From Xenorhabdus griffiniae (lineage in GTDB: Bacteria > Pseudomonadota > Gammaproteobacteria > Enterobacterales > Enterobacteriaceae): DNA of 64,000 nucleotides. The translations under genes and the position numbers were made by a program. The stretch lies in contig NZ_CP147737.1 of NCBI RefSeq assembly GCF_037265215.1, positions 310,001 to 374,000 on the forward strand, in the 5' to 3' direction. Numbering within the stretch: position 1 is the first letter of the stretch; every line of letters starts with the position of its first letter. Below are positions 1-64,000 of this stretch, one piece after another. The notes under the pieces are model-generated. The model ran no database searches, had not been told where the DNA came from, and saw nothing but the letters and a program-made list of their open reading frames with translations.

Positions 1-2
1 TG

Positions 3-3000
3 ATCGCCCAGGGCAGTGAATCCGTCTTTATCAATGGTCAGCCGGCGGCTCGTCAGGGTGACAAGCTGGCCTGTGGCGCGACCATCAAGAGTGGCGCCAG
101 TAAAGTCTTTATCGGCAGCGGTCAGGGCACCTATCTGGACATCGCGGAAGAATTTTCTGGCTGGCAACGGGCGTTACTGGTGGCGGTGGAATTTTTAGTG
201 CCGCCAACGCGGGGCATGGGCAAAGGGCTGGGTAAGCTGCTGACCCAAACTGGCCGGCAGGCGGTGCTGACGGGCGCAAAACTGGGGGCTAAAAAAGTGG
301 GCCCTGCCCTGAAGGGCCGGCTGATTTGTGTCAAAACCGCGTTTACCACCCATAAAGGGGTTAAACGTTTCACGCAGGCCGCCAAAAAATTCTTCACAGG
401 CGACCCGATAGACGTGACCACCGGCAGCCTGTTTGACCAGCGCACCGAGTTTGAACTGGGGCAAACGCTACCGCTGCACTTTACCCGCAGCTGGTCGCCG
501 GGGCAGTGGGGCCTGCTGGGGGAGAACTGGTTCGATAATTTCTCGGAATGCGTGCTGGTGACAGGCGACCGGATAGAAATCCTGACCCCCGAAGGGGCTG
601 CCCTGCATTTTGCGCTGCCCGCCAGCGTGGACCACAGTATCAATCCGGAGCACCCGGAATTTACGCTGAGCCGGCAAAAACAGGGCTTTGTCCTGAGCGA
701 GCGCAATCATCCGGTGCGTAAATACTTCACCCGGTTAGCCCGCACCGAAGCGAAGACGGAACAACGCTGGTTACTCACGGAACACCGTGATCGCAATGGC
801 AATGCCGTGCGTTTTCACTATAACGACACCCATCAACTGGAAACAGTCACCCACAGCGATGGGCCGGCACTGCGGTTGTACTACCGTGAAGATGGCCGGC
901 TAACCGATATTCGCCGCACGGATAACGGTCTGGATGCCGTGATGGCGCATTATGATTATCACGCCGATTGCCGGCTGGCTGAGGCCGACAGTACCCAGCA
1001 TTTTCATCTGTTTTATGAATACAACGATCAGGGACTGATCAGTCGCTGGTCGGATGGCGACCAGACGGCGGTCGATTATACCTATGATACGCAGGGCCGT
1101 TGTATTCACAGTGTGGGCAGCGGCGGGTTCTATCCGGTGCAACTGACCTATGAGCCGGGCATCACCCGTTCCACCACGCCACAAGGTCACACCACCACCT
1201 GGCATTACACTGACCAACAACAGGTCACCCAGGTCGAAACTCCGTGTGGTCATGTCACGCGTTATCAATACGATGAATGGGGCAACCTGCGCCAGCAGAT
1301 TTTACCGGAAGGACACACCCTGACGTTAGATTATCTGGCGGATAGCGGGCTGGTCACCGCCTTGACGGATGCGACCGGCGCAACCTGGCAATACCACTAC
1401 GATGAGGCTGACCGGCTGATCAGCATGACCGATCCGCTTGGGCGGGTCTGGTGGCAGCAATACGATGACAGGGGCAATGCGGTCTGCTTTATTGCCCCCG
1501 ATGGCCGCAAAACCACGCTGACGCGTAATGAATTTGGCCTGGTTATCGCGGCGGAAGAGGATGAAGGGCATAAACGCACCTGGGAATATGACCGCCATCA
1601 TCGCCTGAGCAGACTGTTTGATGAAGAGCACCGCAGCCTGCGATTGGGTTACGACAGCCATGACCGGTTGCAGCGGCTGGCCTCGGGAGGCGGGGCCTTA
1701 TGGCGGTGGGAATACGATCGCCATCATCGGGTGGCGCTCAGCGATCGGCCGAACAACAGCCTGGAGCGTTTTCGTCATGACCGGCACGGTAACCTGACCG
1801 AATGGACGGATGCGCGCGGCGTGTCATGGCATATCGAATACGGGCCGTTTGACTTACCGGTGGCGCGGGTGGATGGGGAAGGCCATCGCTGGCAGTATCG
1901 TTATGACCCGGACAGCCTGCAACTGCTTGAGGTCATCAATCCGCAAGGGGAAAGTTACCGCTATACGCTGGATGCGGACGGGCGGGTGGTTACCGAAACC
2001 GACTATGCCGGCACGCAATGGCGCTATGCCTATGACGGTAACGGCAACTGCAGGGAAAAACGGGATGCGCTGGGGAATATCACGCGCTTTGAGTACGATG
2101 CGGCCGGCCGCCTGACGGCGATGCACACCCCGGAAGGCACCACGGCCTACCAATACGATATACTGGGGCGTTTACTGGCTGTCACGGCACCTGACAGCGC
2201 ACCGCTGACGTTTGAATACGATGAGAAAGACCGCATCGTGAAAGAAACGCAGCCCCACGGTGAAATCCGGCGTGCTTACCCGGACAGTGCGCGCGTCGAA
2301 AGCACCTATCATCCGGTGGACGGGCCGCACTGGTCGGTCACCGTTGAAACGAATGCGGTCGGGGAACTGAAACAGGTCCGCCTGAAGGGGGAACATGTTC
2401 TCCGTATAGAACGGGATGAAGACGGGCACGAGTGGCATCGCCAGTCGGATAAAGGGTTTATCCTGCGTCAGGAACATGCCCTGATGGGGCAACTGACCGC
2501 GCAGCGTGCCGGGCGCAATACGGCGTTTTTTGAGGCCCACGAGGTAGCTGATATTCCGTCGCCCACGTTGGCGGGGCTGGACAGGGAATACCGTTACGAT
2601 GCGGCGCTCAATCTGGTGGCGGCCAATGATGAGCGGCAGTGGCTGCGCTATGTGGTGAACGGTAACGGGCAGGTCACCTCAGTCAGTGACGGCGAGCGGT
2701 TGCGGGAACATTATCAGTACGATGCCTGCGGTTACCCTGCCCGCCGTTTTGATGGTTTGCACGACATTGACGGGGAGCGGCTCTACCAACAAGGCCACCG
2801 GCTACGCCAAGTCGGTCAACACCTGTTTGAATATGATGAAGCTGGTCGGATGACGGCCATGCAGCTTTGGCAGGAAGGCCACCGCCCGCAACTGACCAAG
2901 TTCCGCTGGAACAGCCAGAACCAGTTGATTGGGGTGCAGACCCCGGGCGGCCAGCAGTGGGCCTATCGCTACGATGCTTTCGGGCGACGCACCGAAAAAG

Positions 3001-3911
3001 TGTGTGACTCATCGGGCGAGCGCACGACTTATCTGTGGGATGGGGATGTGCCGACGGAAATTCGGGAGTACCGGCATAACCGGTTGCACTGTATCCGCCA
3101 TCTGGTGTTCGACGGCTGGCAGTTACTGGCGCAGCAGGTGCAGTTTTTCACCCCGAATCCGGAAAACCGCCATGAATTGCTGGCCGGAAAAATCCAGACG
3201 CAGTATGCGGTGTGTGCCCCAACAGGGGAACCGCTGGCCTTGTTCGATGAAGCCGGTCATCGGGTTTGGCGCCAGCCAAAGCAAAGTCTGTATGGGCTAC
3301 AGCTTGATTTTTCCGGTGAAAATGCGGCACTGAATCCGGGCTTACAATTTGCCGGTCAGTGGCTGGATGACGAGAGCGGGTTAGTCTACAATCGGTTCAG
3401 GTATTACTCGCCGGTGGCAGGGCAGTATCTGACACCCGACCCTATCGGTTTAGCCGGAGGGGAGAATCCGTATGCTTACGTTGGAAATCCGACGATTTGG
3501 ATCGATCCACTAGGGCTGGCTGGATGTTGGACGGCTAAAAATGTCGTTGGAAGAAAAGTTTATCAGCGAAATGATTTATTTGACCCGCATCATATTGATG
3601 AATATGGAAGAACAAATATTCAACGAATGAAGAAAGGGCAGGCGCCCATCGGTAAAGACGGATTAGAAGTAAACCTCCATCACGTCACTCAAGATGAACC
3701 CGGTCCAATGGCTGAAATTTTGAGTAGTACTCATAGTAAGCATGATCGTAAGTTGCATATGTTCTCTAATCAGTGGGATAAAACGTGGGTTGGCCCTGAT
3801 GGCGTAAGGCGTAGATATAATAGTGCACCACCATCAATGAACAGGCGTCCATTTAACCGCTGGAAGAAAAAATATTGGAAAGCAAGAGCGTTGGACTTTT
3901 TAATTCCTTAA
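3..3911 (+). CDS. PAAR-Rhs polymorphic toxin with LHH nuclease tip (5' end outside window)
   Basis: The reading frame is open from the window edge, so the true start lies upstream; a GTG at 180 is internal. The first 40 or so visible residues (GQPAARQGDKLACG, then IGSGQ) are the end of a PAAR domain, which caps the type VI secretion spike. A long RHS/YD-repeat core follows, closing with the paired DPIGL...DPLGL motif that marks the autoproteolytic boundary. The variable tip is about 130 residues (3519-3908) and contains GLEVNLHH followed by a second His-rich stretch, as in LHH nucleases of the HNH/EndoVII superfamily. Inference: a T6SS-delivered DNase used against competitors. A SUKH immunity gene starts 14 bp downstream. 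The tip is AT-richer than the core, typical of Rhs tip exchange. No T6SS structural genes are visible. Confidence 0.9.
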   Translation: MAQGSESVFINGQPAARQGDKLACGATIKSGASKVFIGSGQGTYLDIAEEFSGWQRALLVAVEFLVPPTRGMGKGLGKLLTQTGRQAVLTGAKLGAKKVGPALKGRLICVKTAFTTHKGVKRFTQAAKKFFTGDPIDVTTGSLFDQRTEFELGQTLPLHFTRSWSPGQWGLLGENWFDNFSECVLVTGDRIEILTPEGAALHFALPASVDHSINPEHPEFTLSRQKQGFVLSERNHPVRKYFTRLARTEAKTEQRWLLTEHRDRNGNAVRFHYNDTHQLETVTHSDGPALRLYYREDGRLTDIRRTDNGLDAVMAHYDYHADCRLAEADSTQHFHLFYEYNDQGLISRWSDGDQTAVDYTYDTQGRCIHSVGSGGFYPVQLTYEPGITRSTTPQGHTTTWHYTDQQQVTQVETPCGHVTRYQYDEWGNLRQQILPEGHTLTLDYLADSGLVTALTDATGATWQYHYDEADRLISMTDPLGRVWWQQYDDRGNAVCFIAPDGRKTTLTRNEFGLVIAAEEDEGHKRTWEYDRHHRLSRLFDEEHRSLRLGYDSHDRLQRLASGGGALWRWEYDRHHRVALSDRPNNSLERFRHDRHGNLTEWTDARGVSWHIEYGPFDLPVARVDGEGHRWQYRYDPDSLQLLEVINPQGESYRYTLDADGRVVTETDYAGTQWRYAYDGNGNCREKRDALGNITRFEYDAAGRLTAMHTPEGTTAYQYDILGRLLAVTAPDSAPLTFEYDEKDRIVKETQPHGEIRRAYPDSARVESTYHPVDGPHWSVTVETNAVGELKQVRLKGEHVLRIERDEDGHEWHRQSDKGFILRQEHALMGQLTAQRAGRNTAFFEAHEVADIPSPTLAGLDREYRYDAALNLVAANDERQWLRYVVNGNGQVTSVSDGERLREHYQYDACGYPARRFDGLHDIDGERLYQQGHRLRQVGQHLFEYDEAGRMTAMQLWQEGHRPQLTKFRWNSQNQLIGVQTPGGQQWAYRYDAFGRRTEKVCDSSGERTTYLWDGDVPTEIREYRHNRLHCIRHLVFDGWQLLAQQVQFFTPNPENRHELLAGKIQTQYAVCAPTGEPLALFDEAGHRVWRQPKQSLYGLQLDFSGENAALNPGLQFAGQWLDDESGLVYNRFRYYSPVAGQYLTPDPIGLAGGENPYAYVGNPTIWIDPLGLAGCWTAKNVVGRKVYQRNDLFDPHHIDEYGRTNIQRMKKGQAPIGKDGLEVNLHHVTQDEPGPMAEILSSTHSKHDRKLHMFSNQWDKTWVGPDGVRRRYNSAPPSMNRRPFNRWKKKYWKARALDFLIP

Positions 3912-3924
3912 GAGGAAGGAAGCG

Positions 3925-4395
3925 ATGAGTTATATAGATTTAATTGAAAAGGAAATGATAGCAAGCGGGGAAGAAATTCTTTCTAGTGGCGGAGCTGATA
4001 TAGATACCATTAGTAAGTTTGAGTCATTACTTGGTGTTACCTTTCCTGAGTCATATAAAATTTTCTTACAGAAATATGGAACGCTTGCTTTTGGCGGGGA
4101 TAATTATTACGGAGTAACTAAAAAAGGTATAAATGGAGATCAAGCCCCATGTGTTCTGTATGTTACAAAGCAGGCTAGAGATGCAGGTGATATAGATGAA
4201 GGGATGATTAAAATAAAATCATCAGGATATGGACCTTCTTATTCTATTGATACTAATACTATAGGAAAGACAGGAGAGGCTGTTATTGTCGAAACTGAAT
4301 TATCTTTCAAAAGAGATGGTGTCAAAAATATCATTGCAGATAGCTATGCTGAGTTTCTTTTAACAGAAATAAGAGAAGCTATAGAGGATTTATAA
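3925..4395 (+). CDS. SUKH (SMI1/KNR4-type) immunity protein
   Basis: This 156-residue cytosolic protein follows the Rhs nuclease tip after 13 bp and is preceded by an AGAGGAAGGAAG ribosome-binding site. Residues 28-55 (FESLLGVTFPESYKIFLQKYG) match the SMI1/KNR4 signature of SUKH immunity proteins, the commonest partners of nuclease tips in polymorphic toxin systems. It should neutralise the LHH tip of the upstream Rhs. The specific pairing is inferred from adjacency. A strong hairpin-plus-T terminator follows the stop codon. Confidence 0.85.
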   Translation: MSYIDLIEKEMIASGEEILSSGGADIDTISKFESLLGVTFPESYKIFLQKYGTLAFGGDNYYGVTKKGINGDQAPCVLYVTKQARDAGDIDEGMIKIKSSGYGPSYSIDTNTIGKTGEAVIVETELSFKRDGVKNIIADSYAEFLLTEIREAIEDL

Positions 4396-4418
4396 TCGCT
4401 ATTTATATTAATAAGCAA

Positions 4419-4447
4419 CAAGCCAGAAAAATCTGGCTTGTTTTTTT
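4419..4447 (+). terminator. Rho-independent terminator after immunity gene 1
   Basis: A nine-base-pair stem (CAAGCCAGA / TCTGGCTTG) with an AAAA loop is followed by seven T residues, 24 bp after the SUKH stop. It ends the rhs-immunity transcript and separates it from the convergent symE-like gene. Confidence 0.85.
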
Positions 4448-4460
4448 GAAATAAAATCTT

Positions 4461-4787
4461 TTATTCCGCCTGATAATCCCCAATTAGCTCCCGCATCCGT
4501 AGCTTAATCTCACTGAGCTGGTCTTGCTGGTACTGTTGCTTAATGGTGCGGGTGTCGTCGCTGTCAGGAATAAGCACCAGACAGCCGTCCATAATCTTGA
4601 CGGTGAGAGTGCCACCAATCTCAAACCCAACCTGCTTAAGCCATTGGCCTTTCAGGTGGATCGCAGGCGGGGCATTGGCCTTGTCATTTTGCGGCACGTA
4701 TCCCACGGTGTAATAACGTTCTGTTTTGGCGGCTTTATTTACCGCGCGGTTTTGCTTAGAATACCTACCAAAACCCCGCCAAACCAA
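4461..4787 (-). CDS. SymE-like protein, copy 1 (start uncertain, possibly 5'-truncated)
   Basis: The 108-residue frame contains the SymE core: YTVGYVPQ, then [15 protein letters not shown] and the VKIMDGCLVLIPD segment, followed by a charged helical tail. In E. coli SymE is an SOS-induced, AbrB-fold-like toxin controlled by an antisense RNA. Here the gene is convergent with the rhs-immunity unit. The only start giving the full frame is TTG at 4787, and the first about 15 residues do not look like SymE. The GC-rich segment upstream may therefore have replaced the native 5' end. Copies 2 and 3 (6289-6521 and 8496-8640) share its 3' part. Family assignment is firm; activity is doubtful. Confidence 0.75.
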   Translation of the reverse strand: MVWRGFGRYSKQNRAVNKAAKTERYYTVGYVPQNDKANAPPAIHLKGQWLKQVGFEIGGTLTVKIMDGCLVLIPDSDDTRTIKQQYQQDQLSEIKLRMRELIGDYQAE

Positions 4788-4789
4788 AA

Positions 4790-5386
4790 CACCGTGTGCC
4801 CCCGTTCGGCTAAGACCGAGTCTTCTTTAGCTGCCTTGTGTTGCTCAGGCCAACAACCCTGTAGGCAGGTCGGCCTGCGGCCTCCGCTAAGTGACCTCCC
4901 CCGCCCCAACCCCGCTGCACTGGCTGCGCCCGGCTCGCAGTCGCTGCGCTCCTCGCTCGTTACCGTGCTCGCCATCTTCGCCCCATGCAGCCCCCCGCAG
5001 GGGGCTTCCCTTGAATAAAGCGGTCATGCAAAGCCGTGCTCAATTTGAAACGCCGGTGATCCAGAGCGTCGCAGGGCGCCGCTTGCGGGCTCTGTGCCGC
5101 CCGCCCCCGCAGAACGGCCGCCCGCCGCCCGGCAAGCCGGGCAGCGTTCGCCCGTTGCCGAAAATGAAAAACCGCACAAAATCAGGTTGCTCAGCGCATC
5201 AAAAGGCAAACCGGAAGCTATACTGCACAACAGCTTGCGGCGGTAGCGTGGCAAACAATCCCAAAAGGTGCGTCGGGGGTAAAAAAGTGATCGGGGCAAA
5301 ACCGACTCAATCGGCTGCTTCGGAAGCCTTGCCCTGCGCGGGCTGGCGCTGCCCTACGGGTATGACTGCCTCGGAGATGATGGCTC
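4790..5386. other. GC-rich segment between Rhs cassettes 1 and 2, no supported gene
   Basis: About 600 bp, clearly GC-richer than the flanking tips, with several short palindromes (for example GCCCCCCGCAGGGGGC near 4991-5006 and CCGGCAAGCCGGGC near 5131). Open frames exist on both strands but have the low-complexity Arg/Pro/Ser composition of non-coding GC-rich DNA and no recognisable domain. It ends exactly where Rhs-core homology restarts, just after an in-frame stop at 5378-5380. I read it as a transferred or rearranged fragment, of unknown origin. Confidence 0.5.
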
Positions 5387-5929
5387 TTTGCCGGCCAGTG
5401 GCTGGATGACGAGAGCGGGTTAGTCTACAATCGGTTCAGGTATTATTTGCCGGTGGCGGGACAGTATCTGACGCCGGATCCGATTGGGTTAGCTGGAGGC
5501 GTAAATTCGTATGCTTACGTGCCTAATCCTACAAATTGGATCGATCCACTAGGTCTAAATTCTAAAAAATGTCAGTATGTTTACCGAGAATTAAGCGTTG
5601 AAGATCGAATTAGATTCGATGCAGGATTAAGCATACAGCCTAAAGGAACAGGGGGATCAATCGCCGCTCATGTTGATGGAAAACCTACAGGGTTTGTTTC
5701 GGTTGCTGAAGTGCGGGACGCAACTGAAAGATTTTCTTCTGGCAGTGGATTAGTGCGTATTGATGTTAAAAAAGCGACCCAAAATGGAGCAACATATATT
5801 CCTCATAAAAATGTTATGCAAACAGTTAATTCACAAGGTTCACTACAAAATAGAAAAGATGCCAAAAGAGCAGTGGAAGGTTTATTTAAAGGTGAAATCC
5901 CCCATAAGGCTATTGAACTTATAAAGTAG
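5387..5929 (+). pseudogene. Orphan Rhs C-terminal cassette 2, ART-like toxin tip
   Basis: Homology to the end of the Rhs core starts at [11 protein letters not shown] (5387) and runs through the DPIGL...DPLGL boundary. A novel tip of about 123 residues follows (5558-5926). An in-frame TGA at 5378 precedes the homology and there is no ATG; TTG 5447 is the only candidate start, so this is a displaced tip, not a full Rhs. The tip opens with VYRELS, has GFVSVAEV near its middle and closes with [12 protein letters not shown]. That order (Arg, Ser, late Glu followed by LFxG-IP) resembles the R-S-E arrangement of ADP-ribosyltransferase toxins. This is an inference from motifs only. The small downstream gene is its likely immunity partner. 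It could be silent, or expressed from a start within the core remnant. Confidence 0.7.
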
Positions 5930-5937
5930 GAGAAAAT

Positions 5938-6228
5938 ATGCCAGCATTATCAGAGTATTCCAGTGTAACAAATACCGTATTTAATATTTTAGATAAGAAA
6001 GGATATAATATATGGTATAACAAGAAACTAGATATGTATTGTGCCGAGAAAGATGGTTGGGATTTCATGGCAGATTCTCCTTGCGGCTTGCTTGGTGTTA
6101 TATCTATATATGAATTTAAAAAACCAGAAAAATATCAAGAATATTGGTGGCGAGACGAAGAGAAAGACTTATTAGAGAATTTAAGCGATACATCACCAGA
6201 ATATACATCTGTTATACATAATAAATAA
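5938..6228 (+). CDS. Predicted immunity protein for Rhs cassette 2
   Basis: This 96-residue soluble protein starts 8 bp after the cassette 2 toxin, with an AGGAGAAAAT ribosome-binding site. It is rich in aromatic and acidic residues (KDGWDFMADSP, YWWRDEE), common in small toxin-neutralising proteins. I do not recognise a named family. Position, spacing, AT-rich composition and size all argue for immunity against the ART-like tip. It ends before a long inverted repeat at 6245-6276. Confidence 0.65.
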   Translation: MPALSEYSSVTNTVFNILDKKGYNIWYNKKLDMYCAEKDGWDFMADSPCGLLGVISIYEFKKPEKYQEYWWRDEEKDLLENLSDTSPEYTSVIHNK

Positions 6229-6244
6229 TGTTTAATTAAATTAT

Positions 6245-6276
6245 AATTGTCCGGCTAATTAACTGGCCGGACAATT
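6245..6276. terminator. Inverted repeat, probable bidirectional terminator
   Basis: AATTGTCCGG pairs with CCGGACAATT across a 12-nt loop, lying between the convergent immunity gene 2 and the symE remnant. No long T tract follows on either strand, so termination strength is uncertain. Confidence 0.5.
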
Positions 6277-6288
6277 AATTACCCTATT

Positions 6289-6521
6289 TTATCCTGCCTG
6301 ATAATCCTCTATCAACTCCCGCATCCTAAGCTTAATTTCACTGAGCTGATCCTGCTGGCGCTGGTACTGTTGCCTGATGGTGCGGGTGTCGTCGCTGTCA
6401 GGGATCAGCACAATGCAGCCATCCATAATTTTAACGGTGAGTGTGCCGCCAATATCAAATCCGGCCTGCTTAAGCCACTGCCCCTTGAGATGGATCGCAG
6501 GCGGGGCGTTGGCCTTATCAT
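6289..6521 (-). pseudogene. SymE-like copy 2, 5'-truncated
   Basis: Residues from about [18 protein letters not shown] to the C-terminus match copy 1 closely, with a QRQQ insertion in the tail. Homology stops at 6521, where Rhs-core sequence begins in the opposite orientation. The frame continues for about 10 residues into antisense Rhs sequence and has an ATG there, but that N-terminus is not SymE. The YTVGY N-terminal strand is missing, so function is unlikely unless the fused product is stable. Confidence 0.75.
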
Positions 6522-7914
6522 CGGGCGCAATACGGCGTTTTTTGAGGCCCACGAGGTAGCTGATATTCCGCCGCTCACGTTGGCGGGGCTGGACAGGGAA
6601 TACCGTTACGATGCGGCGCTCAATCTGGTGGCGGCCAATGATGAGCGGCAGTGGCTGCGCTATGTGGTGAACGGTAACGGGCAGGTCACCTCAGTCAGTG
6701 ACGGAGAGCGGTTGCGGGAACATTATCAGTACGATGCCTGCGGTTACCCCGCCCGCCGTTTTGATGGTTTGCACGACATTGACGGAGAGCGGCTTTACCA
6801 GCAAGGCCATCGGTTACGCCAAGTCGGTCAACACCTGTTTGAATATGATGAAGCTGGTCGGATGACCGCCATGCAGCTCTGGCAGGAAGGCCACCGCCCG
6901 CAACTGACCAAGTTCCGCTGGAACAGCCAGAACCAGTTGATTGGCGTGCAGACCCCGGGCGGCCAGCAGTGGGCCTATCGCTACGATGCTTTCGGGCGAC
7001 GCACCGAAAAAGTGTGTGACTCATCGGGCGAGCGCACGACTTATCTGTGGGATGGGGATGTGCCGACGGAAATTCGGGAGTACCGGCATAACCGGTTGCA
7101 CTGTATCCGCCATCTGGTGTTCGACGGCTGGCAGTTACTGGCGCAGCAGGTACAGTTTTTTACTCCGAATCCGGAAAACCGCCATGAATTGCTGGCCGGA
7201 AAAATCCAGACGCAGTATGCGGTGTGTGCCCCAACAGGGGAACCGCTGGCCTTGTTCGATGAAGCCGGTCATCGGGTTTGGCGCCAGCCAAAGCAAAGTC
7301 TGTATGGGCTACAGCTTGATTTTTCCGGTGAAAATGCGGCACTGAATCCGGGGCTAAAATTTGCCGGTCAGTGGCTGGATGAGGAGAGCGGGCTGGTCTA
7401 CAATCGGTTCAGGTATTTTTCGCCTGTTGCAAGTATGTACCTGACGCCCGATCCTCTGGGATTAAATGGTGGTCTTAATCCTTATTCTTATGTTAAAAAC
7501 CCAACAAGCTGGGTTGATCCATTTGGCTTATCAAGCTTTAATGCATTTGAATTAGCTCAAAGAAAAGCCAAAGAAGTCAGGGAATACAGTAAAGCTAATG
7601 GAATTAGGAGACCAACAGCTACAACGGTTGTTAAAAATACCAGAACAGGTGATGTATTCTATGGTTTTAGTGGCATTAAACCTCAAAAAATCTCAGCAAG
7701 ACTTGGTGTTGAAATGCCTTCTAAAAGTTTAGAACCTTGGTCAGTAAATAACTGTGGTGAAATTGATGCAGTTAATAAGGCCATAAAAGGTGGTTCTTCT
7801 CTTCATGACTTAGAAATGGCAACAGTGCGAACTGGTGATGGAAGTGCATTTCCAAAATGTAAAAACTGCCAATATACATTCAACCGTTTGGGTATCAAAG
7901 TATTAACAGGATAA
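6522..7914 (+). pseudogene. Orphan Rhs core fragment with deaminase tip (cassette 3)
   Basis: From 6522 the DNA repeats the last third of the upstream Rhs core (its 2511-3420) with few differences, running into DPLGL...DPFGL and a 127-residue tip (7531-7911). The tip has NCGEIDAVNKA and, about 30 residues later, PKCKNC. This CxE plus CxxC pair is the zinc and catalytic signature of the cytidine-deaminase superfamily used by YwqJ-like polymorphic toxins. The frame is open upstream through antisense symE to an ATG at 6370, which is unlikely to be a real start. There is no PAAR or N-terminal half, so it is a displaced tip that could be recombined in-frame onto the full Rhs. A SUKH-3 gene follows after 3 bp. 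Confidence 0.8.
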
Positions 7915-7917
7915 AAT

Positions 7918-8370
7918 ATGTGTTATTCATTTAATAATGCAATAAAGGAAACATTACTTATAAATGGGTGGTTTCCTAATAGGTCAATAAATATTGATAA
8001 ATATTTATCTGTGCTAAAGGAAAAAGGTTATTACGTTCATAATAATGCTCTGAAATTTTTTCATAATTTGGGAGGGATAAAGGTTGAACATGAAGCTTAT
8101 GCGGATCCAACAGATATAGATGTAAGTGATTTTACTCCGACGAAGCCAGCAAATTGGCTAGATCCATTATGGGTAGAACACTATGAAAGCATAATTAAAA
8201 ATAGATTATGTCCAATAGGTATAGGCTTTTCTGAACATATGACATTTTTCCTATCTGAATCAGGTGGTATTTATGGTGGATATGATGATTATTTTTGCTT
8301 AATAGGAAATGATATAGAATTGGCACTGCAAAATTTATTTTTTGATCATGACTTTACTCAATTAGAATAA
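7918..8370 (+). CDS. SUKH-3-type immunity protein
   Basis: This 150-residue protein starts 3 bp after the deaminase cassette. It has NGWFPNRSIN near the N-terminus, a central HNLGGIKVEHE, and a C-terminal CPIGIGFSEHMTFFLSESGGIYGGYDD. That series (GWFPxR, FLxxxGG, CPIG, IYGG.DD) is characteristic of the SUKH-3 immunity family, which often partners deaminase tips. Its role as antidote to cassette 3 is inferred from family and adjacency. Confidence 0.8.
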   Translation: MCYSFNNAIKETLLINGWFPNRSINIDKYLSVLKEKGYYVHNNALKFFHNLGGIKVEHEAYADPTDIDVSDFTPTKPANWLDPLWVEHYESIIKNRLCPIGIGFSEHMTFFLSESGGIYGGYDDYFCLIGNDIELALQNLFFDHDFTQLE

Positions 8371-8495
8371 TAGATTGCTCTGATATGGCTTAATTTTAAA
8401 ATTAAAGTTATTCATGTTTATATTATTAAAAGGCTGGAAAGATCCCATGCTCTTCCGGCTTTCTTCTGTTTTTAAGAGCTGCTTAATCCCTGCCC

Positions 8496-8640
8496 TTAGT
8501 TGCTTTTATAGTCCCCAAGTAGTTCCCGCATTTTCAGTTTGATCTCACTGAGCTGATCTTGCTGGCGCTGGTACTGTTGTTTAATGGTACGGGTGTCGTC
8601 AGTATCAGGAATCAGCACCAGACAGCCGTCCATGATCTTG
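8496..8640 (-). pseudogene. SymE-like copy 3, 3' remnant only
   Basis: On the minus strand the sequence reads KIMDGCLVLIPDTDDTRTIK and on through LRE-type tail residues to GDYKSN-stop. This is the last about 48 residues of the same SymE-like protein as at 4461 and 6289. Homology ends at 8640, after which unrelated AT-rich sequence begins. It marks the downstream edge of the third Rhs cassette. Confidence 0.75.
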
Positions 8641-9336
8641 AAGATGAAAGAGAGACGACTTTATCATTTTGGTGTAATTATGTTGATGGCAATGATGGAA
8701 TTAGAAAATTTAAAGATAAGCCACTTTTAATAGCGCGATTAGCTATCTGCTTTTTGCCACAGGGTATGTAAGGTATGTGAATGTAAAAGCATACTGATAT
8801 GTATAAGTTGCCAGTATTTCCTTTCTTTTTCTGATTATTTCTTAATGTAACAAATCAGACACACGTGATCGTCCTAAAACTATCATAAAATCACGTTAGC
8901 AACTATTTGTCTGGTTTATTATTTGCTTACCATGTTTTTCTATTTGAAATCAAAAAAAACGCGGGTACAATTACATTACTTTTTAGTCATCCAGAGTGTC
9001 CCTGTATAGCTCTCTTGATGCTAAATATTCGGAGTAAGCATCTATTTTTATCTTGTAAACCATACTCAAGATACCAAATAGCAATTGTATAACAATCGCT
9101 TGTAAGTAATAAGTGATGTTGAATTGTCTCCACAATTCAAGATTTATCCTCATAATTCTAAAAATATCAGACTGTTGTTGGAAAGGCAGAATGGCGTGTT
9201 TTTGCCTGGATTTATCAGTGCCGTGATGCACGATGTTGCGATAAAAATGAAGTTGTAAAGTTCAGAAGGAATAATATCAATTACTTGATTTTAAAGGTTA
9301 ATATTCCAAGACCGTTTTCTCATATCAAATTTGATT
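8641..9336. other. AT-rich gap after the Rhs array, no supported gene
   Basis: About 700 bp with only short open frames. One, in plus orientation, ends at 8771 (tail KDKPLLIARLAICFLPQGM) and could be the tail of a lost gene. I see no rRNA, tRNA, CRISPR or complete IS here. The junction at 8640 cuts a symE remnant, so this is probably rearrangement debris. Confidence 0.4.
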
Positions 9337-9348
9337 ATGAAGGGGGGA

Positions 9349-9885
9349 ATGATGTTTTTCCGTGGTGTCAACAAAAGTAATATGATTATTTTTTCGTTAA
9401 TCCTGGGAATTGCTATTTTATTTTTGTCTTTCGAAAACAGCAGATTAGGGATTATTGCTTACGCCGATAAGCATTGCCAGAGAAATACAACCTGTTTGAT
9501 TGATATGAATAAAATTATTCCTTTTGACTGGGATAAAATGTATATCATCGACAAAGGTATCGCACCGGAGGATATTGAAAAAATTATCGGGGCAAAGTTT
9601 AATGATGAAACCAGCCTTTTTTATAAAATTATTTTTGTCAGAGATCAGAAGGTGGTTTATTCAGATGAATATCATCCACCACATGAGTCTTATATGAAAA
9701 AATTCATTAAGCCTAATTTTCACTATCCTTATGAAAGAAAAGGAAATTATTTTAGTCATTACGCTATTTCTAAAGATAATTCCATTCTTTCAGTGAAAAT
9801 TGAAAATGAACCACTGATGAGTGATAAAATTTATTACAATATCTTCCCTTCTAATGCCCAGCAAGTTAAAGGGAGAGAGCTATAA
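9349..9885 (+). CDS. Membrane-anchored hypothetical protein
   Basis: The product is about 178 residues from ATG 9349, chosen because AAGGGGGGA lies just before it; TTG 9331 and ATG 9337 are alternatives. Residues 10-30 form one hydrophobic segment (MIIFSLILGIAILFLSF), then an AYADKHCQRNTTC stretch with two cysteines suggests an exported domain. A conserved-looking IIPFDWDKMYIID motif follows. I recognise no named family. It stands alone beside the Rhs island, with a terminator after it. Confidence 0.6.
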   Translation: MMFFRGVNKSNMIIFSLILGIAILFLSFENSRLGIIAYADKHCQRNTTCLIDMNKIIPFDWDKMYIIDKGIAPEDIEKIIGAKFNDETSLFYKIIFVRDQKVVYSDEYHPPHESYMKKFIKPNFHYPYERKGNYFSHYAISKDNSILSVKIENEPLMSDKIYYNIFPSNAQQVKGREL

Positions 9886-9909
9886 ATCCATTAGATGAAA
9901 AAATAAATA

Positions 9910-9943
9910 CAGGCCATGTTTTGTACATGGCCTGCACTTTTTT
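9910..9943. terminator. Bidirectional terminator between convergent genes
   Basis: CAGGCCATG pairs with CATGGCCTG across a 7-nt loop and is followed by CACTTTTTTA. It lies between the convergent membrane protein and DUF1090 genes. Confidence 0.75.
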
Positions 9944-9947
9944 ATGT

Positions 9948-10307
9948 CTATTTTTTGCTTTTAGAAGGGGGGCGAGATTGATTTTTGCGACTTGGCTGTT
10001 TCAATGGCGGTGAACGGTTCTTGTTAGCTGAATCCCTGGTTGTACTATTTTTCGCGTTGTCTTTCCCTGTTTCTGGCTGATCGTTTTGTTTTTGCAAAAG
10101 TTCTTCCAGAGCACATGCCGTCTTTATGTTTTCTAACGTGCGAGTTAATCCTTTTATCAGACGCTTATCGTTATCTGCTTGAGCATACTGGAGCTGTTTT
10201 TCCAACGTTTTTTTCTTAATTTCACATCCCGTTTTCCCTCGGTTTGCATAGGCAACACTCATATTGAAAACGATCAATACAGATAAGATCACTGTTTTCG
10301 ATATCAT
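9948..10307 (-). CDS. DUF1090 (YqjC-like) periplasmic protein
   Basis: This 119-residue protein has an N-terminal signal peptide (hydrophobic core to about residue 19, likely cut after AYA). It carries the DUF1090 pattern GCEIKKKTLEKQLQYAQ...KRLIKGLTRTLENIKTAC, with two conserved cysteines framing a predicted coiled coil. The last about 45 residues are a low-complexity Lys/Ser/Pro/Asn tail that YqjC lacks. The function of the family is unknown. It is convergent with the upstream hypothetical gene and shares its terminator. Confidence 0.75.
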   Translation of the reverse strand: MISKTVILSVLIVFNMSVAYANRGKTGCEIKKKTLEKQLQYAQADNDKRLIKGLTRTLENIKTACALEELLQKQNDQPETGKDNAKNSTTRDSANKNRSPPLKQPSRKNQSRPPSKSKK

Positions 10308-10384
10308 GAATTATTCCTAAGATTTTGAGGTTACTTATCTGAAATTTTATATGCTGATCTTGCTTTGATCCTGAAAACTTCCTC

Positions 10385-10452
10385 CCTAAATAGCGTTTCA
10401 AAATGATAGGAGTATTCCTTACCCCCTCGGCGCACGGAGTAGTGATTGAGGT
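10385..10452. repeat. Partial copy of a palindromic intergenic repeat
   Basis: AATAGCGTTTCAAAATGAT followed by TATTCCTTACCCC matches, in inverted orientation, the element at 43394-43456, where the palindrome is complete. Only one arm is recognisable here. Confidence 0.55.
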
Positions 10453-10486
10453 TTTTAAATAGGCCATTGGAAAGATTTCCTATAAT

Positions 10487-10690
10487 TTAAAGAGTTTTTA
10501 TCTTAATTTTAAAATAAGATAATTTGATGCAGGTGATGAGCTTACAATCTGCGAGGTGATAGTTTGAAAATATAAAAGTTAAAATGCTAATAGGTAACAT
10601 AAATATCAAAAAAACAATCACAATATAATATAATGCATCAGGGTGTTGTATTATGGTTGCTATAAAAACAATCAACATACAGATTAACAT
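10487..10690 (-). pseudogene. Possible remnant of a membrane protein
   Basis: A 67-codon minus-strand frame has two hydrophobic stretches (MLIVFIATII and YYIVIVFLIFMLPISILTF). The frame stays open upstream, without a start, to a TAG near 10770. No family is recognised and there is no clear ribosome-binding site. It is most likely a decayed fragment or a chance AT-rich frame in the 620-bp gap before rlmJ. Confidence 0.2.
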
Positions 10691-10927
10691 TGCTCTTAAT
10701 GATGAAAAAGAATCATCGGAGGTTTTTATTATCCAAGCAAGAAAATCAGCTCTTTTCGACTACATTGACTCTTTTTAAGATGCGATGACAGCACTTACTT
10801 TGTTACTATGCTTCGTCGTGTTTTAGTGCCTGTGCAATGACTTGTGGGGTAATTCGTGGGGTAATAAAATGATTTATTCGCCTTATGTGAAACTAAAACT
10901 TATTAAAAATCAATAGGAAATAAATTA

Positions 10928-11770
10928 ATGTTAAGTTATCGCCACAGCTTCCATGCCGGCAACCACGCTGACGTGTTAAAGCACGTAGTACAAAGCCTGA
11001 TCATTGAGTCGCTTAAAATAAAAGAAAAACCTTTCCTGTATCTGGATACTCACTCTGGTGCAGGTCGCTATCATTTGAGTGGAGAACATGCCGAACGTAC
11101 GGGAGAGTATCTGGAAGGTATTGCCCGTATTTGGCAGCGTGATGATATCCCCGAAGAATTGGCGGCGTATATGGATGCTGTGAAAGCGCTGAATCCACAA
11201 GGCACTTTACGTTATTATCCAGGTTCTCCGCTGATTGCCAGCCACTTATTGCGGGAGCATGATGAGCTTAATCTGAGTGAATTGCATCCCAGCGATTTTC
11301 CTCTGTTACGTACGGAATTTTCCCGCGACAGACGTGCTCGTGTCCTGCGGGAAGATGGTTTCCAGCAGTTGAAATCAAAACTACCACCAAAAAGCCGTCG
11401 TGGGTTTGTACTGATTGATCCGCCTTATGAATTGAAATCGGATTATCTGAATGTCGTCCAGGGTATTCAGGAAGGGTATAAGCGCTTTGCTACTGGTACT
11501 TATGCTCTGTGGTATCCCGTTGTTCTGCGTCAGCAGATTAAACGTTTGGTGAAGGGATTGGAAGCCACGGGTATTCGTAAGATTTTACAAATTGAACTTG
11601 GTGTGCGTCCTGACAGTGATCAACGGGGTATGACGGCATCAGGTATGATCGTCATTAATCCACCGTGGAAATTAGAACAGCAGATGAAGGTCGTGTTACC
11701 GTGGCTGCATCAGGTATTGGTTCCTGAAGGCACAGGACATACATCAGTAGAGTGGATTGTCCCTGAATAA
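10928..11770 (+). CDS. rlmJ: 23S rRNA (adenine-2030-N6)-methyltransferase
   Basis: This 280-residue protein is the usual length for RlmJ and begins MLSYRHSFHAGNHADVLKH, the family's conserved N-terminus. SAM-binding residues lie in the LDTHSGAGRY segment (about residues 39-48). The catalytic NPPY-type motif appears as LIDPPYE near residue 164. It methylates A2030 of 23S rRNA, using SAM. It is followed by gorA in the same orientation, as in E. coli. An AGGAAAT ribosome-binding site precedes the ATG. Confidence 0.97.
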   Translation: MLSYRHSFHAGNHADVLKHVVQSLIIESLKIKEKPFLYLDTHSGAGRYHLSGEHAERTGEYLEGIARIWQRDDIPEELAAYMDAVKALNPQGTLRYYPGSPLIASHLLREHDELNLSELHPSDFPLLRTEFSRDRRARVLREDGFQQLKSKLPPKSRRGFVLIDPPYELKSDYLNVVQGIQEGYKRFATGTYALWYPVVLRQQIKRLVKGLEATGIRKILQIELGVRPDSDQRGMTASGMIVINPPWKLEQQMKVVLPWLHQVLVPEGTGHTSVEWIVPE

Positions 11771-11964
11771 GGTAAAGGTTCAGTGTGGCGTCGTTATTAA
11801 GAGTTTGATGACCTCTGAATAAACTGTGACACGATATCATTTGATAGCCGTGGCCTATGGCAATAAGAGTTAGAATCGTCCACTGTGAGTGATAATTTTT
11901 TGTAACAATGACGTCAAGCTGAACTTTAGCAGTAACTTAATTGATTAGACGGAAGTGACCTAAG

Positions 11965-13317
11965 ATGAGTAAACATTACGATTATATTGCAATTGGTGGT
12001 GGCAGTGGCGGGATTGCTTCTATTAACCGTGCAGCCATGTATGGGCAAAAATGTGCCCTGGTTGAAGCAAAAGCATTAGGTGGAACATGTGTTAATGTGG
12101 GCTGTGTACCAAAGAAAGTGATGTGGCACGCTGCTCAAATTGCGGAATCTATTCATCAATATGGTCCCGATTATGGTTTTGATACTACCGTCAATCATTT
12201 TGACTGGAAAAAACTCATTGCTAGCCGTACTGCTTATATTGATCGTATTCATCAGTCATATGAACGCGTATTGAATAACAATAAGGTCGATGTTATTCAA
12301 GGATTCGCCCGTTTTGTTGATGCACATACTGTTGAGGTTAATGGCGAAAAAATCACGGCTGACCATATCCTGATCGCGACAGGTGGTCGCCCTGTACGTC
12401 CAGATATTCCCGGTGCTGAATATGGTATTGATTCAGATGGTTTCTTCGAACTAAATGAAATGCCGAAGCGTGTTGCTGTGGTTGGTGCGGGCTATATTGC
12501 TGTTGAAATCGCGGGTGTTTTGAATGCACTGGGTAGCGAAACTCATCTGTTTGTCCGTAAGCACGCACCTCTGCGTTCTTTTGATCCCATGATTGTGGAA
12601 ACACTGTTAGAAGTCATCAAAACTGAAGGGCCGATACTGCATACAGAAGCAATATTACAGTCTGTGATGAAAAATAGTGATGGCAGTCTGACTGTTAAAT
12701 TGCAGGATGGTCGGGAGCAAGTTGTTGATACGCTGATCTGGGCTATTGGGCGTGAGCCAATGACAGATAAGCTGAATCTGGCCGTAACAGGTGTTGAACT
12801 GAATGAAAAAGGCTATATCCAGGTCGATAAGTATCAGAATACCAATGTTAACGGTATTTATGCAGTGGGTGATAACACGGGCGCGGTGGAATTGACACCC
12901 GTTGCGGTAGCAGCAGGGCGTCGTTTGTCAGAGCGTCTGTTTAATAACAAACCTGATGAACATCTGGATTACACCAATATACCTACAGTGGTATTTAGCC
13001 ATCCGCCAATTGGCACGGTAGGTTTGACGGAACCACAGGCAAAGGCTCAGTATGGCGAAGATCAGATTAAGGTTTATACATCGTCATTCACCGCAATGTA
13101 CACCGCAGTGACGCAGCACCGTCAGCCATGCCGTATGAAGTTGGTTTGTGTAGGAGCCAATGAGAAGATAGTTGGTATTCACGGTATTGGCTTTGGAATG
13201 GATGAAATACTGCAAGGTTTTGCGGTTGCGCTGAAAATGGGAGCAACGAAGAAGGATTTTGATAATACGGTTGCTATCCATCCGACGGCGGCGGAAGAGT
13301 TTGTGACTATGAGGTGA
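11965..13317 (+). CDS. gorA: Glutathione reductase (NADPH)
   Basis: This 450-residue flavoprotein reduces GSSG to GSH with NADPH. The FAD-binding GGGSGG is at residues 11-16. The redox-active disulfide is in [13 protein letters not shown] (Cys42 and Cys47, as in E. coli). The NADPH-binding [11 protein letters not shown] lies near residue 175. The C-terminal HPTAAEE supplies the catalytic His-Glu pair to the partner subunit. It lies about 190 bp after rlmJ and ends at a hairpin shared with the convergent lsrK. Confidence 0.97.
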
Positions 13318-13324
13318 GAGATTT

Positions 13325-13351
13325 GATTGGCCTCACAATTCGAGGCCAATC
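13325..13351. terminator. Hairpin between convergent gorA and lsrK
   Basis: GATTGGCCTC pairs perfectly with GAGGCCAATC across a 7-nt loop, between the two stop codons. Tails are short and mixed A/T, so it may act as a bidirectional terminator or as a 3'-end stabiliser. Confidence 0.65.
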
Positions 13352-13356
13352 AAAAA

Positions 13357-14949
13357 TTACAGCCCCGGTGCCTTCCACAATGACGTCGTCAGCCCATCAT
13401 CCACCAGATGCAGTTGGTCTGCATATACCGCCTGCCAGTCTTTTTTCGCTTTTTGGTAAATTTCACGGTGGCTTAAATTCGGTTGATATTCCCGCTCCCA
13501 ACGTACCAATCTTTCTCCTGTTGCGGGCATGGAATCATACAATCCAACACCAACCCCTGCCGCAATAGCACAACCCAATGCTGTTGCTTCTTTTACCACA
13601 GGCACGCGGACAGGCAGTCCCGTAACGTCAGACAGAATTTGGCTCCAGAGTTTGCCTTTTGAGCCACCGCCTGCGAAGACCAGCGATTCTGCCTGGACAC
13701 CAGAGAAGGTCGAAACCATATCGAGATTACACGCCGAGACGATAGCGGCGTTTTCTTCCAATGCCCGGAATAGTGTTGCTTTGTTGCATTTTTCCGGATC
13801 AATCGAGAGATTAAGGAAAGATGGGGCAGCGTGATACCACGATTTAAAGCGCATAACATCGGAGAAAATTGGCATGACACCATAGGCACCGGCAGGAACT
13901 CGTGCCGCCATATCTTCCAGCAGATTGTAGGCATCAACGCCCAGTCGTTCCGCCAGCAGTTTTTCTTCTGCGCAAAAAGCGTCGCGGAACCAACGCATGG
14001 TGAGGCCGGTGAAGAAACTGATGGATTCTGCCTGTGCCATGCCGGGGATAACGTGCGGATTGATGCGGATATTCATGTTTGGATCGGTGATGGGTTCAGG
14101 CAGGTTGACGACTTGCTGCCAGAATGTTCCGCCGAGTACCGCAGTTTGGGCGGGTTTGACGACACCAATGCCAAGACAGCCGAGTTGCACATCGCCACCG
14201 CCCATAATCACGGGAGTGCCACTGTTCAGGCCGCATTCTGCTGCGGCTTTTTCCGTAATATAGCCGAGCAAGGTGCCTGTTTCTTTGACAGGAGAGAGGA
14301 TATCAGCACGCAATCCTGCCATTTTCAACAGGCTTGGGCGCCAATCGCGGCTGGCTAAATCCAGCATTCCCGTTGTGCCCGCGTTAGAAGGATCAACCGC
14401 CAGTTCGCCACTTAGCATATAAGCCAGCCAATCGCTGATCATGGTTAAGGTACTGGCTTGTTGATAGATATCAGGGCGGTGATGAGCAAGCCAAAGCAGG
14501 CGTGGCATGGCTCCTAATGCCAATGTTTGGCCGGAATAGCGGTAGACGTCATATTCAAAGGTATTATTGTAAAGCGCTTTCAGTTCGCTGACTTCATGAC
14601 TGGAGCGGGCATCTACGTTGGCACACGCCCAGATAGGATCGCCGTCACGATTATAAAGGACAATACCTTCCCGCATTGAACAGGCAGCAACGCCTTGAAT
14701 CGCATTGGCAGGCAGTTCCGCCTTTTGCAGCGCCTGTTGAATACATTGGCAGGCCAGTTGCCAGTTATTTTTCAGATCAAATTCCATTGAACCCGCAACA
14801 TTCGGTACGGGATGGTGTATCCATTCAGCTTGTCCAACGGCAACCTGATTCCCTTCGAGATCAAATATAACTGCACGGATACTGCCAGTTCCTGCATCAA
14901 GCGCCATCAAATACTTCCTTGATGGGTGAGCATGAGCGCGTTGATTCAT
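13357..14949 (-). CDS. lsrK: Autoinducer-2 kinase
   Basis: This 530-residue FGGY-family kinase phosphorylates imported AI-2 (DPD) in the cytoplasm, trapping it and creating the LsrR inducer. The N-terminal ATPase motif is [24 protein letters not shown] lies centrally, and FAGGGSKG followed by [12 protein letters not shown] near the end form the adenosine-binding region. Closely E. coli-like throughout. The start ATG has an AGGA eight bases upstream. It is followed about 75 bp later by lsrR in the same orientation. Confidence 0.97.
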
Positions 14950-15023
14950 GATACTATCCTCGTCTGTTGTTATCTTCTTTTTATTCGATATGGCACAGGG
15001 GATGGATAGAGATTATTCGTCGA

Positions 15024-16034
15024 TCAAATTAACATAGCTTGTGCGGTCTGTTCTTCTGTCACCAGTGAATTAATGTAACCCCCTTTCAGTGCAGCAACGA
15101 TAGCATCTGCTTTTTCGATGCCGCCTGCTACACCAATGACATTAGGAATGGTTTTCATTTCTGGCAATGAAATACCGATCAGTTCCTGATGGATATCAAT
15201 GTCGCTGATCAGCTCACCTTCCATATTGAAGAAGTAACCAAGAATGTCACCGATAGCACCTTTGCGGCCAAACATCAATTGTTCACCATCGCTGATGTAG
15301 CCGGAACGCATGATAGTTGCATGTTGCTTCTGTTTGATGGCGCCGATACCGACGATGGCAGTATCGGCCGCACAAGCTGCCAAAATCACGTCCCGTACAC
15401 TGCGCTCTTCGCGAAATGTCGCCGCGACTTGATGGGTAGAGGCTCGCAGTGGTGCCGGAATAATGCTGACAGGACAGGCTGCATCAAGCTGGCCGATACC
15501 CGTCATATAAGGGCCAACACCGCCTGACAGCGTCACCAACCGAATTTGCTGTGATGAGATAAAACCGCTCAGGTGCTGCAAAGTACACATCGGCGTTTCA
15601 CCAAATCCAATTGCTAATAGCTGGTGAGGTTCAATCAGCGCCATTAACAGGTGAGCGGCTCCGATACCAAGACGGGCATTCAGATTCATGCCATCAAGGG
15701 TAGGTAATACGCGAACCTGTTTGAGATTAAAGCGTTTTTGCAAAGCATTTTCCAACTCCAAACACCCTTCATAGCGTGAATTGATCTGAACGCGGATCAC
15801 GCCAGATTGCCGTCCTTTCTCTAACAGACGGGAGACTTTCAGGCGATTGAGGCCGAGTAATTCACCGATGTCTCCTTGCGTCAGACCATCGTGATAGTAA
15901 AACCAGGCAATGCGGGCCATTAGTTCTTCTTCACTCATGCTATTTCCTGGGTAGCTGTAGCTTGAATAGTCAATTTCCTCGGATAATACGCTTTTCCCTG
16001 AGACGGATTGTTTCTGATTTAATTTGGTCGACAT
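15024..16034 (-). CDS. lsrR: Transcriptional repressor of the lsr operon
   Basis: A SorC/DeoR-like regulator with an N-terminal helix-turn-helix ([21 protein letters not shown]) and a C-terminal sugar-phosphate-binding domain containing the GFGETP and LSGGVGPYM loops. It represses lsrACDBFG and its own gene until phospho-AI-2 binds. I chose ATG 16034 (MSTKLNQ) because GAAG lies just upstream; a GTG 18 bp further upstream also reads in frame. It is divergent from lsrA across a roughly 240-bp control region. Confidence 0.95.
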
Positions 16035-16188
16035 AATAACTTCTTTATCCACGAGGAAAGAATAAGCATAAATATCTCTAATGTACTAGAGGCTTATCGC
16101 AAAATTTGAACATATTTTAATGTGGATCTAAATTTTTCACAAAATGTGATCTAATTATTGAAAAAATCTTAAGTTTTACATTAGAGTC

Positions 16189-16223
16189 TTGAACAAAAAT
16201 GTTTTTAGTAAATAAATGTTCAA
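16189..16223. promoter_or_regulatory. Inverted repeat in lsrR-lsrA control region, candidate LsrR operator
   Basis: TTGAACA (16189-16195) and TGTTCAA (16217-16223) are perfect inverted repeats, with a further TTTGAACA near 16104. They lie between divergent lsrR and lsrA, where LsrR acts in E. coli. The spacing of two helical turns suits a tetrameric SorC-family regulator. The assignment is inference. Confidence 0.5.
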
Positions 16224-16272
16224 TTTCGCATCGGTGTCAGAAACGCAAACCCAAAATGCCATGAGGTACGTG

Positions 16273-17844
16273 ATGTCACAGAGCAATATTGCCACTCATT
16301 CCCATGATCCGTTTTGCCTGAGCCCGACTAACAGTGCTCCGCTTTTAGTTGCCCGTGGGATCAGTAAGCAGTTTTCTGGTTTGATGGTGTTGAAGCAGAT
16401 TGATTTCTTTCTGATGCCAGGGCAGGTTCATGCATTATTAGGTGGCAATGGTGCGGGTAAATCAACTTTGATGAAAATCATTGCAGGCATTGAACAGCCG
16501 GATGCCGGAACGTTGGTTGTGGAGGGTGCTACTGTCAGCTATTTGACACCGACGAAGGCGCATCAACTGGGTATTTATCTGGTTCCACAAGAACCTTTGC
16601 TATTTCCCAATCTTTCCGTTCAGGAAAATATCCTGTTTCGTTTGCCAAAACATCAAGCCAGTACAAGCCGAATGCACGAATTACTGCTTCAGCTTGATTG
16701 CCAAATTGACTTGAAGATGCCAGCCGGCGCTTTGAATGTAGCAGATCAGCAGTTGGTGGAGATTATGCGTGGCTTGATGCGTAATTCTCGCATTTTGATT
16801 CTGGATGAGCCAACTGCTGCATTGACGCCCGCAGAAACTGAACGTTTGTTTGCACGAATAAGGGAATTACGGCAGCAACAGGTGGGGATTATTTTCATTT
16901 CCCACAAGTTACCTGAAATTCGTGAGATTGCAGATTATGTCAGTGTGATACGAGATGGGGGCATCGCTCTTAGCGGCGAGATTGAGCGTTTTACAACGGA
17001 AGCAATAATTCAGGCGATTACACCTACGGTAAAATCAATTGCGTTGGCTGATAATCAAAAATTGAGCTTGAAAGCTAGCAGTAATGTATCGGATAACCTA
17101 TCAGCAACTCCCGTTTTGGAAGTGACTTCTCTGTGTGGGGAGGGATTTCGTGACATCTCTTTGACGCTACGGGCGGGGGAAATTGTTGGTTTGTCTGGTG
17201 TTGTGGGAGCAGGTCGTACGGAACTGGCAGAGACACTATATGGATTGCGCCCGATAGCGAGTGGTGAAATTCGTTTCCGACAACAAGTCATCAATAAACT
17301 CGATACCGCAGAACGTTTGCAACATGGATTGGTTTATCTGCCTGAAGATCGGCAAGTTTTTGGCTTATTTCTTGACGCCTTTTTGAGTTGGAATGTTTGT
17401 TCGCTGACGCACAGCCGAAGCACTTTCTGGACACGTTCCACCCACGATGTCGGAGTATTGGAACGATATCGTCAAGCACTCAATATTCGATTCCACAATG
17501 TAGATCAATCTGTACGTACGCTGTCTGGCGGTAATCAGCAAAAGATCCTGATTGCTAAATGCCTGGAAGCCAAGCCTACTGTCTTGATTATTGATGAACC
17601 AACGCGGGGTGTTGATGTTGGAGCGCGTAATGATATCTATCAGCTTATTCACAAAATCGCCAGTCAACAGGTGGCGATTCTCCTGATTTCTTCTGATCTT
17701 GATGAAATTGTTCAGTTGGCTGATCGCGTGCTGGTCATGCATCACGGCGAGCTTTGTGGACAGCTTGATAAAGACCACATGAATGTGGACGAGATTATGC
17801 ATCTTTCTTTTGGGGAACGTCATATTGAAATTCATCCAGAATAA
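16273..17844 (+). CDS. lsrA: AI-2 import ABC transporter, ATP-binding subunit
   Basis: A double-domain sugar-type ABC ATPase powering AI-2 uptake through LsrCD. Walker [13 protein letters not shown], a first Walker [14 protein letters not shown], and a second cassette with [27 protein letters not shown] and [10 protein letters not shown] are all intact. ATG 16273 is preferred to ATG 16216: GAGG sits six bases before it, it fits the E. coli length better, and 16216 falls inside the operator-like repeat. Its end overlaps lsrC. Confidence 0.95.
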
Positions 17845-18835
17845 CCGAGAGGCCACAGTATTGATCGCCATTTTGGGACTGTTTGCTTTGCTAGGAAGTC
17901 TCGATAGCCATGCTTTCAGCCTCCAAACGGTCACTATGATCTTCGGTAATGCCCAAATTCTTATTTTATTAGCAATGGGTGCCACGCTGGTCATGTTAAC
18001 CCGCAATATTGATGTGTCTGTTGGTTCGACTACCGGACTATGTGCGGTAGTGTTGGGCATGTCGCTTAATGCAGGGCTTCCACTGGCGATTGCCTGTTTA
18101 ATTACGTTGCTGGTTGGCATCATGGCGGGGTTTATTAATGGTGTGTTGGTGGCATGGTTAAAAATTCCAGCGATTGTTGCCACGTTGGGCACACTCTGTT
18201 TATACCGTGGATTAATGCTGTTGTTAACCGGTGGTAAATGGATCGAAGGTTTGCCCGCTGAGGTTAAAGAACTCGCCAGACCAATACTATTGGGTGTTTC
18301 ACCAATTGGCTGGTTGTTGATGTTATTGATTCTGTCGATAGCGTGGATGTTAAAGAAAACTGAGTTTGGCCGCGGGTTTTATGCCACGGGTGATAACCTG
18401 CAAGGCGCTCGTCAGCTTGGTGCTCCCGTCAATGGCATTCGCATCACGGCATTCACCGTAAATGGCGTGATGGCAACATTGGCAGGTATTGTGTTTGTGG
18501 CTCAGATTGGCTTTATTCCGAACCAAACGGGGAATGGGCTGGAGATGAAAGCCATCGCTGCCTGTGTATTAGGTGGTATAAGTTTGTTGGGGGGCGTGGG
18601 AACTGTCTTTGGGGCGATCTGCGGAGCATATTTTTTGACACAAATTGACAGTGTGTTGGTACTCCTCAAGTTATCGGCATGGTGGAATGATTTTATTGCT
18701 GGTCTTGTCCTGTTGGTTGTGTTAGTGCTGGATGGGCGTTTGCGTAATGTCGTTGGCAATAATTTACGCCAGCAACGTTACGCCCGTTTCCTTGAACCAA
18801 TAAACAAACACACCGCAAGAAACGGGAGGCCATAA
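17825..18835 (+). CDS. lsrC: AI-2 import ABC transporter, permease subunit
   Basis: A multi-pass inner-membrane permease, matching E. coli LsrC from LKFIQNNRE onward ([62 protein letters not shown]). The E. coli ATG is ATA here, so the likely start is TTG 17825, with GGGGAA upstream, overlapping lsrA by 20 bp. ATG 17783 in frame is an alternative that adds 14 unconserved residues. Translational coupling to lsrA is likely. It ends one base into the lsrD start. Confidence 0.92.
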
Positions 18836-19845
18836 TGAATAGGGTACAACGTTATGGGCAACGTTATGGTTGGGAAACGGCGCTTTTGATGTTGTTGGTG
18901 GCGGAAATTTTACTGTTTGGCATAGTTAATCCAAGGATGCTGGATATTAACGTGCTGTTGTTCAGTACCAGTGATTTTATCTGCATCGGCATTATCGCGT
19001 TGCCGTTAACGATGGTGATTGTCAGTGGTGGTATTGATATCTCTTTTGGTTCGATTATCGGCCTATGTGCTATCGCATTAGGTGTGATGTATCAAGCTGG
19101 TTTGCCGATGATTGTAGCAATTCCTTTTACTTTACTTGTCGGGGGGCTGTGCGGCTTGATTAATGCGGCCCTGATTTTCTATACGGGTGTAAATCCGTTA
19201 GTCATTACGCTTGGCACGATGTACCTGTTTGGCGGTAGCGCCTTATTGCTGTCGGGACTGTCTGGCACGACGGGATATGAAGGCATTGGTGGTTTTCCTG
19301 ATACATTTACTGATTTTGCCAATCTGACGCTGCTCAACCTGCCTGTTCCTTTGGTCATCTTTATCCTTTTTGCATTGGTGTTCTGGCTATTTATGCATCG
19401 TACCCACCGTGGCCGTAATGTTTTTCTTATCGGGCAGAGTAGCTGTGTTGCTCGTTACAGTGCTATCCCCGTAAATCGAATTTTATGTTTGTTATACGCT
19501 TTGACCGGACTGGCTTCAGCAGTGGCGGCGATTATTTTGGTTTCTTATTTTGGTTCGGCGCGTTCCGATTTGGGAAGTTCGTTCCTGATGCCCGCGATTA
19601 CGGCTGTCGTGCTGGGAGGGGCTAATATTTATGGTGGATCTGGTTCGATTATAGGAACGGCACTGGCAGTTTTGCTGGTGGGTTATTTGCAGCAAGGATT
19701 GCAGATGGTGGGAATTACTAACCAGATATCCAGCGCGTTGTCTGGTGCCTTGCTGATTGTAGCGGTGATAGGACGGTCTGTTTCGTTGCATCGCCATCAA
19801 ATTTGTGATTGGTGGCAACGTCGAAGAGCTTCTGTTTCGCAATAA
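18835..19845 (+). CDS. lsrD: AI-2 import ABC transporter, second permease subunit
   Basis: This 336-residue integral membrane protein begins at an ATG overlapping the lsrC stop (TAATG). It is strongly E. coli-like: NPRMLDINVLLFSTSDFICIG, VSGGIDISFGS, NPLVITLGTMYLFGGSALLLSG, and MPAITAVVLGGANIYGGSGSI. With LsrC it forms the transmembrane channel energised by LsrA. About 155 bp with a palindromic repeat separate it from lsrB. Confidence 0.96.
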   Translation: MNRVQRYGQRYGWETALLMLLVAEILLFGIVNPRMLDINVLLFSTSDFICIGIIALPLTMVIVSGGIDISFGSIIGLCAIALGVMYQAGLPMIVAIPFTLLVGGLCGLINAALIFYTGVNPLVITLGTMYLFGGSALLLSGLSGTTGYEGIGGFPDTFTDFANLTLLNLPVPLVIFILFALVFWLFMHRTHRGRNVFLIGQSSCVARYSAIPVNRILCLLYALTGLASAVAAIILVSYFGSARSDLGSSFLMPAITAVVLGGANIYGGSGSIIGTALAVLLVGYLQQGLQMVGITNQISSALSGALLIVAVIGRSVSLHRHQICDWWQRRRASVSQ

Positions 19846-19861
19846 CATTTTCTGAAACATA

Positions 19862-19966
19862 TACCAATCGCCTTTCAAGATGCGTCTTATATCTCCCCAC
19901 GTAGCGGGAGATATAAACAACACATTGATTTGCAAGCTGAAACTTGAAGTTGGATTGGTATAAAAG
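19862..19966. repeat. Palindromic intergenic repeat, copy 1 (inside lsr operon)
   Basis: An imperfect palindrome of about 105 bp. It opens TACCAATC and closes GATTGGTATA, with a central hairpin built on GATATAAAC/TTATATCTC and a GC core. The same family recurs at least eight more times in this window. Lying between lsrD and lsrB, it would be transcribed as a stem-loop and could change the stability of the lsrB half of the message. Confidence 0.85.
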
Positions 19967-19999
19967 ATGATCTTGAAATAAAAACAAATGGAGATAGGC

Positions 20000-21019
20000 A
20001 TGAAAGCACCAACAATGAAAAAGCTGGCTTTGGCTGCTGCATTAAGTCTGGGATGTGTTTCCTGGGCTCAGGCGGCAGAAAAGATTGCATTTATCCCTAA
20101 ATTGGTCGGCGTTGGGTTCTTTACCAGTGGCGGGCAAGGTGCGGTGGAAGCAGGCAAGGCGCTGGGTATTGAAGTCACTTACGATGGTCCGACAGAGCCG
20201 AGTGTTGCAGGACAGGTTCAGCTTATTAATAGTTTTGTTAACCAAGGCTATGATGCGATTGTGGTTTCAGCCGTGTCACCGGATGGATTGTGCCCAGCTT
20301 TGAAACGTGCTATGAAGCGTGGTGTCAAAGTATTGACGTGGGATTCCGATACGGCGCCAGAATGCCGCTCTATCTATATCAATCAAGGAACACCAACGCA
20401 GTTGGGTGGCATTTTGGTGGATATGGACGCAAATCAGGTGAAGAAAGAAAAAGCGAAAGTAGCCTTTTTCTATTCCAGCCCGACAGTGACAGATCAGAAC
20501 CAATGGGTAAAAGAAGCTAAGGCCAAGATTGCAGAGGAACATCCGAATTGGGAAATTGTCACCACCCGATTTGGCTATAACGATGCCACTAAATCTTTGC
20601 AAACCGCGGAAGGCATTTTAAAAGCGTGGGGGGACTTGGATGCGATTATTGCTCCAGATGCTAACGCTTTGCCTGCGGCGGCTCAGGCTGCAGAAAACCT
20701 GAAGCGTCAAGATGTCGCGATTGTTGGGTTCAGTACCCCGAATGTCATGCGTCCTTATGTTGAAAATGGTACGGTCAAACAGTTCGCTTTGTGGGATGTG
20801 GTCAAGCAGGGCAAGCTAGCCATTCATGTTACCAATGAGATATTGCAAAAAGGCGAACTGAATGTGGGAGATAAATTGAATATTCCTGATATTGACCGTG
20901 TTGAAATCTCACCCAACAGTGTACAAGGATACCGTTATGAGGCGAAAGGCAATGGCATTGTTGTCATGCCGGAGCGGGTAATTTTCACCAAAGACAATAT
21001 CAATCAGTACGATTTCTAA
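20000..21019 (+). CDS. lsrB: AI-2 periplasmic binding protein
   Basis: Begins [19 protein letters not shown] with a signal peptide likely cut after AQA, giving a mature periplasmic protein starting [12 protein letters not shown] 20000 is preferred over 19988 because GGAGA lies between them. Conserved LsrB stretches include [38 protein letters not shown] and [15 protein letters not shown], which hold the AI-2-binding Lys, Asp and Ala residues. It delivers cyclic AI-2 to LsrCD. Confidence 0.96.
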
Positions 21020-21064
21020 TGCATGGGGCTGGTATGCAGTCCTGACACCTTTCTGGAGGGAGAA

Positions 21065-21949
21065 ATGGCAGATTTAGATGATATCAAAGATGGTAAAGAT
21101 TTTGGCATTAATACACCGCAACAGAACACGCTATTTGAACTGAAAGGCTGTGGTGCACTGGATTGGGGGATGCAGTCCCGTTTGTCACGGATTTTCAATC
21201 CCGTTACCAATAAAACGGTGATGCTAGCATTTGACCACGGTTATTTTCAGGGCCCAACGACAGGTTTGGAGCGTATTGATATCAATATCGCCCCGTTGTT
21301 TGAATACACCGATGTGTTGATGTGTACCCGCGGTATCCTGCGCAGTCAGGTTCCCCCGGCAACCAATAAACCTGTAGTCCTGCGTGCGTCTGGGGCTAAC
21401 TCTATTCTGACTGAACTCTCCAATGAAGCTGTTGCGGTGGCGATGGAAGATGCACTGCGCCTCAACGTCTGTGCGGTTGCGGCACAGGTCTATATCGGTT
21501 CAGAATATGAACATCAATCTATCAAGAACATTATCAAGCTGGTGGATCAGGGAACACGTTATGGTATGCCAACAATGGCGGTGACCGGTGTTGGTAAAGA
21601 TATGGCGCGTGACCAACGTTACTTTTCGTTAGCGACTCGCATTGCAGCCGAAATGGGGGCAAACATCATCAAAACCTATTATGTTGATAGCGGTTTTGAG
21701 CGGGTTGTGGCGGGCTGTCCTGTGCCGATTGTGATTGCAGGTGGTAAGAAACTGCCGGAACTGGACGCGTTAAATATGTGCTATCAGGCGATTGATCAGG
21801 GGGCATCGGGTGTGGATATGGGACGTAATATCTTCCAGTCGGAAGCCCCTGTTGCGATGCTGAAAGCTGTGCAGGCCGTGGTGCATCACAATGAGAAACC
21901 TGCTCAGGCTTATGAGTTTTTCCTGAGTGAAAAAGCCAAGGGAGAATAA
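21065..21949 (+). CDS. lsrF: 3-hydroxy-5-phosphonooxypentane-2,4-dione thiolase
   Basis: A class I aldolase-like protein of 294 residues, starting [14 protein letters not shown] at 21065, after GGAGGGAGAA. LsrF transfers an acetyl group from the isomerised P-AI-2 product to CoA, completing AI-2 breakdown. [14 protein letters not shown] and the Schiff-base lysine in [10 protein letters not shown] are present, as is the phosphate-binding VIAGGKK. It is separated by one base from the lsrG start. Confidence 0.96.
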
Positions 21950-21950
21950 T

Positions 21951-22250
21951 ATGCACGTTACATTAGTGGAAATTAATGTTAAAGCCGACAAGATAGACGA
22001 ATTTATTGAAGTATTTCGGGATAATCACCTTGGCTCTGTTAAAGAGCCAGGTAATTTACGGTTCGATGTATTGCGTGATGAGAATATCCCAACCCGCTTT
22101 TATATCTATGAAGCTTACGCTGACGAAGCGGCAGTTGCGGCACATAAGAAAATGCCTCATTACCTGCGCTGTGTCGAAAAGTTGGAAGCATTGATGACTG
22201 AACCTCGCAAAAAAACGACTTTTATTGGTTTGATGCCGGAAAGGAACTAA
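21951..22250 (+). CDS. lsrG: (4S)-4-hydroxy-5-phosphonooxypentane-2,3-dione isomerase
   Basis: A 99-residue ABM-domain (dimeric ferredoxin-like) protein starting [14 protein letters not shown], immediately after lsrF with a GGGAGAA site. It isomerises phospho-AI-2 so that LsrF can cleave it, which relieves LsrR induction. [14 protein letters not shown] and [17 protein letters not shown] are characteristic. It is the last gene of the lsr operon; no tam gene follows. It is convergent with mobB. Confidence 0.95.
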
Positions 22251-22308
22251 GGCAAAAGCGAATAACAGATCGAGTGACAGGAAATATTTCTTATTGTTAT
22301 AACCACTG

Positions 22309-22833
22309 TTATTGATGTAACCACTTAGTAATAAATGCCGCCACTTGTTCCGGTTGATTGATATCAAGCTGTGGAAGGGGAGTTGCCAGCGCAATATCGC
22401 TGGCAATTGCTATTACATAGGGATCGAGAAGCTCATCAACGGTGTGGTTGAGGCCATCTCGATAAAGAGCGATTTTGGGGATGGGTTCATGTTTGAATCC
22501 TTCAACCAAAATCAGATCCGACAAATTTGCATCAAATCGGCTGGCAAGATAGTCAAGATCCAGTTCCGGCAATTCTGGCGTTTCAGTCATCAAAGCCCAG
22601 AGTTGCTGGCTGGCAACCAACGTTTGTGCAGCCCCCGCTTTGCGTAGCTCGTAACTATCCTTGCCTGGCTTATCGACATCCATATTGTGGTGAGTATGCT
22701 TAATCAGCCCAACGCGGATATGTTGCTGGCGTAACAGTGGAATGACTTGCTTCAATAGCGTCGTTTTTCCGGTTCCACTATAAGCCGTGATACCCAAAAT
22801 CGGCAGTTTTATGTCGTTGATGTTGTGGTTCAT
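22309..22833 (-). CDS. mobB: Molybdopterin-guanine dinucleotide biosynthesis adaptor protein
   Basis: A 174-residue P-loop GTPase starting MNHNINDIKLPILG; the P-loop is AYSGTGKTTLLK. Further family segments are GLIKHTHHNMDVDKPGKDSYELRKAGA and LILVEGFKHE. It assists MobA in attaching GMP to molybdopterin. Its ATG overlaps the mobA stop in an ATGA, implying translational coupling. Confidence 0.95.
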   Translation of the reverse strand: MNHNINDIKLPILGITAYSGTGKTTLLKQVIPLLRQQHIRVGLIKHTHHNMDVDKPGKDSYELRKAGAAQTLVASQQLWALMTETPELPELDLDYLASRFDANLSDLILVEGFKHEPIPKIALYRDGLNHTVDELLDPYVIAIASDIALATPLPQLDINQPEQVAAFITKWLHQ

Positions 22834-23432
22834 GCCGTCTCCTGAAGGTGTTCCCAATGATGGTATTCCCAGTGATGGCATTCTTCAGGGGTATTTAAGT
22901 TGGTGAATGCATTGGGATTGGGAAAATAGACCGCCTTTGCCTTAATCATTTGCATAAAGAACATCAGCTTTCTGTCCCCCAAAGCGAGATAGCTTTCCAG
23001 ACGAGGGATGAGATTGCGGTGCATTAATACCAAGGTCGGGTGTGCGCGTTCGCAATCATGTGCATAAGCAGCCCAAGCGTCTTGTTTGTAGTGCCACAGT
23101 TTTTCGACCAGGTTTTCAGGAAAATTGGGGACATCGCAAGGGACAAATACCACCCACTCGTGGATAGCGTTTTTTAAAACCGCCAACATACCTGCCAATG
23201 GCCCGGAAAAATCGGCAATGATATCCGGTATGATGGGATAGCCACTTTGATGATAAATCTCCAGATTGCGATTGGCATTAATCAACAATTCATGAACCTG
23301 TGGCTGCAATCTTGTGGCAATGTGCTGGTATAGTGGTGCATTGTTAAATTGCAGCAATCCTTTGTCGTTTCCCCCCATGCGGGTGGATAATCCCCCAGCC
23401 AGAATTGCGCCACTGATTTTTAGATGCGTCAT
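22830..23432 (-). CDS. mobA: Molybdenum cofactor guanylyltransferase
   Basis: A 200-residue nucleotidyltransferase that transfers GMP from GTP to Mo-molybdopterin. The signature LAGGLSTRMGGNDKGLL is near the N-terminus, and VFVPCDVPNFPENL holds the metal-binding Asp. ATG 23432 (MTHLKIS) is chosen on homology; an upstream ATG adds eight unconserved residues. It is first in the mobAB operon, divergent from yihD. Confidence 0.94.
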   Translation of the reverse strand: MTHLKISGAILAGGLSTRMGGNDKGLLQFNNAPLYQHIATRLQPQVHELLINANRNLEIYHQSGYPIIPDIIADFSGPLAGMLAVLKNAIHEWVVFVPCDVPNFPENLVEKLWHYKQDAWAAYAHDCERAHPTLVLMHRNLIPRLESYLALGDRKLMFFMQMIKAKAVYFPNPNAFTNLNTPEECHHWEYHHWEHLQETA

Positions 23433-23619
23433 GTTAAACCACCTGATATTGGGCAATGAAATATTTAATGTTTGGTATACCCTTTGTCTTTCAATTGTGA
23501 ATCAATATCTAACCATGCTGCTTGAGGTGGCAGTATAACTTTACGCTGATTGACAGACCAATGCTTTCTCAAAGTCATTAACCCTGCTAATTTGTATCGT
23601 GATTTATAAGGAACTAAAA

Positions 23620-23889
23620 ATGAAGCATTACCGCCTCAATGAAGTCATCGAACTTTTACATCCAGTATGGAAGAATGAGCCGGATTTAAATCTGCTGGCG
23701 CTTTTGCAAAAACTGGCTGATGAAGCGGGATTCACAGGACAGTTGTCTGAATTAACGGATGATATTTTGATTTATCACCTGAAAATGCGCGGCATGGATA
23801 GCCATGCAGAAATCCCTGGCGTGAAAAAAGATTATGAAGAAGATTTTAAAACGGCGTTGTTGCGTGCCCGGGGCATTATTAAAGATTGA
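23620..23889 (+). CDS. yihD: YihD family protein (DUF1040)
   Basis: An 89-residue cytosolic protein starting [15 protein letters not shown], with AAGGA upstream. The central [16 protein letters not shown] and C-terminal [21 protein letters not shown] match the enterobacterial YihD family almost without gaps. The function is unknown. It sits directly before srkA, as in E. coli. Confidence 0.94.
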
Positions 23890-23910
23890 TGAAGAGAGAA
23901 CTGTGTTGTG

Positions 23911-24897
23911 ATGGAATCGAAGGCTTTTAATTTTCAAAATATTACACCAGATTTAATCATGGATGCATTGGGGCAATCTGGCCTGTACCTTGATTCAGGT
24001 CTAACCGAACTGAATAGCTATGAAAATCGGGTGTATCAGTTCATGGATGAAAACCGTAAACGCTATGTTGTGAAATTTTATCGTCCCCTGCGCTGGAGTC
24101 AGCAGCAAATTCAGGAGGAACATGATCTTGCACATGAATTGCAGCAGGCCGATTTGCCCGTGGCCGCACCGTTGATATTTGATGGGCAGACGGTGCTGAA
24201 TTATGGTGGTTTCTTTTTTGCCATTTTTCCCAGTGTGGGAGGGCGTCAGTATGAGTCAGATAGTTTTGACCAACTAGAAGATGTTGGGCGATTACTGGGA
24301 AGAATGCATCAAATTGGGGCAAAAAAAACATTTTCTGCTCGTCCTACACTTAACTTGAATGAATATTTATATCAGCCGTATCAATGTTTGGCTGAATGTG
24401 AACTCATTCCCACGAGTCATAAACAGGATTTTTTGGTTGCATTAAATGAATTGAATCAGGCAGTCGCAAGCCAATGGCATGATAACTGGCAAGTATTGCG
24501 GCTGCATGGGGATTGCCATGCTGGTAATATCTTGTGGCGTGATGAAGCGTGGTTTGTGGATCTTGATGATGCTCGCAATGGCCCTGCTATTCAGGATTTG
24601 TGGATGTTGCTGAGTGGATCACGGCAAGAACGGTTGATCCAGTTGGATATCTTGCTTGAGTCATATGGTCAATTTATGGCATTTGATCCCAAGACCTTGG
24701 CATTAATAGAGCCTCTGCGTGCGATGCGAATAGTCTATTATTTAGCTTGGGTTGCTCGTCGCTGGCAAGATCCGGCTTTTCCAAAAGCGTTTCCGTGGAT
24801 GGCTGATAGTGATTTTTGGCATAAGCAAGTGAGTCTTTTTTCTGAACAAATCCGGCTGTTACAAGAGCCACCTTTACAGCTCAACCCGATGTATTAA
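23911..24897 (+). CDS. srkA: Stress response serine/threonine kinase
   Basis: A 328-residue aminoglycoside-phosphotransferase-fold kinase (YihE/RdoA). The catalytic loop LHGDCHAGNILW and the metal-binding VDLDDARNGP are intact; KRYVVKFYRP carries the likely ATP-binding Lys. E. coli SrkA limits MazF-dependent death under stress. ATG 23911 directly follows an in-frame GTG. dsbA starts 17 bp after its stop, as in E. coli where the pair is co-transcribed and Cpx-responsive. Confidence 0.95.
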   Translation: MESKAFNFQNITPDLIMDALGQSGLYLDSGLTELNSYENRVYQFMDENRKRYVVKFYRPLRWSQQQIQEEHDLAHELQQADLPVAAPLIFDGQTVLNYGGFFFAIFPSVGGRQYESDSFDQLEDVGRLLGRMHQIGAKKTFSARPTLNLNEYLYQPYQCLAECELIPTSHKQDFLVALNELNQAVASQWHDNWQVLRLHGDCHAGNILWRDEAWFVDLDDARNGPAIQDLWMLLSGSRQERLIQLDILLESYGQFMAFDPKTLALIEPLRAMRIVYYLAWVARRWQDPAFPKAFPWMADSDFWHKQVSLFSEQIRLLQEPPLQLNPMY

Positions 24898-24914
24898 TTT
24901 TTTTGGAGACCATT

Positions 24915-25538
24915 ATGAAGAAATTTTGGCTAGCACTGGTGGGAGCGTTTATGGCATTTAATGCATCTGCTTCTGGTTTTTCCGAAGGCAAACAGTATAC
25001 CGAGTTAAAAAATCCGGTTGCGAATCAGCCCCAGGTGGTGGAGTTTTTCTCTTTTTATTGTCCTCACTGCTATCAGTTTGAACATATTTATCATGTTCCT
25101 ACTACTGTTGAGAAAAATTTGCCAGCAGGTGTGACCCATGAACGTTACCATGTGGATTTTCTTGGGCCTTTGGGAAAAGCATTGACTGATGCCTGGGCTG
25201 TCGCCATTGTGATGAAGATTGAAGATAAAGTCACCCCTATTTTGTTTGATGGCATTCAGAAAAGCCAAACCATCATTAGCAAGGAAGATATCCGCAATGC
25301 TTTCATCAAAGCGGGAGTGTCTGGTGAAGAATACGATGCAGCCCTGAACAGCTTTATTGTGCAGTCGGTGGCCGCTAAAGAGCGTCAGGCGGCCCAGGAT
25401 TTCAATTTGCGCGGTGTTCCGGCGATCTTTGTTAATGGCAAGTACTTGATTAACAATGGTGGAATTGATACTCGTTCAGCTTTGGATTACTCACAGAAAT
25501 TCTCTGATGTTGTGAACTATCTGGTGAACAAAAAATAA
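24915..25538 (+). CDS. dsbA: Periplasmic thiol:disulfide oxidoreductase
   Basis: A 207-residue precursor with a signal peptide ending NASAS near residue 19. The active site is CPHC (Cys49/Cys52 of the precursor, equal to 30/33 in the mature protein), preceded by FFSFY. The cis-Pro loop is GVPAIFVNGKYLI. It introduces disulfides into exported proteins and is reoxidised by DsbB. ATG 24915 follows TTGGAGACC. The yihF and yihG genes that separate dsbA from polA in E. coli are absent. Confidence 0.96.
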   Translation: MKKFWLALVGAFMAFNASASGFSEGKQYTELKNPVANQPQVVEFFSFYCPHCYQFEHIYHVPTTVEKNLPAGVTHERYHVDFLGPLGKALTDAWAVAIVMKIEDKVTPILFDGIQKSQTIISKEDIRNAFIKAGVSGEEYDAALNSFIVQSVAAKERQAAQDFNLRGVPAIFVNGKYLINNGGIDTRSALDYSQKFSDVVNYLVNKK

Positions 25539-25811
25539 GTTGCCAGAGGGTGGCGTAACGAAACAAAAACGCTAGTATTAATATAAAATGATATAGGTAT
25601 TGTGTCGGCTATGAGAAAGTTGGCACAATACTTGCCAAAAAACACCTTTCATAACATAAATTCCGGTAATATCCACAAGTCAGTGATTTTAAAGCGGTTG
25701 TAATATTTATTTAATGTTCCGTGTAATTCATTGATTTTTCATCTTCTGTTTTCCACTCTTTGTGATAATAAACATCAATCTGTTTTATATGTCATTTTTT
25801 TGTGCACAAAG

Positions 25812-25820
25812 TTATCCACA
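25812..25820 (+). promoter_or_regulatory. Perfect DnaA box upstream of polA
   Basis: TTATCCACA, the consensus 9-mer, lies about 140 bp before polA in a 418-bp gap that holds no gene. It could link polA expression to DnaA. Only a single perfect copy is seen, so it is not an origin. Confidence 0.55.
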
Positions 25821-25956
25821 GAGTACTTATCAGAATATTTGTCATAAAATGCAAGTTAGTACGAGAAAATTCCCGCAAAATTCGTCTATAACGGCACAAT
25901 ATGGCATTCTATTCTTTATTCATCAATCCATCCCACAGAACGACAAAGAAAATTTT

Positions 25957-28749
25957 ATGGCACAGATAGCAGACAATCCCCTGATTTTGGTTGATGGTTC
26001 TTCATACCTTTATCGTGCATACCATGCGTTTCCTCCACTGACAAACAGTTCGGGAGAGCCGACTGGCGCCATGTATGGCGTTCTGAATATGCTGCGAAGT
26101 TTGATCATGCAGTACAAACCCAGTCATGTGGCGGTTGTGTTTGATGCCAAAGGCAAAACGTTCCGTGATGAGCTATTTGCTGAATACAAATCCCATCGGC
26201 CGCCTATGCCAGATGATTTGCGCTTGCAGATTGAACCGCTGCACAAAATGGTCAAGGCTATGGGACTGCCAATTCTGGTTGTGACAGGCGTTGAAGCTGA
26301 TGATGTCATCGGTACATTAGCGTTGCAGGCTGCAAAAGAGAGCCGTTCGGTGCTCATTAGTACTGGTGATAAGGATATGGCTCAATTGGTGACGCCAAAT
26401 ATCACACTGATTAACACGATGACCAATACAATTTTGGGGCCAGAAGAGGTTAAGGAAAAATATGGCATTCCCCCTGAACTGATGATCGATTTTCTCGCCT
26501 TAATGGGGGATTCTTCCGATAATATTCCGGGGGTGCCGGGAGTGGGTGAAAAAACCGCTCTGGGACTATTGCAGGGTATTGGCGGATTGGATGAGATCTA
26601 TGCCCGGCTTGATGAGATTGCCACACTTGGTTTCCGTGGAGCCAAAACTCTGGGTGGTAAAATGGAACAATATAAAGAAGTGGCTTATCTTTCCTACCAA
26701 TTGGCGACAATCAAAACTGACGTTGAGCTGGATAAGACCTGTTTAGAGCTTTCTGTTATGCCACCGGATACGGAGGCGTTACTGGCACTGTTTAGTCATT
26801 ATGAATTCAAACGGTGGATCAGTGACGTGCAGAATGGCAGTTGGCTGGAAGGCAATGGAAAAAAACCTGCCTCAGCCAACGCTAAGTCAGAACCAGTGGC
26901 TGTTGCACCAGCTGGCGCTAAAATTTCACCGGAAAACTATCAAACTATCCTTGAACGCCAATCCCTTGATCAGTGGATTGAAAAGCTGAAACAGGCTCCG
27001 GCGTTCTCTTTTGATACTGAAACCGACAGTCTTGATACCTTAACAGCTAACCTGGTGGGGATGTCCTTTGCCATTGCCGTGGGGGAATCAGAAGTTGAAG
27101 CCGCTTATCTGCCATTGGGACACGATTATCTGGATGCGCCACAGCAATTGGAGCTGCATGAAGTGCTCGCCACCTTAAAACCGCTGCTGGAGGATGTTAA
27201 TCTGCCTAAAATTGGTCAAAACCTGAAATTTGATCGTGGGGTTTTGGCACGTTATGACATTGCTTTAAATGGCATTGTTTTCGATACCATGCTGGAATCG
27301 TATGTTTTGAACAGCGTAGCAGGGCGGCATGATATGGATAGCCTTGCTGATCGTCATCTGGGTTATAAGACCACCACATTTGAAGAAATTGCCGGCAAGG
27401 GTAAAAAGCAACTCACCTTCAATCAAATCCCATTGGAGGAGGCCGCAAAATATGCAGCGGAAGATGCGGATGTGACTCTTAGGCTACATCAGGTCATGTA
27501 TCCCCAGTTAGAAAATGTTCCAACTCTGCAAAAAGTTTTCCAGAAGATCGAAATGCCGCTGGTGCCGGTGCTATCCCGTATGGAAAGAACAGGGGTGTTG
27601 ATCAACGCCCAAACATTGGCAGAACATTCAAGGGAAATCACGGCGCGTTTGGATGAGTTGGAAAAATCCGCTTATGAATTAGCAGGGGAAGAATTCAATC
27701 TGTCGTCACCAAAGCAGCTACAAGTCATCTTATTTGAAAAAATGAACTTGCCTGTCTTGAAAAAAACGCCAACTGGTGCGCCATCAACGAATGAAGAAGT
27801 GTTGGAAGAGTTGGCAGAACACCATGAATTGGCAAGGGTGATTTTGGAACATCGTGGCCTGGCAAAATTGAAAACCACTTATACTGATAAATTGCCTCAG
27901 ATGGTGCACCCACTGACGAATCGCGTTCATACCTCTTATCATCAGGCGGTAACGGCGACGGGACGTCTCTCTTCCCGTGATCCAAATTTGCAAAACATCC
28001 CTGTTCGCAATGGTGAAGGGCGTCGCATCCGTCAGGCATTTGTTGCACCAGAAGGTTATCGCATTATGGCGGCGGACTATTCACAGATTGAATTGCGCAT
28101 TATGGCGCATTTGTCACAGGACAAAGGCCTGTTGGAAGCATTTGCCCAAGGTAAGGACATCCACCGTGCGACGGCTGCGGAAGTGTTTGGTGTTCCATTG
28201 GAGCAAGTGACTAGCGAGCAGCGTCGCAGTGCTAAAGCGATTAACTTTGGCCTGATTTACGGCATGAGTTCGTTTGGTCTGTCCCGCCAGTTAGGCATTC
28301 CGCGTGGTGAAGCACAGCGCTATATGGATCTCTATTTTGAACGTTATCCAGGGGTGTTGGCTTATATGGAACGTACACGGGCGCAGGCGGCTGATCATGG
28401 ATTTGTCGAAACGCTGGAAGGCCGTCGGTTATACCTGCCGGATATCAAATCGCGTAATGCCATGCGCCGCAAGGCGTCAGAGCGTGAAGCTATCAATGCA
28501 CCGATGCAGGGAACGGCAGCGGATATCATCAAATTGGCTATGATTGCGGTAGATAACTGGATTGTCAGTGAACAGCCAAATGTGCGCATGATCATGCAGG
28601 TTCACGATGAATTGGTATTTGAAGTCCATGAATCAGAGCTGGAAACCGCAGGACAGAAAATCAGGGAGCTGATGGAACAAAGTATGCAGCTTGCTGTGCC
28701 GTTAAAAGTGGATGTTGGGATTGGTGATAATTGGGATCAGGCACATTGA
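25957..28749 (+). CDS. polA: DNA polymerase I
   Basis: A 930-residue family A polymerase starting [23 protein letters not shown]; frame open upstream of ATG 25957 is not conserved. Residues 1-300 are the 5'-3' exonuclease ([21 protein letters not shown]). About 330-520 is the 3'-5' exonuclease with [10 protein letters not shown] and [13 protein letters not shown]. From 520 on is the polymerase, with [28 protein letters not shown] and VHDELVFEV all intact. It removes RNA primers and fills gaps. A terminator and spf follow, as in E. coli. Confidence 0.97.
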
Positions 28750-28776
28750 TGTACCGTTTATTTTAGAAGCTGAAAA

Positions 28777-28804
28777 AGAGCCGCAAAAATGCGGTTCTTT
28801 TTTA
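28777..28804 (+). terminator. polA terminator
   Basis: AGAGCCGC pairs with GCGGTTCT (one G-T pair) around AAAAAT, followed by a T run. It ends 28-55 bp after the polA stop. Confidence 0.85.
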
Positions 28805-29060
28805 TTGAATGATTTTTATGAAAATGCAGCTCATTTAATGAACTAAAATGATTTCAATTACGCCGTGAAGGGGCGTGTGGCAAGAATTTCAGTTAGGTTT
28901 TAGATTAGATCTAGATCTCACAATTATGTAATTAAACTACATTAATGGTGTCATAATAACCTGATTTGCTTAAATGTTAACAGCTGAATCGAGGTAATTG
29001 GTGAAAATTAATTACAAAAAAGTCTTTTTTTGATTAAAAGAATAGGTTAAAGTTATCGGC

Positions 29061-29170
29061 GTAGGGTACAGAGGTAAGATGTTCTATCTTTCAGACCTTT
29101 TACTTCACGTAATCGGATTTAGCTGAATATTAGCTGCCCCAGTCATCTCTTTTGACTGGGGCGTTTTTTT
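29061..29170 (+). ncRNA. spf: Spot 42 small regulatory RNA
   Basis: The sequence from GTAGGGTACAGAGGTAAG through TTCTATCTTTCAGACC is essentially the E. coli Spot 42 sequence, ending in the CCCCAGTC/GACTGGGG terminator hairpin plus T run. Spot 42 is Hfq-dependent, repressed by cAMP-CRP, and represses secondary-carbon genes such as galK. Its place between polA and divergently oriented engB is conserved. The crp gene is also in this window. Confidence 0.95.
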
Positions 29171-29202
29171 ATACCCGATTTATGGCAGGGCAGGGTTCGG
29201 AG

Positions 29203-29826
29203 TTATTCCGCTTCAAGGGCAGGTTGATTGAACCAAAGGTTGAGTTTTTGCTCTAGTTTATCGATGCCGATTTTTTTCAAGGCGGAGAAGTATTCAATCT
29301 GAATATCACCACCCAAAGAGGTCAATTCCTGACGAACTTTTGCCAATTGGCTTTTACGGGCACCGGAAGCCAGTTTGTCGGCTTTAGTTAGCAATACCAT
29401 GACGGGGACTTGCGTCACGACCGCCCATTCAATCATTTGCCTATCCAGATCTTTCAGCGGATGGCGGATATCCATCAAAACCACCAGCCCTAACAGGCAT
29501 TCGCGCTTCTGGAGATACTCTCCCAACGCCTTCTGCCATTTACGTTTCATCTCTTCCGGGACTTCAGCGTAACCATAGCCCGGCAAGTCGACCAGACGGA
29601 TCCCTTCTTCAACTTCGAACAGGTTAATTAATTGGGTACGGCCAGGGGTTTTACTGGTTCGTGCAAGGCTTTTTTGGCGGGTCAGCGCATTCAGGGCGCT
29701 GGATTTACCCGCATTTGACCTACCGGCAAACGCGACCTCAATGCCCACATCTTGAGGCAGGTGGCGAATGTCAGGTGCACTCGTAATAAAGTGGGTCATA
29801 TGATAGTTGTAGTTTTTGATGGTCAA
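29203..29826 (-). CDS. engB: Ribosome biogenesis GTP-binding protein
   Basis: A 207-residue YihA/YsxC GTPase needed for 50S assembly. G1 is [15 protein letters not shown]2/G3 are [11 protein letters not shown] and [13 protein letters not shown]4 is LLTKADK. The longest frame begins at TTG 29826, with GGGAGATAACC upstream; ATG 29799 (MTHFIT) is an alternative. It is convergent with spf, as in E. coli; hemN is not adjacent. Confidence 0.95.
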
Positions 29827-29905
29827 AATGGTTATCTCCCTGAGGAATACACAAAAATAGCCCGGTGATTATACCGAGAGCAACCGCTTGTGGACAGGCG
29901 TAACT

Positions 29906-29952
29906 TTATGCCGACATTTTACCGACATTTATACCGACATTTATACCGACAT
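29906..29952 (-). repeat. 12-bp tandem repeat at the 3' end of a LysR gene
   Basis: Four head-to-tail copies of a unit that reads ATGTCGGTATAA on the minus strand (one variant with G for A, one shortened by a base). The first copy encodes the last three residues and stop (Met-Ser-Val-stop) of the LysR gene; the others lie beyond it. The pattern suggests slippage. Confidence 0.8.
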
Positions 29953-30846
29953 TTCTTCCGACAACGAATGGCGCAGGTAGTCGGCAAATAATGTGTATAA
30001 CTCACCTTGGGCCGTCACATGTAAAACCAGCTGAATGGCAGGAACATTAGGGACACCATGTTCGGAAGATAATACACATAGAGCATCGGTTAATGAGTGG
30101 CGTGGCAATAACCCAATGCCCAAACCGTGTGCTATGGCACTTTTCACATTTTCAAATGAAGCACTGACATACGCGAGAAAATAAGGTTTACCCACATGTT
30201 CCAGTGCGTTTATGGCACATTGGCGAATGACGCAGCCATCAGGAAAAATAACCAGTGGAATTTCTTGTAGGTTATTGAAGTGCTTGTTTTCTACAGCAAC
30301 CCAATGTAGTGGTTCAATTCTCAAGATGCTTTTATGATTGGCATTGATGGGTTGTCCCGCTATTTCTTTAGTGATGGCCATGTCTAATTGCTGTTTTTCT
30401 AATAAGGCAGAAAGTACCGGTGATGAAGCGGCGGTAATTTCTATTTTTAATTCAGGATGTTCCTCCAGACAGCAGGAGATCGCTTTATGCAGGTTTCTAA
30501 TGCTGAAATCATCAGGGACACCAAGTGCAATTTTGCCTCTCAACTGGAATTTTCTTACCGATTGTAGCGCTTGGGTCATGCGGAAAAGAATATCTTTGGC
30601 AGCGGGTAATAGCTGTTTACCTTCATTGGTTAATCCAATAATAGTGCCTTGGCGTCGATCAATTAAACGACATCCGATATCTTCTTCAAGTCGTTTAATA
30701 CTTAGGCTAAGCGTTGGTTGTGTACGGCCCAACTCTTCCCCAGCTTTAGCAAATCCACCATGTGTCGCTACGAATACAAACGCGCGTAGTTGCTCAAGCG
30801 TTATACCACGCCCATCAAAACGATCGGTACGAATATCCAGTTTCAT
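29941..30846 (-). CDS. LysR-family transcriptional regulator
   Basis: 301 residues, with an N-terminal winged helix (ITLEQLRAFVFVATHGGFAKAGEELGRTQPTLSLSIKRLEEDIG) and a LysR substrate-binding domain containing the GKIALGVPDD and GLGIGLLPRHS segments. It is divergently transcribed from an AEC-type transporter 190 bp away, so it probably controls that gene in response to the transported compound. The effector is unknown. The C-terminal MSV overlaps a 12-bp tandem repeat. Confidence 0.85.
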   Translation of the reverse strand: MKLDIRTDRFDGRGITLEQLRAFVFVATHGGFAKAGEELGRTQPTLSLSIKRLEEDIGCRLIDRRQGTIIGLTNEGKQLLPAAKDILFRMTQALQSVRKFQLRGKIALGVPDDFSIRNLHKAISCCLEEHPELKIEITAASSPVLSALLEKQQLDMAITKEIAGQPINANHKSILRIEPLHWVAVENKHFNNLQEIPLVIFPDGCVIRQCAINALEHVGKPYFLAYVSASFENVKSAIAHGLGIGLLPRHSLTDALCVLSSEHGVPNVPAIQLVLHVTAQGELYTLFADYLRHSLSEEMSV

Positions 30847-31035
30847 AGTATCGCCTTTGTTGTCATCATTAATAAATTTAATGATAAGAAAGGAATTATT
30901 TATTTAACAGAATTAAATGATTACAGCAATATCATCAAAAAATAGCCAATATTTATTCTGAATAATGACAGCAAGTCTAATACACCAGGGAAATTTTCGG
31001 GATGTTTTATCAACACTCATGTGGAATTAATCTAA

Positions 31036-31995
31036 ATGTTTATGATAGTTGCCCCCATATTTCTGGTTATTTTTATCGGATATTGTTTTGGTCGTTTGCG
31101 TCCTGATAGCGGACATTCCGATAAATTAATCAACGATTATGTGCTTTATATTGCACTCCCTGCCTTATTGTTTCTGGCTATTGCACGTGCAGATGTGAGT
31201 GAACTTCAACAATGGGGATTTATTGCTGCTAGTTTGGCCGGCATTGGGGTCGTGTATGTTTTAGGTGTGTTAGTAGCCAAAATTATGGGAATTGGTTTGC
31301 CTCAATCTTCTCTTTTAGGCATGGGAGCATGTTATGGCACTACCGGATATATGGGAGTTCCAATCCTAATCTCTGTCTATGGTGAATCTGCTGCGCTTCC
31401 TGCCGCTATAGCTACGATCCTGCATAATATCCCAGCCATTATAGCTGTCATTATTACCTACGATGTTCTTTCTACTTGTCAATCGGGTAGCAACATATCC
31501 ATCAGCCGGAGTCTGGTTAGGTCATTAAAGGTGACATTGAGTAACCCCCTGACTATTTCAGTCATCGCAGGTTTAATCTTCGTCTATTTCGAGATTCCCG
31601 TACCAAAATTTTTGCAATCATTGGCGGCATTTCTTGGTAATGCCGCAGGCCCAACGGCATTATTTGCTTTAGGACTGGGATTATCGCGGCTTAAGGTTAA
31701 AGAGCATATTAATGCGGAAGCATTAAAATTGATTGTACCGATGTTGTTACTCAAATTAGGGATACAACCGTTGGTTACGTTTATCTGCGCTTATTATCTG
31801 TTTGGTATGCAGCAAGCTGACAATATTTGGTTGATTGCCGCAATTATTATGGCTGCTCAGCCTATCGGTGCAGGCGTGTATGTTTTTGCTAATAAGTATG
31901 GTTTCAAACAGGAAACCATTTCCCTTTCTATTATTATTTCTCTATTTATCGCACTGGTGACAATACCAATCGTTCTGCAATTGTTGTCCAGCTGA
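31036..31995 (+). CDS. AEC (auxin efflux carrier)-type transporter
   Basis: 319 residues with about ten hydrophobic segments in two groups, starting MFMIVAPIFLVIFIGYCFGRL. The family elements DYVLYIALPALLFLAIAR, YGTTGYMGVPILISVYG and MMAAQPIGAGVYVFANKYG are visible. Related bacterial proteins move malonate, malate or other small organic anions; the substrate here is not predictable. Pairing with the divergent LysR gene suggests an inducible efflux or uptake unit. It is inserted between engB and ppiA, two loci far apart in E. coli. Confidence 0.85.
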   Translation: MFMIVAPIFLVIFIGYCFGRLRPDSGHSDKLINDYVLYIALPALLFLAIARADVSELQQWGFIAASLAGIGVVYVLGVLVAKIMGIGLPQSSLLGMGACYGTTGYMGVPILISVYGESAALPAAIATILHNIPAIIAVIITYDVLSTCQSGSNISISRSLVRSLKVTLSNPLTISVIAGLIFVYFEIPVPKFLQSLAAFLGNAAGPTALFALGLGLSRLKVKEHINAEALKLIVPMLLLKLGIQPLVTFICAYYLFGMQQADNIWLIAAIIMAAQPIGAGVYVFANKYGFKQETISLSIIISLFIALVTIPIVLQLLSS

Positions 31996-32038
31996 ATTTG
32001 GATGGAAAGTTTAATTTCCTGTATTCAATGCTGGATGA

Positions 32039-32146
32039 ATATACGCATTAAACTTCAAGTTGCAATTTACAACATGATATGAAACCTGATTTCTTTCCGC
32101 GATGCGGGGAAAAATCACCCGCATCTTGAAGTTAGATTGGTATAGA
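32039..32146. repeat. Palindromic intergenic repeat, copy 2
   Basis: From ATACGCATTAAACTTCAAG to CTTGAAGTTAGATTGGTATA with an inner hairpin TTCTTTCCGC/GCGGGGAAA. Same family as 19862-19966; downstream of the AEC gene. Confidence 0.85.
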
Positions 32147-32346
32147 TGCTTATGCGCTTTGACATGGAAAGCGTATTAATATGGGGGTTATTCTCAAAAT
32201 AGCGCCTGTTTAAATATGCGAATATAAAAGTCATATGACTCGTAAATGTAGGTAAATCTTTGGAACTTCACTCCATAGGGAATTACACTTAATGGGTTTT
32301 GTTGTTATGAGTTTTATTGTTGACCTCAAAAATAAAGGAATCATCA

Positions 32347-32913
32347 ATGTTTAAACGTATTTTTGTGTCGCTTATGACTGCATGTGCTATCAGCGCGATA
32401 GCTGTCCCAGCATTAGCCGCTGAAACTCACGTGAAGCTGGTAACATCGGCTGGAGAAATCGAACTTGAGTTAGATAGCAATAAGGCACCAATGACTACCA
32501 AGAATTTCGTTGAGTATGTCAATGAGGGATTTTATAACAACACTATTTTTCATCGTGTTATCCCAGGCTTTATGATCCAGGGCGGTGGCTTTACAAAGGA
32601 TATGAAGCAAAAAGCGACCAAAGAGCCAATCAAAAATGAAGCAGATAACGGCTTGCGGAATTTGCGGGGAACTATTGCTATGGCGCGTACCGCCGATAAG
32701 GACAGCGCAACCAGCCAATTTTTTATTAACGTGACCGATAATGCTTTCCTTGACCATGGGCAGCGTGACTTCGGTTATGCAGTCTTTGGTAAAGTCGTCA
32801 AGGGCATGGATGTGGTGGATAAAATTTCTCAAGTCAAAACAGAAAATGTTGGCCCTTACCAAAATGTACCGGTAAAACCTATTGTGATCTTGTCTGCCAA
32901 GGTTGAACCTTAA
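32347..32913 (+). CDS. ppiA: Periplasmic peptidyl-prolyl isomerase A
   Basis: A 188-residue cyclophilin with a signal peptide ([20 protein letters not shown]). Cyclophilin motifs [15 protein letters not shown] (catalytic Arg) and [18 protein letters not shown] are intact. It assists folding of periplasmic proteins by proline isomerisation. ATG 32347 follows AAAGGAATC; upstream frame is not conserved. fic and yhfG, between ppiA and pabA in E. coli, are missing. Confidence 0.96.
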
Positions 32914-32930
32914 CAGCCCGGACCGACATA

Positions 32931-33035
32931 TTACGCGTTATCTTTCAAGTTGCTCATTATAAGACAACATAACTCATTGTTTCTCCCCGCGAAGCGGGGA
33001 GAAACAATGAGTATCTTGAAAGGTGATTGGTATAA
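32931..33035. repeat. Palindromic intergenic repeat, copy 3
   Basis: Begins TTACGCGTTATCTTTCAAG and ends CTTGAAAGGTGATTGGTATA. The central hairpin is a perfect ATTGTTTCTCCCCGC / GCGGGGAGAAACAAT. It lies just after ppiA and may terminate or stabilise its message. Closest in sequence to the copy at 47305. Confidence 0.88.
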
Positions 33036-33296
33036 TACGGTATTCGGATAATCATAACTGGTTGTTTGAGTACCGTTTACATTCCCCTTCTTTCTACCAT
33101 TTCTGCATTGTTACATCATGTTGCATTATAGTAATGCGCTCGCCGTACCACTATTTTAAAAGTGCTTCTGTGGTATGATTAGCCCCCCATTGCTGTTAAT
33201 ACTGCTTTACCTGATTTTACTATTATACAGAATGCATAATACCCCAATGGGGTAGGGCAACTTATAAGACTATAATAATCAGTAGGATATACTCCT

Positions 33297-33872
33297 ATGT
33301 TACTAATAATAGATAACTACGATTCTTTTACATTCAATTTATACCAATATTTTTGTGAGTTAGGGGCAGAGGTTTTAGTTAAGCGTAATGATGAGATTCA
33401 GCTTAAAGATATCGAAGATTTGGCGCCTACTCATTTAGTCATTTCTCCGGGGCCTTGCACGCCAAATGAAGCAGGGATCTCGTTGGAAGCGATTTCACAT
33501 TTTGCAGGGAAATTACCCATCCTCGGTGTGTGTCTGGGGCATCAGGCAATAGGTCAGGCTTTTGGTGCCAAGGTTGTTAAAGCGCGTGAAGTAATGCATG
33601 GAAAAACCAGTCTGATTCACCATAGCCAGCAAGGGGTATTCAAAGGATTAGATCGTCCATTGACGGTCACGCGTTATCACTCTCTGGTCATTGCCGCAGA
33701 AACGCTTCCTGCTTCATTTGAAGTGACGGCCTGGAGTCAGCGTAATGGCGACGTAGATGAAATCATGGGAATACGTCACCGTACTTTGCCACTGGAAGGG
33801 GTGCAGTTTCATCCAGAAAGCATTCTTAGTGAGCAGGGACATGAATTGTTGAATAATTTCCTCAGATATTAG
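33297..33872 (+). CDS. pabA: Aminodeoxychorismate synthase, glutamine amidotransferase subunit
   Basis: A 191-residue class I amidotransferase. The catalytic triad is Cys79 in GVCLGHQ with His and Glu in VQFHPES near the C-terminus. It gives ammonia to PabB to make 4-amino-4-deoxychorismate for folate. It begins [19 protein letters not shown]. An anthranilate synthase TrpG is the alternative, but the neighbours (ppiA, argD, crp) fit pabA. A 260-bp gap before it holds part of the copy 3 repeat and no gene. Confidence 0.93.
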
Positions 33873-33922
33873 TCAGATACCTCTATACTCCCTCATTCTG
33901 TTGTTTTTTTATTTGCCCTTAA

Positions 33923-35212
<1,290 letters not shown>

Positions 35213-35215
35213 CAG

Positions 35216-35252
35216 TAAAAAAGCCAGTGCGAAGTAATAGATTGCACTGGCT
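35216..35252 (-). terminator. crp terminator, between convergent argD and crp
   Basis: AGCCAGTGC pairs with GCACTGGCT; on the minus strand the stem is followed by six T residues, so it mainly ends crp transcription. Confidence 0.85.
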
Positions 35253-35272
35253 GAGTTTCGGTTTATTGGGAA

Positions 35273-35905
35273 TTAACGCGTCCCATAAACGACGATGGTT
35301 TTGCCATGTGCAGAGATCAGGCTTTGATCTTCCAGCATTTTCAAAATACGGCCAACCGTTTCACGGGAGCAACCCACAATCTGCCCAATTTCCTGACGTG
35401 TGATTTTGATTTGCATACCATCAGGGTGAGTCATTGCATCAGGCTGTTTGGCCAAATTGAGCAATGTCTGGGCGATACGGCCTGTAACGTCCAGAAAGGC
35501 TAAGTTACCTACTTTTTCAGAAGTGGTTTGTAGGCGACTTGCCATCTGAGCAGATAAACGCATCAGAATATCAGGATTGACCTGAATTAACTGGCGAAAT
35601 TTCTTATAGGAAATTTCAGCCACTTCACAGGCACTTTTGGCTCGTACCCATGCAGTACGTTCTTGCCCCTCTTCAAATAATCCAAGTTCACCAATGAAAT
35701 CCCCCTGATTTAAATAAGAGAGAATCATTTCCTTACCTTCTTCATCTTTTATTAGAACAGCAACTGAACCTTTAACAATGTAGTAAAGCGTTTCTGCTTT
35801 CTCACCTTGATGAATAAGCGTGCTCTTGGATGGATATTTGTGAATATGGCAGTGTGACAAAAACCATTCAAGAGTAGGGTCTGTTTGTGGCTTGCCGAGA
35901 ACCAT
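35273..35905 (-). CDS. crp: cAMP receptor protein (catabolite regulator)
   Basis: A 210-residue regulator almost identical in pattern to E. coli CRP. The cAMP pocket holds [21 protein letters not shown], and the recognition helix is in [20 protein letters not shown]. It activates or represses catabolic genes and is expected to act on two loci in this window, lsr and spf, by analogy with E. coli. yhfA and its divergent promoter partner are absent. Confidence 0.98.
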
Positions 35906-36225
35906 TCGCTTTATCCTCTGTTGTTATTTCTGCCTTTATGATGTGAGAAACTGTCGTTCCTCTTCAGGCTGGCTTTATAAAGTCAATAGCTTAACATATT
36001 AGCCTGCTGAAAAACTGACAAGCGGGAATTTTATATGGATTATAAAGATGCCAAAATTTAGGCATATTGATCTTAACCCATATACCTTGCCAGTCCACGC
36101 TTGTAACCTTGTTTGTAACACAGGAAAGCGCTTCTGTCTTCTCTTGTATCGCTTCAGCATATTAGACTGACTGCCAGATTACCAGAAATCAGGCAGAAGA
36201 GTTGGTTTTATTGATTTTACATTTA

Positions 36226-36361
36226 TATACCTATCGTCTTTCAAGATGTGTTTTATACGCATTAAACTTCAAGCTGCAATTTACAACACGATATGAAACC
36301 TGATTTCTCCCCGCTTCGCGGGGGAGAAATTACATGCATCTTGGAGTGAGATTGGTATACA
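36226..36361. repeat. Palindromic intergenic repeat, copy 4 (with extra partial unit)
   Basis: A full unit from ATACGCATTAAACTTCAAG to GATTGGTATAC with a hairpin CTCCCCGC/GCGGGGGAG, preceded by a short inverted fragment (TATACCTATCGTCTTTCAAG). It occupies much of the 556-bp gap between crp and prkB; no gene is seen in the remainder. Confidence 0.83.
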
Positions 36362-36400
36362 AGGAAAAAATTTTGTCACAAAAAATAACCTGCTTATTTA

Positions 36401-36440
36401 AATAAAACAGGTAACATTATTTTTTGTTACCTGTTTTATT
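36401..36440 (-). terminator. prkB terminator
   Basis: A 16-bp perfect stem, AATAAAACAGGTAACA with TGTTACCTGTTTTATT, 21 bp after the prkB stop. On the minus strand it continues TTTATTTAAAT. Confidence 0.8.
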
Positions 36441-36461
36441 AAAAATTAAATAGAGATTAAA

Positions 36462-37331
36462 TTACGAGATTTTTTTGCCTTCCAGTAATTGTTTAACAAG
36501 CGGTGCCATAATTAATTCCATTGCCAACCCCATTTTTCCACCAGGAACAACGATAGTATTTATGCCGGAAATAAATGAACCCTGAAGCATCGCGAGCAAA
36601 TAAGGGAAATTAATTTGCGTGAGTCCACGGAAACGGATCACGATAAAACTTTCGTCCAGAGAGGGGATCGCTTTGGCAGAGAAGGGATTGGAGGTATCAA
36701 CGGTAGGGACACGTTGGAAATTGATATGGGTACGTGAAAACTGAGGAGTGATGTAGCGGATATAGTCATCCATTGAACGAACAACGGAATCCATAACCGC
36801 TTCTCTGGAATGCCCTCGCTCGCCCGTATCTCGGATGAGTTTTTGTATCCATTCTAAGTTGACGATCGGTACAACGCCAATTAGCAGATCAACATGACTG
36901 GCGACATTGTGTTGTGGCGTGACAACTCCCCCGTGAAGTCCTTCATAAAATAGGACGTCCGTATTAGATGGCAGAGCTTCCCACGGGGTGAAAGTACCTG
37001 GTGATTGGTTATAGGGGACGGCTTCATCATAGGTATGAAGATATTTTCGGCAGCGGCCATGGCCTGTTTCCCCATACTCAAGGAATGTTTTTTCCAGCAT
37101 ACCGAAATCATTGGCTTCTGGCCCAAAGTAGCTGATATGTCTGCCTTGTTCTCTTGCTTTCCGTATCTCGGCATCCATTTCAGGACGAGTATAACGATGG
37201 AAACTATCCCCTTCTATCAGTGCAGCTGTTACGTCAAATTGCTGGAAAATCTTGCGAAAAGCGACACTGGTTGTGGTTGTTCCTGCTCCACTGGAGCCAG
37301 TGATTGCGATAACGGGGTGTTTGGCAGACAT
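36462..37331 (-). CDS. prkB: Phosphoribulokinase-like protein PrkB
   Basis: 289 residues, the same length as E. coli PrkB. The P-loop is ITGSSGAGTTTTS and the uridine/phosphoribulokinase-like EGDSFHRYTRPEMD follows. DVLFYEGLHGG is the second conserved block. No RuBisCO genes are seen, so the substrate is probably not ribulose-5-phosphate in a Calvin cycle; the physiological role is unknown. It is followed downstream by a terminator and lies next to yheU, as in E. coli. Confidence 0.93.
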   Translation of the reverse strand: MSAKHPVIAITGSSGAGTTTTSVAFRKIFQQFDVTAALIEGDSFHRYTRPEMDAEIRKAREQGRHISYFGPEANDFGMLEKTFLEYGETGHGRCRKYLHTYDEAVPYNQSPGTFTPWEALPSNTDVLFYEGLHGGVVTPQHNVASHVDLLIGVVPIVNLEWIQKLIRDTGERGHSREAVMDSVVRSMDDYIRYITPQFSRTHINFQRVPTVDTSNPFSAKAIPSLDESFIVIRFRGLTQINFPYLLAMLQGSFISGINTIVVPGGKMGLAMELIMAPLVKQLLEGKKIS

Positions 37332-37397
37332 GAACAGACTCCTTAATTAATAAAATTGGCGAATCAGTCAATTAGAATGAATCAAACAAGTTGAGTT

Positions 37398-37616
37398 TTA
37401 CGGGCGGAACATCTCTTTAGGCAAGATATTAACGGTTCCATGTAGTTCAGACCATACCAACAGAACTTCACCTCGTTCAAGTTGACGTTTGACGTCTTGC
37501 ACTTTTTGCTCGAGCGTTTTTTCCTGTTCGCCGTAATCAGTACCTTCCCGCAGGACAAAACTTTCAATTAAGTTGTGGAGTGTATCGGCTTCCAATTGTT
37601 GCCACGGGATAATCAT
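37398..37616 (-). CDS. yheU: YheU family protein (UPF0270)
   Basis: A 72-residue protein starting [20 protein letters not shown], with [17 protein letters not shown] centrally, as in E. coli YheU. The function is unknown. ATG 37616 gives the family length; the frame extends nine codons further upstream. It is in the same orientation as prkB. The yheT hydrolase gene that normally precedes it is missing, its place taken by foreign sequence. Confidence 0.93.
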
Positions 37617-37804
37617 TGTGATTGCTCCTGAAAATACTGTCATTCATCATCGGGTAAACATCGTCGTTGCTAATGGAGTTGTAGTCTACGATTCATAATG
37701 AATTTGAATTGATTTCATGATTAGTTATCTTGTATGTGAAATAACATACTGTTATTTTTCTTGAAAAGAAATGTTAACCACCAGGGTGGGAGGGGAATCT
37801 ACCC

Positions 37805-38410
37805 ATGACTTTAAGCCTGATATTCTCGCTTAGTATATTTATGTTTATTTCCGCTGTCACACCGGGCCCAAACAATTTGTTACTGACATCATCGGGAGCT
37901 CATTTTGGTATTCGCCGTTCTGTCCCGCTTTGTCTGGGTATTATTCTGGGAATGCAAACCATTTTGCTGCTGTCTGCGTTTGGTGTTGCTGCGCTACTGC
38001 TGATTTATCCTGCTTTACATACGGGGCTGAAAATACTCGGATGTCTGTATTTATTATGGCTGGCCTGGAAGACAGCCACTTCGCATTATAAACGGCTGGA
38101 TACTACAGCATCGGCAAGAGAGCCAATCAAAATTTATCAAGGCTGGCTATTGCAGTTCTTAAATCCCAAAACCTGGTTGATGGGATTGGGCGCAATCAGT
38201 AGTTACAGTCTGGCTGGAGAGCTGTATAACTATTCCATTTTTGCCATCAGTATAGTGATGTTAATCGTCAATATCCTCGGCAGTGTAATCTGGTTGGTTC
38301 TTGGTTCACTGATTGGTCAGTTACTGAAAAGCCGTCGCGCGTGGTTTACATTCAATATCGTAATGGGTGTCCTGACTGCCGCTTGTGTGCCTTTAATCTG
38401 GTTTGGGTGA
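37805..38410 (+). CDS. LysE/RhtB-family amino acid exporter
   Basis: A 201-residue inner-membrane protein with about six hydrophobic segments. The N-terminal MFISAVTPGPNNLLLTSSGAHFGIRRS is the LysE/RhtB signature, and FLNPKTWLMGLGAIS is the second conserved block. Probably exports amino acids or derivatives. Its TGA lies inside the first bases of a 63-bp transposon remnant, so the last residues may have been altered by that insertion. It is not at this place in E. coli. Confidence 0.88.
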   Translation: MTLSLIFSLSIFMFISAVTPGPNNLLLTSSGAHFGIRRSVPLCLGIILGMQTILLLSAFGVAALLLIYPALHTGLKILGCLYLLWLAWKTATSHYKRLDTTASAREPIKIYQGWLLQFLNPKTWLMGLGAISSYSLAGELYNYSIFAISIVMLIVNILGSVIWLVLGSLIGQLLKSRRAWFTFNIVMGVLTAACVPLIWFG

Positions 38411-38470
38411 CTGCTCCCCCCTTTTACGACACCCTCGCATTGGGCGAGGGTTTACGGCGGATTTTGCTAA
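38407..38470. mobile_element. 63-bp chimeric remnant of the nested IS605/IS1182-type structure
   Basis: It begins with GTGACTGCTCCCC, identical to the tnpB-side end of the IS605-type element at 39473. CTTTTACGACACCCTC follows, identical to the terminal inverted repeat of the IS1182-type element. It then runs from GCATTGGGCGAGGGTTTACG to the GCTAAA that ends the other side at 42790-42824. All coding DNA is gone. It overlaps the stop codon of the LysE-type gene. Confidence 0.8.
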
Positions 38471-38481
38471 AGAGATAGTGA

Positions 38482-39390
38482 TTATCGGTCTGTTGAGATA
38501 GCTGGCCGGATAAGCCCATGATGTTTTGCCAATAATGCGTTGGCTTCTTCGGCGTTAATACCCGATAAGATCATGACAATTGCGGTTTTGCAATGCCCAC
38601 CACAGGCGTTTAACGCCTGTTCTGCCATTTCTCTGCTGCACTCCGTGGCGGCCATGACAATATTTTTCTGGCGTTCGATTAATTTGGCATTAGTGGCTTC
38701 TACGTCAACCATCAAATTACCATATACCTTGCCAATACGGATCATGGCACCTGTCGTGATCATATTCAGTATCAATTTTTGTGCCGTGCCTGCCTTCATG
38801 CGGGATGAGCCTGTTATCACTTCTGGCCCGACGACGGGCGTGATAGCAAGATCAGCCAACTGCGTCATTGGGCTATTTGGATTGCAGCTGATACAAGCGA
38901 CAGTAGCACCAACTGATTTGGCATATTCCATTGCACCTAATACATAGGGTGTCCGGCCACTGGCAGCGATCCCTACCAGAACATCTCGTTGAGTAAAGTG
39001 TAACGCCTTAAGATCTTCTGTACCTAATTGCCGATTATCTTCCGCATTTTCGACAGATTGCAGAATGGCTTGGTGCCCGCCGGCAATTAAGCCGATTACC
39101 TGTTCTGGTTTTGTACCATAAGTGGGTGGGCATTCGCTGGCATCCAGGATACCTAAGCGCCCAGATGTGCCAGCGCCACTATAGATTAAGCGCCCACCCT
39201 GTCGAAATGCTTTGGCAACTTTATCAACCACACAGGCAATTTGGGGCAGTGTTTTTTCGACAGCAATAGCCACTTTTTTATCTTCATCGTTGATGACGTG
39301 CAGCATATCGAGTGTTGAAAGTTGATCAATGTGGGTACTGGCGGGATTACGACTCTCTGTTATCATATTGCTCAAGTCGATTTTCATCAT
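38482..39390 (-). CDS. murQ: N-acetylmuramic acid 6-phosphate etherase
   Basis: A 302-residue SIS-domain enzyme that cleaves the D-lactyl ether of MurNAc-6-P, giving GlcNAc-6-P in cell-wall recycling. [23 protein letters not shown] holds the sugar-phosphate site and a catalytic Glu; SVENAEDN holds the second Glu. [12 protein letters not shown] and [13 protein letters not shown] are also present. ATG 39390 and 39387 are adjacent. No murP transporter gene is next to it, unlike E. coli. Confidence 0.95.
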
Positions 39391-39472
39391 TTTTCTGCCA
39401 TATTTTATTGAAACTAAGAAGTGATTTATATGCGTCAGTTTATCTTACTGAGCATTTAATAGGAAATATACA

Positions 39473-39620
39473 GTGACTGCTCCCCGCCCTGTCGGGCGAG
39501 GCTTCCCACTTCCTAGGCCGCAACCGTCTGTATGACGGATTTACGCTGGCCTCCATGGGCAGATTGCACGACGAGTCCCGCCGCACATAATTCCCGTATG
39601 CCCTTGCGTTCGATGTTGAT
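39473..39620 (-). ncRNA. Candidate TnpB reRNA/omegaRNA spanning tnpB 3' end and element end
   Basis: In characterised IS605-type elements the guide RNA overlaps the tnpB 3' end, runs through the terminal hairpin and takes its guide from the flanking host DNA. Here the hairpin GCCTCGCCC/GGGCGGGG-like lies between the tnpB stop and the element boundary. The guide would be read from 39472 downwards. The 5' limit given is nominal. No independent promoter evidence is visible. Confidence 0.4.
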
Positions 39621-40685
39621 TGCCGCGTTGATATCGCGGTCATGTTCAACTCCGCATTCAGGACATTGCCAGATTCGCTTATTTAACGGCATTTCCGGCA
39701 TTTTGTGGCCACAACAGTGACAGGTTTTTGAACTGGCAAACCAGTGATCCAGTTTCACCAGATGCACCCCTTTCTCTGCGGCCTTATATTCCAGTTTTAT
39801 GATGAACCCAGACCATCCGGCATCACCGATAGCACGTGCCAGATGATGATTTTTCATCATATTTGCTGCTTTCAGTGTCTCCACAATTACCGCTTGGCTT
39901 TCGTCAACAATTGTGCGGGAGAGTTTATGCTGGAAATCAGCACGGGTATTGGCTACCCGTTCATGCACACCCGCAAGCTGTATACGGGCTTTGCGACGGT
40001 TCGCACTCCCCTTTTTCTTACGGGACAACGCTTTCTGTTTACGTCGCAAGTTGCGACTGGCATTGATGAGAGGGCGGGGATTCGGGGTTTTGTCACCATT
40101 CGATTTAATGGCGTAGTGCGAGAGTCCCATATCAATACCCGTAACATGTGATATCAATGTGGGTTTCGCCGGCGCTTTTGTCCCGTCATCGCAGAGTATT
40201 GACGCATAATATTTCCCCGTTGCGCTGCGGCTCAGCGTGATACTTTTCAATGAGCCCGTCATTTCACGATGTAAACGCGCTTCAATCGGTGAAACTTTCG
40301 GGATCTTGATCGCGCTATCAAGCACTTTAACCCCAACGCAATGATAGCTTGATTGTTTTCCATGCTTACTTTTAAATACCGGAAAACGCGCTTTCAGTTT
40401 CGGATTAAAAAAATGGGAAAAAGCCACATCAAGATTAATGACCGCCTGCTGCAATGCGATGGAATCATACGCTTTGAGCCAGGCATATTTACGGGATTTT
40501 TTCGCGACTGCCAACAGCGGTTTCAGATCCTTACGGGGGCTTAAACTGACACCGTGGCGCTGGTAAGCCTGTTTTTTGATGTGCAGAGCTTTGTTGTACG
40601 CAAAACGAACTGCGCCGAACTGGGCATTGAGAAACTCAGCCTGTTCCGGTGTCGGATAAATGCGTACTTTTGTGGCTCTTAACAT
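39513..40685 (-). CDS. tnpB: TnpB, RNA-guided nuclease of IS200/IS605-type element
   Basis: 390 residues, full length for TnpB, with N-terminal YPTPEQAEFLNAQFGAVRFAYNKAL. The RuvC Asp is in TGIDMGLSHYAI, the Glu in AVIVETLKAANM and the final Asp in HDRDINAAINI. A four-cysteine zinc finger (CHCCGH...CPECG) precedes the last. All catalytic residues are present, so the nuclease looks intact. In this family TnpB cuts DNA matching the element's guide and helps retain the transposon. It is divergent from tnpA. Confidence 0.92.
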   Translation of the reverse strand: MLRATKVRIYPTPEQAEFLNAQFGAVRFAYNKALHIKKQAYQRHGVSLSPRKDLKPLLAVAKKSRKYAWLKAYDSIALQQAVINLDVAFSHFFNPKLKARFPVFKSKHGKQSSYHCVGVKVLDSAIKIPKVSPIEARLHREMTGSLKSITLSRSATGKYYASILCDDGTKAPAKPTLISHVTGIDMGLSHYAIKSNGDKTPNPRPLINASRNLRRKQKALSRKKKGSANRRKARIQLAGVHERVANTRADFQHKLSRTIVDESQAVIVETLKAANMMKNHHLARAIGDAGWSGFIIKLEYKAAEKGVHLVKLDHWFASSKTCHCCGHKMPEMPLNKRIWQCPECGVEHDRDINAAINIERKGIRELCAAGLVVQSAHGGQRKSVIQTVAA

Positions 40686-40741
40686 GGTCAGCGCTCATTG
40701 ATATAATACTTTTATTTTAACAGGTTAATGGAGTATATCAA

Positions 40742-41167
40742 TTGAGTAATCACGATGATTTACTGGCAGGGTTCCTCCGTAAACGACATAGTGTCAGCAA
40801 ACTTGTTGTGCATCTGATTTTTACGACAAAATACCGCCGTAAACTGTTTGATGGACGAATGATAGAACAGTTGCGGCATGCTTTTGCTTCTGCTGCCGCA
40901 AAACTCGAATGTGAAATTATTGAGATGGACGGAGAACCAGACCATGTGCATCTGCGGGTTGCCTATCCGCCAAAACTTGCTGTCAGTGTGATGGTCAACA
41001 ATCTCAAATCCGTGTCGTCGCGCCTGCTGCGCCAGCAAAACACGCATTTACGGATGCAGAGTAAAACGGGGCTTTTATGGTCAAGATCATACTTTGTCTG
41101 TAGCTCCGGAGGAGCAACGATTGAAATGCTCAGAGCCTATGTTCAAAGCCAGACCACGTCTGATTGA
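40742..41167 (+). CDS. tnpA: TnpA, Y1 HUH transposase of IS200/IS605-type element
   Basis: A 141-residue single-strand transposase. HLIFTTKYRR is the N-terminal beta strand, HVH in GEPDHVHLRVAYPPK is the HUH metal site, and the nucleophilic Tyr is in LRAYVQSQ near the C-terminus. It probably starts at TTG 40742. All catalytic residues are intact, but the left terminal hairpin it must recognise is interrupted by another IS, so mobility may be impaired. Confidence 0.92.
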   Translation: MSNHDDLLAGFLRKRHSVSKLVVHLIFTTKYRRKLFDGRMIEQLRHAFASAAAKLECEIIEMDGEPDHVHLRVAYPPKLAVSVMVNNLKSVSSRLLRQQNTHLRMQSKTGLLWSRSYFVCSSGGATIEMLRAYVQSQTTSD

Positions 41168-41213
41168 TTTTTAAAGCCCTACGGGCTTTTCGCCTTATAT
41201 CCCCGCCCGCATT

Positions 41214-42789
41214 GAGGGTGTCGTAAAAGGGGGGAGGTCATTTTTGCAACGCGTTAAGTTGAGATCCTCTCCCATTTTTCAGTGCCTGTTATTTGAACCA
41301 ATAACAGGCTGAAAATCATCCATAATATCAGAGCCACTGCTCTTGATAAGTTATAGGCCATCGCATGCAGGGTAAATTCCAGCTTTACCGCTGATAATCC
41401 TCTACGCCGAAAGCGCTCCAGTCCCTGAATTCCCCGCAAAGCTGAAAATACCGGTTCTACTCTGCTTTTTCGTTGACTCAATATCCGTTTTGACTCAGGG
41501 TTAGCCATATGCAAACGCAGTTCATCCCGCTTTTCATCTTCCCGATAGCGTTTTATTTTTCTTCCACCTTTGGCCCGTGTACATTGGGTTTTTTGCCGGC
41601 ATTGAGTGCCATTGGCACTGCCATAGACCCGATAGCCTCGCGCTTTTTCTGACGCGGCCACGGTGCTTTTCAACGATAATGAATGATGGGCCGGGCAGAG
41701 ATAAGTGTCTTTCTCAGCCTCATAGATAAATAACGATTTGGGGTAGATTGTTCGGGGGCTCTGCCGGGTTGAATTTTCAGAGCAAAACAGCGGGATCTGA
41801 TATTTTTGTGCCTCAGCCATCACCGCGTCATGGAAATAACCGGCATCCAACAACAATTTGTCCGGATGATATCCCGATAAATTGAAATTCTGCACCAATA
41901 AATCCGCCATTACCCGTGTCTCACTGGATGGATCTACGGTTTGGGCGACGATAATACGTCCTGTGTTGACTAAAACAGACGGTTTATAGGCTGTTGAAAA
42001 TCCCTTTCCCCGCTTGAGTTTCTGGACGACAGCGTCTGGCTCTGTGGGATTAATACGTAACTGGCTACCATCTTTCCCCTTTTTTGCCCGGTTTTCTTGC
42101 CGGCGTCGTAATACTTCTGTGCCCTGTTCCAATTGCTGAAGACGTTTCTCTGTCTGCCCCGTGGCAGGCGCTGCACTGAGGGTCTTTTTTTCGCGGGAAA
42201 TGGCTGCCTGAGTCAAAAGATGATAATGAGAACACATGGCCTCAATCACTGTCCCGTCACCCGCCAGACACGAAATACCGGATTGACTGCGGCGCAAAAC
42301 AGATAAGGTCAGCTCTTTAAAAAACATCCCCGTCAGGACAGTTTGATGCTGATAAATGAAACGTCCAAGACTGGCATGATCAGGGGTAATTCCCTGACTG
42401 ACCCAAATACAGCCCAAATCTAAACGCGCCAAGCGTTCAAGTGCTCTGAGCGAACGCTGTCCTTTCATGATCCCATAAAGCAGGCTCCCCATCATGGCGC
42501 GGGGAGAATAAGGAGCCCTGCCTGTTGAAGCATAATGACGTTCGAAAGGTCCCCAGTCTTGTTCATCCAGGATCTCCGCGACAATAAGTGCACTGTGTTC
42601 TCCCATTTGCTTGAGATAATCCCCAAGGGAAAGAGAGCCATCCAATACAGGTAAATGCTGCGCTTTGACAAATTGACGTTGGGTGTGAACAGACGATTCC
42701 AGTTTTCGGGTGAATAAGGTCATAAAAGATCGGCGCCTAAAGGAAGAGCGCCGATCTTAATAGATAACATGAGCTTTTACGACACCCTC
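41214..42789. mobile_element. IS1182-type insertion sequence with 16-bp TIRs and 5-bp target duplication
   Basis: 1576 bp. The left end GAGGGTGTCGTAAAAG (41214-41229) and right end CTTTTACGACACCCTC (42774-42789) are perfect inverted repeats. GCATT flanks it directly on both sides (41209-41213 and 42790-42794), a 5-bp target duplication. Removing the element and one GCATT restores a hairpin CGCCC-GCATT-GGGCG, so the insertion is in the loop of the IS605-type terminal hairpin. Confidence 0.88.
41254..42723 (-). CDS. IS1182-type DDE transposase
   Basis: 489 residues. The N-terminal domain contains SPRAMMGSLLYGIMKGQRSLRALE, typical of DUF772-type transposases. The catalytic Asp residues lie in CLAGDGTVIEA and LLLDAGYFHD, and the Glu in RKSRVEPVFSALRG near the end. 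A CPAHH / CRQKTQC cysteine region precedes it. The frame is uninterrupted, so the element may be active. A GGCGC-rich inverted repeat lies just before the ATG. Confidence 0.9.
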   Translation of the reverse strand: MTLFTRKLESSVHTQRQFVKAQHLPVLDGSLSLGDYLKQMGEHSALIVAEILDEQDWGPFERHYASTGRAPYSPRAMMGSLLYGIMKGQRSLRALERLARLDLGCIWVSQGITPDHASLGRFIYQHQTVLTGMFFKELTLSVLRRSQSGISCLAGDGTVIEAMCSHYHLLTQAAISREKKTLSAAPATGQTEKRLQQLEQGTEVLRRRQENRAKKGKDGSQLRINPTEPDAVVQKLKRGKGFSTAYKPSVLVNTGRIIVAQTVDPSSETRVMADLLVQNFNLSGYHPDKLLLDAGYFHDAVMAEAQKYQIPLFCSENSTRQSPRTIYPKSLFIYEAEKDTYLCPAHHSLSLKSTVAASEKARGYRVYGSANGTQCRQKTQCTRAKGGRKIKRYREDEKRDELRLHMANPESKRILSQRKSRVEPVFSALRGIQGLERFRRRGLSAVKLEFTLHAMAYNLSRAVALILWMIFSLLLVQITGTEKWERIST

Positions 42790-42857
42790 GCATTGGGCGA
42801 GGGTTTACGGCGGATTTTGCTAAAATAGATTAAAAACACGATTTTCGACTTTCTCTT

Positions 42858-42937
42858 TTATACGCATTAAACTTCAAGTTGCAATTTACAACACGATATG
42901 AAATATCACACGTATCTTGAAGTTAGATTGGTATACT
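42858..42937. repeat. Palindromic intergenic repeat, copy 5 (core-deleted)
   Basis: Carries both outer arms (TATACGCATTAAACTTCAAG and CTTGAAGTTAGATTGGTATAC) but lacks the inner GC hairpin found in other copies. It lies just outside the IS605-type element. Confidence 0.8.
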
Positions 42938-43071
42938 ATATTGGTCGGTAATTCGGCTCTGTTTGTATTCCTGGTGTTTTCGGTAAAAATCAACATACTT
43001 TATCCATAAAATGACATACCAATACAGAATATTCTGATATAAAAAATATCAGAAACTTGTTAGGAATAAGT

Positions 43072-43180
43072 ATATATGCCAATTTCTTTTCAATATGTGT
43101 TTTATATCTCCCCCGCGAAGCGGGGAGATATAAACAATCGCATTGATTTTTAAGCTGCAATTTGAAGTTGGATTGGAATA
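43072..43180. repeat. Palindromic intergenic repeat, copy 6
   Basis: The central GATATCTCCCC-type hairpin (TATATCTCCCCCGC / GCGGGGAGATATA) and outer GAAGTTGGATTGGAATAT arm match copy 1. It is directly followed by copy 7 in opposite orientation. Confidence 0.82.
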
Positions 43181-43287
43181 TATGCATTAAACTTCAAGTT
43201 GCAGTTTACAACATGATATGAAACCTGATTTCTCCCCCGCTTTGCGGGGAGAAATTATACGCATCTTGAAGTTAGATTGGTATATTG
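43178..43287. repeat. Palindromic intergenic repeat, copy 7
   Basis: Begins ATATGCATTAAACTTCAAG and ends CTTGAAGTTAGATTGGTATA, with the hairpin TTTCTCCCCCGC/GCGGGGAGAAA. It abuts copy 6. With copies 5 and 6 it fills much of the 1.2-kb gap between the IS and the LysR gene, in which I see no gene. Confidence 0.85.
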
Positions 43288-43393
43288 TTATTAGCAACAT
43301 ACTATAAACCTGTCATTGCCTTATTGTTATTTTTAATATTACCTCTCCTTATTAAATAGGTTTTCATAATACTGAGAGTATCAGATGTTGGAG

Positions 43394-43456
43394 TTCCTTA
43401 CCCCGAGCGGAGCGCGGGGTAAGGAATATTCATATCATTTTGAAACGCTATTTAAC
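43394..43456. repeat. Second palindromic repeat family, full copy
   Basis: TTCCTTACCCCG and CGGGGTAAGGAA flank a short GC loop, followed by CATTTTGAAACGCTATTT. A partial copy lies at 10385-10452. It is distinct from the longer repeat family. Confidence 0.7.
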
Positions 43457-44028
43457 ACGTAATAAGAGTAAATGGTGAAATGACGACAAAAATAACGTAT
43501 GACTGGGTTATGAATAATGTAATAGCTGTGAACTATCTGCTGTTTGTTACATTATACGAGTAAGTCAGATATATATGCTTTTCTTTCGTTTTCCAATTGA
43601 ATTATTCACACAATAGTTTCACAATATGATATTTTAACTTTCAATATCGCTGGTATTTGATTTAATCGATTATCAATAAAAGAAAAATTTTCAGTTGTGG
43701 ATCTGTTTGTATGCTTTATCTCGGATCATAAATATTAATGATGCTGTAGTTTAAGAGAATGAAATAGAGTGATAAATAATATGGATAACATGGAATATAT
43801 TCATATTGGCAGGATAAAATAAGTTATCCATGAAATAATTTAACGGTGAAATTAAAACATAATTATAATAAATATTTTGCGAATTGTACCCTTATTAACT
43901 AACATTTTATTAGTTAACATTTTGACCATTTGACCTGATAAAACCTTTGGCAAAACACTAAGTTAAAATGCTATCACCATGAATCTGTAATGTTTTGTAG
44001 TTATTCAACAATCATTGGGCTAAAGAAC

Positions 44029-44922
44029 ATGGATATACGCAATCTTGAAGCTTTTATCGTTTTGGCTGAAACGCTTAATTATCATAAGGCTTCTGAGAGG
44101 CTTTATCTTTCTCAGCCGGCCTTGACGAAGAAAATCCACGGGTTGGAAGATATTCTTGGTGCGTCACTATTTACAAGGGGACCAAATGGAACAAGGTTGA
44201 CAGATTTTGGACAGAAGACGTTGGAAAATACCCGGAAATTTTTATCTCATTATGAACAGTTCAAAAGTCAGGTTCATTTCGATTCAAAAGAGGAGATGGT
44301 CAGGCACTTATACGTTGGTTCTTGTTTTCCTATCCACAATTATTCGCAAATAGAGAATCAGATCGTGGAAAAAAAAGGGAATGTCGTGCTGTCATTGGTG
44401 ACTGGACTGTCAGTTGAGCAACAGATAAATTTATTGAATGCAGGGATGTTACATGTTGCAGTGATGCCGCTATCATCTATTATTGCTCAATTAGAGGCAA
44501 AAAGGGTGTTTACGGAAAGATTGATCTATATCTTTAAAAAAGGCAGTCATCTGATATCTAGATGCAGAACAGCTTTAAGTCAGTTTGGGAACGGAGTTAC
44601 TTCGACAAATTCACCAGAAAAGAAAGAGATGACTGAGTTAGCAGATTGTCTCAATGTTTTTCCTGTTTATACTGGTGACAATATGCATTTGCTATTAAAA
44701 ACAAATGATATCATGTTGATAGTAGAGATGATTACAAAAAATAATGCCTATACCTGTGTACCTAAACGGATTATTCGCTCTATTCCTGAGTATTATATGA
44801 ATTTTTTAGAAATCGTTGAAACGGATAAAAAAATTGATCTTGGTGTGGTATGGGCAAAATCCATAGATGAACCTTTGATTGAAGATGCTGAAAACTTTTC
44901 TGCTTTAGTTGCTAATATATAA
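44029..44922 (+). CDS. LysR-family transcriptional regulator
   Basis: 297 residues from ATG 44029 (MDIRNLEAFIVLAETLNYHKASERLYLSQPALTKKI...), a clear LysR winged helix. The effector domain is divergent and I cannot assign a ligand. It stands alone between repeats, with no divergent partner within 1 kb. It belongs to the DNA that replaces yheT. AT-rich composition suggests acquisition. The upstream frame from 43990 is not LysR-like. Confidence 0.82.
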   Translation: MDIRNLEAFIVLAETLNYHKASERLYLSQPALTKKIHGLEDILGASLFTRGPNGTRLTDFGQKTLENTRKFLSHYEQFKSQVHFDSKEEMVRHLYVGSCFPIHNYSQIENQIVEKKGNVVLSLVTGLSVEQQINLLNAGMLHVAVMPLSSIIAQLEAKRVFTERLIYIFKKGSHLISRCRTALSQFGNGVTSTNSPEKKEMTELADCLNVFPVYTGDNMHLLLKTNDIMLIVEMITKNNAYTCVPKRIIRSIPEYYMNFLEIVETDKKIDLGVVWAKSIDEPLIEDAENFSALVANI

Positions 44923-45195
44923 CTCATTGATTATGACTTGTTTTATACGAAATATCATTTTGTTTTTTATTATAATCAAGCTTGAGGTGTAATTTGTAAA
45001 AGTTTTTTCAGTAAGGAGCGAAAAATGAGCTTCTGAAACATTTTTCAATTATAAATAATCGCCTGCATAATTGATGAGTTATTATTTTTTTACGGTGAGT
45101 ATTCTGGTTGTTTGCAAACAGTTCTCTATTTTTTTCTTTGTAAACAGGGAATAATCGGGCATTGAATGACAATACCCGATTATATACTTACAGGT

Positions 45196-45303
45196 TTATA
45201 CCAATCTAACTTCCAAGATGCGTGTGATTTCTCCCCGCAAAGCGGGGAGGCATCAAGTTTCATATCGTGTTGTAAATTGCAACTTGAAGTTTAATGCATA
45301 TAT
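45196..45303. repeat. Palindromic intergenic repeat, copy 8
   Basis: Runs from TATACCAATCTAACTTC to AACTTGAAGTTTAATGCATATA, with the hairpin CTCCCCGC/GCGGGGAG. It ends about 10 bp before the yheS stop codon, so the yheS transcript would run straight into it. Confidence 0.85.
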
Positions 45304-45313
45304 ATCTGAAAAA

Positions 45314-47269
45314 TTAGCTGACTCCTTGACTCGCATTAAATTCTGCTGTCATGTGTTCGAGCTGTTCCTGAATGTCTAACCATTCCATTTCAGTATCTTC
45401 CAGTTTGGATTTTGTTTGCGTTTGCTGATGCAGGCATTCAGTCAGTTCAGTTTTACGATCATGGTCGTAAAGTGTGTTGTCTGACAGCTTCTCTTCTAAT
45501 TCCGTCAATGCCATTCCCAGTTTTTCCATCTGTTTTTCAAGGGTGGCAAGCTGTTTGCGCAATGGCTGCGTTTGGTTACGGAATTCAGCTTCACGCCGTT
45601 TTTGATCTTTACGCTCTTGGGCACTGTAATTTTGAGTGCCATTCGTTGAAGATTCGATTTCTGATTTTTCTTTTTCCTGACTATCCCGCATTTGCTGGCG
45701 TTGCAGTTCAGTGAGCCATTGCTGATAATCTTCTAAATCTCCTTTAAAAAGTTCTACTTTTCCATCATGCACCAGATAAAGCTCGTCTGTTGTAGAACGC
45801 AGTAAATGTCTGTCGTGCGATACGACGACCAATGCACCTTCGAAATCAATCAGTGCTTCAGTCAATGCCTGTCTCATGTCGAGATCAAGGTGGTTGGTCG
45901 GTTCGTCAAGCAAAAGGAGGTTTGGGCGTTGCCAGACAATCAGAGCCAGTACCAAACGCGCCTTTTCACCACCGGAAAAACGTCCGCTTGGATCGGTCAC
46001 TTGATCGCCTTTGAAGCCAAATCCTCCCAGATAATCCCGAAGCTGTTGTTCCGTTTCTTGGGGAGCGATTCGGGCTAAATGTTGTAATGGAGATTCATCT
46101 GCCCGTAGGTATTCCAGTTGGTGCTGTGCGAAATAACCCAGTTTAATGCCTTTTGATAAGGCAATGTCTCCGTGCTGAGGTGCCAGCTCTCCTGCCAGCA
46201 ATTTGATCAGTGTGGATTTACCCGCACCATTGCGACCTAGCAGGCCGATCCGTGAACCTGGCACCAAATTTAATTTGATCGAGTTCAATACCGTTTTCTC
46301 ACCGTAGCCAGCACTGACTTTATCCATGTTTAAGAGAGGATTTGGCAGGTTGTCCGGCTGGCGGAAGCTGAAATGGAAAGAGTTATCGACATGCGCGGGC
46401 GCGATAAGCTCCATACGTTCCAGCATTTTGATGCGGCTTTGTGCCTGTTTCGCTTTAGAGGCTTTGGCGCGGAAGCGGTCAATATAGCTTTGTAAATGGG
46501 CCACTTTTTCCTGTTGGCTTTGGTATAGCGCCTGTTGCTGGGCAAGTTTGGCCGCGCGTTGCCGTTCGAAGGAAGAGTAGTTACCGGTATATTCGTATAG
46601 ATCCTGCTGCTCAATGTGCAGAATTTTATCGATGATTGGATCGAGAAAATCGCGATCGTGGGAAATTAGGATCAAGGTGCCGGTATAACTCTTCAACCAT
46701 TTTTCCAGCCAGATAACTGCGTCCAGATCAAGGTGGTTGGTCGGTTCGTCGAGTAATAGCAAATCAGAGCGGCAGATTAACGCTTGTGCCAGGTTGAGGC
46801 GCATACGCCAACCACCAGAGAATGAACGTACCGGCTGTTCTAGCTGAATCTGGGAAAAACCTAATCCGTGCAACAAACTAGCGGCGCGGGCGCGGATTGT
46901 CCATGCCTGAATAGTATCAAGTAAACCATGAAGATGAGCGATAGCATGGCCGTCATTTTGTTCGTTGGCGATTTTGAGTTTTTGCTCCAATTGCCGGAAT
47001 TCACGGTCACCATCGATGACATATTCCAATGCTGATGTTTCCAGGGCTGGCGTTTCCTGATTAACCCAAGCCAGTGCCCAGTTGTTAGGGAAGGTAACGG
47101 AGCCATTTTCAGCTTGAAGTTCATCTTTCAGTAATGCAAGCAGGGTAGATTTACCACAGCCATTTTTACCAACTAATCCGACTTTTTGTCCAGGATTGAT
47201 GGTTGCGTTGGCGTTATCCAGCAGGACGCGAATGCCACGACGGATTTGCAGTGAAGAGAAAACAATCAT
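45314..47269 (-). CDS. yheS: ABC-F family ATPase YheS
   Basis: 651 residues with two ATPase cassettes and no membrane segments. Walker A sequences are GLVGKNGCGKSTLL and [14 protein letters not shown]; signatures are SFSGGWRMRL and RFSGGEKARL; both have LLLDEPTNHLDLD. A charged linker and a coiled-coil C-terminus (residues about 540-640) are typical of ABC-F. These proteins act on the ribosome E site; YheS helps translate difficult sequences. Here it faces yheV across a repeat-filled gap; kefG and kefB are absent. Confidence 0.95.
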   Translation of the reverse strand: MIVFSSLQIRRGIRVLLDNANATINPGQKVGLVGKNGCGKSTLLALLKDELQAENGSVTFPNNWALAWVNQETPALETSALEYVIDGDREFRQLEQKLKIANEQNDGHAIAHLHGLLDTIQAWTIRARAASLLHGLGFSQIQLEQPVRSFSGGWRMRLNLAQALICRSDLLLLDEPTNHLDLDAVIWLEKWLKSYTGTLILISHDRDFLDPIIDKILHIEQQDLYEYTGNYSSFERQRAAKLAQQQALYQSQQEKVAHLQSYIDRFRAKASKAKQAQSRIKMLERMELIAPAHVDNSFHFSFRQPDNLPNPLLNMDKVSAGYGEKTVLNSIKLNLVPGSRIGLLGRNGAGKSTLIKLLAGELAPQHGDIALSKGIKLGYFAQHQLEYLRADESPLQHLARIAPQETEQQLRDYLGGFGFKGDQVTDPSGRFSGGEKARLVLALIVWQRPNLLLLDEPTNHLDLDMRQALTEALIDFEGALVVVSHDRHLLRSTTDELYLVHDGKVELFKGDLEDYQQWLTELQRQQMRDSQEKEKSEIESSTNGTQNYSAQERKDQKRREAEFRNQTQPLRKQLATLEKQMEKLGMALTELEEKLSDNTLYDHDRKTELTECLHQQTQTKSKLEDTEMEWLDIQEQLEHMTAEFNASQGVS

Positions 47270-47304
47270 AGATGCCGTCTATATATAATGTGTTAAGTTA
47301 ATTA

Positions 47305-47410
47305 ATATACCCATCTCACTTCAAGATGCACATTGTTTCTCCCCCGCTTCGCGGGGAGAAACAATGAGTTATGTTGTCTTATAATGAGCAACTTGAAAGG
47401 TAACGCGTAT
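47305..47410. repeat. Palindromic intergenic repeat, copy 9
   Basis: Contains CATTGTTTCTCCCCCGC / GCGGGGAGAAACAATG and the arm ATGAGCAACTTGAAAGGTAACGCG, the inverse of copy 3 (32931-33035). It lies in the region between divergent yheS and yheV. Confidence 0.87.
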
Positions 47411-47423
47411 AGTTAGATTTATA

Positions 47424-47545
47424 TATCCTTCATCTTTCAAGTTGCTGCTTTGTTGACTGCGTTCCCCATACCAATCGTATATTGTGCATAGTGGCCGTTG
47501 ATGCGTATAGTGATCGAGGTGCCGCAATTTGAAAGCTATTGGGTA
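47424..47545. repeat. Degenerate palindromic repeat, copy 10
   Basis: Arms CATCTTTCAAGTTGC and GCAATTTGAAAGCTATTGGGTATAT are recognisable, but the inner part differs from other copies and contains CATACCAATCG. It is likely an older relative of the same family. Confidence 0.5.
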
Positions 47546-47620
47546 TATGTATGCAATTTTAAGTGTCTGGTGTGCATGGTAGCGGAAAATAGAGGTTCTG
47601 ACACGTCTTAGGGGGGAATT

Positions 47621-47824
47621 ATGTCAATCAGTCGTAAGCGTTTTATTGCAGGAGCGGTTTGTCCGAAATGCCAATCACAGGATACGCTGGCAATGTGGCA
47701 GGAGAATAAGGTTGATGTTGTTGAATGTGTCCATTGTGGTCATATACAGCGGCAGACGGATGAAGCTGTCACCTCGCATGTCAGAGAGCAGGAACAGGTC
47801 ATTGGCATCTTTACACCACAGTAA
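47621..47824 (+). CDS. yheV: YheV family zinc-ribbon protein
   Basis: 67 residues starting MSISRKRFIAGAVCPKCQSQD. Two CxxC pairs (CPKC and CVHC) form a predicted zinc ribbon, and the C-terminus EQEQVIGIFTPQ matches E. coli YheV. The function is unknown. It is preceded by GGGGGGAATT and lies 144 bp before slyD, as in E. coli. Confidence 0.93.
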   Translation: MSISRKRFIAGAVCPKCQSQDTLAMWQENKVDVVECVHCGHIQRQTDEAVTSHVREQEQVIGIFTPQ

Positions 47825-47968
47825 CTCAATACATATACAATGAATTGTGGATAAATTTTGCTATTTCCTAGGTACAGTAACGTAGAATTCCGTTACAATT
47901 GGCAGCATTTTTTTAAGCAGTAAAAATTTTCCCTCACGGGTTTTCCCCTCGGGTATGTAGGAGTAGTC

Positions 47969-48505
47969 ATGAAAGTAGCAAAAGACTTGGTGGTCAGCCT
48001 GGCTTATCAAGTAAGAACAGAAGACGGTGTTTTAGTTGATGAGTCCTCGGTGAGTGCACCGTTAGACTATCTGCATGGCCGTGGTTCTCTGATCAGCGGA
48101 TTAGAGAAAGCACTGGAAGGCCGTGAAGTGGGTGAGCGTTTTGATGTGAGCGTAGAAGCAGCAGATGCATACGGTCAGTATGATGACAATCTGGTTCAGC
48201 GTGCACCAAAAGATGTGTTTGTTGGCGTTGATGACCTTCAAGTTGGTATGCGTTTTCTGGCTGACACGGATCAAGGGCCTATTCCAGTAGAAATCACTGC
48301 GATAGAAGGTGATGAAGTGGTTGTTGATGCGAACCACATGCTGGCTGGTCAAAACCTGAAATTCAATGTTGAAATTGTCGCGATCCGCGAAGCAACCGAA
48401 GAAGAATTGGCTCATGGTCATGTACACGGTCAGGGTGGCTGTGGTGATCACCACCATGATCACGATCACGGTGAGCATGGATGCTGCGGCGGTAGCTGCC
48501 ATTAA
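47969..48505 (+). CDS. slyD: FKBP-type peptidyl-prolyl isomerase and metallochaperone
   Basis: 178 residues. FKBP halves (DLVVSLAYQVRTEDG, PLDYLHGRGSLISGLEKALEG) are separated by an insert-in-flap chaperone domain. The C-terminal tail (GHVHGQGGCGDHHHDHDHGEHGCCGGSCH region, 48418-48502) is a His/Cys metal-binding stretch that stores Ni for hydrogenase maturation. The tail is shorter than in E. coli (196 residues). It is convergent with slyX. Confidence 0.96.
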   Translation: MKVAKDLVVSLAYQVRTEDGVLVDESSVSAPLDYLHGRGSLISGLEKALEGREVGERFDVSVEAADAYGQYDDNLVQRAPKDVFVGVDDLQVGMRFLADTDQGPIPVEITAIEGDEVVVDANHMLAGQNLKFNVEIVAIREATEEELAHGHVHGQGGCGDHHHDHDHGEHGCCGGSCH

Positions 48506-48514
48506 GATTTAAGT

Positions 48515-48552
48515 AAAAAAGGGAAGCGAGTTTTAAGCTTCCCTTTTTTATT
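48515..48552 (+). terminator. slyD terminator
   Basis: AAAGGGAAGC pairs with GCTTCCCTTT, followed by a T-rich tail and preceded by an A tract, so it can act in both directions between slyD and slyX. Confidence 0.85.
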
Positions 48553-48583
48553 TTGCTTTTAGCCTTCCTTGGCAAAGCGCTTT

Positions 48584-48705
48584 CCTGATGAATATCAGTA
48601 ATGGGGGGGCGGTGTTTCTTCAGAAAGCGGTGCAATGATGGATGCCTGATGAATATCAGTAATGGGGGGGCGGTGTTTCTTCAGAAAGCGGTGCAATGAT
48701 GGATG
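48584..48705. repeat. 61-bp tandem duplication over the slyX 3' end
   Basis: Two exact-looking copies (48584-48644 and 48645-48705), beginning CCTGATGAATATCAGTAATG, with the start of a third (CCTGATGA) at 48706. The second copy contains the slyX stop codon at 48656-48658; the first is downstream and untranslated. Confidence 0.9.
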
Positions 48706-48874
48706 CCTGATGAGTTTTCAGACGTTCAGTGATTAATTTGAGTTGTTCTTTCAATCTGTCAGTTTCGATCTGTTGCTTTATCACTTCCTGATTCAATGCC
48801 TCAATGGTGGCTTCTTGATAAGCCAGCTTGGTTTCTAGTTGCTCAAATCTTTGTTCAAATTCAGATAACTCCAT
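48656..48874 (-). CDS. slyX: SlyX protein
   Basis: 72 residues, the normal family length: MELSEFEQRFEQLETKLAYQEATIEALN, a coiled coil, ending EETPPPHY. The role is unknown; the gene is traditionally linked to lysis phenotypes. A 61-bp tandem duplication lies over and beyond its stop codon but leaves the protein intact, because translation ends in the first copy it meets. It is divergent from fkpA. Confidence 0.94.
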   Translation of the reverse strand: MELSEFEQRFEQLETKLAYQEATIEALNQEVIKQQIETDRLKEQLKLITERLKTHQASIIAPLSEETPPPHY

Positions 48875-49125
48875 TATCTTTCCTCCTGCCTCTGAATCAA
48901 TTAATTTAAATGACGGACCGATGATGCGGTCAAGATGCCACTATAATGCTCATATATCCAATGAAATAGGATCGTACGAAACGAAATCTCTTTGCTTTAA
49001 TGTTGTCTCAACGATTTTTGTGGCAAGGTATAGCAAATATTGTCATTGGTTTCCTTAGGCGGTTATAGTAAACGTTATATGACCGATGCTGATGGTAACC
49101 CCACCCAAACTTATTGGAGAATAGG

Positions 49126-49890
49126 ATGAAATCATTGTTTAAAACAACTCTGCTGGCAACAACTCTAGCGGTGGCATTTAATGTACCTCAGGTTTTGGCT
49201 GCTAACACCGAAACCAAAGACGAAGTAAAACTAAATAGTGCTTTTAAAACAGCAGAACAGCAAAATTCTTATGCTTTGGGTGCTTCTCTGGGGGGCTATA
49301 TGGCCAACTCATTGCAAGAACAGAAAGCGCTTGGTATCAATATAGAAAAAGAACAATTGCTGGCCGGTGTTGAAGATGCATTAAATAATAAAGCCAAACT
49401 GACGGACAAAGAAGTTCAGGAAACGCTGAAGTCCTTTGAATCTAAAGTGAAAAGTGCTGCCTTGGCCAAGATAGAAAAAGAAGCCAATGAAAATGGTGAA
49501 AAAGGGGCCAAATATCGCAAAGAGTTTGCTAAGCAAGCTGGTGTAGTGGAAACCAAAACTGGGCTTCTTTACAAAATTGAAAAAGAGGGTACTGGTAACG
49601 CACCTAAAGAGACTGATACTGTCGTTGTTAACTACAAAGGTTCTTTGATTGATGGTCAGGTTTTTGACAGCTCTTATGACCGTAAAGAGCCTCTGACAAT
49701 TCGTTTGGATAGCGTTATTCCAGGTTGGAAAGAAGGTATACAGCATGTGAAGAAAGGTGGAAAAATCACATTAGTTATTCCTCCTAAGCTGGCTTATGAT
49801 CAGGCAAATTTACCTAAAATTCCAGCGAACTCCACTTTAGTTTTCAATGTTGAATTACTGGATATTAAGCCTGCTGCCAAGGCAAAATAA
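49126..49890 (+). CDS. fkpA: Periplasmic FKBP-type peptidyl-prolyl isomerase
   Basis: 254 residues, with a signal peptide ending QVLAA near residue 26. A helical dimerisation domain (residues about 40-140, including SYALGASLGGYM) precedes the FKBP domain with TVVVNYKGSLIDGQVFDSSYDR and VIPGWKEGIQHVKKGGK. It is a folding chaperone of envelope proteins, SigE-regulated in E. coli. ATG 49126 follows GGAGAATAGG. The 480 bp after it hold a weak hairpin (near 49908-49930) and no gene. Confidence 0.96.
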   Translation: MKSLFKTTLLATTLAVAFNVPQVLAANTETKDEVKLNSAFKTAEQQNSYALGASLGGYMANSLQEQKALGINIEKEQLLAGVEDALNNKAKLTDKEVQETLKSFESKVKSAALAKIEKEANENGEKGAKYRKEFAKQAGVVETKTGLLYKIEKEGTGNAPKETDTVVVNYKGSLIDGQVFDSSYDRKEPLTIRLDSVIPGWKEGIQHVKKGGKITLVIPPKLAYDQANLPKIPANSTLVFNVELLDIKPAAKAK

Positions 49891-50372
49891 TTCCTGTAAT
49901 TAAAAGATGTTAGCAGGGGCTTATGGCTCCTGCTTTATCAATCACATATTTCTTCCACCTTTCGATTTGCTGCTGATATTTACCTCTATTTGATTAGTAA
50001 TAAGCGTGGATAAAGAATAATAAATTTATTTGCTTATTATTTTCCACGGTATTAAATGAGATATTGCTTTCCGTATTTCAGGTGAATTCGGTATAAAGCT
50101 GTGATAGAACCCCACGCTATACTCAGCAAGAGCTTGACGGCGGTTCGATGTGGTTTTAACGTCACTATTCTGAATAGTCCGAATAGAATAAATATAGAAC
50201 AAACATTTTTAACTGTTTGTTTTTAGCGCTTATCACATAGGGCTATTTAACTTTTTTGTAGCAACAGGTGTTTGCCGAAGTAGATACTGAGTTGCAGTAA
50301 TGTGATTTTATAATAAATCTTGCCCTGATGTTTTTGGTGAGGCAAAGTCAGAATTTGAAGGATGGTGTATTA

Positions 50373-51110
50373 ATGTCTACCCCACTATTAACTGGTGATA
50401 ATATCTCTAGTGAGAACAGTGATATTGATTTACTGGAAAACCAACCATTTAGTGAAACAGATCACGAAATTTTAAAATCTTACGAAGCTGCTGTTGATGG
50501 CCTGGCTATGTTGATTGGTGGGCATTGTGAAATAGTTCTTCATTCACTGGAAGATCTTAAATGTTCAGCCGTCAGAATAGCTAATGGTGAGCATACGGGG
50601 CGTAAAATTGGCTCTCCGATTACTGATCTGGCGTTGCGAATGCTGCATGACATTACGGATGAAGACAGTAGCGTTTCCAGGGCGTATTTCACACGGGCTA
50701 AAAGTGGCTCGTTGATGAAATCTGTCACGATTGCTATCCGCAATCGTCAGCGTCGAGTCATTGGGCTTTTGTGCATCAATATGAACCTTGATGTGCCTTT
50801 CTCTGAAATTATTCAGACCTTTATCCCGGAAAAAACTCATGAAGTTGCTTCAAACGTCAATTTTGCCTCTTCCGTGGATGATTTGGTCGCACAAACGCTG
50901 GAATTTACTATTGAAGAAGTGAATGCTGATCGCAATGTTTCCAATAATGCGAAAAACAGGCAGGTAGTGTTGAACCTTTATGAGAAAGGTATCTTTGATA
51001 TTAAAGATGCTATCAATCAGGTCGCTGATCGTTTGAATATCTCCAAGCATACGGTATACCTCTATATTCGCCAGTTTAAAAATGGTGAATGTGCGGGTTC
51101 GGAGAAGTAA
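50373..51110 (+). CDS. yheO: YheO family DNA-binding protein (PAS-like plus HTH)
   Basis: 245 residues from ATG 50373 ([10 protein letters not shown]). YheO-type PAS-like domain: [28 protein letters not shown], then [17 protein letters not shown]. The C-terminal helix-turn-helix is [22 protein letters not shown]. Probably a transcription regulator of unknown target. Its TAA overlaps the tusD ATG (TAATG), so it is co-translated with the tus genes. Confidence 0.94.
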
Positions 51111-51505
51111 TGTTGTCACTGTCTTATTGTTTGCTGGTCACTGGGCCAGCTTACGGTACTCAACAAGCCAGCAGTGCTTACCAATTTGCTCAGGCGCTGA
51201 TCGCCTCAGGTCATAAACTGAATAGCGTGTTTTTTTATCGCGAAGGTGTCCAAAACGGCAATCAATTGGTTGCCCCTGCCAATGATGAGTTTGATTTGGT
51301 CAGATCCTGGCAGATATTGGCAGTCCAACATCAATTCGAACTGTTTATCTGTGTTGCCGCGGCATTGCGTCGTGGTGTCGTAGATGAACAACAAGCCCGT
51401 GAATTGAATCTGCCTGCCGCTAATTTAGCCGAAGGGTTTGAATTGAGTGGGTTGGGATCATTGGCAGAAGCCATGATGTTATGTGATCGTGTCATACAAT
51501 TTTAA
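51110..51505 (+). CDS. tusD: Sulfurtransferase complex subunit TusD
   Basis: 131 residues, starting [18 protein letters not shown]. The catalytic cysteine is in [13 protein letters not shown] (Cys81; Cys78 in E. coli). TusBCD passes sulfur from TusA to TusE and MnmA for 2-thiouridine at tRNA U34. Start chosen at the TAATG overlap with yheO. Confidence 0.96.
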
Positions 51506-51539
51506 TGCTGGTTAGGTTTGGGAATCTTCGTGGGTATCG

Positions 51540-51899
51540 ATGAAAAAAATTGCCTTTGTTTTTACTGAAGCTCCTCACGGCTCTTCTGCCGGCAGGGAAG
51601 GGCTGGATGCACTGCTTGCGACGTCGGCATTGACTGAGCAGATCGGTGTATTTTTTATTTCTGATGGCGTATTTCAATTATTAGCCAATCAGCAGCCGGA
51701 TAAAATCCTGTCCCGTGACTATATCTCAACCTTTAAGATCTTACCGCTTTATGACATTGATAAATGCTACGTTTGTCTGGATGATTTGGTGATTCGGGGA
51801 GTCAGCCCAGCAAACAATTTTGTGCTGGACGCTGAATTTCTTTCTGCCGCTGCAATCCGAGAATTGTTGGCGGGTTATGATTTTGTGTTGAAATTTTAA
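51540..51899 (+). CDS. tusC: Sulfurtransferase complex subunit TusC
   Basis: 119 residues, the same length as in E. coli. [30 protein letters not shown] and GVFQLL are family signatures. It forms a (TusBCD)2 hexamer with its neighbours. 34 bp separate it from tusD and 19 bp from tusB. Confidence 0.96.
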
Positions 51900-51918
51900 T
51901 CTATTTCAGGCGGGTAAC

Positions 51919-52206
51919 ATGTTATATACTGTCAGTCGCTCACCTTACCATGATGACTTCAATGCAATGCTTAGCCTTGTATCTGATACCGATGATGTTT
52001 TATTGATGCAAAATGGTGTGTTATTGGGTATTAATGATAACCGTTATTTGGCTGAGTTGCTCCGTACGGGGGCAGGTATTTATGTTTTGAAGGAAGATCT
52101 CGATGCACGTGGGCTGATTGAACAAATTTCAGACCGTGTAAGGGTGATTGATTACAATGGCTTTGTTAGCTTAACGGTAAAGCATCAGCAAAGTTTTACC
52201 TGGTAA
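51919..52206 (+). CDS. tusB: Sulfurtransferase complex subunit TusB
   Basis: 95 residues, the E. coli length. MLYTVSRSPYHDDFNAML at the start and VRVIDYNGFVSLTVKHQQ at the end match the family. It is the third subunit of the tRNA 2-thiolation relay and the last gene before the str operon promoter. Confidence 0.96.
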   Translation: MLYTVSRSPYHDDFNAMLSLVSDTDDVLLMQNGVLLGINDNRYLAELLRTGAGIYVLKEDLDARGLIEQISDRVRVIDYNGFVSLTVKHQQSFTW

Positions 52207-52328
52207 AGGAGATTGGTAGATCTGAATTACATTTTTCAATAACTTTACCAGCCCAACGCTTTACTGGCAGTACCTTACCGATAATATTTTGCCGATTTTG
52301 CCGATGATATAGAAAAGCTGTATATTTC

Positions 52329-52357
52329 TTGACACCTCGTCAAGTCAGCAATAAAAT
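52329..52357 (+). promoter_or_regulatory. Sigma-70 promoter of the str operon
   Basis: TTGACA (52329-52334) and TAAAAT (52352-52357) are separated by exactly 17 bp, about 85 bp before rpsL. This is a near-consensus promoter, expected for a ribosomal protein operon. A GC-containing GGCGTC follows the -10, as in stringently controlled promoters. Confidence 0.85.
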
Positions 52358-52399
52358 TCGGCGTCCTCTTGTTTTGTCATAATGACAGAGAGAGGGTAA

Positions 52400-52816
<417 letters not shown>

Positions 52817-52893
52817 TGGTTCTCCGTTAAGTAAGGCCAAACATTTTTCACATTAATGTCAAAATAAACTCGTAGAGTTTTGGACAACCCTGA

Positions 52894-53385
<492 letters not shown>

Positions 53386-53478
53386 TCCCTTATTGGGTAT
53401 TTCATCGGCAGTGAATATGTTCCGGGTGGCTATCTGGCTACCTGTTCTCTAAATTGAACGCCCACGAGAGAGGAAAAA

Positions 53479-55587
53479 ATGGCTCGTAAAACCCCTATAA
53501 CTCGTTACCGTAATATCGGTATCAGTGCGCACATTGACGCGGGTAAAACCACTACCACCGAACGTATTCTGTTCTACACTGGTGTAAGCCACAAGATCGG
53601 TGAAGTTCATGATGGCGCAGCGACTATGGACTGGATGGAGCAGGAACAAGAGCGTGGTATTACCATCACGTCCGCTGCGACTACCGCATTCTGGTCTGGT
53701 ATGGCTAAACAGTATGAGCCACACCGTATCAACATCATCGACACCCCAGGCCACGTTGACTTCACTATCGAAGTAGAACGTTCTATGCGTGTTCTTGACG
53801 GTGCAGTAATGGTTTACTGTGCAGTTGGTGGTGTTCAGCCACAGTCTGAAACTGTATGGCGTCAGGCGAACAAATATAACGTTCCACGTATCGCGTTCGT
53901 TAACAAAATGGACCGTATGGGTGCGAACTTCCTGCGCGTTGTTGAGCAGATCAAAACTCGTCTGGCTGCCAACCCTGTTCCTCTGCAATTGGCAATCGGT
54001 GCAGAAGATACCTTCACCGGTGTTATTGATTTGCTGAAAATGAAAGCAATCAACTGGAACGACGAAGATCAGGGTATTACCTTCGAATACGAAGATATTC
54101 CGGCTGACATGCTTGAGCAGGCTCAGGAGTGGCATCAAAACCTGATCGAATCCGCAGCAGAAGCATCAGAAGAACTGATGGATAAATACCTGGGCGGTGA
54201 AGAGCTGACTGAAGAAGAAATCAAGGCAGCTCTGCGTAAGCGTGTTCTGGCTAACGAAATTATCCTGGTTACCTGTGGTTCTGCATTTAAGAACAAAGGT
54301 GTTCAGGCAATGCTGGATGCAGTTGTCGAATATCTGCCAGCGCCAACAGATGTTGAATCCATCAAAGGTATGCTGCCAGACGGTAAAGACACTCCAGCAG
54401 AACGTCACTCCAGCGATGAAGAGCCGTTCTCTGCACTGGCGTTTAAAATCGCGACTGACCCATTTGTGGGTAACTTGACGTTCTTCCGCGTTTACTCTGG
54501 TGTGGTTAACTCTGGTGATACCGTACTGAACCCGGTAAAAGACAAAAAAGAACGTTTTGGCCGTATCGTTCAGATGCACGCTAACAAACGTGAAGAAATT
54601 AAAGAAGTCCGTGCAGGCGACATCGCTGCTGCTATCGGTCTGAAAGATGTAACTACCGGTGATACTCTCTGTGACATGAACTCTCCAATCATTCTGGAGC
54701 GCATGGAATTCCCAGAGCCAGTTATCTCTGTTGCTATCGAGCCAAAAACTAAAGCTGACCAAGAAAAAATGGGTATCGCTTTAGGCCGTCTGGCTCAGGA
54801 AGACCCATCTTTCCGCGTGAGCAGTGATGAAGAGTCTGGTCAGACTATCATCGCAGGTATGGGTGAGCTGCACCTCGACGTTCTGGTTGACCGTATGCGT
54901 CGTGAATTCAACGTTGAAGCGAACGTAGGTAAACCTCAGGTTGCTTACCGTGAAACCATTCGTGCTTCTGTTGAGCAGGAAGGTAAACACGCTAAACAGT
55001 CCGGTGGTCGCGGTCAGTACGGTCACGTTTGGCTACGTATCGAGCCTCTGGAAGCCGGTGGTGCTGGTTACGAATTCGTGAACGAAATCGTTGGTGGTGT
55101 TGTTCCTAAAGAATACATCCCAGGTGTTGACAAAGGCGTTCAGGAACAGCTGAAGAGCGGTGTTCTGGCTGGTTACCCAATCGTTGACGTTAAAGTTGCC
55201 CTGTTCGATGGTTCTTACCATGACGTTGACTCCTCAGAAATCGCCTTTAAAATTGCTGCATCCATGGCATTTAAAGAAGGCTTCATGAAAGCGAAACCAG
55301 TTCTGCTGGAACCTATCATGAAAGTCGAAGTGGAAACACCAGAAGATTACATGGGTGACGTCATCGGTGACCTGAACCGTCGCCGTGGTATGATCGATGG
55401 TATGGATGATATAGCTACGGGCAAAATTGTTCGTGCTCAAGTACCATTGTCTGAAATGTTTGGTTATGCTACTGACCTGCGTTCTCAGACCCAAGGTCGT
55501 GCTTCTTACTCCATGGAGTTCTTGAAGTACAACGAAGCGCCTAGCAACGTCGCTCAGGCTATTATCGAAGCTCGTAAATCTAGATAA
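53479..55587 (+). CDS. fusA: Elongation factor G
   Basis: 702 residues. G1 [15 protein letters not shown], the switch [11 protein letters not shown] and G4 NKMDRMGAN are intact, followed by domains II-V. It drives translocation. The codon use is strongly biased to favoured codons, which opens long but meaningless frames on the other strand. Confidence 0.98.
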
Positions 55588-55612
55588 GTTTTCGAGTTTA
55601 CTATCTTTTTAG

Positions 55613-56842
<1,230 letters not shown>

Positions 56843-56865
56843 TTTTTTTAATGTGTTCATTTTGG

Positions 56866-56891
56866 AAGGGCATCGATAGATGCCCTTTTTA
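56866..56891 (+). terminator. tuf terminator
   Basis: AAGGGCATC pairs with GATGCCCTT around four bases, followed by T residues, 24 bp after the tuf stop. The following 287 bp up to secE contain no tRNA-like cloverleaf. Confidence 0.88.
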
Positions 56892-57178
56892 TACGTTGTC
56901 TTAAGAAGAACCTATCTCATCAATAGTTGTTCATTGTTGGCCAATTAAAAGCAGATAAATTGCTATTTGATTGCTATCCTTAATTATTGGTGAGATAGGC
57001 TCTGATACAACGGATGGGCTTAAATATCATTAAGATACAAAAGTCCTGCTGAATTAAGGTGCCGAGTCAGATACAATTACAATTATCTTTGGGTTCGGTC
57101 TGATTTGTTTTGCTCTTGCGAGGCAAGCTGGCTATCTATTTACATCATAGTTACTTACATATAGTTACAGGTTGGTTT

Positions 57179-57562
57179 ATGAGTGCGAATAGCGATGCTC
57201 AAGAAAGCGGGCGTGGTCTTGATATAGCAAAATGGCTATTGGTGGCAGTGCTACTGGTGGTTGCTATTGTGGGTAATTACTATTACCGAGAGTATAACCT
57301 GCCTCTGCGCGCGATAGCCGTGGTTGCTATTGTTGCCCTTGCAGGAGCAGTTGCATTGTGGACTGTAAAAGGTAAAGCTGCATTAGCCTTTGCCCGTGAA
57401 GCCCGCATTGAAATGCGTAAAGTCATTTGGCCAACTCGCCAGGAAGCACTGCATACGACTTTAATTGTTGCAGCTGTGACGGCTGTCATGTCTCTTATTT
57501 TGTGGGGGCTTGATGGTATTCTGGTGCGTTTAGTTTCATTTATTACAGGCCTGAGGTTTTAA
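57179..57562 (+). CDS. secE: Protein translocase subunit SecE
   Basis: 127 residues, as in E. coli, with three hydrophobic segments, the last two in the conserved C-terminal half. [20 protein letters not shown] is the essential conserved amphipathic helix and hinge. It joins SecY and SecG in the inner-membrane channel. ATG 57179 (MSANSDAQ) gives the right length. nusG follows after 3 bp. Confidence 0.96.
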
Positions 57563-57565
57563 AAA

Positions 57566-58111
57566 ATGTCTGAATCCCCAAAAAAGCGTTGGTATGTCAT
57601 CCAGGCATTTTCTGGGTTTGAAGGTCGCGTCGCTCAATCTCTGCGTGAACATATCAAATTACAAGAGATGGAAGATTTTTTTGGCGAAGTGATGGTGCCG
57701 ACAGAAGAAGTTGTTGAGATCCGCAGTGGTCAGCGCCGTAAAAGCGAGCGTAAATTCTTCCCTGGCTATGTCTTGGTACAAATGGTAATGAACGATGCGA
57801 CTTGGCATTTGGTTCGTAGTGTACCTCGCGTAATGGGTTTTATCGGTGGCACCTCTGACCGCCCAGCACCAATCAGCGATAAAGAAGTTGATGCGATTAT
57901 GAATCGTCTTCAACAGGTTGGTGATAAACCACGGCCAAAAACTCTGTTCGAACCAGGCGAAATGGTTCGAGTCAGCGATGGCCCGTTTGCAGACTTCAAT
58001 GGTGTGGTAGAAGAAGTCGATTACGAGAAGAGCCGCTTGAAAGTATCGGTTTCTATCTTTGGTCGTGCTACGCCTGTTGAGCTGGATTTCAGCCAGGTAG
58101 AGAAAGTCTAA
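57566..58111 (+). CDS. nusG: Transcription termination/antitermination protein NusG
   Basis: 181 residues. The N-terminal NGN domain starts [21 protein letters not shown], and the C-terminal KOW domain holds [21 protein letters not shown]. It links RNA polymerase to Rho and to ribosomal S10. It is in an operon with secE. Confidence 0.98.
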
Positions 58112-58325
58112 TCTGGTGATTAAGTAAGCTTTTATGCTTGCAAAGGGTGTGAAATTAGCATACAATTTCGCGCCTTTTGTTTTTTATCCAAGCATCATTT
58201 TTAGATGATACTTAGATAATATTAGGTTAGTTAAAGTTTTAGTGACCTGGTCTTTAATAGACGGGGTTCAAATCGTCAGGGGAGCCTCATTTTGAGGCGA
58301 TAAGACCCGCATAGAGGAAAAATAA

Positions 58326-59459
<1,134 letters not shown>

Positions 59460-59796
59460 TGATTTAAGCTGAGAATAACGCTTTACCTTAGCGTCAGATT
59501 TGTCTAAAATCTGACGCTTCAAATTTGCCTGATCAGTGTGTTTTATAACACACAGCTTTTGAAAAATAAGGCAGTATCGGCAAATAACAAGTTTTCGGTT
59601 GGAGCTTGGCCTCATCCAAGCCCCGTCCAAGACCGCAGGCGTAAGTAATTACTTAATATCCTGCGTAGACGGTGACAGAGCCAAATGAAATTTATTTTCT
59701 GGATTCTGCTCACCGTGTTTCAGCGCTCAGGCACATTTGGTGTTTTGAGTGAAGTGAGTCCCGGGTTTGCCCGGTTAATCCAGGAGCAAGAAGCTA
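59460..59796 (+). promoter_or_regulatory. rplJ leader (L10 autoregulation region)
   Basis: A 337-bp gene-free segment. It holds the rplA stem-loop at 59490-59518 and a second perfect hairpin near 59537-59553 (GTGTG/CACAC). The rest precedes rplJ and in E. coli the equivalent leader carries the rplJ promoter and the L10(L12)4 binding site. The function is inferred from position. Confidence 0.6.
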
Positions 59797-60294
59797 ATGG
59801 CACTAAATCTTCAAGACAAACAAGCGATTGTTGCTGAAGTCAGCGAAGTAGCCAAAGGCGCGCTGTCTGCGGTTGTTGCGGATTCTCGCGGCGTTACCGT
59901 AGATAAAATGACTGAACTGCGTAAAGCAGGTCGCGAAGCTGGCGTTTATATGCGTGTTGTTCGTAACACTCTGATGCGCCGTGCTGTTGAAGGTACTGAA
60001 TTTGAGTGCCTGAAAGAAGCGTTTGTTGGTCCAACCTTGATTGCTTTTTCTAACGAACATCCGGGCGCAGCTGCTCGTCTGTTCAAAGATTTCGCGAAAG
60101 CGAACCCAGCATTCGAGATTAAAGCAGCAGCCTTTGAAGGTGAGTTTATCCCAGCGAGCAACATCGATCGCCTGGCAACACTCCCAACTTACGAAGAAGC
60201 AATCGCACGCCTGATGTCAACCATGAAAGAAGCCGCTGCAGGCAAACTGGTTCGCACTCTGGCTGCGCTACGCGATCAGAAAGAAGCTGCTTAA
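59797..60294 (+). CDS. rplJ: 50S ribosomal protein L10
   Basis: 165 residues, starting [39 protein letters not shown] and the C-terminal helix that binds L7/L12 dimers are present. Preceded by CAGGAGCAAG. Confidence 0.98.
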
Positions 60295-60357
60295 TTGCTT
60301 ATTTCCTTCGTTGCTTTTTAACGTATAAATTTTTTCTGAATTTTAGGAACACTTGTT

Positions 60358-60723
60358 ATGTCTATCACTAAAGAACAAATTCTGGACGCAGTTGCAGAAA
60401 TGTCTGTAATGGACGTTGTTGAACTGATCAGCATGATGGAAGAAAAATTCGGCGTTTCTGCTGCTGCAGCTGTAGCTGTAGTTGGTGGTGCTGCTGAAGC
60501 CGTTGAAGAAAAAACTGAATTCGACGTAATCCTGACTGGCGCTGGCGCTAACAAAGTTGCTGTAATCAAAGCAGTACGTGGCGCAACTGGCCTGGGTCTG
60601 AAAGAAGCGAAAGACCTGGTTGAAAGCGCACCAGCAGCTCTGAAAGAAGGCATCAGCAAAGAAGACGCTGAAGCTCTGAAAAAATCTCTGGAAGAAGCAG
60701 GTGCTTCTGTTGAGATCAAGTAA
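60358..60723 (+). CDS. rplL: 50S ribosomal protein L7/L12
   Basis: 121 residues: N-terminal dimerisation domain, an Ala-rich hinge ([17 protein letters not shown]) and C-terminal domain with [24 protein letters not shown]. It recruits translational GTPases. It is followed by an attenuator before rpoB. Confidence 0.98.
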
Positions 60724-60763
60724 GATCTGTTTGAAGTTCGCAGCCTGATTTTTTAAGGCTGGC

Positions 60764-60795
60764 GGCTGGCGGTTTTTTAATCGCCAGCCTTTTTG
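60764..60795 (+). terminator. rplL-rpoB attenuator
   Basis: GGCTGGCG pairs with CGCCAGCC around a T-rich loop, followed by TTTTT. In E. coli a partial terminator and RNase III site at this place set the ratio of ribosomal protein to RNA polymerase synthesis. The remaining 310 bp before rpoB hold no gene. Confidence 0.85.
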
Positions 60796-61106
60796 CGCTG
60801 TAAGGGCATTATCTGAAAACCAGATTTGCCTGAAAGGCATTAATAGGGAGTTAGTAGCATTTCACACTGTTTGGCTGCTAATAAACCCAAAATACTTCTT
60901 CCTATTGACGACTTAATATACTGCGTTCTCAGCTACGATCCACTCGGGTAGCTCGGTAGTAAAGGTAACGCAATGAAATGATTTAAGAGTAATAGTAATG
61001 GGTATTACGGAAAATATTCTGTTTTCTGTTCGAAAAAATAGTGTTGCAGAGTGCTGTCCTTAAGGGCGGACAGAGTGGGTCACTTATCAGCGAGCTGAGG
61101 AACCCT

Positions 61107-64000
61107 ATGGTTTACTCCTATACCGAGAAAAAACGTATTCGTAAGGATTTTGGTAAACGTCCACAAGTTTTGGATGTTCCATACCTTCTTTCTATCCAAC
61201 TTGACTCGTTCCAGAAGTTTATCGAGCAAGATCCTGAAGGCCAAAATGGACTGGAAGCGGCCTTCCGTTCAGTGTTTCCAATTCAGAGCTACAGCGGCAA
61301 TTCAGAGCTGCAATATGTAAGCTATCGTCTTGGCGAACCTGTCTTTGATGTCAAAGAGTGTCAGATCCGTGGCGTGACTTTCTCCGCACCTCTGCGTGTT
61401 AAGTTGCGTCTGGTGATCTATGAGCGCGAAGCGCCAGAAGGTACAGTTAAGGACATCAAAGAACAAGAAGTCTACATGGGTGAAATTCCACTCATGACTG
61501 ATAACGGGACTTTCGTTATCAACGGTACTGAGCGCGTTATCGTATCTCAGTTGCATCGTAGCCCAGGCGTTTTCTTTGACAGCGATAAGGGTAAAACCCA
61601 TTCATCCGGTAAGGTACTGTATAATGCACGTATCATTCCTTACCGCGGTTCGTGGTTAGATTTCGAATTTGATCCAAAAGATAACCTGTTTGTGCGTATC
61701 GACCGCCGCCGTAAATTGCCGGCTTCGATTATTCTGCGTGCGATGGATTATTCTTCTGAAGACATCCTAAATCTGTTCTTCAAAAAAACCGTTTTCGAAA
61801 TTCGCGACAATAAATTGCAGATGATCCTGATTCCAGAACGTCTGCGTGGCGAGACAGCTTCATTTGATATTGAAGCAAACGGCAAGGTTTATGTTGAAAA
61901 AGGCCGCCGTATCACTGCTCGTCATATCCGCCAGTTAGAAAAAGAGCAGGTAGACCGTATTGAGGTGCCTGTTGAATATATCGCGGGTAAAGTTGTAGCA
62001 AAAGATTACATCGACCAGAACACAGGTGAAATCATCTGTGCGGCTAACATGGAACTCTCTTTGGATCTGCTGGCGCGTTTAAGTCAGGCTGGTTACAAAT
62101 CTATCGAGACCCTGTTCACCAATGATCTGGACCACGGTGCTTATATTTCCGAAACTCTGCGTGTTGACCCAACCAATGATCGCCTGAGCGCATTGGTTGA
62201 AATCTATCGCATGATGCGTCCGGGTGAACCACCAACACGTGAAGCCGCAGAAAACCTGTTTGAGAACTTGTTCTTCTCTGAAGATCGTTATGATCTGTCT
62301 GCGGTTGGGCGTATGAAGTTCAACCGTTCACTGGATCGTGAAGAGGTTGAAGGTTCCGGTATCCTGAGCAAAGAAGACATCATTGACGTGATGAAGAAGC
62401 TCATCGATATCCGTAACGGTAAAGGTGAAGTCGACGATATCGACCACTTGGGCAACCGTCGTATCCGTTCCGTTGGTGAAATGGCTGAAAACCAGTTCCG
62501 TGTCGGCCTGGTTCGTGTAGAACGTGCAGTGAAAGAGCGTTTGTCTCTGGGCGATCTGGATACCCTGATGCCACAGGACATGATTAACGCCAAACCAATT
62601 TCTGCGGCGGTGAAAGAGTTCTTTGGTTCGAGCCAGTTATCTCAGTTCATGGACCAGAACAACCCACTGTCTGAAATCACCCATAAACGCCGTATTTCTG
62701 CGTTAGGTCCAGGCGGTCTGACCCGTGAGCGTGCAGGCTTTGAAGTTCGAGACGTACACCCAACTCACTACGGCCGTGTATGTCCAATCGAAACGCCTGA
62801 AGGTCCAAACATCGGTTTGATTAACTCATTGTCCGTTTATGCGCGTACCAATGAGTATGGTTTCCTGGAAACCCCTTACCGCTTAGTTCGTGACGGCGTG
62901 GTGACTGATGAAATCCACTACCTGTCTGCAATCGAAGAAGGTAACTACGTTATTGCTCAGGCGAACACCGTATTGGATGAAGAAGGCCATTTCGTTGAAG
63001 AATTGGTTACTTGCCGTCATTACGATGAATCCAGCTTGTTCAACCGTGATCAGGTTCAGTACATGGACGTTTCGACACAACAGATCGTGTCCGTCGGTGC
63101 TTCTCTGATCCCATTCCTTGAACACGATGACGCCAACCGTGCATTGATGGGTGCGAACATGCAACGTCAGGCGGTTCCAACTCTGCGCGCTGATAAGCCG
63201 CTGGTTGGAACAGGTATGGAGCGTGCGGTAGCGGTTGACTCCGGTGTAACCTCTGTGGCTAAACGCGGCGGTGTGGTTCAGTACGTTGATGCATCTCGTA
63301 TCGTTATCAAGGTTAACGAAGATGAAATGTACGCAGGTGAAGCGGGCATTGATATCTATAACCTGACCAAGTATACCCGTTCAAACCAAAACACCTGTAT
63401 CAACCAGACACCATGTGTTTCTTTGGGTGAACTGGTAGAACGCGGTGACGTGCTGGCTGATGGTCCATCCACTGACTTGGGTGAACTGGCTCTGGGCCAG
63501 AACATGCGTGTGGCGTTCATGCCTTGGAATGGTTATAACTTCGAGGACTCCATCCTCGTCTCTGAGCGTGTTGTTCAGGAGGACCGTTTCACCACTATTC
63601 ACATTCAAGAACTGGCTTGTGTGTCTCGTGACACTAAACTGGGGCCTGAAGAGATTACGGCTGACATCCCTAACGTGGGTGAAGCTGCGCTGTCTAAACT
63701 GGACGAATCCGGTATCGTTTATATCGGTGCGGAAGTGAAAGGTGGCGACATTCTGGTTGGTAAAGTGACACCGAAAGGTGAAACTCAGCTGACTCCAGAA
63801 GAAAAACTGCTGCGTGCGATCTTCGGTGAGAAAGCGTCTGATGTGAAAGATTCCTCACTGCGCGTACCAAACGGTGTTTCTGGTACTGTTATCGACGTAC
63901 AAGTCTTTACCCGTGATGGCGTAGAAAAAGACAAGCGTGCGTTAGAAATCGAAGAGATGCAGTTGCGTGAGGCTAAGAAAGACCTGACCGAAGAACTGCA
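61107..64000 (+). CDS. rpoB: DNA-directed RNA polymerase beta subunit (3' end outside window)
   Basis: The first 964 codons are visible, starting [20 protein letters not shown], after GAGGAACCCT. The rifampicin-binding cluster (62619-62721, beginning at Phe505 in E. coli numbering) reads [29 protein letters not shown] in two adjoining pieces, entirely wild type. The reading frame is intact to the window edge. rpoC is expected next. Confidence 0.98.

What the first reader, a model, noticed from the sequence alone, without database searches (positions are those of the whole stretch)
2511..7914. Rhs tip-cassette array with long direct repeats that could swap toxin tips
The full PAAR-Rhs has an LHH nuclease tip. 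Two displaced tips with their own immunity genes lie downstream. About 0.9 kb of core (2511-3420) recurs at 6522-7430 with few mismatches, and a shorter core match (about 3345-3515) recurs at 5387-5557. Recombination across either match would put the deaminase or ART-like tip in frame onto the PAAR-Rhs and delete the sequence between. Immunity genes for all three tips are retained, which would protect against siblings that have already switched.
Basis: partly seen in the sequence, partly recalled or inferred. Interest (0 to 1): 0.72.

Follow-up and report, generated by a model that had tools for sequence, protein, structure and literature searches.

The report
Mobile element swaps bacterial toxin tips
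The repeated toxin tips in this insect-associated bacterium are the worn-down remains of a mobile DNA element that lands at one exact spot inside bacterial weapon genes, gives the weapon a new toxic tip together with its antidote gene, and pushes the old tip aside.

Summary
The explanation is bigger than recombination between cores. The spacers (antisense symE, GC-rich DNA) are relics of an integrative element. Intact copies hold: Rhs core tail, toxin tip, immunity gene, symE(-), RstR-like repressor(-), CHC2/Toprim primase, XerC-like recombinase, GC-rich DNA, fixed right end. The window's genome has five 7,057-bp copies (four rhs genes, one tandem); host genes 65-71% identical become 100% identical exactly at the PDPIGL codons. 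Window tips 1 and 3 ride on intact elements in X. mauleonii and X. szentirmaii; the window copy is the X. mauleonii type minus about 4.9 kb. E. coli gives a natural empty/filled pair: 16,714 bp inserted at the same codons, old tip displaced. Relatives sit at the VENN codons of cdiA. Cores also exchange sequence within genomes, so the proposed switch is a plausible second step. Eight literature searches listed no such element. Integration and circular forms are inferred from sequence; nothing was tested at the bench.

The parts
3..3911 (+). PAAR-Rhs gene (starts upstream of the window; 1451 aa in all) with LHH nuclease tip 1 (about 3519-3911)
   Evidence: ORF and Pfam; full ORF after IcmF/TssM, VgrG and DcrB genes; tip 1 is 95% identical to the tip of an element-borne Rhs in X. 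mauleonii
3925..4395 (+). immunity gene 1 (SUKH family)
   Evidence: PF14568 E 8e-22; 98% identical partner in X. mauleonii
4461..4787 (-). symE 1, left-hand relic of the element, antisense to rhs
   Evidence: PF08845 E 2.8e-21; collinear with the X. mauleonii element up to 4762
4763..4811 (.). deletion scar: about 4.87 kb (repressor, primase, recombinase) present here in X. mauleonii is missing
   Evidence: window 3315-4762 = L222 4698-6150, window 4812-5161 = L222 11021-11375; genes of L222
4812..5386 (+). GC-rich, apparently noncoding right part of the element
   Evidence: about 79-85% identical over its main block to the matching stretch in the other elements compared, 84.5% to a cdiA-linked element
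5360..5386 (+). 27-nt element right end; rhs core resumes at 5387
   Evidence: GTAT motif with the same spacing as other right ends; core start 5387 from BLAST
5387..5556 (+). displaced Rhs core fragment (site FAGQWLD) leading into tip 2
   Evidence: 86% to 3348-3517; stop codons upstream in frame
5564..5929 (+). displaced tip 2 (family unresolved)
   Evidence: ORF; besides the own genome, a 58% identical tip in one genome and a 44-residue piece in another, of 30 searched
5938..6228 (+). putative immunity gene 2
   Evidence: ORF and position only; no family at cut-off
6287..6521 (-). symE 2 relic, cut at 6521 where Rhs core begins
   Evidence: 83% to 4459-4687; PF08845 E 1.9e-16
6522..7521 (+). 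displaced Rhs core copy 2
   Evidence: 94.5% to 2510-3509
7528..7914 (+). displaced tip 3 (weakly deaminase-like)
   Evidence: 90% identical tip on a full Rhs with an intact element in X. szentirmaii; Pfam below cut-off
7918..8370 (+). immunity gene 3 (SUKH-3)
   Evidence: PF14433 E 3.6e-16
8508..8650 (-). symE 3 remnant
   Evidence: 81.8% to 4473-4609

Best explanation
The array is the residue of repeated landings of a tip-carrying integrative element. Shown by sequence: the element is a unit (7,057 bp in the window's genome, 5 copies) with the order [rhs core tail + toxin tip + immunity gene] - symE(-) - RstR-like repressor(-) - CHC2/Toprim primase - XerC-like tyrosine recombinase - about 700 bp GC-rich, apparently noncoding DNA - conserved right end of 27 nt. 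In the loci fetched it sits at fixed codons of the conserved rhs core, most often the GAYCCSAT of PDPIGL; related elements sit at the VENN codons of cdiA. Its left end continues the host reading frame, so the host delivery protein gains the element's tip and immunity gene, while the old tip and its immunity gene lie behind the right end. Repeated landings give tandem arrays. In the window the mobility genes are gone: tip 1 is on the Rhs, and tips 2 and 3 are displaced beside element relics. Inferred: the recombinase does the integration through a circular form that the primase helps replicate. Core-to-core gene conversion then keeps displaced cores similar and could bring an old tip back.
For: (1) Left boundary: copies at 856 kb and 4576 kb lie in rhs genes 65-71% identical upstream and 100.0% from the GACCC codon on; the frame runs through. 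(2) Right boundary: of 48 S1-pattern sites in 16 loci chosen for having it, 25 have a GTAT-like motif exactly 27 nt upstream; of the other 23, 18 read as core, 4 have stops, 1 is a different motif. (3) Independent of site: 29 of 32 rhs-type recombinases with enough downstream DNA have the end motif behind them, each followed 27 nt on by a target seen above. (4) Window right end 5360-5386, core from 5387. (5) Intact elements carry tip1+imm1 (X. mauleonii, two in tandem) and tip3+imm3 (X. szentirmaii). (6) Window = X. mauleonii element minus about 4.87 kb. (7) E. coli Ec-U9-1 (empty) vs EC10 (filled): flanks 99.4% and 99.97%, 16,714 bp between duplicated GACCC sites, right end present. (8) R, K, HxxR, H, Y columns invariant in 15 of 15 recombinases aligned. 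(9) 52 tips found in 26 loci (some fetched twice, displaced tips included) fall into 37 groups. (10) In X. szentirmaii cdiA two right ends are alike up to the VENN codons and the tips behind them differ.
Against: No excision, circle or integration was observed. Two small circular plasmid records made of element DNA could be assembly collapses of tandem arrays; an E. coli array has a like period of about 8.8 kb. The end motif alone is loose: chance gives about 0.3 per stretch searched, 12.7 over the 42 stretches (30 had it), so the fixed distance to the target carries the weight. Three of 32 rhs-type copies (all in L218) lack the motif; they re-enter at DPFGL after a stop. Ten cdiA-type or unresolved copies lack it but for one chance-like hit. 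The repressor was not found by similarity in 12 of 42 and symE in 5 of 42 copies. The window's second junction (6521/6522) has no right end, and its 1-kb core copy is longer than any target found here explains, so a deletion and/or homologous recombination is needed there. For the FRWNSQNQ site BLAST puts the junction at 28, not 27 nt.
Confidence: 0.9

Rival explanations
1. The array arose, and switches, only by homologous recombination: incoming tip-immunity DNA recombined with the conserved core and left old tips behind; recombination between core copies swaps tips. No dedicated element is involved.
For: Long in-frame core repeats; homogenisation of cores within genomes; shown for orphan rhs in Salmonella (PMC3967940, passages) and given as the accepted view in PMC10539506 (passages).
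Against: Fixed boundary at one codon in different rhs genes, a recombinase-bearing unit between tips, a right end at constant distance and the E. coli empty/filled pair.
Confidence: 0.07
2. The primase-recombinase unit is an ordinary small island that happened to land near rhs tips; tips are passengers by chance.
For: SymE genes and recombinases are common mobile cargo (recalled); most of the symE matches were not examined for context; targets of L207, L208 and L210 were not worked out.
Against: In 42 of 42 recombinases checked the primase lies just upstream in the same direction, and symE in the opposite direction in 37; the left end lies inside rhs in frame; the cdiA relatives use the matching pre-toxin position.
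Confidence: 0.03
3. Whatever its origin (not exclusive with the best explanation), the present window array is kept as an immunity bank: dead mobility genes, displaced tips unexpressed, immunity genes 2 and 3 kept against neighbours that use those tips.
For: Mobility genes deleted while imm3 is 98.7% identical to the VH1 copy; tip 2 lies behind in-frame stops and the tip-3 ORF starts at a TTG inside antisense symE.
Against: Tip 3 itself is as well conserved (99.2%), not only its immunity gene; no expression data.
Confidence: 0.4

Closest known systems
Orphan rhs-CT/rhsI arrays and main-orphan recombination (Koskiniemi et al. 2014, PMC3967940; passages seen)
   Same: Full rhs followed by displaced tip-immunity pairs; a 522-bp repeat of 95% identity allows fusion of an orphan tip to the main gene
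   Different: There the agent is homologous recombination; here displaced tips are set down by a site-specific element with its own recombinase
Polymorphic toxin tip cassettes (Zhang et al. 2012, PMC3482391; passages seen)
   Same: Tip plus immunity gene move together onto a constant delivery gene
   Different: Described as recombination with standalone cassettes; the passages seen mention XerC/D only beside polyimmunity loci, not as carrier of tips
Tyrosine-recombinase integrative elements that land in a gene and supply a new 3' end (recalled, for example the e14 prophage in icd)
   Same: XerC-like recombinase, fixed attachment site, host gene end supplied by the element
   Different: The replaced gene end is a toxin domain with its immunity gene; targets are Rhs or CdiA delivery proteins
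SymE/SymR type I toxin-antitoxin (PMC1891008; abstract start in a search listing only)
   Same: SymE domain gene
   Different: Part of a mobile unit, antisense to rhs; antisense RNA not looked for. Two SymE genes beside a T6SS-linked toxin were noted in Erwinia (PMC7764402, one passage); that passage names no element
Proteus mirabilis CDI cluster with a SymE gene between orphan cdiA-CT modules (PMC11278526; passages seen)
   Same: cdiA alike up to VENN, old tip displaced downstream, symE between modules
   Different: The passages seen do not propose a recombinase-bearing element for the tip change

Membership tests
Orphan rhs array switchable by homologous recombination | long near-identical core repeat between main and orphan | tested here: met
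   1000 nt at 94.5%
Orphan rhs array switchable by homologous recombination | reading frame kept across the repeat | tested here: met
   copies keep the frame of their tips
Orphan rhs array switchable by homologous recombination | strain with the orphan tip fused to the main gene | tested here: inconclusive
   the 1 other genome of the species seen has another main tip; tip 3 is on a full Rhs only in another species, with an intact element
Tyrosine-recombinase integrative element | recombinase with R-K-HxxR-H-Y residues | tested here: met
   15 of 15 aligned; PRK01287 507 bits, cut-off 371
Tyrosine-recombinase integrative element | fixed attachment site with sharp ends | tested here: met
   left end; right end (29 of 32 rhs-type copies)
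Tyrosine-recombinase integrative element | empty versus filled site in related strains | tested here: met
   E. coli Ec-U9-1 and A34 vs EC10 and SCU-113
Tyrosine-recombinase integrative element | circular intermediate | tested here: inconclusive
   two circular plasmid records made of element DNA; assembly artefact not excluded
Tyrosine-recombinase integrative element | recombinase-dependent integration | not testable with these tools
   needs bench work
Integron | IntI-type integrase | tested here: not met
   integron integrase models score 127 and 78.7 bits, cut-offs 265 and 435
Gamma-mobile-trio (GMT) | GmtY recombinase | tested here: not met
   19.4 bits, cut-off 340
SymE/SymR type I toxin-antitoxin | SymE domain | tested here: met
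   PF08845 over cut-off; the NCBIfam SymE equivalog stays below its cut-off (60.3 of 132 bits)
SymE/SymR type I toxin-antitoxin | SymR antisense RNA | not tested
   only an Rfam scan of one element region, no family found
Phage | primase of this kind in phage records | tested here: not met
   no match in 50,697 phage records at E 1e-45

The most novel reading that the evidence does not exclude
A widespread class of self-replicating 'toxin-tip' elements exists: circular DNAs with their own primase and recombinase that insert in frame at the pre-toxin codons of polymorphic toxin genes of different secretion systems (Rhs at PDPIGL and other core codons, CdiA at VENN, possibly others as far as Leptospira), re-arm the delivery protein, protect the new host with the immunity gene, and drive much of the tip diversity so far credited to homologous recombination.
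Probability: 0.55. Interest if true: 0.95.

Novelty: categorically new. Interest (0 to 1): 0.86.

Why it matters
How polymorphic toxins change their tips is an old question, answered in the papers seen here with homologous recombination in the core. A dedicated element that targets the pre-toxin codons gives a concrete, testable engine for that change, would explain why displaced tips, symE genes and XerC/primase genes lie together beside rhs and cdiA genes, and predicts which rhs genes can be re-armed. E. coli holds empty, filled and multi-copy states (right end in 55 of 5,426 complete genomes, 1-6 places each), so rates can be measured in a well-known species.

Tried and rejected
Homologous recombination as sole builder of the array: rejected. 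Tip 2 as an ADP-ribosyltransferase: no support. The GC-rich stretch as a known RNA: no Rfam hit in one element region. RNAalifold on 8 copies gave 19 of 169 pairs with double changes but an unfavourable covariation term of +2.27, so no structured-RNA claim is made. Integron and GMT membership: not met. Phage origin: no phage record matched. PADLOC hits of the primase (two DRT models) and of the repressor (16 models) were not followed; recombinase and SymE had none. Structure prediction was not used.
Full report
WHAT IS IN THE WINDOW. The window starts inside a PAAR-Rhs gene (full ORF 1451 aa) that follows IcmF/TssM, VgrG and DcrB genes. Its tip is an LHH nuclease with a SUKH immunity gene. Downstream come tip 2 with a putative immunity gene and tip 3 with a SUKH-3 immunity gene. 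Core 2510-3509 recurs at 6522-7521 (94.5%, no gaps) and 3348-3517 at 5387-5556 (86%), in frame. Between and behind the modules lie antisense symE genes or relics at 4461-4787, 6287-6521 and 8508-8650, and GC-rich DNA at 4812-5386. The host is a Xenorhabdus of 4.77 Mb; the one genome called 'same species' (G009) matches contigs of X. griffiniae VH1. The exact strain was not identified.

THE SPACERS LED TO AN ELEMENT. The genome has 18 symE matches, five with the same score, and the GC-rich stretch recurs, five times at the same distance from such a symE (my subtraction). Fetching most of those places showed a unit: tip, immunity gene, symE(-), repressor(-), 904-aa CHC2/Toprim primase, 348-aa tyrosine recombinase, GC-rich end. 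Two copies lie in tandem with a period of 7,057 bp, and the other copies measured also span 7,057 bp from target to target (positions). The repressor scores as RstR family and the recombinase as PRK01287 'XerC'. The GC-rich stretch holds two ORFs of 159 and 165 aa in one copy; I treat it as noncoding without a coding test.

THE LANDING SITE. Four copies lie in four rhs genes, and the fifth is in tandem behind one of them. Identity upstream is as low as 65-71% (copy at 856 kb vs copy at 4576 kb; other pairs range up to 99%) and becomes 100.0% exactly from the GACCCGATCGGG codons (Asp-Pro-Ile-Gly) for the 4,500 bp compared; the last mismatch is at -4. One copy keeps its own GATCCC there (mismatches at +2 and +5), which suggests a crossover inside GAYCCSAT. 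On the other side each unit ends in a conserved sequence, and the old rhs resumes 27 nt after a GTAT-like motif. Scanning 48 sites of the pattern in 16 loci chosen for having it, 25 have that motif at exactly 27 nt; 18 of the rest read as core, 4 have stops, and 1 is a different motif. A second count started from the recombinases instead: of 32 rhs-type copies with at least 900 nt of downstream DNA, 29 have the motif and in each the sequence 27 nt on is one of four rhs targets (PDPIGL 21, FxGQ-type 4, FDGLNEIDG 2, FRWNSQNQ 2; my sorting of the listing). The 3 misses are all in L218, where rhs resumes at DPFGL after a stop. The motif itself is loose: chance gives about 0.3 per stretch, 12.7 over all 42 stretches, of which 30 had it, so the constant distance is the evidence. 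For the FRWNSQNQ site BLAST puts the junction at 28 nt. One further site (L140) was placed by eye.

THE WINDOW AS RELIC. Tip1+imm1 ride on an intact element, two in tandem, in X. mauleonii; tip3+imm3 ride on an intact element on a full Rhs in X. szentirmaii. Window 3315-4762 is collinear with the X. mauleonii element (89.5%); then about 4.87 kb (repressor, primase, recombinase) is missing, and homology resumes at 4812 and runs to 5382. The window's right end is 5360-5386 and the tip-2 core fragment starts at 5387. The second junction, 6521/6522, is different: symE is cut and joined to core with no right end, and that copy's 1 kb of core is not explained by a landing alone.

HOMOLOGOUS RECOMBINATION ALSO ACTS. 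Over 677 nt of core, main and displaced copies are 97.3% alike in the window and 92.8% in VH1, but main vs main is 87.0% and displaced vs displaced 85.4%. The last 110 nt before the tip instead follow the tip (90.9% between the two displaced copies, 67-75% in the other five pairs), and tip3+imm3 is 99.3% alike. Cores seem to be homogenised within genomes up to about 110 nt from the tip.

HOW WIDE. Xenorhabdus: an element primase (57% identity or more; DnaG matches are about 30%) is in 23 of 30 genomes, one of them only as a 58-residue fragment (my count). Other genera of the order: 12 of 391 genomes with 49% identity or more (my count from the listed rows, best first). Class sample: 11 of 368 other genomes at E 1e-45. 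Plasmids: 26 of 72,556 records, 13 of them Leptospira, about 38-45% among those listed. Phage records: none of 50,697. E. coli: primase DNA in 59 of 5,426 complete genomes, 55 with most of it; right end in 55 of 5,426 with 1-6 places each.

CDIA RELATIVES. In the window's own genome (1,222.5-1,242 kb), in X. szentirmaii and in one further genome (G326), more distant relatives lie beside cdiA tips. In X. szentirmaii the host CdiA reads AAKNA|VENN, two units follow in tandem, and the two right ends shown are alike up to the VENN codons and then lead into different tips. In the own genome the first unit does not adjoin the host VENN directly. Their end (TTCGCATCGGAGTGAGTTGTT) resembles the rhs-type end (GACTGCATCGGAAATGATG...), judged by eye; the rhs-type motif is absent from them but for one chance-like hit among 10. 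L207, L208 and L210 carry relatives whose targets were not worked out. cdiA-like neighbours are annotated beside such genes on an Enterobacter and a Pseudomonas plasmid.

EMPTY AND FILLED SITE IN E. COLI. At one locus (between narZ...pptA and VgrG...ansP), Ec-U9-1 and A34 have an rhs that runs straight into tip T0 and its immunity gene (the A34 rhs is split into three annotated genes). EC10 and SCU-113 have another tip on the rhs and T0 further down (the SCU-113 rhs is annotated with an internal stop). Ec-U9-1 vs EC10: left flank 99.4% up to the codon and 76 nt past it (core stays alike there), right flank 99.97% starting exactly at the codon, 16,714 bp between the two GACCC sites, and the right-end motif at the second. 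MP1 and A20 appear to have other tips, with elements, at the same codon. The EC10 insert holds more than one unit and an IS element, so it is not a single event.

CIRCLES. Two small circular plasmid records consist largely of element DNA: Lonsdalea populi (11,289 bp, two units, both junctions with the right end, one primase and one recombinase annotated) and Shigella flexneri (8,758 bp, also a stretch of core and an IS). No other replication gene is listed, but PLSDB's gene table is incomplete. A collapsed tandem array could give the same record, so this supports but does not show a circular stage.

LITERATURE. Eight searches of the held open library listed no description of such an element. 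Searches listed 20 of 80 and 15 of 30 papers; the other six listed what they found in full. Most papers were judged by title and abstract start. Passages of seven papers were seen, and one section of PMC11566119 in full. Where those passages discuss tip exchange they speak of homologous recombination or of recombination without a named agent. PMC11566119 section 17 reports four syntenic PAAR loci specific to one X. griffiniae subspecies, which may be these copies; no element is described in that section. Subscription papers and preprints were not searchable, so a description elsewhere cannot be excluded; 'categorically new' rests on that.

SHOWN AND INFERRED. Shown from sequence: the unit, its ends, its target codons, its cargo diversity (52 tips, 37 groups), the empty/filled pair, the decay in the window. 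Inferred: that the recombinase performs the insertion, that a circle exists, that the primase replicates it, that new tips are expressed and used, and what SymE does there.

Noticed in passing
L139:9882-10600 and equivalents: About 700 bp of GC-rich, apparently noncoding DNA after the recombinase gene is roughly 72-81% identical between rhs- and cdiA-linked Xenorhabdus elements whose recombinases are only about 40% identical; possibly an origin. A hairpin in it shows some compensatory changes.
   Followed up: partly
L246 (Leptospira noguchii plasmid NZ_CP091955.1): A 40% identical primase with repressor and recombinase follows a large 'peptidase M23' gene, a possible far relative in another phylum.
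   Followed up: no
L042 (own genome 4,448-4,462 kb): Another rhs relic with the same core fragment start as the window's tip-2 module and a symE gene.
   Followed up: no
L207, L208, L210: Distant elements with an unexamined target gene; L208 shows an Rhs-like 'EYNYFRNYD' stretch at its right side.
   Followed up: no
L218: Three tandem copies re-enter rhs at DPFGL, directly at the tip start, each with a different tip behind it; their end lacks the usual motif.
   Followed up: partly
window 6244-6277: Imperfect 34-nt inverted repeat after immunity gene 2, perhaps a terminator.
   Followed up: no
L141 12025-12907: A second, decayed element copy (repressor and broken primase pieces) beside an intact one in the window's genome.
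   Followed up: no
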